Assembly (NCBI GenBank): GCA_900617975.1 | Contig: UZAE01012047.1 | Coordinates: 1 to 64,000, forward strand | From: Rodentolepis nana | Lineage: Eukaryota; Platyhelminthes; Cestoda; Cyclophyllidea; Hymenolepididae | Direction: 5' to 3' | DNA: 64,000 nt | Part shown: positions 1 to 64,000 of the stretch, piece by piece | How the letters are laid out: each line of letters starts with the position of its first letter | How positions within the stretch are numbered: the first letter of the stretch is position 1 | Notes under the pieces: model-generated | Told to the model about the DNA's origin: nothing | The model's input: the letters and a program-made list of their open reading frames with translations, nothing else | The model's database searches: none | Position numbers and translations under genes: made by a program

Positions 1-311
1 TATCAAATAGCAGGCGTTGTGAAAGTTATCATTAGCCCTATAGTTGACTTCAGGTTTCACAGAGGAGGAACATCAAAGTGAAACAAGTCGAGAGGGGGGA
101 GGAACAGAAAAGTGTTTCAAAGATATAAGAGAGACAGACACAAAGGTAGGAAAATGGTGAGGTGAGTACTGTGGAAGTAGTCGAATATGACATACAATGG
201 GGTGAGGGTAGTTTGAAGTCAGAAGTCCACTGCCAGTTAATAGACTTTTTTGCCATATGAGTATACGTTGCCCAGGGTGCACCACGTGGAGGTTAGTCTA
301 TCGCACACCCC
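1..311 (-). mobile_element. Ribozyme-headed short retroelement, copy A
   Basis: This is one of ten related copies in the window. The sense strand is minus: the 5' end is at 311 (GGGG) and the 3' end at the window edge (CTATTTGATA). It holds, in sense order, an HDV-like ribozyme, a middle part of about 160 nt that includes a CT-rich stretch, and a 3' tail whose last ~85 nt match the 3' end of the RNase H-bearing copy at 31322-32551. No open reading frame is conserved among copies. The 3' A-rich tail is cut by the window start. The copy is near full length and is the best-preserved of the set. I infer a non-autonomous non-LTR retroelement (SINE/SIDER-like). I see no A box or B box of a tRNA-derived SINE. 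Confidence 0.8.
240..311 (-). ncRNA. HDV-like self-cleaving ribozyme, copy A
   Basis: Read on the minus strand from 311: P1 GGGGUGU pairs with GCACCCU (G1.U wobble at the cut site, as in HDV). J1/2 is GCG. P2 AUAGACU pairs with AGUCUAU. P3 ACC/GGU closes loop L3 UCCACGU. P3 runs straight into the 3' strand of P1. J1/4 is GGGCAAC. P4 GUAU/AUAU (one G.U) has loop ACUC. J4/2 is GGCAAAA, with the C in the catalytic position. This is the HDV-family order and spacing: 7-bp P1, 3-bp P3, C-rich L3, GGGCAAC, short P4, GGC-A. All core positions are intact, so I predict cleavage immediately 5' of 311, the element boundary. Activity is untested. Confidence 0.82.
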
Positions 312-1385
312 ACTTAAGAAATATTGACTGGGGAATTCTTTACTTTGTTTCAAATGCCTTTTCTTCTATTTGCATTTAAATTTAAAAAGTCGCAGCTCAT
401 TCATTTTTTCTTTCTTCTTTTGGAGAATCGGTTACTCTTTACATTAACGTTAAATATGAAATTAATACATTTTTTACCTGTAATATTTCACTGAAGAAAA
501 GGGAATTAAAAAAATAGGTTAATGGCATGCCCATCAAGTAGTATTGCAGACTTGAATTGAGTAGACGTTGGGAGTAAAAGCAACGATAAGACTTAATTTG
601 TCTTACCTCACTTGAACTTTTTGGCTTCTATAGTATTTCAGTAGTGGGTCGTCCAATTTCAAAATTTCCAATTTCGCGACTCCTGTCTTGAATAACTTAA
701 CGAATATTCAATTCTTTTTAATTGGTCGTTTATTTATAGCAGCCGGTCTTACCACTTTACTTCGCACTTTTCCCCTCTGGGGTGGAAAAGCAAAATTCTC
801 TTGCCTAACACTATATGGCTTAAATGATCTCAGCGTGACCGAGTTGAGATAGCAAAAGTTAATAACTCGATAGAGCTAAATTAACAGCGCCCGCACAAGG
901 TAAACTAGCAAAGTGCCAATTTGCTTAGATTCAGTGATCTATTCATAATTTGTTGCTTGATTATTGACATAGAAGGAGACTGGCAATAAAGAATCCGATC
1001 ACCACATATCTATTTACTAAGAATTATTTATTTGTAAAGCTTTGAGTGGGAAATGATTAATTGAGATTATCAATCAGACCAAGTAAATCTGTTTTAAGAG
1101 GGTAATCAATCTAGTAGCTGACTGACAATTTCCATTGTCAGCATGGATTCCCATAATTATTATTGCCTAGCAAACGATCGAAAGATGACAGTCTTAAATC
1201 GCAGGCGAGCATTTTAACACGGGGCATTAAAATGGTCCAATAGGGCGTAAATGCGGAGGGTCATGAGGATATGGAGGATAAAAGGCGATGTTATTTAAAT
1301 TGTATAAATTAATTGAAGTATCCAACTTTTATCTAATCTCTATATTTTGCTATGTCATGTTCTAATCCGAATTTAAGTTTAATAG
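312..1385. other. No gene or repeat recognised
   Basis: This is AT-rich sequence between element copies A and B. All reading frames are closed within short distances and I see no splice-bounded exon or RNA gene. Confidence 0.5.
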
Positions 1386-1697
1386 ATATTTATTTATAAC
1401 AAATGGCAGGCATTTTGATAGTTTCATTAGCCCTTTAGGTGACATCAGGCCTCACAGAAAAGAAGAAATATCAATGTGGAAAAAATTTCGACAGGGGGAG
1501 GGGAGAAGAGTGTTTTAAAGATATAAAAGAGGCAGACACAAAGGTAGGAAGAGTACTGTGAAGAATTCGAATATGACAACCAGTGGGGTGATGGTAGTTA
1601 GAAGCCAGAAGTCAACTGCCGGTTAATAGACTTTTTTGCCGTATGAGTATACGTTGTTCAGGGTGCTCCACGTGGAGGTAAGTCTATCGCACACGCC
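1386..1697 (-). mobile_element. Ribozyme-headed short retroelement, copy B
   Basis: This is a full-length but diverged copy in the same orientation as copy A. The 3' tail (plus-strand TATTTATTTATAACAAATGG) is at 1386 and the 5' head ends near 1697. The middle has a small deletion relative to other copies: the GGTAAGGTGAG segment is shortened to GAGTACTGTG. The flanks are AT-rich and I cannot define a clear target-site duplication. Confidence 0.78.
1626..1697 (-). ncRNA. Degenerate HDV-like ribozyme, copy B
   Basis: The 72-nt length and P2 (AUAGACUU/AAGUCUAU, 8 bp), L3 UCCACGU, P4 GUAU/AUAC and GGCAAAA are kept. J1/4 has changed from GGGCAAC to GAACAAC, P3 is ACC/GGA, and P1 carries a G-to-C change. 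These hit the core, so I expect it to be inactive or weak. Confidence 0.6.
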
Positions 1698-2451
1698 AGT
1701 TTAATATATATACCATCGCGGTTACTGGGTTATTTCATTTCCACGCTGTTGTGAGCTCATTGAGAGATTTCTTACATTGACTAGTTGATCACGCTTTCCC
1801 GATAACCCTGCATTCATCATTATCAGTAAAGTCGATACCGACTAGAGCAAAAGTGCATTTACGTATCAACCTGATCGAATCGTTTATTATTATTATTCAA
1901 TTGAGGGTTCCTTTAAAAACAGAACATTCTAAGAAGGCATAACTTAGGTAGAGTTTTAAAAATAATGCCTCTATAGTTAGTACAAATACGAATCACTAAG
2001 CTTTGTTACTGTCTGTGTTTGCAAGTATTGCAAGCGATAAAAACTACCTCTGTTCAAAGTTCAAGGCACTTTTTCTAGCAAAACTACCGTTATGTCATTT
2101 TATTGAAAATGCATCAATCGGTCAAATTCGCATTTAAAATTTTCAACGATTTGAAGAGATTGTCGATAGCTACTTTTAAAGTTATTACATTTTTACATGT
2201 TAGAACCGTTTTATTTTCATCTTTATTGGACATGTTCTTTCCCTGTTTATTTCATATCTGATTTCCGCTTCTAAATCCACTACAAATTTCAATCGATTTG
2301 GAGATCTTTTGGTCTACTCGGTTTTGACCTACATTCGATACCTAATACAATTTGATTGTAATATTTGTTAACATTACGTGTTTACTTAAACTATTATTCT
2401 ATATTAATATGTGTATAAGCCTGTCTATCTATACTATTTTTTCAAATTATA

Positions 2452-2470
2452 ATATATATATATATATATA
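2452..2470. repeat. (AT)n microsatellite
   Basis: An uninterrupted AT dinucleotide run of about 19 nt. Confidence 0.9.
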
Positions 2471-4311
2471 AACATAATAAAAGCCTGCTATAACATTATC
2501 AAGTATAGTTCCGAGGGATGTAGGATACTTACTAGACATAGTAAATTGCAATAAATAGATTAATATTTCTATTAAATAGCCGGCAACAGATGCTCTCGAG
2601 GATTCCCTAAAAGAAATTGCATCTTCAGCATAGTGGCGTTTACTTTTCATTAAAAATCCATTATTAATCCCTATTTAAGTAATTAAGCATTGTTTATGTG
2701 TCTTCAATAGTTAAAATCTTGATAAAAGTCAAACAACTGCTTACTAAATTTTATATGAGAATGCTCGTTCATCTATCCCTTAGTATAACCGGTTGTATTG
2801 AAGATCGCGTAGCTTTGTGGCCTTGAATTTGAAAGAGGTGAGAAGCAGAGGAGGTAGGATTTCAAGTACCTAACTATTTACAAGAATTTCTTGAGTTTTT
2901 TCAAAAGCTTTCTTTATAATTTACCACATTTTTTCACAAAAATATGGGAAATGGGAATTTTGATGGATGATAGTTTAGATAACTGAAATTTGTTGTATTT
3001 GTGAGATCTGACACTCGTCAACAATCTGTGTCTGATCGTGAATTTCTTGTCTGCAACTAAATATGACTTTCAAAATCTGCAATCTTTTTGAATTTGCGTA
3101 ATTTTACGTTATTTTGATCAGTACTGAATGTAACTTTCAACATCTTAACAGATTTTAAACAACTTGAGTCGAAGACTGGATCAAGATATGGTTGACGAAG
3201 TTAGCTTAATTGTTATACTTTCTAATACTTGTAAAGTTAAAAGTCGTTTACACTTTATCAGAAAATTTGTGTTGAAAACTTATTAATTCATTACTCAAAG
3301 TACACTCATGCTCAAAATGAATAAAAGATATATCTACAATTAAAGGACGTGGGAAATCATAAGCACAGTGCTTCTTAAAGTGGAATGACAGGGAGGGAAC
3401 ACAGATAATGAGCTTAACATATTTTGATAATTATCGTGTTTTACCAAACGAAAGAGCGTTGGCCTTCGTCATTTAAATTGGCACCTGATCTTGGTCTTGT
3501 TTATCCTTATAATGGACGAGCAACTTTTATACAATACCATTGATTCAGCAATGGAAGTGTTAAAAGAAAGCTTATTGATATTCTAATGATGGCGTAGTGG
3601 TCAACATCAACATTCATTAAGTCCATATATATTTGTCAGATTAATTTCTGCTCTTTCGATTACAAAGCTCTGGATTTTCTTAATTCAAAATTACTATTCG
3701 GTGCCGATAAACGGCTTCATGTGCAGTATTGATTAAGAGTTCTCTTCAAAGAGAGGTTAGATCATAGTTCCTCAAGTAAAAAAGTTTAATCATTGTTAAG
3801 ATTTTAAAGCTAATAATAATAACTAATGATTGGTGGGTACCCATAGGAAATATATAATGATGACAAGCTAGCTGAATTTGCTCATAAGGGATGGAGTTCA
3901 CTAAATCCAAATTCCACGCTTTGATTGCCAGGTTCCTTGATGAGTTCATGTACTTCAAGACCGTCTGTTTTACATTAAGCAGCCGATCATGCAATCTGGA
4001 AGATTTTGTACCAGATTGCACACAAATAGTAGACGAAAGTGAAGTAGTGAAATTATGCGATTCACTAAAGATGAAATTCAATTAAGTGTTTGATTAAAAG
4101 AATTTTATTATGCTTTGCAGCTTATTTTTCACCACTGTAACTACCAATTTCCTTTCCACTGAATCTTGTTTTCTGTTATAAATGGCCTGAACCACATTTC
4201 GGATATGAGGAATGCGATTTTTCAAATCTCGCTCAGCGTTTAAATGACACGAATTATCAGAGCACCGCATCTCTGGTTTGTTGGCTCTTTTCAAAAATAA
4301 CAGGTGATGTT

Positions 4312-4325
4312 GCACACACACACAC
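4312..4325. repeat. (CA)n microsatellite
   Basis: A short CA dinucleotide run. It explains the CVCV-type peptide in the minus-strand open frames there. Confidence 0.8.
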
Positions 4326-6236
4326 AAGCGCACAACACCAATGATTGTTTGGCCCAGAAGGTGGAGAGAAAATTTCGATGCACAGCTTTAACTGTGTGAC
4401 ACTCACTATATTTATAGATGGGAGAGGAATGCAATTCTCTGATAGCATCGCGTTACAAGTGAGATTCGCAAAATAATGCATTATTACTACTTCAATTGTC
4501 ATAAAAGGAGGTGATAGAACAGGTTTTTTGCTCAAAATATGCACGAATTTATTTACGTCTATGGGAATTGCTTTTACTCAATTAACTTTGGCTTAATTGT
4601 GCCACCTTCTGTGTGAAGAATGCCTGAGAATTAATTCAAAAAACCAAATCTTTTAGCTGTTTAATACTGCAAAATATATATAAACTAGAAAGATTTAAAT
4701 CTTATTTGAAATTCTCTCTGTACCAAAACACTGGCAGGTAATTTCCAAAATAACTCACAAACTCACTACTCTACTGGTGGTTTTGAGTTTCACAAGACAA
4801 TCCCTATGGGACTTGTAATACTCACATTATCCTTCATCTTTATACTCAAATGATTAAGTTCAGCAGTTATTAGTAAGTCATATACGCGTGATTTCTTGAA
4901 AATTTGAACATCCAGAAAATTTATGCATTAGCTGTCACCTGTAATTTGAATTCTTGTAGCCGTCGGCAAAATCTAAAAATCGCAGCCTTTCTTATAAGGT
5001 GAAGCTTACATTGGAATTATTGCCAATATTGGGAATAGCATTCTGATATTATAGCGTACTAATCATTGTTTGCCTTTTGCATGACTTAAAGAACTCGAAA
5101 TATGGCAGTGTAAACCATTTTTTACTGCCATACTATCAGTTAGTAGTTCAAAAGTATTGCTTTCTATTATGCGAGTATTCGAGAATACTTATCTGCGTTG
5201 TAAATCATTGTTTAGGAGGAAATTATTTTGGAATTTGATTTTATTTTTATAGAAGCAAGAAGCACACTGAAAGGCTTCCTGGACTGCCAATTTTAGGAGA
5301 TTAAAACTATCATTTCCATTAACCACTATATTTATAAATAATCGAATTTCTGTGACTGTACTTAATTGTGCACGATAGATACCGTTTTAAGCCAGTATAA
5401 GTCACCAAGTCAATTATCTGAAGCCTATTTAACCTGGGCTGAACAGATTATCATCACAAGTTATTTTGACCTGTCAAGGCAATATGATCAAGACACCCGC
5501 CACATTAAAATGGGAAAATCAAGGAGGAAAAGCGGACAAAGAAAAAAAAGCATGGTTATCGTTGACGCTAAAAGCCACAACCGACTGTTTAAAGCCATTG
5601 TGACGTCACTATAGCCTGAATCAGAGCATTGTTTAGTTGAACATCTGCGGTGAATAGGGAAAACAGAAGACAAGCCTATAAAATATGTTTAGGGTAAAAA
5701 AATTCAGTCACTCTGTCTCCTTCCTACTTTTCAAGGTCGTCTTTGTTATTCTTCTCGCTGATTCATTTAACTTTAAAACTTTTCAGTTAGTAGGCATTTG
5801 TGAATAGTTTTAGTGTCGATTTTAGAAAAGAATGCCAAAGCATTTTTAAAATCTGATATTTAGCTAACTTCTTCAAGTTACGAAGTTCGAAATGTCTTAT
5901 TGTGAATTGTGTATCGAATTGATTAATTTAGATTTGAAATTAAAATAAATCGTTTTCAGTAACTTTAAGTATTTGTACCGTTTACAAAGTTGAGCAGGGG
6001 TTGAATATGCAATTGGGAAGCCGTTATGGGGATTTTGAGCTTGAACCTGTCATTGCTGTCCTTATTAGTCTTTGCACCGAATTGAGCCCACCATTTCTCG
6101 AATAGAACGCTCGAATATTTGTTTATTCAAACTACTGAGTTTCGTCATAAAGCCTTGGGAATTATGATTTCATTAGCATACGTGCATTCGCGCTTAAGCT
6201 CCAATAAAGGCATCCCCATTTTTATAATGCACAACG

Positions 6237-6257
6237 ACGAGTTTCGATGAAACTCGT
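6237..6257. other. Perfect 9-bp hairpin
   Basis: ACGAGTTTC, a GAT loop, then GAAACTCGT form a perfect inverted repeat. No gene end is recognised beside it and the sequence is not the histone 3' stem-loop. Function is unknown; chance is possible. Confidence 0.4.
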
Positions 6258-8965
6258 TTCAAGAAAAGGAAACAGCGTATTAGAAAACTCCTAGTACATT
6301 ACTTCATTCCAATCGATGTCAAGCATGTAGATTAAGATACTTTTTGAAGGAGAGTAAACATCAATCGAAGTAAATTATTTATATTACTCCATTCCCACTT
6401 GATGAAGCTATAATTTCCCAGATTTCAGCAAAACTACTTAAATTGAAAAGGACCCATGATAAATGAATGACTTCAGCGTTAGTCCTATTCATCCAAATGT
6501 GAGATTAGTGGCCAAAATACGCTAATACAGTACACAGGTAATGAATCCAATTTCCGAAGACAATGACAAATATCTATCAATTGAAACATGCCGGTCACAT
6601 TCGATCATTACAACGCTTGTGCTTAAAATAATACAGTTAGATGGCATTTTTAGTAAAATTTCGAATTCATTAGTGTACGGACAGGCAACAGTGAAGCTTA
6701 TAGTGGGGTGGAAGAGGACCAATCAGCGTTCGCGCCTCCTCTGTTAATCAGTCTGAGTATCCCTAGCCGTTATTTGAATGGTTAACATGCCTCAACCAAA
6801 CAAAGCCTTTCACCCAATATCCTCGACGAGGGTTGGTTGACGTTTAAATGAGCATTCCCTTGACGGACCGATTTTAATTGAAGCAGTTGTTTATTCCAGT
6901 TCCTGGATGCGTATTGTGGTATTATTATGTCGGGACGAACCATTTCAAATCTATCTTTCCATTTTTTACATTTAAATTATCAAATGATTTAAGTAATGCC
7001 TACTTAGTGGCTAAATTTGGATTTCATTTTTAATTCTTGAAAAGGGAATTTGTGGTTAAGATTTTCGTTTTATCTTACAGTCACTCTGCTCCGACTCTCC
7101 AAATGCCGGGAGGCCTCTCCTCTTCCGCCGCATGTAAGTCGCGAGTTACTTCCTTTTGGTCTCTTTCTTCCTAACTTCCTATTAATGACTATTGATGTTA
7201 TAATCGATCGGCCAAAATAGTAGTCAATCTTTAATTCTAAGTTAAGTAACATATACTAAGGGTGGTTCAGGTAAAAATAACTGGAGTTATTGAAGTCCTG
7301 AATGAATTTCAATTTTCAAGTCAAACTCCTTCTTCCCTGTATCTTAATGTAAAATCGTCTGAGGATGAGTTAAGTGGAACTAACTTCCCTTCCTTAAATA
7401 TTCAGAGAAGAGAAAACCCGGTAAAAGTAGGAGATTGCCAAATATGTGGTAATAATGGAACGATGTGGCAGCTAAATAGCAGGCAGGGGACAAGCAGAAT
7501 GGCATGAGGTTGTAGGATTGATGAGGGGAGGGCTTTAAAAGGCTGAAAATAGCAAATTCTCTATAATTATTGAATTTTGATCTGGTTCCATTAGAATCAC
7601 TAAAAAAGCTCCTAGAGCCTTCTTTGCGATATTCATAGTGTACATACTGTGTAATTTATTTGTTTAGTTGGTCAATCTATCATCATATTAAACTTTCACT
7701 CTAATATTCTTCTAACAATTACTCTTAATCTCTATCAAGTACTTACAAATTTTCTTAGAAGTGACCAGGGGAAAGATGGAGAGGCGGTAGTTGTAATCAT
7801 TCCAAGATAATCAATTTGGCAAATCTGGTCATTATTGACAAATGTCTTAATCATGCTCGATCAACTGTCGGTTCAGTGATGGTTGCTGGTCTGAAGTAAA
7901 TACGACTTCAAAATCACCGAATCACCGCGAAATAATAACTGTGGACGCCCTAAAACACACTGTAATAGGCGCATTCTAATTAGATTTTTATAGAGTCTCA
8001 TTAAGACGAAGGGCAGGTAAACAAGAAAGGACAATGAGTTTGTTCCAGTTATGAAAAGTGGAAATAATGATCAAGAAGTTTTATGTTTACAAAGCCCGAG
8101 AGGGAGAGACAATTTGAAACGATGACCTAAACTTCAATTCGCGATTGATAGCTTTAAATATGACCTAATCTAGCTAATGAACCAGTGATTAATGTTTGCA
8201 TGGTTTGTACACATCATTTGGACCTGCGTACTCCCCTTTAGTCCAACAGGGTTGCTATAACACTTGATGATGTCCTCATTCTCCGTCATGACATTGACAA
8301 TGGAGATTTGTCATAATTTTCGGCGTCTTTTTAAATCTTTAAGTAATATTTCCCGCTTAATTAGACCTACTTTGCCAAATGTGCAAACCTGTGCTTAATC
8401 TTAGCTTAGTTTCTTAACTTACATTATGCCATCTAATCATCCTGTTTATTCTCCTCGTGACCAGTCAACAAGTACACACACTTATCGGATTCCATTTTTA
8501 TATCACTTTTATAAATGAGGTCCTTCTAATTTTCAGGAGAGAATAATTATAATAACTTCATAACTTTAAATAAAAGAGTTTTTCCATTTTTTGAAGTCGG
8601 TCTCGCTAATTTTATACTTTTATACCTTTTAACTGTATTATTTATCTTGACTGTAGATGTTATCCTATTCCATTTAAAATTAAGAGTATATTTCTTCTTA
8701 TACCTTGAATGGTGGGTAGGCGTGTATTGGATTAAAAGCTTTAGGGGTGTAATTCAAGCATACAATTATTTGTCGCCTTGATACTGTTTAGTTAATTGCT
8801 CTCCTCATCTTATTCCATTTTCTCCACGAGTCCAGATTCAACTTTTTATAAGGCTATTCAAGTGAGACTTCATATTATGGTATAAAGCGAGGCAATTGCA
8901 AAGAAACAACAGAGCCCTGTTTACGCGTAAGTAACGTGACTTGGTGATGTTTTGCGTTCATGGAC

Positions 8966-8983
8966 GGGGGGGGGGGGGGGGGG
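8966..8983. repeat. Poly-G tract (18 nt)
   Basis: Eighteen consecutive G in an AT-rich context. It is one of several G or C homopolymers longer than 10 nt in the window. Confidence 0.9.
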
Positions 8984-10118
8984 AATATGGTCATAGCTGC
9001 CATTGTTGCCTTCGCCGTAGGTACTTTTTGAGCAGCAGTGTTGGCAACGTTGATGTCAGCAGCAACATCACCCCCTCCCCTCCCCTCCTACTGCCTCCAC
9101 AACCTCACGCTCTGCCACTTAATTACTTATACTTACGTAGTAAACTGGAAGGGGGATGAGCACTGATTGGCTATAAGTTATGACAAGATGCGCTTACTTG
9201 GATGTCATTGTTTTTCTGATTCGTTACTTCTCCTTGGGCCTTGCCCAACACCAACGCATTTATCCATTTAACTTTTTTGACCTTGATAACACGAACCATT
9301 TAGAGGTATTATTGACAAAAAGTGGCAAATTCCTCACCAGATTGGGTAATTGGCTAATATGACCATTTTTAGCAAGTTTCGACCATAATTTCTGAGTCAA
9401 TTCTCTTTGTGTTATTCTGAGGTTTGATATATGATGTAATTCTGAAATTTGCATACCTAATATTTTTTGTCTGTCTCACTATTCGTGGTCTTAATTTCAA
9501 TTCTTATTTCTGACAAATTGGCCTTCGACGTTTCCTAATAGAAAGATGTATGTTATTTGCTGTCTGTTAAGAGGTGTTTGTGTGTTTATGCATTAACAAT
9601 GTCCTAATCTATTTATGGAATGAATTAGAAAACCAGATGTTCAATTACTATTAGAATGGTTAATTGCTTTAATTGCGTGTGCTGATGACCAATTTGTACA
9701 CACTTTTGACGAAAAGCGCTTTTTAAATGCGTGGTATTAATCCTACCTTCCCTCTTGCAAATGTGCACATAAATGCAAATTGATTTAAAAGGCCAGGATT
9801 AGCACTGGAAGTAGTTAAGGAATAGAGGTCAAGAGTATCAAAGAGACTTTATTCAAACTAAATTTTTAGCCAATCTTCCCTTTAATCCATATCGTTGGAG
9901 CCTAAAGTTCAACTTTGATTTCTGTTGGGAAATTCATGGAATTACTATTGTGGTGCTGATTAATCGATGGACTGGTGGTGAGAGGTTGGCAACCTTGTTG
10001 AATCTTTCTTAAAATAAATAAAGAACCGCTGGCACGTAATAAGAAGTACATTTCTTTGCTATTTCAGTGGTATAGGGTGGGGTGGGGGAGGATCTTGATC
10101 TCCGATCTTGAAGTGTAG

Positions 10119-10121
<3 letters not shown>

Positions 10122-10151
<30 letters not shown>
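10122..10151. repeat. (AT)n microsatellite
   Basis: About 30 nt of alternating A and T, followed near 10190-10202 by a second short (TA)n run. Confidence 0.9.
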
Positions 10152-10153
<2 letters not shown>

Positions 10154-12945
10154 TCTTTAATCTTAAGGTTCTCAAAACTATGAGAGAAAATATATATATA
10201 TATGTGTGTTTATATTTTTTGAAGATGATAACTTATGTGGCGGCTTTGGTTTATGACTATATTTTGCCTCCAACTTGGGAAAAATTGTCTTCAATTTGTG
10301 CCAACTGGACTATTCAATGATGACATAATTCTTTTACTTAAACAAGTTCCTGATGTTACCGGTTATTTCTTGCCAGAATCGTTCACCCAATCTTTTCATA
10401 CTCCATAGCTGTGTAAGTATGATTTTTCGCTCTTAAGCAGCAGTGACGTCAAATAGGAGATTTTTTCTGTTTTGGTTTAGAATAGGCAAATATATTTTTT
10501 ACAAACTCTGCAGCTTTTCTTTTGTTTAAATGAATTCAATAATAATTTAAGTCAAAACCTTCAGACCATCTAGTTAGGGGAGACTGCTTTGTTTGTTCCT
10601 TGTTCACAAATGATTGCTATAATAATTGAAAACATTGTGGACAGGAGGGGTATGGGGAGTAGTTTCCAAATTCTTTCTCAGAGCATCAGTTGTAAGGAAA
10701 ATAAGTCAGTAAAAGAATAGTGTTTTAGAAATTCTGTATCTGATACAGATTCATTAGATCCAATCATATAGTGATTCAAAATTATATGAGTTGGAAAACC
10801 CTTTGAGGAGAATACAAAGAATATCTGAATCATTATTTTGTAATAAGTGCGATGATTTAATATTTAAAAATAAAATTTAATTTTCTTCTGAAAGAGAATT
10901 AGAATATTCATTGAACTTTCAAAGAGACGATAAATCCGATTTGTTCAAGCTAGAAAAATTTCAAAAGGAAGCTTGATTGACCTAGCTAAGGGTAAAGAAG
11001 CAAATAGTTAACTTGTATCTATTATGAGAAAAGTCTTAAAAGTTTTGAGTCATGGAATAGCTACTAAGTAGTAGGTGAGTATCATGAGGCATGAGGTGAA
11101 AAGAGACTGAAATTCAGTAGGTGAAGACGTCAGAATATCACAAGTCATACTTTCCTTGAAATGGGATGTTCTTATTTGTTTTAATTTCCGAAAGGGGAAA
11201 GTTGATTTTGTGACGTCTTAGTAAACAAGCTCTCCCAGTTGACTCCTAAATTTTCCGAGCACACAGATGGAGATTATCAGCTGTACTTTTAGAAAGGTGC
11301 GCTCGTTATCGCCATAATCAAGAAGGTGTTTAAAGTGTTCATATAAAGGCTGAGATTGCTTTAGCACTACACACTGATAATGGCGATATATGCTCATTTT
11401 AAGCCAATTTGAATGTCCACTAGAGTTGAGTTTTACATTAAAACGGATGGACTGTCACTTCACTGTTATGGAATAAATTATAAAATAAGAATCTCTGAGG
11501 ATTTTTAATAAATTTTAGTTAAATTGAAGGTATAAATATGAATTAAATTATGACACTCTTTGTGTTGCTGTTATACTCTTTCAAATCATTCCCTTTATGA
11601 AAGAAATTGATCATACCTCGCTGCGAATATCACCTACTAAATAAGGACATCAAAATACCAATTTGACATTCTTCATCTTCTTACGTTATCTGAAGTGTGG
11701 TAAAATTTTATAAACGACTTGAATCAATACTGAACAAAAGCTTGATATTGTGTCATTGTGAAACTATTTGCTACTGCAATGTGTGATTCTTTGTCCTCCC
11801 CAACGTGAATCTCCTCTTTTTAAATAAAAAGATTTAAATTTTGTAAGGAACTTTCTTCTGGTGACACCACTCTTTCGTGTAGCGAATTCTCACCTTTAAG
11901 ATGGCATCTGGGTTGTCTTTTTGCCATATACCGATCTCGAGCGCGTTCAAATGGAAGTTGATTAAGAAGTGAGTGCGTGGGGATTCCTTCTCAATTAGTC
12001 CGGATCCAATTAGGAGTGGAGACAACTCATCGATTTTTTTCTAAATCAGCTTTAATTATTTGCATTGTTAAAAACTCGAAAATGAGTGGTGATTATAGAC
12101 GCGTCCATTGACGTCTATCGTAATCGGAGCTACAGACTTACGATAAAGCAGTGCTTCCTCAATATCCAGTCCTTCGTATCCTCCATCTAGTTTAATGCAC
12201 GTGTTTTGTCTCTGGTAGAAACAGATAAATAAGGGAATGCAAATGTTGGTTGCATCCACTTCTTATTTTGCTTCGTTTGTGTGTGTGTTTATCTTTCCCT
12301 CCCCTAGACTGCACTGGGACAATGAGCATTTTTCTCGTGTGCTTGTGCGCGACTGCGGTTGACGAAAGCATGTTATGCAAATAGAGGAGATTGTGGTTTA
12401 TGCAGACGTTATACTCTCGTTATCTCAGCTGGAAGAGGGGGAAACAACTTGTCATTCAAGCCCCATAAATAGATATTTGCCTTTGCATAATCGAGGACAG
12501 TGGTTGACGCGTGGCCTAAATATGTTTTCGTGTAGGCACATTCTACATTGATAGAAGATAACAAGCTTGTCTAAAAGGACACAAAATCCTTAAGATGTGT
12601 GGAAGGTTGAAATAAGGCTTAAGGAGCATCTATTATACAAATTTGAGAGTTTTAGCGGTCTTTTTACCCAAATGACCATAATCACCTTTGATAGGAAGAG
12701 CCTTGGATTTGACTATATGTCCTTACCTAACTTAGTAGCTAAGCTTTTATTGTGTTTGACTGATTGGTCCTTTCCTTGTGCTAATCTAGTGATTGAGCTT
12801 ATCTTATCTCTTCCTTCTCGTTTCTTTCCCTTTAAAGCTAGCTGCCTCCTCTCCCATATCATATACATTTCGTGACCTAAAATGTCCAAAATTTATTTTC
12901 CTTGTGGGTATCTCTAATAAATTACTATCATTTATTCCCCGGCAG

Positions 12946-13016
12946 TGCAGTTGTCAATGTGCACACATGCGAAGTCAGGACTGACGAGACCATTTACCAC
13001 CTATGCGCTTCCAGGG
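12946..13016 (+). CDS. Possible upstream exon of the C-clamp transcription factor
   Basis: A tentative exon. It is preceded by a pyrimidine-rich acceptor (TTATTCCCCGGCAG) and followed by GGG|GTAGAT. The open frame reads AVVNVHTCEVRTDETIYHLC then ASR and ends with one extra G. That phase fits the exon at 19156, whose first two bases (GC) need one preceding base, giving GGC (Gly). I recognise no domain. A phase match alone has a one in three chance of being accidental, and a second AG at 12949-12950 gives another possible start. Confidence 0.25.
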
Positions 13017-16000
13017 GTAGATCTAAAAAATGCCATGGTCAGTCCAGATCAGAAAGAGAGGTGGAAAGATGTGAGTTCCTTTTAAAACCACTAACCATCT
13101 GCTCAAGTCGATTGCTGCGAACAATTTCCCTAATAGGCTGGGGGGGAGTGTTAGAACCTGTGGTTTTGTTATTATTTATGCCATTAAGAATGATGCAAGG
13201 TTGGATTGCAAATGCTTTTAAGTAGGAGTAGAAGCAGGTCAAGGATCACTTGAATTGTTCACTGTATTTAAGTCCCATCATGACTTCGCGTTTCAAAGTT
13301 CAACCTTCAATGGTTTGACTCTAGATTCCTGTGTGAAGGTCCATTAGTGGGGATCAGTGCTGACTGATCGGCTGGTTGTTAGCGGCGGAGCATCAATGAA
13401 CGGAAGGCAGTTACGAAAATGTTTCTTTAGAACAAAATTAACGAATTTAGGGGGATAAATTGATGAACTTACATCCTCCTAATAAGGTTTTTATTAGATA
13501 TTTACAGTATAAGAGAGTGGAGCTATTTTTCAGTCTCGAGTTTGAGTTGAATAACTACATATGTAATTTTAAGCTTGGCTTAAAACAATCTACGTCATAA
13601 TTCTGAGTTTCGAAAGCATGTGAAGTCAAAGCTTAAAATTGTAATAAAAGAATTGCCATTTTCTGCTTTTCAACTGGAATCTTAGTAACCTTCGAGTTAA
13701 TCCATTGAGAAAATTATTACTTTATTTATTTATGATATCTTGGGAGACGTCGAGGCACCTCAAGTTTAGAGTTTTATTCTTCGAAGCTTGCATGACGCAG
13801 TGAATCGTTTTTTGTGAATATCATATAGTGTGTATACATTAACGATATAATATAGCCTATTCCATATAAGCAAGCGGATAAATAGCTACTGGAGAGCGAG
13901 AATAGTTTGCGGAAAGCGCGGTGAGATTTGCTGCTTAGAATTCAGTTCTAGTCCATTTTTATCTCGTCTCATCTCGTTAACCATATTCTGCTGCTGTATT
14001 GAACTATTTTAACAAGGACTCAAGCTTTATCTGATGTAAATTTGAGGCACTTCAGCTAGACCAAGTCTTCAAATTGACTTAAGAACTGAAATTATAAAGT
14101 GGAAGTTCTTGTTTGTCATCCCGTCTGATGAGCGGCGATTAAGTCCATAGCTCAAGAGCGTCGAATACCACTCCTCGGAAATGAGCGTAGGGATGCTTGT
14201 TTTCCCAAAAGGAATCATTAAGTCGTGGTTTTACTTTATGAGAAACCTCGCTAGCATAACTTACTATATCCAAGGTATCGATGCGTTTTGCATTCTGAAT
14301 TATTAAGTAGAAGGTTTGAACAACGAACTGACCAAATAGAAGCAATGGATTGGCGTTATTTTCCCGTTTTTGATGGAAGCTCTTTTGGTCAAAATTATCT
14401 AATAACAAGGAAAGCATAAGTTGGCTCTCAGTATCAGTGTTTTATATGCGTACTAAATTTCAAAATTCCTTTTTAAAAAGTGCAAATATTATTGTGCTCA
14501 CGAAACGTCAGTTAAATCTTTTTCATTGGTATGAATAAGACCAACTACGTTTCTTTTCGTGAGCTTGTGTTCATACATATTACCTTTTACAAATCTGACC
14601 TGCTTTTTTTCTGATGACAAAAGAAAACGTTCATCTAAATCTATCCTCTTCAAAAAGAGTATAAATTTTTCCAGATAGGATTTGATTACTCGAAAAAAGC
14701 AGCCTTTTTTGGTTCTATCTATAATTTATTGATTCCATCCATTCCAGCTTCAATTATTCAATGTAATTTTTATTGAAGCAACCGCTTTAGTCTCTCTGTT
14801 TTACTGACCACCATTTAGTTCTCAATTCCCTTTTTGTAAAGAATGTTTCTAGGCCCATAAATCAGAAAATCATGTACCTCTATACTCTTGAATTATTCAT
14901 TAAACCACGCAAAATCAGACTTCAAATTGGAAGTCATAACCTTTTGTGTTTATGAATTTTCATCGGTGATGTTTTGGATTCTCGTGGTTTGTGTTTAAAT
15001 TATGAGGTAGGGGAATGAATGGCGTAAACATGCAATGTTTTCAAAACCTAGACGTTTAGGTGACTAGTGCAAGTTTAAGGTTATGGCAACTATTTAAAAA
15101 AAGTTATTTATAAACTATAAATCCGAGCTAATAGTGGCGATAAGCGATTTCAACTTCAGTTGTATCTTGGTTGCCATAATGGAGTTAGAATAATCAATGA
15201 AGAAAATGTATGCATGTAAAAGTAACTCCAATTTTCGATGTGACAGTTCTTTGTTCCATTTTTTATTTTGTCCATCTGAAAAAAAGTTCAAGGGGGTTGG
15301 TTAGCATTATGTCTTATTTGAAAGGTAAGTTGGAGGAATTTAGTCTAAAAAGCATGCTTTCTATCAAACGCAGTGTCCCATTACTCTGAGCAATGACAGA
15401 ACGCGATTTAGAATTATGCATACAATTCAACTGGTAGCGTATGACACTGTGAATTGGCGACGCATTAATGAATAATGAAAAAACGTGACAAGTAGGGTAA
15501 ATCAAAGATTAAAATTATGGCAATTACAGCCACAATCTACATATGACTTGAAAAAAGTTGAATTTATGAGTTTTCTCTAAAGCTCGTCTAGTTATTATAT
15601 ACAACTGAGAACATTTTGCCTAATGAGTAGGAAACAGCGTGAAGCTAAACAGTATTTAATCGCTAAATTTTCATGAATGCAAATCAATAAAATTAATTGG
15701 TTTATACGTCGCTAAATATATCATTCAAGTATTGAAAGTATATGAATGTCGGGCTATTCCTTGTCTAAATAATCTATTTTCTTGAACTGCTTGTTAATTT
15801 CTACCAATTTGTCGTCTTTTTAATGGCTCTTCCTTCGATTTCTATGCGATTTATTGATTTTCCAGACTTATAGAATTTGAGACTCTGATTGCACTTAGCT
15901 GAGTGTCGTTTTCCTTCGATTGTCTCTGTATTTCCTTAAGCTCTATCTTGTTTTTACGCAATTCAACGTGATGTAGGTTACCTTGTTTTCCCAGACCTAA

Positions 16001-19000
16001 AGCTTCTTCTCTGTTGCAAGATAAAAATTAAAATTTTTAACTAGAACAGAAATTAAGAAACTATGTGGATCCATAAAAAGTTTAAAATTTTTATTAATAA
16101 GTTCGATCAAGTGATATGGTCGTTTGTGTTTTGTAGACAAGTTGTTTAAACCGTGGCGTGGCTTTTATTTCCCATTGATAACGGGACTCGTAAAGGAATT
16201 CACTCCTACTACTGTGTATATATATATTGTCTTGAATCTGCAATTAGCATCCATGACAAATTATAATTTTAATGTTGTGACTCAAAACATGTCAACTAGA
16301 AACACGAGTGAATTTCTGGTGGATTGAATTATTTTTGTGGGGAAATTAGCATTTTTGTTGACCGCATCTCGCTTCGCTTACTTTGGCGCTGCAAATAAAT
16401 CTGAAATAAACTTGTTTGTTTGTTGCACTCACAGATTGAATCAACACTTGGCAAAACCATTGAGACGCATTTTGGAACTCCAGTTTAACATCTTTAATTT
16501 TCATTTTTGAATGGTTCCATAGCTTCTTGGGAAATTTTAATTGAATGTGTTTACTAAAGCGCCAATGAAAGCTTTTACTAATTTAATTGAACCCTGCACA
16601 GTTTTGAAAATCTGTTTATTTGCTAATTCCTCCTACACTAACGTATTTCGGTTTCATTCATTAAGGCTAATAAACTACAATGAGCGCTATTGTCGGCTGA
16701 ACGATATTTGAATGGGAGATAAATTTTTCTCCTCTTGTTATTATATGATTGAGAGTTTAAATAAAAATTTTGAAATCTTTTGCTATTATTTGTTAATAAC
16801 CAACTCTAGGCCCGAACGTTTCTAAAGATTTAGATCTGCTCTAATTATGGGTTTTCCTAGAGTAGTGGGAAGGGAGGGGGGAGGGGGTGGTGGTGGTGAA
16901 ATGCAGACGGTATGTGAGATTTGGCTTCTTAACATAAAATTTATTTTATTTTATTTATTTATTTTATTTGTTTATTTTTATTTTATTTATTTTATTTTGT
17001 GTCGTGTGGCAGTTTTATTGATCAATGTTTTTCCTTCGAATTTCGTAGTTATTCCTTTATCATTGGTAAAATAATAAGTTTTTCACGCATTTGAACCTAT
17101 TTGTTCTATTTAGTTTTTAATAAAATTAATTTGATCATTTTGAATCAATGAGGTTTCTTTGATGAAAATAAAATATATGAAAGCAGTTCCATTTGACAAT
17201 CCAAATTAGTCCACTATTTAACCGTAGAAAAGGGCATCGTACATTTTTTGTTTTACAGGAGCCAAAATAAGGTCATGATTTCAACCCTACTCGAGAGTTG
17301 ACTTTTTATGAATATTTAGTTCATCCTTTTTGAAATAAGTCCGATTACTATTTTTATAGGCAGCAAAGATTGTACTTGAATGTAAGTAGATTACATTATC
17401 ATGTTGAAATCTATTGTGCTTTCATAATTCTGTCAATTACGATTTGCATAAGTGAAATATTCCATTAAAAAGTAATTGCATTTATTTTTGCTTTCCTTAA
17501 ACTTCATAGCATTTTGAGAAATAATTTCAAGTTAAAATTGCAGAGGAAGGAAATATACGCAATTATAATGTTTGCTTGCATTAAATACAACAAATTCATT
17601 AACTAAGTCTTATAAACTAAATAAACTCATTAGATGACAATAATACTTACAAGTTAAAAAAGGATCAGTGTATGTGTTACTTTCATTAAGCATATCTTTG
17701 AAATTTCCAATAGGCCTTCTCATTTGCCCGAATAGACTGTTCATATAAATTTATTTAGAAAATTATTGGCTGGGAAAATATGAATATTGAGAACAAAAGA
17801 CTTTGGAAAGAGTGGTGCTAGTTTAAAATAAACAGATGAATCTTTTCCCACTTTCAATTAAAGGCACTCAGTCGAGAAGGAATCACCTTGATTGAGTTCA
17901 AACTTATTGAAATCTCTAATCTAAGTTCAAATAGCTATTTGTGAAAGTGAGAGAGAATAGATTACCAAGTTTATAGGCTTTCAGCATGGCAGGAATCAAA
18001 CTGTAGAATCCTGAAATTTGAATTCGGCACGAATTAAACGTGTCTCAGTGAATTATTCAGTAAACCTTGACTAACCTGATGTATATCGAGGTTAAGTGAA
18101 GACCATTTCACTCCTCTGTGTGGTTGGAGTATTTTTCCCTGATTCATACATGCAAACGCATATTTTTTTGCCACTGCTTTTTGAACAATCTTCAATTGGA
18201 GAAATGAATCCACTTCGGATTTCCTTTCTAAATACGACAAAATTAGCAAAAAAACACCAGCACATGTTATCTAATTTGATTTGTACAATGGGGAAAAATG
18301 AAAGTTCTATAATGCATAAAAAACTTTAAATGAATAAAACTTGCCCAAAACATTTTTGATAATTTGTAATTGTGAACTGCTTTTATTTTCTTTTTTCAAA
18401 AGATCTTTAAAATCAAGCGATGTGCATGTATTCTTTCAATATCTGGTGTAATATACTGTATTTTATTATTTGTTTAAAGCGCTCGTGATTTATCTTAGCG
18501 CTGTTATTAATTTAATTGGGGGAAACAATTGAAGAATAAATGCTGTTCCGGTAATTCTAATGATTTCAAATTCTCTTTGTACTTTAAAACCTGAATTAGG
18601 ATGAAAATCGAATTGGTGCTATTTTTGCTCGTTATAAATATAAAATTCGAAATGTTTACTCAAACTGTAAAATGAACACGATATGGATTCTGACGTAATA
18701 TAAGGCATTGGCGTAAATTCGAAGTGCACTTACTTGCGCTTTGCAAATTCTTTTTCTCAATGCCTGTTTAGAAGATCGATTCTGTGGAAAATAATTTTTG
18801 TCTTTAAATGTTAATTAAATTGATGTTAATCAGAGATATTTCCTTTGCATTTCATTTGAGGAGCACACGGCTATGAGGTTTCCGTTATCGATTTTCACTT
18901 ACCTCCCTCTTGATACAACGTGGGATTTATCCCACGCATCAGTCTTAATTCAAGTTTCAAACGGTTGATTCTTGCACTCTCTCTTGGCTCACGTTGAATT

Positions 19001-19155
19001 TTGACTGCCAACTTATAATTCTTGACATTGGAATTTGAGTAAGCTTTGGTTGTACCCATTGGTCGCATGCTATTTAGATTACTTATTTAATGAAATTGTT
19101 TTTGAAATACCAAGTTATACTATTGAATGACAAACAAATTTCTTTTGAATTTCAG
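13017..19155. other. Putative intron or upstream non-coding sequence
   Basis: No exon is supportable in this stretch. The minus-strand open frame at 14139-14417 (92 codons) has no recognisable domain and no splice context. An ATTTT/TTTAT-rich low-complexity tract lies at about 16936-16999. Confidence 0.45.
16936..16999. repeat. TTTTA/TTTAT low-complexity repeat
   Basis: Imperfect tandem ATTTT and ATTT units over about 60 nt. Confidence 0.8.
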
Positions 19156-19850
19156 GCTCACCAGGGTCGAGCAGCAGACATCAACAACCAACGCCAATAT
19201 CAACAACCAAATCAGATGAAAGGCAGCCTTCTCCTCTCTCTACTCAATCCCACCATCCTTCCCATTCACATCTAACACCACAAGGGCCTTCAGTAGCTCA
19301 AATCTCCCTCTCTGTAGCTCCTCGCGGTTACCCAGTCGTATCTCCAAGAGAATGCAGTCTAACATCCAGTGCCGCCAGTTTTCAAGAAGCTCTACGCATT
19401 CTCTATCAAAAGCACACAGTTCCTTCAACATCGACTCGTCCCGGACCTTCCACGCTACCTCCTGTCTCAGCTCCACCCTTTCACCATCACCACCAGAAGC
19501 AGTCATTCATGACACCACACCAACATCCTCATCGCCCGACCAGTGGACATTTGAAACGATACTCTACAGATGAAGTGGAAGGAAGTGGTGGGCCGTCGTC
19601 AATAAGTCAAGACACCTTTGTAGCTGCTCTGACTGCTGCTTCGGAGAGATCACAGCCGTCGTATCCATTTCCGCGCCGACAATCTGAGTCGGGATTGTAT
19701 CAATTGGCAGAGAGAATGCAGCGATATCCACCAGGTGAACAGATGACTCTGAAAAGGGTGCGATCGGAACAACAAAGCGTGCCTTTCAGTATGCTGGGAC
19801 AACAACCGTCCAGACCACCCTTCTCATTCACTATGGTGCTAGGAGAACAA
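19156..19850 (+). CDS. C-clamp factor, penultimate coding exon
   Basis: The acceptor is TTTGAATTTCAG|GC and the donor is GAACAA|GTCAGT. The frame starting at 19158 is open for all 231 codons ([15 protein letters not shown]..., ending MVLGEQ). Low-complexity segments include HHHHQK and Ser/Pro-rich stretches. A conserved-looking block ([20 protein letters not shown], then [20 protein letters not shown]) suggests a short functional segment, but I cannot name it. Open frames on the minus strand at 19240-19506 and in the other plus frames are shadows. Confidence 0.82.
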
Positions 19851-22800
19851 GTCAGTTTTAATTTTTACCTTGATTTAAACTTTGAACCATGTAGAGAAAT
19901 GGTTTTTAACCACTTACGAGTTATAATGGCATGCAGATGCTTTGAAGAAGAGAGAATAAAGGTATTTCCGTGTCTGAAATCTCTAGCAAACTGGGGTATA
20001 GTTAGGTAGTCAAAATGCATTTGTCAAAGTGGCGGTTGCCATAGCCATCCAGTCTAGAACTTTGGATGGACACCATGGGCTGTCATTTTAATCGTTCGGC
20101 CTATTTTAGAACACGCTCTAGTATATTCTAAGAACCATTTGCTGGCTTAATTGGATGTTTAATCCAAGTTTACTAGCTTAGTGATCTTTCCAGGACCATG
20201 AATATAAGAAGCAAGCATGCCAAGTATGGAAACCTCTCAGTTGGACTTGGTAAGCGTTACAAATTTCGATTTTTCCTCCTAGCTAACTTCATGAATTGAC
20301 GCATAATTTTGGAAGTTTGATTGTCAATATTTTGTTGATTTGGCTATTCACCAGGGAGGTAGTCAGCGTGTGTATCAATCTTCTTGGAAGTCTTGAGGTC
20401 AATCCTCATCCTCTTATCTCAAATCAAGTTATAGGACATAGCTAGCCCAATTAGTTAATTTGTGGTTATTAAAGTAATAAAATCAATTTTTCCCTTAAAA
20501 TGCATTTCCTAAACCGAATTCGGGGTTCTCCATCTTTTCGATATAATCTAATCTAATTTTCCCAATAAATCTGTTCATAAACAAGAGGAATAAAGAGTGG
20601 AAGTAATCATGACCTGCTTATGTACCCGGGGATTGTAGCCAATAAACACCTCGAGCTGATACACAGAGTCCTCCAACTCGCTTTGCACGCTCGATTGCGC
20701 CGGTATGTCAAATGGCGACACGTTGCATTCGGGCTGAGAAAAGATGAGTTCTGGGGGGGGGGGAGAGGGGGTAAAAGCGGCCGATGGAGGGAGGAAAGAG
20801 GCCTAGTTTCCAAGGCATCTGGCAACCCTTACGCACCTGGTTGCATACACGAAAATGATCGCTGCTTTCAGTAGCCAGCTATTCCACTTCGTTAATTATC
20901 GCCAAGTGGTAGTTCATTATTATGGTTTGCTTTTTCCGAACTTGTATGGGTATAGTACTCAGGAATCTTTTCTATATTGAACCATCTAATGGAGCATAGA
21001 GGGTAAATGACCATGTTGCTACAATGCCCACTACTTTCTCCAAAAGCGTGGGTTGAGATTGAATATGCTAGTCTTTCTTTGGCTATTATGCTGGCAAGGA
21101 CTTAGCGAGATCGCTAGTTGAGCATGCCCTCAGTTCCTCATAAGGAACATGTCTAATGGCTTAAATAGAGTCAATAAACTGATCTGTGTTAGTCTCTGGG
21201 TGTACTGGTATCATGCCAAATTGCCAAGCGAAATACAATCCTTCCCTAAAATATGCTAATAAGGAGGTCTGGATTTCGTTTTCATGATAGGGGGGAGGTT
21301 CGCACTCAACTACTTTTTAATTTTAGTTTAGAAGGCAATATTCATTATGTTTGGACTCATAGCTATTATCTAATTCATGATATCAACCGGTAGCGTAAAA
21401 ATTCAATAATCGATAATTCAATGCATGAGGGTCGGTGTCAAGAAACTTCATTTTGATGCAACGTCTAAAAATATAATTCACGTGTATTTTCTGGTTTTCT
21501 TGCTTTCCCCAAAAGTGGTTTTTCAGATGAAAAGGCCTCATTCGCTGTCATTTTGTGTAAAGTGACAAAAGAAGACTAACTGTATGACAATGCGGTAACA
21601 TTTTTCGTTTGTGGACCCTAATTGGTTTAAATTCCTCTGTGAAAAAATGAAAATAGACTTTTGTTTTGAAATATTTTAGGGCTAATAATGAAAGAAATTT
21701 CTGTAGTCAGTATTAATTAAAGTAATGCACTTATCTTCTGAATTTTTTGACAAGAAAGACGCTTTACACGCGTTCCAGCATGTGGTCGATCATGGACAAG
21801 GATGTTACGTTTCTCCTTCCCCCCCCCCCCCTATCATATTTATTTTTATTACGGACGTAGGGTTATTTTTCCCGGATGAAAGATCGATTTCCAAAATTAA
21901 AAATGTCTGGTTAGGGAGAGACAGAGGGAAAATGGAGCGCAGTACCGCAAATGCCTCTGGTTGGAACTATTGTCGAAATCGCGCGATTTAGCTTATACCA
22001 CAAGGAGATAAAATTCTTTTGTATTTTGCAGCCGAAAACAAAGAGGCTTACGCAATTGCCTGTTTACATTATTAATTATTTAAGAAAAGCTGTCTTTTGA
22101 GGAAGGGAAAATTTTTCCTAATTTTGGCTTTTTTGCCGTTGGAAATAGCGAATAGTGCTGCCCACCAACCCTATATAGATTTGGAACGGTCCAATTTACG
22201 TATTTTTTAAATTGCTAAAACAATAGCTTGAGAAATTTACAGAAACAGCTTGAAATCAAAATGGTTTGCTATGGGCAGTTTGTGGTGTTTCCGCTTTCAG
22301 GAAACAAGTAACTAAGAATGTTTAACAATTCGTCACCAATTTTTTTATAGTCACTATTTTGCAATGACGTAAGCGTGAGCTTAATTGTTTCACTCGAAAT
22401 TCAAGGGATCATTAAGCTTTCTCTCACCATAGCGACTTAAATCTGAAGCGAGTTATAGTTGGCGGCAGTAAAATTATGGGCCACTGAAAGTCATTTGTGA
22501 GTGTGTGTATTCATTGAAGTCAGGGCAAACCAAAGCAGTTTTTGTTGATGCAATGAGTAGTTTTCTTTGAGGAATATTAGGCGGTGTGCCATCTCTCTTC
22601 AGATCATACCTGACCTTTCGATTTATTATTTGGAGAGCCATTTTCAGCTGCGTACAAATGAACAGATAATATTCACCTCAGATTTTCTTTTCAGCTTAGA
22701 CATTAACTGCAGATATCGATAAATACTTGAATGTCATGGGTCAATTTCTATTTCCAAACTTCATAAAGGGGCGATAAATGCAAACTTTCCAGTATGTTTG

Positions 22801-25015
22801 ACAGGAAAGATATTTTTGAGCAGCTTATTGGTCATGGAGAACACAGAGAGAATATATTAATAAAGTTTGATCAAGAGAGAACGTGATCAAAGGAAACAAA
22901 AGTCCAGAATGCATGAGAGTTCTTGCTTCATCTACTCGGCCTGGATAATTACAAAAAATGCTTCTCTGGGAGTTTTTGCCTGATTGATGTTAAATCATAA
23001 ATCGATATCGAATATTTTAGGTCTACCCGAGCGAAACTCTGAAGCCTTATCCTGCTTATTGAGTTTCGACGCCTCATACCTGGTCACATGAAGCCACCGA
23101 AGCATCATTTAGAACGATTAATATCCCCTATAGGAAGTTCAAATTTTTTAAATAACATTGGTTGAGCAACGGTTTTTATCTCCTCTAGAGTCTGAGTGCT
23201 GAGGGCTTTATAAGAGGTTTCAGGTATATATGCAAAGCTGCTATTTCTGTTAAAAATCGATGTACTTCTTCAAGGAAACTCAAAAGAGATCTATTAAGTG
23301 ATGCATCATGTTCTTTAAAACAAATCTTTACTAATAGTTTTGCCTATATTAGCTGATCATGACTCATAAAATATGCTAGATGCTTACATGGAGACTAGTT
23401 GTCAGTGTTCCAGGTATAAGAAGGTAGTAAATTTAGACAAACTGGACCAAGAGCTCAATGAGGTAAAGTAACCATGTGGAGAGCGAAGAGGAATAAAGAA
23501 AGAGCTCTAAAGTGTTTGTATTTACTGTAATTAAGACTAGAGGAAGACTGTACTAACGAAAATTTCAGGTTGGGCAAAATAGAATAAAGAGGCTTAAAGG
23601 TTTGCCACAATGGATGCTTCACTCTCACACTTCCCCATTGGTATATGTTGCTCACGAGGTTGCAGTTGAGTCTACTATCGACTCCCTCATAGCAACGTGA
23701 ACATCACTGCTTCTTTTAATAAAGTACCCGGATTTACAAGGAAATGCGTGTTTTACAATGCTTTACCTATCAAATTAAAGTACACTTGATCCTTGATCCT
23801 CATACAGATGGCTTGCTATTTATCTCTGTGCTAGCCTGTATTGACATAAAAATTGACTTATGATAGTATAGGGATGGTACAAATAACATAACCTATTTCA
23901 TTATTAATTGAGCATACTTATATGGTTGGTGAGCCATAGCGTTTAATGGTTGTTTCATTACTTAACGCTCGGTTATCTTTCTATTTAGCTACAATTACTC
24001 AAACAGCAGGAAGTTGAATAAAAAACTACAAACCCTAAGGATGACTTGGTAATAAGAAAATATGGAGTATTTATAATGGATAGGATGTGACAAGTGACTG
24101 GCAACCAGATTAACTTATGGTTTTATTGCAATATCAGGTACGAGTGTAAAAATCATGCGATCGATACTTCAATGCATGAGGGATGAAGTCTACAAATGCT
24201 TGTCGGTTGATAAGGCTCTATAAAATTAATTCAGCTGGGAGTGCTAAGGCATCCACTGTTTACCTAATTTGTAATCGTGTAGACACAGTTAATCAATTTA
24301 CTAGCAAAGATTTCAATAAGATTTCTCCCTTACCATAAATGTTATTTTTTTGTTTTAGGTACCTGTGGCTGATCCGGAGCAGTTAGCTCGAAATCTTCTC
24401 TTTCCACTGCTCAATGCCCCACAGCCTTTTGGAGCTACCGCAACAGTCCCCTCATCTACTTCAACACTCACCACTTCTGATCCAACAAGTGCCACCCACG
24501 TCGTCGCAACACCACGGCGTACCTCTGCCCTAGATCTTCTTTTAATGACCGAAGGGGAGGCCCTCCAATTTTCCCAGAGCATGCTTGCTGGATCAAGCCT
24601 AGCTCATCCCGAACGCCCCTCCCATCCCACTGGTTTAACTCCTTCCCTTCGATCCATCACCACCTCCACTACAACAGGTGGTTGTACCTCCCAGGTCTTC
24701 AATTTTTCCGGTTCTTCCTCAGCTACCACATCGAACGTGGTCATCACTCCTTCTTCTGTCTCCTCTTCTGCACCTGTCTATCGACCTGCTCTAAGTTCCG
24801 CAGATCCAAGTACATCCACTGCCGTTTCTGTTCCTGGTCCTTCTACTTCAACCGACTATCACACAGGTTTCCGTCGCTCTGAGGCGGCCAAGTGTAGACG
24901 GGTCTACGGCGCCGTGAATAAAAGTAGATGGTGTAAGCAATGTCGTTGGAAGAAAGCCTGCACGAGATTTCAAGGTCCCTCTCCACATCAAAAGGATCCT
25001 CCAGATTTGACATGA
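19156..25015 (+). CDS. C-clamp transcription factor, Glut4EF/ZNF395/ZNF704-like (C-terminal part)
   Basis: Two exons (19156-19850 and 24359-25015) join in phase 0 and give about 450 residues ending in a stop at 25013-25015. The first is rich in Ser, Pro, Gln and His. The C-terminus holds a C-clamp: AAKC, twelve residues, C-KQ-C, five residues (RWKKA), then CTRF. This four-Cys spacing is shared by TCF/Pangolin E-tails and by the Glut4EF/HDBP (ZNF395, ZNF704) family. The RWKKAC.RF motif and the extreme C-terminal position favour the latter. C-clamps bind GC-containing DNA, so a nuclear DNA-binding regulator is inferred. The start codon and the C2H2 finger expected in the family are not in these exons and were not found upstream, so the gene is incomplete here. 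Remarkably Ser/Thr-rich linkers separate the exons' conserved ends. Confidence 0.8.
19851..24358 (+). other. Intron of the C-clamp factor gene (4.5 kb)
   Basis: It begins GTCAGT and ends TTTTTTTGTTTTAG. I found no further exon inside. It contains a poly-G tract (20753-20763) and a poly-C tract (21819-21831); the open frames over those tracts (20607-20874, 21725-21991) are low-complexity artefacts. Confidence 0.75.
21819..21831. repeat. Poly-C tract
   Basis: Thirteen consecutive C within the intron. Confidence 0.85.
24359..25015 (+). CDS. C-clamp factor, last coding exon
   Basis: Starts [20 protein letters not shown] and ends QKDPPDLT then TGA. The middle is Ser/Thr/Pro-rich. The C-clamp lies at about 24885-24973: four Cys (spacing C-x12-C-x2-C-x5-C) with Arg/Lys-rich neighbours, matching the family signature. 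The acceptor joins the preceding exon in phase 0. The minus-strand open frame 24355-24582 and the other-frame frames are shadows. Confidence 0.85.
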
Positions 25016-26392
25016 AGGATATTTAGCGCTCTTGTCTCCTCTCTCCTTCCACCCCCCCCCCCGTCTTTTTTCAGTGCCAATCACATCGTATTGTTCGATT
25101 CTTTTCCATTTACTCTCTTCACCCTCCCTCTTCTTTATACCAAATTCAATGCGCCTTTTGTATGTCTTTCAATCGTGTGCTGTACTTATTCTTTACTCTC
25201 TCTCTCTCTCTCTCCATTCTTCTTATCCTGAGCCTTCTCTAGTCATTTGAACATTTTTACTATTACTACAACAACTGCACAGCCAGAAAGCAAAGAACCA
25301 GCATCTCTAGATGCACATTCAGACTAAACCAAATCACCATTAATCCAAAAAATCGATAGTTCCTTTTTAAGCCAGGCAGCATATAGCTCTAAGTCCTCTT
25401 AACGCCCAAGTACCAACAGTAGGGTGCGAGCATACGTTGTGTTCCGTTGACTTCGGCAATCAACCAGATCTAGGTCTTTGGCTATCCACTCCTTTTAATT
25501 CTCTCTTCCTATTATTCACATTTACAATCTCTATGTCTTGTCTCCTATGAATGTTTATTTTTCCAAGGAGCCAAAATAGATTGACCTCTCAATTGCTAAA
25601 CATCACTTTCTTGTTTCACAACTAGTTCATCTCGCACACTCCACTCATCTCTTAGTGTCACCTTTATTTTTCCAGCATCGTGGGCTATCGAATCTGTAAG
25701 CGGTTTTGGTTTTTTAACTGTCACACGGACACCATATCCGTCTCTTATCGTTATTATTATTATTATTACCAACACATGCTCGAATATGTACCTATGTATT
25801 AATCTATATATCAAATCACAAAACAGACACATTCAGAACAATCTACATTGCGCTTTCATAGGATACCTCGTGAGAGTTGTCAGTTAAGGTAAAAAAGAAC
25901 TATGAATGAGCGGAAGTAGTTCATATCCAAAGTGTATCAAAACGTGCACACCAAAGTTTCCCGCGCCATTTCCTCCCTCTCAATTTCTCAATTTCACGCA
26001 GCTTGTCGTTTTCCTTCACACGCCAAATTAAGAGCCTGAAGATGCCTTCGTGCAACCAAAGACTAGAGACGTATCATTACATTGACATTCTAAGATTGTG
26101 TTTACACTGTGAAGAGTTTTTGCAGAAGACTGGACACAAAAATTGTCTATTTCTGTTCACAACCATCCCTCATTCCTTTCCTGACGACTTTTCGTATTCC
26201 ATCGCAAAGCACCATACAAACTTGCAGCGAATTGGTGCTCTTTCTTATCTTATAACCTATTTTGTGTAAACTCCTCCTTCAGTGCATTCTGAATTCATGT
26301 ATCCCCTTTCCACTTCGATTGCGCGTTTGTTCACCTCCTAATTTCCCTAATCCCTTGTGAATGCCCTCTATTCTCTCTACCACCCTATCTCT

Positions 26393-26421
26393 CTCCCTCT
26401 CTCCCTCTCTCTCTCTCTCTA
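26393..26421. repeat. (CT)n microsatellite
   Basis: A CT-rich run: CTCTCTCCCTCTCTCCCTC followed by repeated CT units. Confidence 0.8.
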
Positions 26422-26795
26422 GGATATTTCACATAATACCAAAGTTCGGTCTGTCTGAATCATATTTTCTTCACTTTATCTTCATCAAGGCAAATGGTTT
26501 ATTTGGTGCGGATATTGTGTGTGGATAGTAAGCCAGATGTTATGTATTTTATACTTATCTGTACATAAGCAACGAGTGGCCGAATAAGCTAAGTTAACTT
26601 CCAAATGAGTTTCTCACCACGCAGGCATCCTGATATAATCTCTACGTTTAAGATGATTGCTGGAAATTTTTCACTTTAGCGAGCCTGGAACTCTTCATGC
26701 CAATGTGTTCACTAGGTATCTGTAGAATACGTCATTGAACAAAGTTGTGTTTATTAGTGTTATAAAGCGGAAACTACTAAGACCACAGGTGAATG

Positions 26796-26801
26796 AATAA
26801 A
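26796..26801 (+). terminator. Candidate polyadenylation signal (AATAAA)
   Basis: A canonical hexamer on the plus strand downstream of the C-clamp factor stop, followed by a T-rich stretch (GGTGTTTTTATTATTATTCG) that could serve as a downstream element. Confidence 0.4.
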
Positions 26802-26820
26802 TGGTGTTTTTATTATTATT

Positions 26821-29800
26821 CGTTTTTTGAATCGATTACCTAGAAACCGATTGTGATTTTTGTTAGACAATAGTGGTAGCAATAACTACTTCACTGGTGG
26901 CTTTGCTATTCATTTGCAAGATTATGAATCCTATAGTTGCTATTTCATTTTGCGAGGGATAAGCTTTAGATATGAATTTCTCTCGAGATCATCGCCACCA
27001 CTCGATGGGTTTCTCATCAATCGACAATGCGTTTTAGCTTCAAAAACAGTTTTGTTCCTGGATGGAAATTGCCCTATTCCTGGCAGTTATTTTAAATGTG
27101 TATGCATTACATTTCCAGAGGTTTTATTTCCCAGGCGTACTTTTATTATTATTATTATTGGTTGATAGTGAAGTTCTGGTGCATCTAATCCGATCAACTA
27201 TGGCGCTTAAAGCTATTAAAAATTAATCATTCACGATGTTTTTGCCTTATGGAGCGTGGTACTTGACATACTCGTTCATGTCTATTGCAAAAATAGTATA
27301 AATTACAAATTCCTTTGTGTTTACTTTATTGCTCTTTGGTATGCTGTTTTTATAGCAAATCAGCCTATTCTGACAGCAAAAGAGTTCGTGAAATGTTCTT
27401 TCCACTCATTCTCCCTGTTATAGACTTATAGACGCCTACAATTGCCACCAACCCTCTGGATGGTATGACAACACGAGATTAAGCACACCACAGCTGTTTA
27501 CTCGAAGTTTTATCACCTCAAGATCCCCTATTTTAGTGTATTTGAGCAACTACGTAACTTTTTTATTACTATAAATGACATGAAAAGCAAGTAGCAGTAT
27601 TACTTTAACTTCGTTCGGATAAAAATATTTGTTCCTTGCACCACTTCCAGGTTTTTCATTTAATTTCCTATTGATCCATCAGCATAGCTGAGATCGAAGT
27701 AGTCAGGAAGATCAATCGAACGGGTTTTAACCCCATAAATTCGATGGTTTTTTAATATTTGTTCAGTTATGTTATAATCTATGAAGTGTTTATTTTTTCA
27801 TCATCTTTTAGCCACTAAGGAGGCGGAAATTGGGAGTCAAAATCCTTCGGATATAGGCATTTCGAAGTGGTTCCTATCGATCGATTCTATTCAGCTTCGT
27901 GATAAAGTTTGAGCAACATTTACTGCATCGAACGGTGAGTTTAGGTTCATATTTGTCAAACATTAGGTTGGGCGTTGGTATTAAGTAAAGGTTTAATATT
28001 CACGCAAAGCGCAACTTTAATGGAATGATTGAAGCCTCTCAGGATTCTAGCAATGGCGAGGTGGCATTAAAGTTACACCGAATTAGAAAACTCAAAGCTT
28101 AGACACTATCTTTGGGTGTCATCACTCATTGATAATCGTCACGCAATAGCATGAAGAGTGACTCCTCTGGAGCCTCGTTACTAAGACAAATTTTTGCTGT
28201 CTTCTCTGTGTACCTTTAACCTCTATTGTATTTGTATGAGCTAGTAATGGCAAATTTCTCCTTATAGTGCACGCTTCATTAGAGAGGCCGAAAAGTTGAA
28301 TTAAGTGCGTCGGAAAATCCCGAATTCCAATGCCAGGGTTGTTCCTTTAGTCTATTTTGCAGCAGATTTTCGAGCGGATATGTTGAACAAACGTAGTCAG
28401 ATCAGATTGTTTGTTACGTTGCTTTTTTTCAACCACAGCAGCCTCGTTGCTTCAATCAAAATTCGCCGGTTCACGTTTTGTTTGTTTAGTTTGTTTTTTA
28501 CTCATTGTGGGAGCATTAAGCAGCGATTATTAACGCCTGATTTTGATAACCAATACGAACCTTCATGGCACAAGTCACTCTCTTTCAAGATACAGATAGG
28601 GTCGTGTTCTCATTTATCCTCGTATATGAGTGAAAAAATGAGTTACATTTGACAAAGGAAGCGGTGTGTACATGAATTCCTTTAACATATCTGGAATGAA
28701 CAATTAAGTGTCGTTGTGGAAATTTATCCTTAACTCCCGTTCTGCCATTGCAAATGCTTGGCAGTGAGAATGAATTTGAAGGCCACCTTTCATCTTTAAC
28801 CCCTGTTAGTCCGTATGACCCCCTTGGTTTGGAATAGTTAAAGGCCTTATATTTGATTATTCAATGAAAATTCTCTATGGACGCCGGTTTAGTAGCCATT
28901 AGTTATTGATATCATTTTTTTTCTGCCCTCATATTTTTCTTATCAGCTAAAGTAATCATCTACGGGAAAGACCTCAAGTTTGCGATGATTTAATGGTGAC
29001 TTCTACTCAACTTTCTTAATAATAGACCACTCTAAAAGTTGGTCTGTACTAAATAATAATCGAAAATTCTACACTGGTTTTGATATTCCCGATCTTCTTA
29101 TAAGTAGTGTATTTCTACTGATAGGAGTCCAAAAAACAATATCAGGGCTAAAAGGTCTGTTTTGAGTTTAAAAGTCTCACTAATAGCGTTAACAACAAGA
29201 TGAAAAGAATCAGTGTACCTTTATAGTACCTTTAACTCCTGCCCTATTTTTCCTCCATCTAGTCTGTTTCATTGACTTAATTAAAGCGGCAATTAGTCTT
29301 TGAGAAGTATAATTTGCAAAATTATGCATCCGAGGTGCTACGAAGGTAATGGGGTGGGGGAGAGGTCGTTTGACTGCCTATCGAGTGGTCTGAAAACTAG
29401 GTTTACTCAGGATGTTGCAATGGATCAAAGGGAGAATTAGCTCATACTAGTAGCATGCTAAATTCAAATGGCTGGAGAGGGGAAGAGTAGGGAGACGGAG
29501 ACGAATTATTTTGTTCTTCTGGATGTGAATGAAACTGTGGGCCTTTCAACTGTTCATACTTAATGCTAGAAAGTAAAGCCACTATTTTCTCAAAACCATT
29601 GTCCCAATAGGATGCAAATTTGTTTCATCATCTCAAGATTTTTATTGTTTATTGATTATTTTTAAATGAAATACAAAGCCTTTGATATTAATATGTAAGT
29701 GCTCTAACTTCCTTCCTTCAGAGTGAACCAATGCAGTCCCTGGAATCATTGCAAGTCTGCAACAGTTATTCATAAGATGTGGTTGAAATGTATTAGGCAG

Positions 29801-31321
29801 AAAAAGATGAGAAATCAGTTGAAATAAAGTAAATTATCATTAGATAAAAACAATTTTGAGATGCTAAATAGGAGCTTACACGGATTAGTTATGTATGAAT
29901 ATATTGGTAGTTTAGTTGCCTCGTATTGAGACAACTTGAATCTTTTGACCAATGAATAGTAATTGGTCGTCGTGATTATCTCATGCAAGTGCAAATTGCA
30001 AAAGATATAGTAATCTGATGCGGTAATTATTTTGAGGATAACAAATCAGTTGAAACTATTCAACATAAGCGAAAATAAAATTAATAGTTTAAAGCAAATG
30101 GGAAATGCTTCCAAGCCATTGAACGATAAATTATAAGCATTGAGCTTGGGTTGAGGGTCACTGTCCCGCAGACACTCTTCTACCTTTGTGTGTCGGCCGA
30201 AAATAATCAAGACGGTTATTCAGTTATACTACTGGATACACGACGATGGGCACTGCATTTTTGACTTTCCAGACATACACATGCAAGTGCTTAAGGATAA
30301 ATTAACATAACACGAAAATTGGATAAATGCAAACACTAATCTTTATTAGTTTTTTTGAGCGTCGTAATCAAGCTTACTTTTTGGAGCATGCAGAGGAATT
30401 GAAAAGAAATGGAGATCTGTCAGAACTAGGCGAAGGAAACACGAGGTGTGGGATACCGGCTAAACGCGGGTCAACATAACCGTTCTTTGTTGTATGAAGA
30501 ACCATTGATATTAGTAGTAGGTATGTGCATGTGAAAGAGAAATATACGCATGCACAGCAAGTCTACCTTACTAATTTACCATCTCACCTAGATGGTATTA
30601 ACAGTTGCATACATGTAGGGTTTTAGGATCTTTAAATATCATTTATTGGTTACTAAAAAATAGCGAATTTTTAATTCCCCGTACTTCGTATTCGTCGACG
30701 TATAGAAATTCTTGAAAAAATCTTCGAGGTTTGATTTTGAACTAGGATACCTTGAATCTGGATAAAAATAACTTTACTCACAGGAGTGTATGAAATTAAA
30801 ATATCTTTGGTTATGTTTTGTACAGGTAAGCAAATCATTTTGACGGCTTGTAAAATCCATGGATTTGATTGGGTTGGTTTATTTGGCAATTAGAAAGAAG
30901 GGTGTGAGATGAAGGCGCAACGTAGAAGTGGTGAGAACAAGTGTCCAGGATTTATAAACTGTAAGCAATAGGCAGGTGGAATTTCGAAACTACTTGACTC
31001 AGCATTCCAAATTGGTAGAGAATGAATTAGTTAAAAATTGGGTTTCATCAAAATATTTCTCTTGCAAACACATTTTACTGAATCGATAGAGAGTGGTTAT
31101 CGCTTCTTTACATCTCTATTCCCATTTTCGTCCTCCTAAACTTCTCAAATGTTAATCCGTAAAATCGACTTCATTTGTGATTTTTTATTTTTTTTATTTT
31201 TTTTGATTTAATATAATTAATCGATTCGACTTGGTAGCACTTGGTCCGGCGTGACAATTGGTTTTGAAATAAACTAAGTTACCTTCGAGTTAGTAAAATA
31301 AGAAGCTGCTATTTGTCATAA
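26821..31321. other. Intergenic, no gene recognised
   Basis: About 4.5 kb of AT-rich DNA. The longest frame is at 28305-28652 (115 codons, plus). It shows no domain, signal peptide or splice context and I do not call it. Confidence 0.45.
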
Positions 31322-31426
31322 TATATATTTATTTCAAATAGCAGGCTTTATGATATTTATCATTAGCCCCTAAACTTTGACTTCAGCTTCCACCAAGGAT
31401 GGGGGGGGTACATTTATAGTAGTTAA

Positions 31427-32517
31427 TTAATAGCAATTCATTGGCTGTCTTCTTGCTTCCCAGTATCTCTGGCTTTCCTTCCTTGACTTTAGGGCTGGAC
31501 ACCGAATCAGGTGGGTCTTCTCCATTTCCTCCTATAGGTTACATAAAGGGAATGTGGGTTGAGTGTATACTCCCAATCTGAGAAGGTGTTTTGCCAAGCA
31601 ATCGTGTCCGGTACGTAGTCTAAACTCAGTAACGGCTTCGATTCTTGGCCAGTCGGCTATATCGGAGAGTGCCACTGTCCACTGTTTCTCCTTTCTTCGA
31701 GATTTAAGTTCGCTGCACCTTGAGGTCTTGATTTCTCTTCTGATTAAGGCCTTCATTGTGTGGAAAGTCATCGGCCGGTCCATGCATTGCAAAATCGTTG
31801 TCCCCTTCTTAGCAAGCGTGTCAGCAAGCTCATTGCCTTTAATGCCACAGTGACCAGGAATCCATTGTAGGACCACTGTTTTGTTTTTCTCTCTCAGCAG
31901 CTCATAGAGTTTTCTACATTCCTTTATCTCAGCTGTTTTGGGTGGCTCTGTTTCCAATTGAGTTTATTGCTGACTGTGAGTCCGAAAGTATCACCGCTTT
32001 GGTGAATTTCGTATCCAGGCAACATAATTGGCATAGTGCTATCCTAATGGCCTCTATTTCTCCTTCGAAAGCGGATCTATTGTGTCCCACTGGTGCGTAG
32101 AAAGAGAAGAGTTCAGAATAGACACCTGCACCAACGTTTGCTTGGCTTTCTATGTATGACCCATCAGTGAAGACTTGGAGCCATTGATCTGCAGGATAGT
32201 TGACATTGATTGTCTCAAGGGCCAGTGAGCGCATTTGCTCTGGAGGGGTGTTTGATTTCCTGAAGAAGTCAAGCAGTTGGGTGCAACACACTACATCAGT
32301 ATCTGCCAATGGGTTCATGGGAAGAGAGAGGCCTTTTGGTTTGTCATCGATTTGTAATTCTTTTTTCAGTTCTATGGCTTTCTGTATTAGGCCAGATTGC
32401 GTTTTCAGATGTCTTGGTCTATTCTCATAGGTGCTGAAGAACTTTTCCATGGGAATGCGCAGTAACTTCTCATACAGGATCAAGGCCTTTTCTTTGATAA
32501 GGGAACATATTGTGGTG
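31427..32517 (-). pseudogene. RNase H end of a non-LTR retrotransposon polyprotein, disrupted
   Basis: The RNase H fold is readable in two frames. The first (upstream) gives VFTDGS (catalytic Asp), FEGEIEAI (Glu) and LSDSQSAI (Asp). The second gives WIPGHCGIKGNELADTLAKK (final Asp), then RLRTGHDCLAKHLLRLG and PLCN. A one-base indel near 31955-31975 separates them. An in-frame TAG interrupts CNL|EEMEKTHLIRCPALKSRK; a CAG-to-TAG change would explain it. The C..C...H...C motif is the usual C-terminal zinc motif of such elements. The frame then runs to TAA at 31427-31429. The 5' end starts abruptly at the N at 32518. It is dead: it lacks reverse transcriptase and has a frameshift and a nonsense codon. 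Confidence 0.85.
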
Positions 32518-32518
32518 N

Positions 32519-32551
32519 GCACCACGTGGACGTAAGTCTATCGCGCACCCC
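32519..32551 (-). ncRNA. 5' half of HDV-like ribozyme, copy C
   Basis: From 32551: GGGGUGC (P1), GCG, AUAGACUU (P2), ACG UCCACGU GGU (P3/L3, one P3 mismatch), GC. The 3' half is missing because the retrotransposon coding sequence follows at once after an unresolved base. Confidence 0.6.
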
Positions 32552-32847
32552 ATTTGTCAAAATATAACTTTTTCCAGTTAAGCTGACACTGTGCCACCAG
32601 AATTCATACTAATTTTTTCAATGATTAGTTATTAATACTCAACAACTTTTGCTACCTTTGGTAAGGTTTATTGAGAAAAATGTGAAATCTCAGTATTTTC
32701 AATTGGGTAAATCAGATCTATAAATGTCGACATAAGCGAAATGTCTAATTGTACTAGTTCAGTCTGGGTAAAAATGGGTTACAAAATTACACGTTATCAC
32801 CAGAGAGTCCTCATGATGGTATCACTGTAATCAATGTTTAAATCAAT

Positions 32848-32918
32848 GGGGTGGGTGATAGAATTACCTCCACGTGGTGCATCCTGAGCAACGTATACTC
32901 ATACGGCTAAAAGTCTAT
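32848..32918 (+). ncRNA. HDV-like ribozyme, copy D (partly decayed)
   Basis: P1 GGGGUGG/GCAUCCU keeps the G1.U closing wobble and has a second G.U, but the last pair is G-G. P2 AUAGAAUU/AAGUCUAU has one mismatch. P3 ACC/GGU, L3 UCCACGU and P4 GUAU/AUAC are intact. J1/4 is GAGCAAC (one change). J4/2 reads GGCUAAA, close to the form seen in other HDV-like ribozymes. Confidence 0.65.
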
Positions 32919-33141
32919 TATTCGCCAATTGACTTCTAACTTCAAACTACCATCACCCCACTGTATGTCATATTCGACTACTTTCACGGTACTCACCTCA
33001 CCTTTTTTCCACCTTTGTGTCTGTTTAAAATGCTCTTCTGTTCCCCCTCCCTCGACTTTTTCACTTTGATGTTCCCCCTCCCCTTTGTGAACCCTGATAA
33101 TTATCAAAATGCCTGCCATTTGACATATATAAATAAATAAA
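32848..33141 (+). mobile_element. Ribozyme-headed short retroelement, copy D
   Basis: This copy is in the opposite orientation: the 5' GGGG is at 32848 and the 3' tail (CTGCCATTTGACATATATAA, then ATAAATAAAT) ends near 33141, where it meets the tail of copy E tail-to-tail. It is full length. It gives rise to a 70-codon minus-strand frame that is not a gene. Confidence 0.8.
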
Positions 33142-33402
33142 TTTTAAATCAAATGGCAGGCTTTATGATTGTTGACTTCTGGCTTCACAGAAGGGAGGGA
33201 CATTCAAGTCATGAAAAGTCGAGGGGTGGGGGGGGGGACTAAAGGGTGATTCACTGATGTAAAAGAGCCGACAGACACAAAGGTAGAGAAAAAGGTAAGA
33301 TGAGTACTGTGAAAGTGGTCGAATATGATATACAGTGGGGTGATGGTAGTTTGAAATCAGAAGTCAACTGTCGGTTTATAGACTTTCCGTATGAGTATAC
33401 AT
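33142..33402 (-). mobile_element. Ribozyme-headed short retroelement, copy E, 5'-truncated
   Basis: The 3' tail at 33142 abuts copy D. The middle part is present, but the sense 5' end stops after the P4 region (GUAUACUCAUAC is visible) and lacks P1, P2 5' strand and P3. Copy F starts about 10 nt further on. 5' truncation is typical of target-primed reverse transcription, or F may have inserted at this end. Confidence 0.72.
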
Positions 33403-33411
33403 TGGCTATAC

Positions 33412-33729
33412 TCAATATTTATTTATTTCAAATGGCAGACTTTATGATAGTTATCATTCGCCCTACAGTTGACTTCAGGTTTCACAGAGGGGAGAAACAT
33501 CAAAGTCTCAAATAGTCGAGAGGGGGAACAGAAGAGTTATTTACAGATGTAATATAAACAGACACTAAGGTAGAGGAAAAGGTAAGGTGAGGTGACTACT
33601 GCGAGAGTGGTGGAATATAACACACCGTGGGGTCATATTGGTTTAAAGTACGAAGTCAAATATCGGTTTGTAGACTTTTGCCGTATGAGTATACGTTGCC
33701 CAGGGTGCACCGCGTGGAGTTATGTGTGG
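33412..33729 (-). mobile_element. Ribozyme-headed short retroelement, copy F
   Basis: Starts with the TATTTATTTATTTC tail and is near full length. The ribozyme keeps P4, GGGCAAC, the 3' strand of P1 and a CCACGCGGU L3/P3, but the 5' strands of P1 and P2 are replaced by unrelated sequence, so the fold cannot form. Confidence 0.75.
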
Positions 33730-35175
33730 TAACGAACGCTTGCTAAAAATGCAAGAGCTATCATGGTTTATATACTGAAATTTTGACCTTAGAGCCCTAG
33801 GACAATAGGGTAATTTTGATAAACTAGTGAAACTTGAATACTGAAGGTAAAGGAGAGCTCTTTTAAAGTCGTCTGTTCTATTCCTTCTTCACGGCTTATT
33901 TGGGTAAATATTTTTCCATTAGTTTTTAAGTACTCCTATATGTTTAAAAATAAATTTTTTTACGCTTTTAAGGGTACAAATAGCATGTAGAAAATAATAT
34001 GATTGTCATAGTATTTAGTTTGCTGTTCATTCAAATCATACTCATATTTTTTTAATCAGTAAATTGGTTTTTTACTATATAATTAGCATAAAATAAGAAT
34101 GCAGTAAGAATAGACAACGCTATTAGAATGCTGTGCAAAAGAATTCTCTGAAATTGTAATTTTATGATAGTTACAACACCACAATTTATAGGCGGTCTGA
34201 TGTTTATTAATTTCGACTATACGGATAACTTGTAATATATTAAATAATCATTTAACGTTATGCAATTAAATCACAAATCTTTCATCTCTCAATCAATTTC
34301 TCCTTACTGGGGGAAGCGCATATAACACTTGGTCCCAGGTAACTATTGCGTATAGGAAATTAAAATAGAAGATGGAAATAAAATATTTTGATGCCCTAGA
34401 CAAGAAGGATGAAATTCTGTAAATGGAATTCAATTCACATTCCAAGTCTTTTTGGGAAACGCACATGCGCCTTCCTGTTAAGAAACTTGAATTCTACTAC
34501 CTCCTTCATTAACTGGACTAAACCAATGCCATTGGCTTGCATTGCTTGTGCACCGACTTATAACAAGCAAGGCATCTCCTAAGGCAAAGATAAACCTATT
34601 ATTCACCTTGCAATAGCCACAAGCCGTGATCACATTAGGAAGATGGCTAATTAACTATTACATCAAAGCCATACATCACATTTCAACTTTCTTTTTAATG
34701 AAAAGAGAATCCACGGTGTGTGCTTCAGGATTCCTGCCTTCTTCTAGATCATGAAAAAAATGCAACTGCAAATAAACTGAAAAAAACTGTATAGATTACA
34801 TAAATTGACGCAGGTTGGTGGAATGGGTCCATTGTTATAAGATATTGCTATGTGGAGATATCAATTGACCCTAATATTAGCCAGAGTTATTCCAGGCAGT
34901 GAGTCGAGTGAAAAAAAATGACGATCTTCTTTGTGAAGGCGGAAATGCTGAATAGGGTATGGCAATTTCTCAAAACCATTAGAAAAAGCGTTAGTTTCAC
35001 TCGACTTGTGCAGAGTAAAGATATCTTGGCGGCGCAGTAGGAGGGCCCAAATTGACAAATGCGATCAGTAGACGAGCACTGATGAATACAATTAACTTAT
35101 TAGATCGTAGCATAAAAAGGTAAATTTTTCATTTTTTAGGATTTGAATAAAGGTATTCAATATTAAAGCAAAAAG
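33730..35175. other. No gene recognised
   Basis: AT-rich spacer between element copies F and G. No coding or RNA feature is visible. Confidence 0.45.
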
Positions 35176-35362
35176 TTATTTATTAATTTCAAATGGCAGG
35201 CGTCATGATAGTTATCAATAGCCATTTAGCAGACTTCGGAATTCACAGAGTGACAGAAAGTCGAGAGAGGGGATAGAATAACGATTCACAGATGTGAAAG
35301 AGACAGACAGACACAAAGACAGAGAAAAAGGTAAGGTGAGTACTGTGGAAGGGGACGAATAT

Positions 35363-35515
35363 GACATACAGTGGGGTCATGGTAGTTTAAAGTCAGATGT
35401 CAACTGCCGGTTAATAGACTTTTTTGCCGTATGAGAATGTAGGACATACAGTGGGGTCATGGTAGTTTAAAGTCAGATGTCAACTGCCGGTTAATAGACT
35501 TTTTTGCCGTATGAG
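35363..35515 (-). repeat. 80-bp tandem duplication inside copy G
   Basis: GACATACAGTGGGG...GCCGTATGAG occurs twice, starting at 35363 and 35443, with no visible difference over 73 nt. The duplicated unit includes the ribozyme's 3' half (P4 3' strand, J4/2 and P2 3' strand). The identity suggests a recent event or an assembly error. Confidence 0.85.
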
Positions 35516-35565
35516 TAAACGCTGCCCAGGGTGCACCATGTGAAGGTAAGTCTATCGCACACTTC
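35494..35565 (-). ncRNA. Degenerate HDV-like ribozyme, copy G
   Basis: 72-nt length, P2 (8 bp), P3 ACC/GGU and GGCAAAA are kept. P1 5' strand is GAAGUGU (two changes), L3 is UUCACAU, J1/4 is GGGCAGC and P4 is GUUU/AUAC. Probably inactive. Confidence 0.55.
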
Positions 35566-36857
35566 ATATTAAAACAAAAATAAGTTCAGTAATTTTCACT
35601 TAATTCGGCTAATTGTAGAGCGCACATATTATGTAGCGTATTTCTGCACGAATAAGCCTTGTCTTGTGCTTGGTAATCATAATCTCTATGGCAAGGTCAC
35701 CTTGTTTTAAAGGCTCCCAGTATTAGCTAGCCTTTAGAGGAAACAGATGTATGATGTGAATATGCTTATTTGGGAGCTTAGTCATTATATCACAGTGGAG
35801 GATTTGTTAAACCAATCAAAGGGGCTATTGATTTGCAGTTGGCAGGGTGGTCACCGCGCTCACGACACACTTGCTCCCTACGCGAAGTGGCACGGCCCAT
35901 CTTCGAGCCTATCTAAGTGCACATGAGATTTCTGTGTTCAGCAATGATAGTGTTGAGAGATCCATAGTTATATAAAATAAAGGAAGCCTAAGTAACCGTC
36001 TTTGACGTTTAATGTATATCTCATCGACATGACAACAGACATTGTGTATTAATTACTATTATTTGGACAGATTCAATGGCTTGCAATGAACAAGGTTATT
36101 GGAATATGTGCAGACATCCAAGCCCTGTGGTGTGAATGAAAACGCTTTAAGTTGGAATATGAAGGCAAATAGAGAATTTCGAGGTCAAGTTTGCAGTTTT
36201 AACTCGGAGGTCTGAATGTGATGCCTTAACTGTACATTGGCTTTAAGACCTAATCAAATTATCCTCGTGTGCAGAGACTCTCTTAGATAACCAGTGAGTA
36301 CTTTTCCTTCAAAGTTGACCTAAATGTATTCATTTACTGATCATGTCTGCAACGACTCCTAATATGTAATAAACGCTCTTCAATCTACGTTTTCTTGCTA
36401 CGTTGACCAAACCCTGAGGACTCTGTCAGTGGCTCGCTTAGTTATCTGGGGCTGGGCAAATTTTGAAGGTGATTACTGATGTAATAGCAAAGCGCTTATT
36501 TAAGAATTACCCGCTAAATATCAGATTTGCGTCAGTCAAGTAGTATACACATGTTTAGATAAGATAATCTTATACTTAATCGTTGAGCTGAGCACACTTT
36601 AAATAGTACTTGTCCCCCCTCGTTCACTGCTAACAACTAGCAGAGGCATTATTTTTAAATGCTCTATTCTCACAATTGGATTGGCGTAATATATGGGTTA
36701 AATAAGAGTCCTGATAAGTTGCCAAGATAAATTTCATTTTTATGCATTTTGACTATAATAATTCTATACCCACAGCAAAAATCATTATACTTTTGCTGAT
36801 TGTGTCGCCGTCGGAACGACTATGAATGAATACGCACTATTTGTTTGTTTATTTAAG
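35566..36857. other. No gene recognised
   Basis: Spacer between element copies G and H with no coding or RNA feature visible. Confidence 0.45.
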
Positions 36858-37175
36858 TATTTATTTATTTCAAATGGCAGACGTTTTGATAATTATCATT
36901 ACCCATTTAGCTGACTTCGGGCTTCACAGAGAGGAGGAGGAACATCAAAGGGACAAACGGTCGTGAGAAGTGACGGAATCATGACTCACAGATGTAAAAG
37001 CGACAGGCAGACACAGAGGCAGAGAAAAGGTAAGATGAGTACTATGGAATGGGTCGAATATGGCAAACAGTCGGGTCATAGTAGTTTGAAGTCAAAGTCA
37101 ACTTCAGGCTAATAGACTTTTTTGCCATATGAGTATACGTTGCCCAGAGGGCACCATGTGGAGGTGCGTACCCCC
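36858..37175 (-). mobile_element. Ribozyme-headed short retroelement, copy H
   Basis: The tail TATTTATTTATTTC begins near 36858 and the head ends near 37175. The ribozyme keeps GGGCAAC, P4 and GGCAAAA, and P3/L3 as ACC UCCACAU GGU. The P2 5' strand (AUAGACUU) has been lost, so P2 cannot form. Confidence 0.75.
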
Positions 37176-40100
37176 TAAAGATTATGAATGAACGCGCACC
37201 ATTAAATTGAGCAATCTCATACGTGCTTGAGCATTCTGGGTGATGGTAAGGAGGGGGTGAAGTGGTGCGGTAGTGCGCACAGAGAGCCTCTCATCTAATC
37301 AGCCACTAATTTTCATTCAAGTTGCGCTGAATGTATGTAATTACTAAACGTGTTTGCTACGAACATAATTTAAATAAACTCTTTACTCGCTATACGTCTG
37401 CTTCCATACCAGGATATTAGCCAATGAGAATGCTGAGGCCAAGTTAAGGCTTATTCGTGTGGCAATCCGTTTAAAAAATGGTACAGAACAAATGTTACCT
37501 TTTACGAAAGTGAAGAGCTAAGTTTTAAGGTAAATAATAAGCAATTTTATGAAATAAAATAATTTTAAAATCTTAACAATATTTAATTAATTGCTCATTA
37601 CATTGCATGCGGCTACTTAAATGGTTTAAGTAACAACTCACGATACTTATAGTCAAGATACTAATCATAACTAAGAGGTGTATCCTCAAAAGAGCAAATG
37701 AAATATGGAGTACCTTTAAGCTATGGATGATTTGTTGCCTTATTTTCCTAACTCAATTTTGTCTATTTCTTTTTTAGAATATTATTTATATCTCAAATAA
37801 GCTTTCTATCAAATTCATACCCAAACACAACATCGAAAGCAAAATAAGTAAGGGCTTCTAATAGAGTGGACCAATTTAGAATGATTTGAAAGACTTTACA
37901 TTTTTTAAATGTGTTATTTTTTCTATTTCTGATTTTTTACGCTATAATGTTTACGGTTGTATACAAATATCCCCAATCTCATTACTAAAATATTTTACTT
38001 ATGAATCATCGGGCATAGTGATACAATGAAATCGGAAGTAGGCTAATGTCGAAACTCCTGGTAAGTCAGGACAGTTTAACCTTAGGGCTTAATTCTGAGC
38101 TAAGTTAAAACAAATTTCGCTTAGGTGGATAGTAGGTGGCCGTCATTTTGGTATGATGTTCAATTTCACTCAACTTTGCATTCATGGGTGCTAATTATCC
38201 GTCCTCTCACCTTTACCACCCTTATAGCAACTTATGTCCCTTCCATTTAACATTGGACTCCTTGTAGGACAAAATCTGCTATTGTTATTTCTGAGGGTTG
38301 ATATATCAGATACTCGAACAAGTTGCAATCTACATATCAGACTCAAAAAAAGTAAAATGATATTTGGAACTTTGGATCACTAAGATATAATTATGAACAT
38401 CAGTTAAAAGAAACTATAGCTTAAAGTGGGATAATAGATAGATATATACCTCTGTCTCTCTTATGCAGTCCTATTTTAGTAAGAATGGCATCAATTCAGT
38501 CTTTACTCAGATTGAATACTTGGTTTTTTTGCTATTGATATTGCCAATTTCTTCCTATTAGAATTATAGATCTGTTCAGGTATATTTTGAAGTTAAATGA
38601 AAGGTTTCACATAGGTTAAAGAAAGGAGCTTTTGATAATATGCTTAAATGAATGCAAGATCGATCTGCCCAAAGTACTCGAAATGAAATGTGCATAGGAG
38701 AGCAACTGCCTTTGCATTAAAGGAAAGGAATTTTCATTCATAGGTACTATTCTTCTCTAAAAAGTGATTAATATTCGTACTTTTCCGGATGATCTTAGTA
38801 TTGTAGCAAATTGCTACACAAATAAGCCCGATTTATCATCAGTAATCTCTACGCCAAAATATCTTAATATGGATAGGCCCTCGGAAACAGTTTAACTCTC
38901 TCAATACTAATGGGAAAGTTGACAAACCGCGAAAAAGAGCTTGTTAAACATATGCTCTCAGTAAACATAATTCACAATTGAATACATCTAACATTACTCG
39001 AACGAACTCTCTGTGAAGTCCCCTGCACGCATGGACGCATCCTCCACAATGGTAGGGTGCTCAGTTTAATCGAGTTTAATTTGTAGTGAATTATGACGCT
39101 AAGGAACCTTGACTATAGTTGGAATTCTCTATGGCAGATTCCCCTATGTCCGGAAAGGCTACCAGGATCAACTACGTTACCGCAAAGCATTAGAGAAAAT
39201 GGGCTTATGACTTGGAACATATTCATTTGGGAATGTTCAATCGCAAGTTAGTCATAATGTACACATTCTGGCGTAATAATCACGTAGTGACTTGAGCCAT
39301 TGATTTGTTTAGTAATCGCTTACTGGTTTTGATGGTTGTTTGGTAGCCCGGGATTTGGTCTTTGGTAGGTAGGTATGATAACCGCGTACTTATTTTGACT
39401 GTTGATTAGTCGTCTTGGCTATGGCCATTGATTGGTCGGGAGGCCCCTAGTTTCGTCATGCTAAAGTTGTGTCCCCACAGCTAACATGCAGTGCAAGTGG
39501 AGATTTCGTTCACCTTGTACAGTTGACGATGGTATCAATTTCTGCAGTACGTGCAGTACGTCTATAAAAGAAATTCTATCACAGTTTCAGCTCCGGTCGG
39601 CTAATGTGGCTAACTGTATAAGATGTCCTAGCCATGAAGGCAAAATACAATAATGTACTTTGATATGAGCTCGACTGCGCCAAACAAATATTCCTATCGA
39701 ATTAAGAGGAATCGACGTTTAATTATCAATTTGGGTTGATCTCGCAATGATAGTTTTACTATTGGACTAATGCCGTAAAATTTAAATGTGTGTTAAATGT
39801 GTAAATTCCCATTTTTTATCGTTGTTCAAAGTTTATTCATTGATTCGAAATTGCCTTTTTCGAAGTAGATAGTATTCGCGCTTATTTACATGGCACTTAT
39901 ATTCACCCCTCCATTTAGTGCCCCCTGAAAATTAATGGTTATCACCGAAATACAAGTTATAATAAAAAAGTATTAGATTTTAGCATTCGTTGTAACTTAG
40001 GCATGAAATTTTGTAACTTATGTAAAGGGAAGGTGAGTGGCAATAGCTAATTTATGCAATATGTCTCCAGGTAATGCTCTTGTATTAATTGTCTATCAGG

Positions 40101-40813
40101 CTCCCATGGGGTGCAAAATGGTCAACTTCACTTAATGCAATGTAGGCCACAAGTATCTCCCTCTCTCTAAAATGATAAATATGATTGAATGTCCTTTAGA
40201 GGTTGGAAGGAAGTTATCATTGAGACAAAATGGCTAATTCCTCTCGGCTTTGTACTCTTTAATATCTCGAAGACCTTTCCATAGTCGTAAGAAGTTTATT
40301 TTCATTGCATTCTCAGTTGCCTTATTTATGGACTTCTCTTAGCTTACATCTCCTACAGTACACCCATCTTATTTCCCCTCTCATTCTATTGGCACGAATT
40401 CCTCTCACCTCAAGATTTTATTTTTAGTCTAAGTTATATACTTGCTGATACTGAAAAACTAAAGTACGCAAGGAACACTATCAGTAAAAACGGACGAATA
40501 TCTTAGACTTCATGACTCCTCTGTGCGCTTTAATAAAAGGCAGCTTGTATAAGCTACTCACTCGGCTATGTCTATTTGCTTACAAGCTGCAAATTGTATT
40601 GTTTACAAGTTTCAACTTCGATGAGCCACGAAGCCAACTACGCACAACCATCAGCAAAATAAGGAAGATCGGGAAGAGACTTTAAGAGAAGAACAAAATC
40701 ACTCGATTTTTGGCCAACAAAGATGTTACGACGAGGTGAATAAAACAGCTATAAAACAACTTTGCCCAAGTTTAAAATACCCAGTTTTCAAGAATAGCAT
40801 CGTCTGTCATATC
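37176..40813. other. No gene recognised
   Basis: About 3.6 kb of AT-rich DNA without a supportable coding exon. GCAGTACGT is repeated in tandem near 39543-39560, too short to interpret. Confidence 0.45.
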
Positions 40814-41015
40814 GGAGTGCGCGATAGACACGCACCCACGACCCGACTGTATGCAATATTCGATCACTTACACGGTACTCATCTTACCTTCTTCCCTATC
40901 TTCGTGTATCTCTTTTACATCAGTGAATCAACCTTCTGTTCCTCCTCTCTGTGAAGCCCGAAGTCAACAAAAGGGCTATGACAGCTAACATAGTCTGCCA
41001 TTCGTTATTAAATAA
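40814..41015 (+). mobile_element. Ribozyme-headed short retroelement, copy J, decayed
   Basis: Plus-sense copy. The head (GGAGUGCGCGAUAGAC) is recognisable, but most of the ribozyme is deleted: after ACGCACCCACGACCC it jumps to the GACTGTATGCAATATTCGAT middle. The 3' end reads GCTAACATAGTCTGCCATTC. This is an old, internally deleted copy. The 72-codon open frame over it is not a gene. Confidence 0.65.
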
Positions 41016-41341
41016 GGTCATGACCAAAACTCAATATATTGCTCAAATCTATTTAAGTAGATAGTTTTGGGAGAATAAAAGCAAAATACTTGGAGACCGA
41101 CAGCACGATACTAGTACAAGGATGTTCCGATCAGGTGAAAATTCTAAACACCGAAGTGGGATTCCATCGAAAAAAAAACATTAGAACAACCAGCACTATC
41201 ACAATTAGTTAAAGTGCTAATGTATCATCTCACAAAATCAATGGTAAACCATTTCAATTCAACAAGCAACCTCCAAGGTAACGATTTCGAAACCAATTTA
41301 GCCCAAGGAAGAAAGAAATTATTTCAAGTATACAAACGACT

Positions 41342-41347
41342 TTTATT
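41342..41347 (-). terminator. Polyadenylation signal of NAC-alpha
   Basis: AATAAA on the minus strand, 35 nt downstream of the NAC-alpha stop codon, giving a very short 3' UTR. Confidence 0.6.
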
Positions 41348-41381
41348 ATACTTCTTGAAATCCATCCGAAGCGAATGCACA

Positions 41382-41396
41382 TTAGCTTGAGAGAGA
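41382..41396 (-). CDS. NACA: NAC-alpha terminal micro-exon
   Basis: Five codons (SLSS and stop) after the acceptor ATTTCTCTCTAG. It replaces the ELTM-type end of vertebrate NAC-alpha. The unspliced frame continues to 41254 and does not resemble the family. Confidence 0.75.
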
Positions 41397-42084
41397 CTAG
41401 AGAGAAATGATTACATTGAATTATACATCTTACCATAATCGCGTTGACAATATCTTTGTCATTCTTTAGCAAAGCATTTATTGCTTTGGCTCGGGAAACA
41501 TTTGCTTGAGTCATAATAAGCTCAACGTCTTTATCCTCAATCCCAGATGGGTCACCAATGATTTCTTCGTCATCTTCAAGTTCAGCGATGGCTGTCTTAG
41601 CAACTGAGTCACCTTCCTTGGCTGGCTTATTTTCCTTAGCAGCGTTAGCAAGAGTCTGAGATCTTAGCTTTTCAACGGCAGCAGCCTGTGCTTGTGTTGA
41701 CATATCCTCGATTTTTGCTTCACCAAAGATAATGTAGGTATCAATATTTGGGGCCTTATAGACTTCGGCGTTGCTGATGACAAACATGATTGCCTTGGCT
41801 TTGCGAATAGTAACACGACAAATACCAGGCACAAGCTTCAAATTCAACTTTGCCATAGCCTTGCGAGCCTTCTTTTCACCACGGGATTGTTTGCTAGAGC
41901 CATAATCGAAGGCATCACCCTTTTTATCCTCGTGAGTATCTTCGGAATCAGAGCTCGAGGACGAAGCTGCCACCTTCTTTTCAGCTGCGTCAGGCTTCTT
42001 TTCAGAAACGTCAGACTTCTTTTCAGCTGCATCAGATTTCATATCAGTTGCTTTCTTTTGAGCCTTCTTGCCATTAGCTGCCAT
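41382..42084 (-). CDS. NACA: Nascent polypeptide-associated complex subunit alpha
   Basis: Complete gene in two exons: 42084-41434 (217 codons) and 41396-41382 (SLSS then TAA), with a 37-nt intron at 41397-41433 (GTAAGA...TTTCTCTCTAG). The product is 221 aa against 215 in human. It pairs with the beta subunit (BTF3) at the ribosome exit and prevents mistargeting of nascent chains. The N-terminus is acidic/lysine-rich with a DAAEKK-type repeat (residues 18-37) and a Ser/Asp cluster (41-50). The NAC domain spans about 67-132: [54 protein letters not shown]. The UBA domain is at about 182-217 ([27 protein letters not shown]). Reading through the intron would append an unrelated hydrophobic tail, so the spliced form is preferred. 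The family's usual end after NAIM is similarly short. Confidence 0.95.
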
Positions 42085-42101
42085 TTCTTAAAGGAAGTAA
42101 G
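42085..42101 (-). promoter_or_regulatory. Splice acceptor 2 nt upstream of the NAC-alpha ATG
   Basis: On the minus strand a pyrimidine tract (TTCTCTTACTTCCTTTAAG) ends two bases before the start codon. This could be a cis acceptor of a 5' UTR intron, or a trans-splicing acceptor if the organism uses a spliced leader. I infer splicing; which kind is not decidable here. Confidence 0.5.
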
Positions 42102-43318
42102 AGAAAACAATAAAATCTCAATCCTATCACGACAGACACACTTTCAAAGCCGCGCAAGTGGTGCAGAGATAAGAGGACTTAAACAATACTTCAGTAGCAT
42201 CTATTTTATAATTAAAAGCATAGAAAACCTAAAATTTTACCAAATTTCGTCTTATTTCTAAATTTAAAACGAAGGAAATGACTGTAGTTTAGTTGTTAGT
42301 TTTTTTACTTGTGTCACTAACATATTAATACCACGATATTTGAATACAAAGTATGTACATAACTAATGCATTTGTGCTATATTTAATGGAATTTATCCGG
42401 AATTGTCTTAATTTAGGAAGCTGAATGCGTAATATATCATATTCTGCAATTTTTTAAATAAAATACTCAAATATACCTGATAAATCGAATTTCTTGTGAC
42501 TGAAAACTTTTATTAAATCGAAGGTGTGGATACGGTTATGGGAGATTTTCAACTCTGCTCAAAGCATATAAATATTTGTATAATTTTCATAGCTTACTTA
42601 TATTCCATTTTGGTATAACCCACGGATCAAAACTAAAATAGTTTCTTAACCTTTTCTTTGATATTAAGCATGGGACTGCAATATTATCATTTTTGCCAAA
42701 GGTTAGGTTCGACAGTCCAAGAATAAAACTGGTTTAATGTATGGTTTGCCATCTCCAAATCAAGTCCTATGTTCTTAAGTCCCCAATTACCATAAGTTGC
42801 TTTTTCCTTATACTAAATTTTTCGATTTAATTTCTTTCAAAACTTTATGGAACGAAATTCGTTTGTCATTTCTTTGCTCCATATATATGTAATTTTAAAT
42901 ATTCTGCTGAAAACGAACTCGTAGGAAATTGATATCACTTTACACACTTTCAGAGGTTTGTCCACATTCGTGGAAATATATAATTTTTCATTTTTGAGTA
43001 CAGAAATATTGAATACTATATTGATTTCGATATTAGAAAAGTTATATTATTTAATTAAGAATTTCTTGATCTGTTTAAATCTTTATTTTATTTCTAATGC
43101 AAGAAAATTGGCATATTTGGTAAAAATTAATAATCCATAAGTTTGTTTTTATGATAAAGCATCAGTGGTATCGAAGGTGACATGAGTCCATGTAAAATTT
43201 TTTTGTAAATTGTCAATGCCATTAATAGATTTTGATTCCGGGGTCAAGCCGAAAAGAGCTCAATGCAAAGTACATCATTTATTAAATAATTACGTTTTAT
43301 AAATTTATTTTTAATCAG
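42102..43318. other. Divergent intergenic region / 5' parts of both neighbours
   Basis: About 1.2 kb between NAC-alpha (minus) and the coiled-coil gene (plus). It should hold the NAC-alpha promoter and possibly unrecognised 5' exons of the plus-strand gene. The frames at 41887-42261 and 42958-43140 look non-coding (antisense shadow and AT-rich drift). Confidence 0.4.
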
Positions 43319-43528
43319 TTTCCCTGGGAAGAGAATTTGCCTAATAGGAGACAAGATGCTGAGAGCAACGAAAGCGTAGAAAATAGTTCACTTTTCCAAT
43401 ACAATGTTAAAAATCCAATGGAAAACTTTAATGAAACTGGTTTTGGCGCAGAATCCAATCGGCATAGAAGAGCGATAGATTATAGAAGATCAAGAAATCA
43501 TAAACACTCGGATTTTCCGAAATCTAAA
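43319..43528 (+). CDS. Coiled-coil gene exon a
   Basis: Open in phase 0 (FPWEENLPNRRQDAESNESV..., ending HSDFPKSK). The donor is AAA|GTATCT. It may be the first exon seen rather than the first of the gene. Confidence 0.5.
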
Positions 43529-44981
43529 GTATCTACCGGTATTAAATTTGCTTGCCCTCGAAGTTGAAATTAACTCTTTTTTGAAATATGTTATTTTCTC
43601 TTTTTATCTAAAAGGCGACATTACGGAATTTAGAAATGCTTCGCCATCTAAAGTTCCTTCAATATGTCTAAAAATATTTGCTTTTATATTCGTTTAAAAG
43701 GATAATTCGTGTTGAAAGTAAATTGGCGAGCTGAATTCTGGTTTCATGCACTTACGCTGTTTAATGTATCTACATAATATTCCAGGCAGTCATTTTCAAA
43801 ACTATTTTAAGCCAAGATTGATTGAAGCCATGTTTTTAGAACTAGGTATAATTTCGTGATATTTTAATTCAAAGTAAGGAGAAAATGCGAGATCATTTGG
43901 AAATGTTATGATTCTTTTATAAACGTTGAAAATTATCTGCATATTCTTTGAATATTCTTAGAACATTGACGTAAATATTCATGGACATTGCAATTTAAAC
44001 AGCTCTTAAATGAGTCTATTAGATATTTACTCTTGATTAAAACAATAACGTATCGTCAGTAACTCGTTTATTTACAAAATATTTCGATTTTCTGTAGAGT
44101 TTAAGTGAACCGTTGAGAAATTCACCCCCCGCAATACCATTAACAACACGGCGACCACTTCGACAGATCCAATTAACTTGTGATGGCAAGTTTCGAGCCA
44201 ATACTCCACCAAGCTGGTTTCAAAATAAGAGAACACAGACGGATTTATCTTCTTTGACAGGGAAAAGATTATCATTTACCGACAGGTATTAAGTGGAACA
44301 ATACTCATGATCTATTCTAGTTTCATATAGCATCTGAACTTTTTGTTAAAAAGTGAATCAGAAGTAATTTTATTAGAAATAGGAAAAAAGCAATACTTTT
44401 CATTTTCGACAATGATAAGTATTTTCTATATTTTGGGGAGTTTAAAGATGAGTAAGTATTAAAATAAACTAATTTACCTAGCTGAACCTATTTAATTTTA
44501 GTGAAGAGACGCACAGCATAACGTCGGCTCCAAATAGACCAACTACGCCAAACAGCGAACTACTTCATGTCAAAAGAAACTCCGGAGAAATGGTCGGGAA
44601 AACACCATTAGCAAAACAGCGCTATGAAATGCCGGTGAGTGGTTTAAAACATTTTTTTCAATGTAAGGTGTGGCGCAATATACAAACTTAGTACAAGCTT
44701 ATTTACAAACTTGGTTTCAGCAGGACAATCAGTCTTCTTACACAGCTTGGAAACTAAGCAAACTTCAGCAAGAGCTTGATAAGTTATGTTTTCGAATGGA
44801 CAAAACAGAGGACCAGCTTTCTTTAGCTTTACGATCGATCGAAGTAAGATCTAAAGCGTAGTTTTAGTTGCTATTATATTGATATGTTAATTAAATAATT
44901 GTATCATAATTGCAGAAAATTGGTGACTTCATGCGGAAAGCCCTCTCAAAATCCGAACTGAAAACGGAATCAGATACATAA
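43319..44981 (+). CDS. Unrecognised protein with C-terminal coiled coil (3' part of gene)
   Basis: Five exons join in consistent phase: 43319-43528, 44098-44285, 44502-44634, 44721-44843 and 44916-44981, giving 239 residues and TAA at 44979. The first two thirds are polar, with many Asn, Ser and Arg and several Thr-Pro/Ser-Pro sites (RPTTPNSELL, VGKTPLAKQR), and look disordered. The last 60 or so residues (AWKLSKLQQELDKLCFRMDK, TEDQLSLALRSIE, KIGDFMRKALSK) form heptad-like leucine repeats typical of a coiled coil. I do not recognise the family. No start codon is assigned: exon 43319 is preceded by an acceptor (TTTTTAATCAG), the first in-frame ATG is at 43418, and upstream exons may exist. The gene is divergent from NAC-alpha and lies tandem to the kinase gene. 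Confidence 0.65.
44098..44285 (+). CDS. Coiled-coil gene exon b
   Basis: Acceptor TTTTCTGTAG|AGT, donor GACAG|GTATTA. It encodes SLSEPLRNSPPAIPLTTRRP through LTGKRLSFTD plus two bases. The opposite-strand frame 44072-44275 is a shadow. Confidence 0.62.
44502..44634 (+). CDS. Coiled-coil gene exon c
   Basis: Acceptor TTTAATTTTAG|T, donor CCG|GTGAGT. With the two carried bases it reads SEETHSITSAPNRPTTPNSE through AKQRYEMP. It is the only frame without stops. Confidence 0.65.
44721..44843 (+). CDS. Coiled-coil gene exon d
   Basis: Acceptor TTGGTTTCAG, donor GAA|GTAAGA. It encodes 41 residues with regularly spaced hydrophobic positions (WKLSKLQQELDKLCFRM...). CAG-CAG at the acceptor could allow a one-codon alternative. 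Confidence 0.7.
44916..44981 (+). CDS. Coiled-coil gene exon e (last)
   Basis: Acceptor TCATAATTGCAG. It encodes KIGDFMRKALSKSELKTESD then T and TAA. Confidence 0.68.
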   Translation, partial: KIGDFMRKALSKSELKTESDT

Positions 44982-46845
44982 GCCTCTGGACGAAAAACAT
45001 GAAGTTTTAATTGAGTTAAAAGATTAATTTTGCGCATTGTATGCCCTTAGGATAACGTTTACAAACTCAATATTCTGTACATCCTATTTCTGACTAATAT
45101 GTAGTTTCTTTCTTTGAAACAAATTTTCAAGATTATTTCAATTAAAATCAATATAATTTTGATAAAACGTTAGCTTTTCACTAGTTTAATGTCTATATTG
45201 AAGGAAATAGTTTCTGCGCATTTAATTGATATCGAACGGATTCATAAAAAAATCGGTTTTTCTAATAATGTCATTCGATTGGGGTTACTAAGGTAAAAGT
45301 TAAGTCACGCATCTCCCTTGTCACACTCGGAGGTGGCCGAAAAACCAATAAAAGTTATTGATAAAGTAAGTTGACATGCTAACTAGGCTTATGTTGACGT
45401 CAGTCTTATCCCATCATCGATATTTTTGTATGGTGATTGACATCTATTAAACGGTCTGTATTCAAGCACGGGTACAGCTGGATCGTTTATTAGTAATTAA
45501 ATCGAATTATGATTTCTCTCAAAACTTTTTAAACCCCTGTTGATGATAGACCACAGGTAGTCATTGTAGGGAGCAAAAGATTTGTCAACCCAAGTAAACA
45601 ACGTAAAGCAAACCTAATAAGAGAAAGTGGTAAGTGACCAAAAAAGCAGACTGCTACATTTCAAAATGAAGCGTTGTTTAAATAAAATGGCAGCGAAAGG
45701 CAAGCAAAACTTAATTCATCAAAGGATCTGAATCTGAATATCAATCGAAAAACAGTTGTCTTAATTTTAAATACAAATCGTGGTTATTTTCTAAATATTT
45801 GGCTATCAACTGGAAGTCTTGAAGAAGGTTAGTAATCATTAGGATGATTTTAGTTCTCCAACATTAACACAATATCAAATGTAGCATTTAAGAGCACAGT
45901 CTTGTTCGTCATACCTGAAACATATTGCTAAATACCTCTTGAAGAAAGCTGAAAAATCATTTTTGGAATGAAGTACTAGTACTATGTTTTCATCACTCAC
46001 GGTTTATTCAATTTTAGGCTAAATTAATAGCTACCGACTTATAGAAAATTTTATTGCAAATAAATATTTAAAATGGCTCCCAGTCTGTTTTGTTTGGGGA
46101 AATGTTTAACTATTTAGAACATGATAACTACTTTAAGTATTTAAACTATTTGTCACTTACGGGTTTTAAAACGTCCCAGAACTATTTGGAACACGAGTTC
46201 GTTCCATAAATGTATATTATTAGGTTATTAGATAGATATTATCATATCTTAAATCTCTATTGAAGATTTTTAAGTTAATTTGAATTATTAAAAGTCTATA
46301 AATATATTTTTAGATAAAGCAATTACTTCTCACTTATGTATTTATGTAGTATTTCAGAAGTATCTCATAATTACTTAAATTATATTTAAAATATTGGATT
46401 AAATGCGCTAGCTTATTACTTTATATCTTATCATCTTCTGCATTTGTTTTGCGAGTATAGAAACATTTACTTGGATTGAAGGACATGCTGTGCTTGACAT
46501 ATATATAAATTAACGAATCAGCATAGCACTTAACTCGTGGTTCGGATTTTGTTGCTTAACTAAATATTACTGTATGTGTTCTATTCTAACAACAAACTAG
46601 TAAAAGAAAAGCTATAATATACAATCACGTAACTATTCGAACGTTGTAATTTTTGAATATACTAAATCCAAGGCATATTGCACTAATATCCATCAACCTC
46701 TTTTACGTATTGAAAATAGTTATCCTTATTATATTTCACATTATCATTACGCTTCCTTATTATATTTATTATATTGGCTTTAAGTGGCTTCTTTATCAAC
46801 TAATCGTTGTCAGTGATGCAACTTCACCGTTTATTTTCTTTTTAA
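44982..46845. other. 3' UTR and intergenic region
   Basis: No gene is recognised. It separates the coiled-coil gene from the kinase gene and should contain the polyadenylation site of the first and the promoter of the second. Confidence 0.45.
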
Positions 46846-46846
46846 G
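46829..46846 (+). promoter_or_regulatory. Possible splice acceptor upstream of the kinase ATG
   Basis: TTTATTTTCTTTTTAAG ends 23 nt before the ATG at 46870. It resembles a 3' splice site and could serve a 5' UTR intron or spliced-leader addition. Confidence 0.35.
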
Positions 46847-46869
46847 TAAAAATTTACGCCTATTGAACA

Positions 46870-47084
46870 ATGACAACTAATAATGGTGATACCTATAATG
46901 ACATTTCCGGAGATCCCTTCAATACTGCTGAAGAAGTGCCATGTATGGATGCTGTCTCCCCGAATCAATTAGAAGAAGTAAACCATCTAAAGTCGTATAT
47001 TTTAAATCGTATTCGTCGCCATTGTGCCAAAACTCTCATGGGACCATGGGCCAATCCGCAGAATATCGATATTGTGGAAGTAGG
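46870..47084 (+). CDS. Kinase exon 1
   Basis: ATG at 46870 (MTTNNGDTYNDISGDPFNTA...). The donor AGTAGG|GTGAGA leaves two bases. It ends just before the GG(G)LSN nucleotide-binding loop. The N-terminal 40 residues are acidic and variable. Confidence 0.85.
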
Positions 47085-50000
47085 GTGAGATTTTGAACGC
47101 CTTATGTTTTGACTCAAGCTGCTTTTCATCCAAACGATTGGATCTCATTTTCAATTTGATAAATCAGACAGTCAATCCCATATTAGCTCCACGACGCTAA
47201 CAAAATATAAAATAAAGCACATTTTCTGTTATCTTTATAGGGGTGGCCTAAGTAACTATCTCTACAAGGCTCAATTGAAACCCGAAGCTATAGATTCAAG
47301 CTGCTCAGTACCAAAGGAAGTCTTTATTCGTGTCTACGGTGAGTTGCTACGTAGCAACATGAATTCTGTGATCCTCGACGCTGTACTCTTTGCTCTTCTT
47401 TCTGAAAAGCGACTTGGACCTAAACTATTTGGTGTTTTCCCCGGAGGCAGAATTGAAGAATTTGTTGAAGTTAGTTATTTCATGTATTATTTATCCTCCA
47501 TTAGTTTTGTGCAATCTATTAACCACTTTATAGGAATAATCAAAATTTTCTGTGTCATAAATGCAAAATAAAAGGTGAAAACTGATGAGAGTGGCATTCG
47601 TAGACGAACTCCTTTATATTAACACTTGTATGCACGTTTAGATTGGTACATTATATTTACTTAGTTATCAATCGATGTTCCTCCCACTCATACCGCTGAA
47701 AACCTCTATGGTATCATCTATCATTCCATCTCGACTACTATTGATCTCCAAATAATGTTTGCGCGCACCGTTTGTTCACTCGCTGAAGCATTGTACATGT
47801 TGACAGCTGGTATTTTCGTCTCCCATTTTTCAACAAATTTCTCTCCCCTTGTCCTTTAACCAGCCTTCATATTTAATTATACGATGCATCATGAATATTG
47901 ATATAATGCAGCTTTCAAGATTAGCTCTAAAACAGAGTGGCCTTTCTTCTTAGTAGTCGAACTTAAAGCAATCGTTTCTTGTCATTCTACTTTTTGTTTG
48001 TATATGTATTTTTGTAGCTTTCTGCTTTTAATCTTGAGTTTTAGGGGGATTCATTTACAAAAATAGTCACCATTAGCGATAATCGCCATTTGGGCAGCTT
48101 AGGATTTGATTAACATTTTCTTACTTAACCCTCGACCTTTGACTTGATAGATGCGTGTGTTTTGCCATAAGGAAATTCAATCTAAGTAGGGTAATAATTT
48201 ACCCCTTCTGACATGTATAGGTTTTAGCGGAAGGGGTGGGGGTTGAACTGTACGTACTGTAATGTGTAGATATTGACCATGCTTTTGACCATGGGATGCA
48301 ATATGTTTATTACAGCAACTTTTTATAATGCTTCCGCCCTCATTACCAATTTTGGTATCTTCGGGATTTAATTTATTTCGAACTTTTTATTGGAGAAATG
48401 GGAAATTAAATTTTCATATAATTGTGCTCGAATCAATATTAAATTTTGTTATTATCACTACTATTACACGAAGCACTAGTGCAATTTATAAACATTTGCT
48501 CGAGAGATAAGTGAATAGACCAATAAAAGGAGGACGATCGGGTTGGGGAGGAGGGCGATACAATAGCTAATGAAGTCGGAACACAGTGCATTTTATTTTA
48601 TTTGATTTCTAGAAGCCTTCTTATATCAGATATAATTGAACTAATTCGATTTTATTCACTTGCGTCTTCTTACGGCTACTAACAAAAGATTAACTATCAA
48701 AAAATTTTAATAATCGCTTTCATTGTTCTTTTCTCATGACGTAAATTATCGATATTTAATTTTTAATGGCCATTTTGAGCACTTACCTGGAGGGTTTGCC
48801 TTCTATGTATTTGCCCTAAGTTAATAGTTTAGTATCAGTTCTAACTTTAGGTTCACTTGCTTTGGAAACAGTTCAATTATTCACTTCTTTTCTTAAGTCG
48901 TCCCCTTTCAGAATCAACACGATTTTACACTTCCAACCAGATTTCAACCTATACCTTTTAACTGAAATTATTACTCCTGATTAACTCTTTGATCTCTGCC
49001 ATATGTCTACTCTGAAGAAAGTTTTTTTCTTGGTATCTTTATAAACGGTCACTCGGCCCTTATCTTTCATGTTTTAGCTCCGTATTTGAACAGTTAAGAT
49101 GTAGATATCACATTCGTTGTGCCAACTTTTTACTTTCAGCCTCTCTAAAGCCCCCTCCAATTTTCTCTCAAATTTTAAACGTTCTCTGTATGACGCATCA
49201 TTTGCCAGTTTCTTCTATTTGGCCAACATACGAACTTGAAACTCGCGCAATAGCATGGCATCAGTGGCCATTTGTTTATGTTACACTACTGCAAAAGACC
49301 CCATGACTGTTGAACTCCAAACAGGTCAAGATGAACACGCGACAGCTGATTTCGTCTTGATACTGTTTACAAAGCGTGTGGTTAACTTTATGTGCTAACT
49401 ATCTACTGGAGAAAGTCGCCTCTCGTTATGGGTGCGTGCGAACCCACTTAGTACTTATTTTGGCGCCATTAACATTGTACTCTTGTGGCAAGTTATATAA
49501 ACGTGTTAGGTTCGCATAATTTTCCGAATTGTATATTGGATTTAGTTAGCTGTTAGCTTATGTCAAAAGGAGCCCTGTTGACTCTTTTCTGGAATGAATA
49601 AGTAAAAGGTTATGGCTATGAAACGGGTATTTAACCTACGATCAACCAAAAGACCCCGAAAATATTACCATTAACTTCTGAGTTCTTGCTAATTTATTCT
49701 CTCATCCCTGCTTTAAGCAATATGGTTGCTATAGGAAAAATCCTTTTGCTGTTCTAAACAACTTTTGGCACATTAGACCTCTTCCCCTCCTTAGAAACGA
49801 ATTTCTTACATTTCCTAAATCCTAATTAATGAATTTATGCGCATGGGATAATTAGAGCAACTGCACCTTGTCTAGTCTCGTAAGAGATGCCAAATTTAGA
49901 TTTTTGAATACTTATATTTCGAATATTTCAGTGTCTGATAGGGCAGTTATACACAAATTTATGTCCCCTTTCTGTGAGTTTTGTTAAAAATAGCCCTTGT

Positions 50001-53000
50001 TTTGTTTTATTATTTGGAACTGTAGGAAAATAGGAAATAAAGTCTCTTATCTTCCACCGACAAGATTGATAACTTTCGTAGATGTAAATTCTCTTCATTA
50101 ATTTCTTTCATTCACCCTCTCAATCGGAAGTAAATATTTATCAACGAATGCGAGGTCATCTATTTCCAATGTTTATGCTCGACTGGCGTTGACAACTGAC
50201 TAACTGCAATTATATTTTAAGGTAACTTAGCCAACTTACTCGTGCAATTTACGCTATCAGTATTGGTCATAAATTTTAGGTGCTATTCGGTTTTATTTAC
50301 TACAAATTCAAAGCTAATACCAGCCAACAACGTCAGTAGAGGTATGATCACACAATCACAAACATGTACTAGTTGGCGTTTGGCCTTTCCTCTGCTTGAA
50401 AAAGATTTAGAAGTGATTTACGAGGCTTGCAATTAAAAGGAGTCTCTCTCTCTCTCCCTAGGGACCAAATTTTGGGAATTCTATTTTTCTCTCGCCAATA
50501 ATGCACCGTTGAAAAGTGCATAACTTCCTGCTCAATAAGCACCTTTGACACTAATTTTCAATGCGTGATTCTGAGAGAATTGAATTAGTAAATTTTGAAG
50601 CTATATTTTAGTGTGAAATCATAGGTTGTTGAAGGAGTTTGTTGGCTTCTACGATAGACGCCAAACACTTATCACCTGTTTCACGTGAAGTACTTATTCC
50701 AAAACACGGAAGAAGTGCTGTCATAAACTTAAAGTTGCAGATGACTTCTATTTTAAAACTATGAGATTACATTAATAAAATAACGATTTTTTAAGCTGCA
50801 GTTGCTCCACACCAGGCAGTTTCCTATCTCTATCTCTTTAATCATCCTGGTTAGCCAGTAATGTGTGAAGATTGAATTTCCTCGTCCAGAAGTAGTAAAC
50901 CAATAATTGGTTATCCTATTCACGAATGACAATTTTTTAAAAATTATGTTCAATTTGATTTGGTTTTCTAACGAGCTTATAATTTTCACTCTGTACATTA
51001 GTGTTCCACCAGAGTTTGAATTTAAGAGTTGACCTTTCTCTTCTCAACGCCTCTTTTATTTGCGCTTTCGTTTTGTTCACAATTGTTTAGAGTAAATCGA
51101 ATGTCATGACTATTTCTTCAGTACGACGCTGAGGTAAGTTAAGAATTTGTTTTGGGCTGGGAGTAGGGCTACTAACTCAATAAAGAACATGTTTTGAATA
51201 AATACTGACATGCTTACGGCGGTGTAGGCTTACTGTTAGGCTAAAAATTTGGCTCTAGCCTGTGAGAGAATGTTTTAAAAGGACACGAAAGTAGATTTGT
51301 CCTAAACGTATAAATTACGAATACGTTAATTGCAGGACTTGGGGTAGTGTTAAAGTTCAGTTTTCGCCGATGTTGTCTAAATACTCATTAGATCTTATTA
51401 TAGTTGATTCAGACTCGGAGGTAACGGGTGAGTATAGGATAGGAGCGTATTTGTACCCATTTGATTGCTTAACCTTTCGTTATTGTCACTCATCAACCTT
51501 GCACAAGAAAAAACGCCTGCTTTTTAACTTCAATCCACGCAACCGCGATTTCAAACTCTTGAACATCTGGAGGTACATACGTATGCAGTGTTTCTTATTA
51601 TCTACCTCCCCCCCTTACTTTGTTGTTGAGATACCAAAAGCACTTTCTATGCCAATACGACTGAAATAACTCCAAATCTTGCTATGTTGTATCGGTGCTT
51701 CGAGAAAATTTGACCTCGATTGTAAACTATGCACATTTTCACAATTTGTTGTTTATCACCTCTCACTCATATTTTTTTCACATCATTGCAATCTCCTCAC
51801 AACACTCACCTATTTTAATTCCGTTTACTCTCTCACATAATGCCAATGTAACTCTTAGATTGATGGTTTCTGATTTTATTTTTCTTTTGTAGATTGTTGG
51901 GGGGGGGGGGTTGTACTTTGTCGGCTAGCACTTCACAAATCCTTATTATCACTCAATTGACTGGAGATATTTTTTGATGCATAATGTATTAGGACATCCA
52001 TTCACCTTGAGTAAATACTTCTTATTGGACTCTGCTATGGTATGATCATGTAAGCTGCTTAAATTATTGTTGTGCTAACCCGACGGATGAAAAATGATGA
52101 ATTGATGTAGCAAGGCAGAACACATATCATGGATAAAAATTGGGTCAGTTATTTATATGATTAATTATGATATTGAAATTTGGCAACTTGAACTTGCTTG
52201 TTAAATAGGTAGTTTACAACCAGATTCAAAATATCAAATGAATAAAAACTCCTTAAATATACCCATCGATATCTTTTCCATCGCCCTTTCTTTATCATTT
52301 ATTGGACCTACTGTCAGTTGTTTTCTATCATGAAAATCTTTGTAATATTTTGTCTTGGTGTGGAATATGACAATTTTATAATAATATGGTATGATATTTG
52401 AATCGCATACTTTTAATCAACTCATGTGAATCATTCCACTACTGGTGACTTTAAATCTAGTTTTTTTTCCATATCTTGCCTAGTTTCGTTAAGCTAAAAC
52501 CGCCTTAGTTACTATGAGCTCACAACTAGAATTCGAAGATAGAACTTTGGAATATTAGAATTTGGAGTAGGGACCCCTAGTCATTGAAGTGAATGTAGTC
52601 AGTTTGGTAAATCAAGAATTCAAATGAAGTAGGACTTTCCCAAATTTATTCCGGTTCCTCATCCCTGCGCCTTTTATTGAATGGGGGCATTAAATGGAGA
52701 TACTATAGTGGAAAGCTTAAATATAGTTAGTTAACCTTTCCCAAATCCAACCTTTATCTCCTTCTGCTTTTATCAGGGCGTTGTCCCCTTATCCTGTTGA
52801 AATTGATGGGCTTCCAATCGTAGCAACAGCTGATTTTATACGCATCGTTTCCTGAGCATGCACACATTATATATAGCCCCATCCTTAAAGCAACCCCCCC
52901 CCCACCTCCTCCTCCTCTACTCTCACTGTTGCGCGCAAGTGTTTAATGTATGCCCCTAGTTTTAAGCCCACCGAATATCGCTTGCTGCTTGCTTCTCCTT

Positions 53001-56000
53001 GCACGTTGGCCTAGATTGGCACTGACACCTGCCTGAGTCCAAAAGGGGTAGAAGAGGTAGAACAAATTTTGTAATACTTTTACCTTTGTAATTGGTCGGC
53101 GGTTTATCCGTAGTTTAGATCAGGTACTACATGGGTGTGAATTCCTGATAAGCTAGTCTTATCTTTTTATGAATTCTTCTAGTTGACCCTCCCCCCACCC
53201 ATAAAGCTATTTTAATGCGCTGCTCAACTAACGCACTTACATAAGCTTCTATGAGCATATCTCTAATAAGAGATGAGGAAGATGGCGACTGTGTCATGAT
53301 TATCTGCAATGTAGAAAGCAGTTTTGAAATGGTCTAGCGCAGAATAACACAATCTTGTCAAACTGTTGACTTTCTAAACCATTTCGAACTTAAACTCACA
53401 ATCGCAGATGGATAACACACCTCTTCTGTGCTAAAAAGTGCCTAAGGAGATCATAAAAAGGCCCAGCATATGGGAATTCGATAATTCCTATAAATGGATA
53501 AACAACAGTAGGTAAATTGAAAGTTCGCCTCGTTGGCATAATAAAGTTTCTCTCATAGAAATTACGGATATTTATTAATACCTGTTTATTAGTAGAGATA
53601 GAAGGTAGTAAACCATTAGGACAGGTGGTTGCATAGTTATAATTGAGAGGGAATAGTTTGAGGAAGGGAGCGGACATTTGGCTCATGAGATTCTGAGAAA
53701 TTTCTTATTTTCCCCTACATCTGAAGAATATATACTGCTGTTTTTTTTCAAAAGGAACATTTGAAGAGACTCCCATTGAATCTGGTGTCAATATTAATGA
53801 TGATTCATTAATAAGATCCAAAATACCAAAATCGCACATCTTCGAGATGTTTTAAGAGTCAATGCTAATCGCTTTGGAGGGCGTTGTGTTAGATATCGGC
53901 TTGCATTCATATTCGACCTCGTTTTCTAACATTTCAGAAACAATTTTTAGTTAGAATGAGTAAAAGAAAACACTAATCCGGGGCTAAGTAAGCGTTTTTA
54001 GTAAACCATTTATAAAATGTGCCAGTTTAATGCACATAATTTCGAATCTAAGGAAAGGAACAATCAACCACTTTATTTCTTACCAGAAAGTTTTTACTAC
54101 CAAAACTTCCTGTTTGTCATCTGGTACTGTCGTTAATGTCCAATTATCAGTCTTTTTTCACTTATTATTTGGATACACTTATGTGTTCGAGATTTTACCA
54201 ATCAAAAATGCTGTGTCTAAACTTTCCTCTAGTATGCCCTCCGTTTATTTATCTATGAGTTATTGTCATCGTTGACGCGTAAGGTCAATCCGATATCTGC
54301 TTTCTCATATTATTTGTGTCTCATTCCATTTAGCCATCAGATGATCATTTGTTGATCGGTCATGTGACCATATTTGAACCACCCATATGTGGTATGCCAT
54401 GTCCTTTATTTATATCCCTTTTAAGTAAGTTACTGAATATTCTAGCTATTAGTGATTGACTTCTCTAAAGAGATAACTTCTGGACAAGAATTCCGAAGCT
54501 TTGGGATGCCAATTTTTATTCTATAATCAATCTATCTCTTTCATTTATGGCTTGAATGTCGTTCTCTTCTGCTTTATTTCATCTTCGAGTTTATGTGCTT
54601 ATACTTTGTTCAACATTTAATCGTGATGGTCGAGAAAATCGGTGCAGGGGGAGCATGAATAAACCTTAATTTGAATAAACATGTTGCACCCATGGCCTCA
54701 AGCAGGAATACAGACTTGAATTGTGAAGCATTTTAAAAGGACTTGATAAAGTTCCACTTTAAACACAACTGTACATCAGGTGAATAACGGCTCGCCTTTT
54801 TTCTTCTCTAAGTCGCCTGGTGGATTATGTTACCTTCCCTCCTGTTGAAATGTTGTATCACTAGAAAAAATTAGTGGATTTCAGTATTTGTTAAACGTGT
54901 TAGTTTTTCTCTCAATATGATGCTGGAAGTATTTTTTATATTTTTTGCTGCACTGAGCATTGATTAGGATGCAGGAACAGTGTTTGACATACCTTGTCTC
55001 AAACTTATCTTATTTAACGGATTTCTTTGACAGCTATGGGAAATCGAAATCCCCAACTTGTCCAATTTTGTACTTTCCATAGTGCGAAATAAGCCCCTTT
55101 ATAAATTCGTTAGCGCCTTAGGAGCTTAGAATTTAACCACTGTCATGGATTTCTGGTGCATCATCCATTGAGTTATAGCTGTTACTTTAAGGTTCTCACT
55201 TTCAAGTACTTTTGGTATGTACCCATCCATTTTGTGATTCTTTTTAAATCTATTATTCCATTTTTTAACCAAAATTATTATATTTATTAAGTAAAGTCTA
55301 TTCTTTGGTCTAGTTGAGTTACCCTGCTCCCTTTCAAGTTTATGAGTTACGTCAAAGGTAAAAATTCGCTCAATCTTGGTCGCCAGGTTTGACCAATGAG
55401 GGTGCAAAGATCTTATAACTCTCATTTCATTGGATATTACTTTCGGGATAAACATATTGCTCTTACTCTCGTTTTTGGCACAAATCGCTTTGTCCTCTTT
55501 TTTACTTCTCCAAATATTTTTTTTTCAAATTCTATGCAGTGTATATTCCTGTTATTTTTCTTTCCTCTTTCCATCGCCCACTTCTGGCTCAAATAGTAAC
55601 GAATTAAAAATGATTTATTAATAATTCAAGCTCTCATTATCGTAATCAGATAGTTATGTATATATATGATATGATGATGATATATGATGTCTTATGATTT
55701 GGGTTTATTATTTGCGACTTTTAAGCTTGAAAAAAATATTTTAAAAATTAGTGAAATTATAATCAGTCTTCTTATATAATAGGGTTACGAAAATAGCATT
55801 CATTCATTTAAAAGGGCAGGCGTTTTAATAGTTATCATTATCCCTTTAGCTGACTTAAGGCTTCACAGAGGGGAGGAACATCAAAGTGAGAAGAGATCGA
55901 AAGGTGAGGGAACAGAAGAGTGATTCACATTTGTAAAAGAGAAAAAAAAGTAAGGTGAGTACCGTGGAAGTGGTGGAGAATGACATACACTGGGGTCATG

Positions 56001-59000
56001 ATAGTTTGAAGTGGGAAATCAACTGCGGTTAACAGACTTTATTGGTGTATGAGTATACGTTGCCCAGGGTGCACCACGTGGAGGTAAGTCTATCGCACAC
56101 CCCATGAAAATAACATGGAGTTTCGTTCAATATTGAAATGAGCCCTAAGCATTCTCTTGTAGCTTTTTCAAGCGACTGGAGACCCCACAATGGCATTTGC
56201 GGCATTAGGCTCTCCGTAGCAGTTCTTAAGACTCTTTTGTTTCTATTCGAGTCTAAACTTCGCTATCTTTCGAATTTTGCCCAACTCATTTGTGAAAGTT
56301 TAACTTACCTTCAACTACTACTAATTCATTCCTCGGTGTCTGCATGTGCAACACAGTTAGAATGGTGAAGGGAAATTCTTATCTTTTTGTAGTAGCTGGA
56401 GTTTACACTAGTTGGTACCTAATAAGGTCATATAGTAGTTGCTTCTCTTCGTGTCACTAAAAAGTTACCTCGTGTAGGTTTTTTTTCTTCTGGGGGATAT
56501 TGCATTGAAATGCCTTGCTTTTAAACGCACTTTGCGATCTCCAAACTGTATACGGTACACCTAATGATAATGGTTACTACCCCGTCAGACTATTTTTTCA
56601 CTTACCTGATCATATGTTTGAGTATTACCGGGGTCTTCCGAAAATCCTCCCAGGACGGTTAAACGGAAAACCCCATTTCATGATATCATTTTTTTCGGGC
56701 GCTTAGTCGTGTGGGTGAACTTTCGGAAAACCCCCGGTACTTATAAAGTATGCTAAGTGAAGGCTATTTAAAGACCTAAGAAAATACACACGTGAACCTC
56801 AATTATGCGGTGGCTTTTAAATTATTTAAGTCCTCCGATATACCAATGTGATATGGTTCATAGTGTCAGCTTACTCATTAATGTTAACTTCGGGGGGTGG
56901 GGAGTTGGAGCCAATGATTAACCGGTGAAATGAAATAGGTATTCACGCACAGATGCTCCGAAACAACCGCTTCGGGTAATTCGATAACTTCGCCCAGTTC
57001 TGATTTACCTCTCTTATACGAATAGTCATGGAAAGACTAATGGCAATTTCTTAATTCTTCTCTTTTTTTTCTTAACTCCTTTGCGCATCATATTGGTGGA
57101 TTTTTAGGCTGAGAGGAATGATGATTATTTTATTTGTGTTTTAGTCACGAACACTGAAGAGGGAAGAACTGTCCATTCCTTCAGTTCGAGACTGTGTCGC
57201 ATTGCACATGGGTGGTTTGCACAGCCTGACGCTTCCTCTTCCTAAGATGCCCACATTTCTCTTCAAGACCCTGGCAAAATTCCTCCAACAGTTGACCGGT
57301 ACTCGTCAGCCCCCTGTACGGCGACCGCATTCTTGTACTCCGACGGCTACAGAAGGTGGTGGAGGAGGCGGTGGGGGAGAACAAGATGCTGGATTGCCAG
57401 ATGATGTTCTCTTCAGCCCCCAGCCGGGCTCACTTGCCACCTCCCAACTCTTTGGCTCTACGTCTTCCATTTGCTCGGTTCATGAGACCCAACCGCATCT
57501 TTTCAAATTTGTCAATGATTGGCGGCTTGTGGAAGAGTTTGAATGGCTTAGGTTAGTACTTTTGTTTGACTTTGGCTAATCGAAAGTGGGAAAAAAATGT
57601 TGTCCAGAAGTCGTGATTTCGATCCTCATCGATTCATGTTCCATGGTGTGTTTTTTCCGTTTCTGTTGAAGAAGAGGAGTGGAAAAGTACAAATTTATCT
57701 TAAGAAAAACGCAGGGGTGTCTACTCTTGATAGTAGGCAATCAGACAATTGTTTAGAGTGATTGGCAGTATAAGTGGGAAAACTTAACTGTCATTTCGAA
57801 AAGATTTATGCTAAATCAACTCTATTTTAGGTTACCTAAGAGAAAGCATGCTGAATGAACGGTGACTGCACTTTATCAAGCTCATTTTTTGTTGGTCGTT
57901 CAGTGAATGGTGTTTTTCTGACTATACTCTGGAATCCTTTTAATTTTAATCATTGGCGATATGTCTTTGTGTCCCCCTGGTGGGTTCTAATGCGTTACAA
58001 CAGCACATTGTATTGCAACGTATTTAAATCTATGCACCTGTATGCATGTGTTAACCAGCTAAGTAGTATCAGGTATCTTAGTGCCAAGATTCATTCAAAT
58101 TGTAGATCACTCAATCTCAGTCAAAAAAGTTCCTAATCACAATATCACTTTGAAATTTATTATTTAATAGTTCTCGTGTCTATTGATTTTGACCAGTTTC
58201 GCATCTGCAAAAGTTGCACAATTTTTTGCTTTTGCCCACTACCACCAGTCGAGATAAAAAGCGCAACTTCTTTGAAAGTAGTGTGGGCCATATTGAAGTT
58301 CCAAGCATGTGTCATATCAATGCATTTTTACTGGACTTACGTTGGCATAAACTTAATATATATTGGAAAGGTTAATATCTACCTTTATGCGGTTTTGGAA
58401 GGGAATCTAATTTATTGTTTCTATTGCGCATTTGAATTCGCCAACCTGCAGCGCTATTGTTAAATGAATCCATTAAGTTCCATATCTATTGACTTATCTA
58501 TTTTATACCTGTGTACTTTCCAACTTAGCCCTCATATAAAATATGCGTATATCCTGTGGACCTCATAATATACTTACTGTGTTTGTGGTGACTGTGTTGA
58601 AGTAAGCGAGCTTCCTGTCTCTTCCTTAAATTTTATGTCTCTTATGCTGTGATATACAATGCAGTAGAATATGACTTTTTAACCGAAAGTGTATATACTC
58701 TTCTCTTCCTTTTCCACACAAAATTAAAGCTAGTGCAAGAGGGACTGATAGTCCGCAGGTTGAACTATTTGGGTATCACGTGTCGTAGGTACTGAGCTTC
58801 ACTGTGCTGTCATTCTTTAAGCATGCCCTCTTCACACCATCTTTTCAAAAATTGTCTCAACTAAGCCTTCCCAATTATCCATCCTTCCTATTAGATCACT
58901 AAATCAGAAGCAACCATTAAGATCGCTGCAGCAATATTTCTCACGTTCACTCATCTAAGTAACCCAGCATTTGTTGATCTTCCTTCTATTTGAATTGAGG

Positions 59001-61635
59001 ATTACTTATGAATTTACTTATATTATGCTCAAATCTCTTTCATGCTTAACACATTCTCATACTACCTCTGCTTATGGTGGAGCTATTTTTGAGGCTATCA
59101 TTAATCATCAGAGGGTGATGGAACTCGTGGGGTTGTAAGATTGCCAATAAAAGGACCTAGTGGGGAATAATATCAGAACATCAAGGATGTCGTACTTCAT
59201 TCAATCTATTGATTTATTACATTACCCACATTGTTATTTAAGGTCATAACGCCCCAAATTTCCTATTCTAGATGAATATTCACTTTGGTATGTAATTTGA
59301 TAAAGAGCCATTATTATGAATTCAAAAGGGGAAGAAAGTCTATAATACATAGGAGAATAGTGCGTAAGCTGTCCTATTGATAGTTCCTTTTTTCATACCA
59401 GACTCTTGACAGAGCAACAAATTGTTACTTTTCGGCAATTGAAGCATCGAAATACGGGGGGGGGGTCAGTAGGTAGTCCAATAGGTCTCGGGGCTTTGGT
59501 GGTAGGAAAGAAGCAGAATAGAGGGAATCAAAAAGATTTTTAGCAATTTGGATTCTAAATTCATCAGCCTTTTCTCTCTCTCCATGTCAGGTGTTCCTCA
59601 TGCATTGCTTGAGCTCAGGTTCCAAAATGCGTTCGGACTTTAATTAATTGAGTGGTTAGTCATAGCGTATCGATAAATTCATCTCCTCTAGCATCTATTG
59701 GGGCGCATCGGTGTTCGTGGGGCGAGATGTAAGCCCAGTGTTTGCCCTAAGGATTAATTCAACATCTGACTCGTTGTAGGCAGTTGGATGCCATTGCTTC
59801 TCTGTAATAACCTATTGTTGGTCTCAATCGGCATCATTAAATGGAATTCACATGAATTCCAAATAGAACCCAAACAGTTATGAGAATATGTGAATTAAAG
59901 AGTAGTTATTATCTCTTGTAATATTGCTGCTATATATTTCGGATAATTGTGTATTCTTTGCATTATTAATTAGAACAATTCCTCCATCCTGACTGTTCGT
60001 TAACAATATTTCAGTTATATTAAGAAGAAAATCAGAAAATGATATTCTACAGCTACAAATTTAAGTATATAATACATGAATTTCTCTGCCTGTAAACTGC
60101 ACTGCGCTCGTAATTAATTATTGCACGCTAATTAGGTTCTCCGCTATTCTGTCGCCCCTTTCTCTAACCGAAAGCGATGATGCTACTAATTCATTCGATG
60201 AAAAATAGGACAGTTAAGTTTCAATAAACGAAGTTCCTGTGAATTTCATTGCTTGTTAATTTAAAATCGGCCAAGGCAGTTATACTATTTCATCTACTAA
60301 ACATTTCACCATAATTATACGCCTTAATTTGAAGTATAATAAGTCCTCCAGCCGTAATGGTATTTCCAAATTGATCTTCGGCACATTTTTTCATCATTTT
60401 CCAGAAATAGAGTGGGCTAGTGCCCAAGGGATTGTAGAAGTTCTTTTTTACTGTAAATCTCTCATAGAGCATTTGATTGCTATGCTAACAATAGGGCGCC
60501 TTAGTTGCTACGATACCTACTCAGATATTCGTGCTACTATTGTGAAAAAGATCCAATCTCCGTCCCTCATGCACAATTTTATCGATTATTGGACTCTTAT
60601 ACTCACACTTGACAGAATTTAAATAAGAGTTTTTTTTAAATTAGCACTTTTTGCATTATTTAGCACTCCTTTTATAAACTTGAGTCACCGTAACAAATAA
60701 TAAATCTATAGCTTGACTAGTATTATTAGTACATATTGCTGTTATTGAACGCCTGCAGGGCCACTGAAGTCATTACTGGACTTGTTTGAATGGTCTAGTG
60801 CTAGGAGTTCATAATTGCCAATATCGCTTTAGTAGGTCACAATCGGGATGCACCAAAGTCACAACAACCTACATATTTGGATGATATCATATAAAAGTCT
60901 CCGGTTAAATCAGATCTTCAGTTAACTCTGCAAGAATTACCCCCAAGAAACTCACATGCCCATGGTCAATTGTGCAAGAACATCTGAAACGCACTCACGC
61001 ATTTAATAGGATGGGAGTTTGTGTGCCGCCGAATCGACTTTTCCAGCGTAACCAGGATGGGTATCGAAACACGTAAATTCTTTTACACCAATTTGTTATT
61101 GGAGTCGAGATGCTGGGTACTCACGGTAATAGTAGCGGGGGAAAGCAATTGTTATCTCTAAATCAAAAACCAATTGTTTCTTGCAAGCTAAATCGGGGTT
61201 GATCTTTCGCAAACCTCCTTTTTGGTTTCTGTGGGATGTAAGTGTAATAAGCCTTTGAACACTGCTAAAACCGGGTGAAGCATTTACAGCTGAAGTTAGG
61301 AAGACCAATTCTGATGTTAAAAGAAAAGGGACCACGTTTATAGGACACCAAACCGCTCTGCCCCAGCCTCTCTACCCCCCCCCCCCCTCCTCCTACCCCA
61401 AATTAAGAATGGCCTCCCACATCCACCATATTCGCCTGACCTCGACCCATTTCATTTTCACTACCTCATGTTCATTGATCATACTCTAAGAGGTAATGAG
61501 GACTTTAAAATGCGACTGGAGCGTGCAAAATGGTAATTTTTACCAAAAGCTGTAAGTTATCCATGAAGGTGGCTGTAAGATCTGCTAAAGCACTGGGAAA
61601 GGAGTGGAAATGGTGTCGGAAATTATACTCTAGAA

Positions 61636-61674
<39 letters not shown>

Positions 61675-62870
61675 GTGCTATTTTTTAAAATGCGCTATTC
61701 GTTATTGGCATCACTATTAGAGTTTTATTTTAAAATCACGGTTTTAACTTTTTTAGAAACAACTGCTTAATTTATTAATAAAGATTATTTGTCCTTTTGA
61801 CCAACTTTTTTCCGTTGGCATCACTTCTCTTTATTGCCAAATTGGCAAGCCCATGTCTTTCTCTATCTTTTCAACTTTGATTAAACAGGAAAGTTTTTGC
61901 TATTTTTACCATTTATTCATATGAAATATTAAACAGAGAAGTGAGAAGTGTAAAATGATTCTGTTCCTCTGTCATTCTTGAATTCAAATGTTTTGTGCTT
62001 TGATATAAAGGAAAATTCTTCCGCTATCTCTGATTGGTAGTCTAGCGGCTTCCCGGCTGTTCTTACAGTTAAATACAAAATATTTGATATCGTGGTGTTC
62101 AGATTATGTTCACTATGAGGCCCAAGAGATAGTATTTTTAATCCCGTCTTAGAGTTTGGACACCACTGATGCTCACGAAACCCCCCTCCACTCCCTTCCT
62201 CCTCTCTTTTTTGGAATCTGTAGAAATATTGGCAACAGATTCCACCTCAGTTCAGCTTTTTAGCTCAGATATATCTGAGAATTAGAGGTTATCATTTCGT
62301 CATTTTCTTTTTGCACTTTCCAAGTACAATTGAGTTTGACTTGAGATTACCAAATAAGTGTGCTAATTTTGACACCCATTTCTTCAAACCCATCTATCCA
62401 CATAGATGCAACAATTTATTAACCGTTTATTTTTTTAAATCTCTAGGACAACGTTCTTTGGAAATATGGATCGCTTCCCAGTCAGATTTTGCCACAATGA
62501 TATTCAAGAAAGTAGGCCCCCACTTATTAGATGTCAATAATGGCTTCTTAAAGAATTGTAGCTAAGAGTCACTTCTTTGTCTTGTCAATAGATAATCTCT
62601 TACTATACAAAGACCCTTCCCAACGCGGTTGGTATAGAATTCTGACCATCGACTATGAATATAGTAGCTACAATTTTCGGTACGTTAATTGCTAGTTGGG
62701 GCATTTTTGAAGTGAAACTTACTTATTGCTGCATATCTGACGCCTTTCTATTTGACAATAGGTGCATTGATGTGGGAAACTTTTTCAACGAATGGACCTA
62801 TGATAACACTTATCCTCATGCTCCAGGATTTGCCTATTATCCCGATGCTTATCCCTCTCGAGAAGAACAG
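46870..62870 (+). CDS. Choline/ethanolamine kinase (exons 1-6, C-terminus missing)
   Basis: Six exons in matching phase: 46870-47084, 47241-47469, 57145-57551, 62447-62511, 62592-62679 and 62762-62870 (371 residues so far). The enzyme phosphorylates choline or ethanolamine with ATP, the first step of the CDP-choline/ethanolamine route to phosphatidylcholine or phosphatidylethanolamine, in the cytosol. Recognisable family blocks: GGLSNYLY (nucleotide-binding N-lobe, residues 73-80), VFIRVYGELL, ALLSEKRLGPKLFGVFPGGR, SRTLKREELSIP, FCHNDIQENNLLLYK with the catalytic Asp302, and ILTIDYEYSSYNFR with Asp326. The two Asp are 24 residues apart, as in human CHKA. RCIDVGNFFNEWTYD follows. Exon 3 carries a ~60-residue insert. 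Choline versus ethanolamine preference cannot be read. The last ~80-90 residues expected (including the FALASHFLW-like helix) were not found before the window end. Confidence 0.92.
47241..47469 (+). CDS. Kinase exon 2
   Basis: Acceptor TTATCTTTATAG|G, donor GTTGAA|GTTAGT. It encodes GGLSNYLYKAQLKPEAIDSS through FPGGRIEEFVE, the N-lobe of the kinase fold. The unspliced frame to 47571 is intronic. Confidence 0.9.
51899..51910. repeat. Poly-G tract
   Basis: Twelve consecutive G within kinase intron 2. Confidence 0.85.
55800..56103 (-). mobile_element. Ribozyme-headed short retroelement, copy I, in kinase intron 2
   Basis: Full-length copy in the minus sense, antisense to the host gene. The 5' head matches copy A perfectly over the first 57 nt except for P2 position 8 (U here). 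The plus strand carries AAAGTAAGGTGAGTACCG, which looks like overlapping 5' splice sites in the kinase transcript direction. Confidence 0.82.
56032..56103 (-). ncRNA. HDV-like ribozyme, copy I
   Basis: From 56103: P1 GGGGUGU/GCACCCU (7 pairs with G1.U), GCG, P2 AUAGACUU/AAGUCUGU (8 pairs, one U.G), P3 ACC/GGU, L3 UCCACGU, GGGCAAC and P4 GUAU/AUAC, all intact. J4/2 is ACCAAUA instead of GGCAAAA: the catalytic C is kept but the two preceding G are changed. Fold complete, activity doubtful. Confidence 0.72.
57145..57551 (+). CDS. Kinase exon 3 with low-complexity insert
   Basis: Acceptor GTGTTTTAG|TCA, donor GGCTTAG|GTTAGT with two bases carried. It encodes SRTLKREELSIPSVRDCVAL (the family SRRLDTEEL block), then FLFKTLAKFLQQL, then a non-conserved stretch (about residues 201-262) with eight consecutive Gly (219-226) and Ser/Pro, then FVNDWRLVEEFEWLR. 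Overlapping frames at 57181-57384 (minus) and 57356-57556 are shadows. Confidence 0.9.
61375..61387. repeat. Poly-C tract
   Basis: Thirteen consecutive C in kinase intron 3. Confidence 0.85.
61642..61672. repeat. (TA)n microsatellite
   Basis: About 31 nt of alternating T and A in kinase intron 3. Confidence 0.9.
62447..62511 (+). CDS. Kinase exon 4 (catalytic HND)
   Basis: 65 nt; too short to stand out as an open frame. Acceptor AAATCTCTAG|G, donor CAAGAAA|GTAGGC. It encodes (R)TTFFGNMDRFPVRFCHNDIQ then E and one base. FCHND is the Brenner-type catalytic motif of the family. A longer frame (62311-62565) covers it out of phase. Confidence 0.9.
62592..62679 (+). CDS. Kinase exon 5
   Basis: 88 nt; acceptor TTGTCAATAG|AT, donor TTTTCG|GTACGT. 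It encodes NNLLLYKDPSQRGWYRILTI then DYEYSSYNF and two bases of Arg. It holds the second catalytic Asp. The preceding intron is 80 nt. Confidence 0.9.
62762..62870 (+). CDS. Kinase exon 6
   Basis: Acceptor TTTGACAATAG|G after an 82-nt intron. It encodes CIDVGNFFNEWTYDNTYPHA through YPSREEQ. The 3' end is less certain: CAG|GTTATT is a weak donor, and reading on would give 28 more unrelated residues before a stop at 62955. Confidence 0.82.
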
Positions 62871-63570
62871 GTTATTGGCTCGATTTCGTCGATACATTTC
62901 CCAGTTATAAGTTTCCAATTTCTTTCATTATGGGCTAATACTTTATATTATGCATAAACAGAAAGTTTGATAGCCATCATTATTACAAGAGGAGGTCGTG
63001 TGTCTTATGAATTTTAATTTAGGTTAACTAGGCCGATTTTTAACGACGTCAAGCTTCACCTTTGGTGATGGCATTTAATTAAACATAGTCCGTCAACAGT
63101 TGTCTAAAAAATGGATTACTGAAAGTGAAGAAGCATGGGTCTCGATTTGCTCTACCTCTGTCTTGGATCACCCTCATAACCTCATGCGAGTTAATAATTC
63201 ATTCGTTATCACATTGCGCGTTAGCTATGTTTTCAGCTGGCTTGCCTTGTTGCCAGCGCTTGGCTTGCGTTCTCACTTCTCCAATCAAAAAGTGAATTAA
63301 TTTTGGCAAGTCATTTTCTATCCGACGAAAACTTTATTACTTAAAAGAAGACTCACTTTTTTGTGTTTACATTTTTCTCGCTTCGAGATATTTGTGGGTG
63401 CTACAACCTCGGTGGGATTAAAATTGCCACCCTCAAATAATGCACTTTATAAAACAACTCGTATGCAGTACTGCACTGATTTCTACTTGAAAGTACTCCT
63501 CACAACTGGATAGTGGTTCTCCAATCTCGGCAGTAATTGAGTGATTTACTTTTGTGTACATTTATATTAA

Positions 63571-63588
63571 AAGAGAGAGAGAGAGAGT
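63571..63588. repeat. (GA)n microsatellite
   Basis: A short AG dinucleotide run. Confidence 0.8.
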
Positions 63589-63692
63589 CAATGCATGCTA
63601 ATAAACTTGGCATGAACACTCCAGTGGTAAAGAGAGTGTGGTTTAAGGGTTGGGAGATTAGTTGTTATGGACTTACCATACTTTTATTGTTG

Positions 63693-63711
63693 CGTGTGTG
63701 TGTGTGTGTGC
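63693..63711. repeat. (TG)n microsatellite
   Basis: A short TG dinucleotide run. Confidence 0.8.
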
Positions 63712-64000
63712 GGACTTTCTCTCTCTCGTTCTCTTTGATCTATTCCGCGAAAGCTGATTTTGGAGTTTAATAAATAGTTGAATTTTGATGATACTAAATA
63801 TGTCCACAATAAAATTTCAATTTCGTAGCATTAGCATATGATTGCAAAAACATCAAATGGTACTGGTCGAATTTTTTACAGCGATTATTCCAAGGAATAG
63901 GAATAGTCTAATTAAATCTCTTACCTAAATTGGCTAAGTAGACAAATTAAATGCAACTTGAATTCACTAAATTAGTGAAAACTTTGACAAGCGTATCGCC

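What the first reader, a model, noticed from the sequence alone, without database searches (positions are those of the whole stretch)
240..311. HDV-like self-cleaving ribozyme forms the 5' end of an abundant short retroelement
Seen: a 72-nt minus-strand segment with P1 (7 bp, G.U at the cut site), P2, P3, L3 UCCACGU, GGGCAAC, P4 and GGC-A in the exact order of the HDV fold, with P3 stacked directly on P1. Known: HDV-like ribozymes sit at the 5' ends of some non-LTR retrotransposons (R2, RTE, L1Tc) and release the RNA 5' end. Inference: the predicted cut falls on the element boundary, so the ribozyme defines the 5' end of this family. I do not know of a description of this family.
Basis: partly seen in the sequence, partly recalled or inferred. 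Interest (0 to 1): 0.9.

Follow-up and report, generated by a model that had tools for sequence, protein, structure and literature searches.

The report
Self-cutting RNA starts tapeworm jumping element
A short mobile DNA element that is very common in the dwarf tapeworm genome begins with a sequence that looks like a self-cutting RNA of the hepatitis delta type, which probably trims out each copy's RNA so that a larger partner element can paste it elsewhere.

Summary
Window 240-311 (-) carries the parts of an HDV-like ribozyme in the right order, and Rfam RF02682 matches it at E 8.5e-6 (41.6 bits, just under the 44-bit cut-off; 8 of 20 sister loci exceed it). The genome is Rodentolepis nana, a tapeworm. 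The ribozyme is the first ~75 nt of a ~315-nt non-coding element; 9,649 places in the 107 Mb held match the 5' 45 nt (up to 3 mismatches, some LINE copies included). 36 of 43 distinct full-length copies have target-site duplications; 26 of these abut the predicted cut exactly. A partner LINE (endonuclease, RT, RNase H) has nearly the same ribozyme at its 5' end and shares the 3' tail. No pol III promoter stood out. Best reading: a ribozyme-processed SINE/SIDE mobilised in trans by that LINE. Cleavage is inferred; copy-level covariation is uninformative. Ribozyme-bearing LINEs and short derivatives are known in Drosophila and trypanosomatids, so this is a new variant of a known kind. A side observation may be the most novel: arrays of 5'-end fragments with jump-backs of ~41 or ~82 nt and no excess microhomology, some multiplied as composites. 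It needs long-read confirmation.

The parts
240..311 (-). HDV-like ribozyme of the reported copy; predicted cleavage immediately 5' of G1 at 311
   Evidence: RF02682 41.6 bits E 8.5e-6; RF00094 34.5 bits
1..311 (-). Short element (SINE/SIDE) copy, 93.7% to the consensus; 3' tail runs off the contig start and appears to continue on contig C311
312..325 (-). 5' copy of the 14-nt target-site duplication, flush with G1; partner follows the 3' tail in L002
1387..1697 (-). Second, older copy of the short element with ribozyme at its 5' end (RF02682 27 bits)
31310..32518 (-). 3' part of the partner LINE (RNase H domain); its last ~80 nt match the 3' tail of the short element
   Evidence: Pfam PF00075 in two ORFs; tail alignment
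32519..32551 (-). Start of a ribozyme (nt 1-33) abutting the LINE fragment across a single N, i.e. probably an assembly gap
32848..33139 (+). Short-element copy, ribozyme at 32848-32922
33171..33404 (-). Short-element copy lacking the first 41 nt
33416..33725 (-). Short-element copy aligning from nt 15
35176..35565 (-). Short-element copy with an internal 79-80-nt direct duplication
36858..37165 (-). Short-element copy aligning from nt 19
40841..41015 (+). Partial short-element copy (nt 109-217 and 241-322)
55798..56103 (-). Short-element copy with ribozyme at its 5' end

Best explanation
A non-coding, ~315-nt retroelement of the tapeworm Rodentolepis nana whose 5' ~75 nt are an HDV-like self-cleaving ribozyme. 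Proposed cycle: (1) a copy is transcribed as part of a longer host RNA, with no pol III promoter of its own (inferred; no A/B box stood out); (2) the ribozyme folds and cuts just upstream of its own first G, leaving an RNA that starts exactly at the element and keeps the ribozyme (inferred from the fold and from insertion ends); (3) the shared 3' tail recruits the partner LINE protein in trans (inferred from the shared tail); (4) target-primed reverse transcription inserts a copy, often with its 5' end flush with the cut and flanked by ~8-16-nt duplications (junctions and duplications shown by sequence; the reaction inferred). The LINE probably uses the same ribozyme for its own 5' end.
For: Covariance-model matches. 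A genome search with RF00094 (86 of 18,786 candidates scored) returned 16 matches at E up to 0.1, none over the cut-off; the 10 that were cut out all lie in this family. Duplications in 39 of 46 full-length copies versus 25 of 897 mismatched flank pairs; without three that repeat another place (L045, L014, L042) 36 of 43, of which 26 are exactly flush with G1. 10 of 16 copies with a resolvable 5' end in the window plus sample begin at G1 or align from nt 3-4 (my tally; 4 more run off a sample edge). LINE copies L074, L068, L066 and L052 begin with the same GGGG...ribozyme; in L074 an in-frame ATG lies ~105 nt downstream. 3' tail alignment scores 45 versus at most 17 in 200 shuffles. Endonuclease, RT and RNase H domains. 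The ribozyme is better conserved than the body in 21 of 21 old and 12 of 13 middle-aged copies, but 13 of 26 young ones, as expected for constraint on the source lineage. No A/B box beyond chance, and an internal TTTTT.
Against: No cleavage assay. Rfam curated cut-offs are missed by the reported copy and by 12 of 20 sister loci, and by all 16 RF00094 genome matches. Copy-level covariation does not clearly exceed shuffles: 95.2% paired versus 95.1%; 3 pairs with double changes versus 2.1; covariation score reached by 43 of 500 shuffles. 7 of 43 distinct copies show no duplication at my threshold, and 10 of the 36 that do have 1-3 extra nucleotides before G1. Promoter inference is negative evidence only. 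The LINE-SINE link is by sequence, not function.
Confidence: 0.85

Rival explanations
1. G1 is a transcription start: the 5' ~75 nt act as an internal promoter and the ribozyme fold is incidental or secondary, as the trypanosomatid Pr77 segment is both promoter and ribozyme.
For: Uniform 5' ends at G1 would also follow from a fixed start site. Pr77 precedent: passages of PMC4035085.
Against: A promoter alone does not predict a nested double pseudoknot scored by two covariance models, nor a P1 that starts exactly at the element end. A dual role is not excluded.
Confidence: 0.1
2. Ordinary pol III SINE with a ribozyme-like 5' end by chance.
For: Size, duplications and LINE tail fit a SINE.
Against: No A/B box beyond shuffles (979 and 666 of 1000 shuffles as good; box motifs recalled); internal TTTTT; no tRNA in 20 loci; no other Rfam match in the element in window 1-2000; the partner LINE has nearly the same 5' end.
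Confidence: 0.03
3. A retrozyme-like element replicating through circular RNA.
For: Small non-coding element with a self-cleaving motif.
Against: Standard copies hold one ribozyme, are flanked by duplications and carry a LINE tail; the close head-to-tail pair in L035 looks like two insertions, each with the duplication CTTTAGGCAACA(G); array units have ragged ends, not unit length.
Confidence: 0.02

Closest known systems
Trypanosomatid NARTc, RIME and SIDER elements with Pr77 HDV-like ribozymes (L1Tc/ingi partners)
   Same: [quoted passage not shown] SIDER2 has two ribozyme segments in tandem (passages of PMC4035085).
   Different: Different phylum; those are described as truncated or degenerate LINEs, whereas the body here (nt 98-243) has no match better than E 0.28 in the two LINE copies tested.
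Drosophila R2 and R2/R1 SIDEs
   Same: 5' HDV-like ribozyme plus LINE 3' end, mobilised in trans, not pol III; cleavage shown in vitro there (passages of PMC3414825).
   Different: Those sit in rDNA and rely on 28S co-transcription; this family is dispersed, with variable duplications and 9,649 close 5' ends, LINE copies included.
LINEs with 5' HDV-like ribozymes: R4, Dong, Baggins, RTE, L1Tc
   Same: [quoted passage not shown] the partner LINE here matches that plan.
   Different: The partner LINE's clade was not determined. Its endonuclease domain is 46-51% identical to proteins of spiders and a psyllid.
Metazoan retrozymes
   Same: Small non-coding ribozyme elements (passages of PMC7761336).
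   Different: Hammerhead ribozymes and circular RNAs.
SVA VNTR and mouse L1 5' monomers (recalled, no call)
   Same: Tandem arrays inside non-LTR elements.
   Different: Here the units are ragged 5'-end fragments with ~41/82-nt jump-backs.

Membership tests
HDV-like ribozyme | P1-P2-P3-L3-P1.1-P4-J4/2 order with cut 5' of P1 | tested here: met
   Sequence; standard pairs in 95.2% of cells over 70 copies
HDV-like ribozyme | Covariance-model match | tested here: met
   E 8.5e-6 but below the cut-off for the reported copy; 8 of 20 sister loci above the RF02682 cut-off
HDV-like ribozyme | Catalytic cytosine in J4/2 (position assigned from recalled HDV knowledge) | tested here: met
   C60 in 67 of 70 copies
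HDV-like ribozyme | Covariation of paired positions | tested here: inconclusive
   Not clearly above shuffles; copies too alike and probably mostly dead
HDV-like ribozyme | Self-cleavage | not testable with these tools
   Needs in vitro transcription
SINE (pol III-transcribed) | Internal A and B boxes | tested here: not met
   Best matches no better than shuffles; internal TTTTT
SINE/SIDE in the wide sense | Short, non-coding, duplications, LINE-derived 3' tail | tested here: met
SIDE (internally deleted LINE) | Both ends shared with the partner LINE | tested here: met
   Element nt 1-97 and nt 245-325 align to the LINE ends
SIDE (internally deleted LINE) | Interior also from the LINE | tested here: not met
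   No match of nt 98-243 better than E 0.28 in L049 and L074, both of which hold an assembly N
Retrozyme | Unit-length tandem or circular RNA | tested here: not met
   Ragged array units; circularity itself not testable

The most novel reading that the evidence does not exclude
In this tapeworm the ribozyme-bearing 5' ends of both the short element and its LINE are repeatedly duplicated in steps of about 41 nt (or 82), without excess homology at the joints, by a stuttering step of target-primed reverse transcription (for instance re-engagement of the template at a fixed distance). This builds arrays of ribozyme-core fragments, some of which transpose and multiply as new composite elements. (Odds lowered from a draft 0.35 because one search shows weak self-similarity of the element at lags 45, 78 and 84.)
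Probability: 0.3. Interest if true: 0.75.

Novelty: new variant of a known kind. Interest (0 to 1): 0.58.

Why it matters
It extends ribozyme-defined retroelement 5' ends to a LINE/short-element pair in a flatworm, at a density (about one copy per 4-7 kb in the stretches read) that makes the family a large natural collection of HDV-like ribozymes. The shared ribozyme plus shared tail is a clear two-end recipe for a trans-mobilised element without an evident pol III promoter. The quantised 5' duplications, if real, give a handle on how LINE reverse transcription ends at a structured 5' end, a poorly understood step.

Tried and rejected
Copy-level covariation as proof of the fold: counted on 70 copies, not clearly above shuffles; not used either way. 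The 70 are 57 of the 60 (the three most diverged, in L053, L059 and L072, were left out) plus 13 from L095-L103. Viral contigs scanned for the exact 26-nt core: 0. tRNA origin: ARAGORN on 20 loci, 0 genes. Head-to-tail pair in L035 as a retrozyme dimer: rejected, each copy has its own flanking duplication. Array periodicity as hidden self-similarity of the element: not fully excluded. In the first 170 nt, lags 39-43 and 80-83 match at 0.18-0.30, but lags 45, 78 and 84 (0.34-0.38) are among the ten highest. An early guess that the host was an arthropod was wrong: R. nana proteins P0002 and P0089 share exact runs of 175 and 182 residues with loci L049 and L051, and their listed contig lengths equal those of C3424 and C4121. 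The count with the LINE-type 5' end (4,687) overlaps the short element's and was not used. A period list typed in part (46 of the 100 listed places) is not used as a count.

Full report
WHAT IS THERE. Rfam at gathering thresholds finds nothing in the window, but on window 1-2000 with permissive filters RF02682 matches 309-240(-) at 41.6 bits, E 8.5e-6 (cut-off 44), RF00094 at 34.5 bits (cut-off 50), and the next copy (1695-1626) scores 27 bits. Eight of 20 sister loci exceed the RF02682 cut-off. A whole-genome search with RF00094, in which 86 of 18,786 candidates were scored, returned 16 matches at E up to 0.1, none over the cut-off; the 10 that were cut out all lie in members of this family. 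A loose home-made descriptor is only modestly specific.

HOST. The best protein hits of the partner LINE are Rodentolepis nana proteins; two share exact runs of 175 and 182 residues with loci of this genome, and their listed contig lengths equal those of C3424 and C4121. R. nana is a cestode. Relatives occur in Hymenolepis microstoma and, at 46-51% identity over 94-98% of the query, in three spiders and a psyllid.

THE ELEMENT. 36 full-length copies give a 329-position consensus including the tail. It starts GGGGUGUGCGA... at the predicted cleavage product and ends in ATTTGATATAAATAAATAAATA. I tested duplications on 46 full-length copies with usable flanks (of 50 found): 39 score at least 8 against 25 of 897 mismatched flank pairs. 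Removing three copies that repeat another place (L045, L014, L042) leaves 36 of 43, of which 26 end exactly at G1, 3 leave one extra nucleotide, 4 two, 3 three. The reported copy is not among the 46, because its 3' end is cut by the contig start, but its 14 upstream nucleotides recur right after the tail on contig C311. In the window plus a systematic sample (20 stretches of 2.5 kb, 47.5 kb without N) I count 20 copies from the BLAST list: 10 begin at G1 or align from nt 3-4, 6 do not, 4 run off a sample edge. Matches cover 2,873 of 64,000 window bases (including about 100 LINE bases) and 3,264 sample bases. Genome-wide, 9,649 places match the first 45 nt with up to 3 mismatches (4,857 and 4,792 by strand), none with the reversed pattern; LINE copies close enough to the pattern are included.

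PARTNER LINE. Window 32518-31310(-) is the 3' part of a LINE (RNase H). Copies extend upstream through RT and endonuclease to a 5' end that in L074, L068, L066 and L052 is again GGGGUGCGCGAUAGACUU...ribozyme; L063 and L072 match from nt 10. The short element aligns to the LINE over nt 1-97 and nt 245-325 (the latter scoring 45 against a shuffled maximum of 17), while nt 98-243 have no match better than E 0.28 in two LINE copies. So the short element looks like a LINE-ended composite rather than a simple internal deletion, with the caveat that both LINE copies tested hold an assembly N.

CONSTRAINT AND STRUCTURE. Of 60 full copies, the ribozyme is closer to the consensus than the body in 21 of 21 below 86% identity, 12 of 13 at 86-94%, and 13 of 26 above 94%: what is expected if source elements were under selection there. 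Across 70 copies (rows dropped: see Tried and rejected) the structure's pairs hold in 95.2% of cells, but shuffles give 95.1%, with 3 pairs changed on both sides against 2.1 and a covariation score reached by 43 of 500 shuffles. This is a negative result for covariation at copy level. A double change (U-A to C-G) is seen at one P2 pair in two copies. Key unpaired positions: C60 in 67 of 70, A43 in 70 of 70.

MECHANISM. Shown: fold by model match, boundary at the predicted cut, duplications, shared ends with a LINE. Inferred: self-cleavage, release from host co-transcripts, trans-mobilisation. No A or B box stands out and a TTTTT lies inside, so pol II co-transcription is more likely than pol III. 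An internal promoter in the same segment, as reported for Pr77 (PMC4035085, passages), is not excluded and could act together with the ribozyme.

LITERATURE. Passages seen: PMC3774820, PMC3414825, PMC7761336, PMC4035085, PMC7653826, PMC6880638. Ribozyme-carrying short elements are known from Drosophila rDNA and trypanosomatids. Among the rows listed by searches (19, 30, 62, 74 and 76 list only part of their matches) I saw no title or abstract start that describes this family; the search for ribozyme + tapeworm + retrotransposon found no paper. The library lacks most subscription papers; Ruminski et al. 2011 is not held and is known to me only by recall and citation.

SIDE OBSERVATION: ARRAYS. 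In L083, L055 (LINE), L008, L105 and L106 the 5' part of the element is repeated as ragged sense fragments. The pattern of two cores 29-59 nt apart has 1,236 exact matches (208 forward, 1,028 reverse) and none for the reversed pattern. One spaced 52-77 nt has 149 (18, 131); among the listed ones many are visibly two short steps, and a recurrent class at 69 nt has another fragment between the cores. L105 appears to be a ~1.57-kb composite flanked by a ~20-nt duplication (read by eye), and identical joints recur on many of the listed contigs, so composites have multiplied. One search lists 61 distinct junctions. I dropped 10 forward jumps, 7 short backward ones (2, 2, 2, 4, 4, 12 and 21 nt) and one of 171 nt; the remaining 43 jump-backs are 36-51 nt (32), 80-93 (10) and 135 (1), none in 52-79. 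Shuffling starts against ends leaves that gap empty in 5 of 2,000 runs. A second method (adjacent BLAST pieces, steps over 15 nt; L001-L008, L045 and L080 left out) gives 72 steps, none between 50 and 75 nt; outside the large arrays its four events are 36, 76, 79 and 80 nt. The joints are not independent (many come from one array family, repeated in L083, L105 and L106). Microhomology is 0 at 52 of 75 joints against 56% of random controls, so there is no excess. The element has weak self-similarity at lags 45, 78 and 84, so some homology effect is not excluded. The strand skew is unexplained and may come from the assembler. The assembly is broken by gaps, so this needs long reads.

VERDICT. 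A real and nearly exact HDV-like ribozyme at the 5' end of an abundant tapeworm retroelement, with its likely partner LINE identified: a new variant of a known kind. The arrays are the part most worth a second look.

Noticed in passing
L083:2034-2500(-), L055:~310-630(+), L105, L106: Arrays of ragged, sense 5'-end fragments of the short element and of the LINE; jump-backs cluster near 41 and 82 nt without excess microhomology; 1,236 core pairs genome-wide.
   Followed up: partly
L105 (G000:C239:26500-28900): A ~1.57-kb array composite ending in the normal 3' tail and apparently flanked by a ~20-nt duplication, so it seems to have moved as one unit; its joints recur on many listed contigs.
   Followed up: partly
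Array matches lie on the reverse strand of contigs about 5-7 times more often than on the forward strand, while single ribozymes are balanced.
   Followed up: no
window 32519: A single N joins a ribozyme start to the LINE interior; several LINE copies are broken by such Ns, so intact LINE structure could not be read here.
   Followed up: partly
P0021, P0022, P0025, P0033: Spider and psyllid proteins are 46-51% identical to the tapeworm LINE endonuclease; whether those LINEs have 5' ribozymes, or moved between phyla, is open.
   Followed up: no
window 41254-42084(-): Nascent polypeptide-associated complex alpha-like gene (NAC and UBA domains).
   Followed up: no
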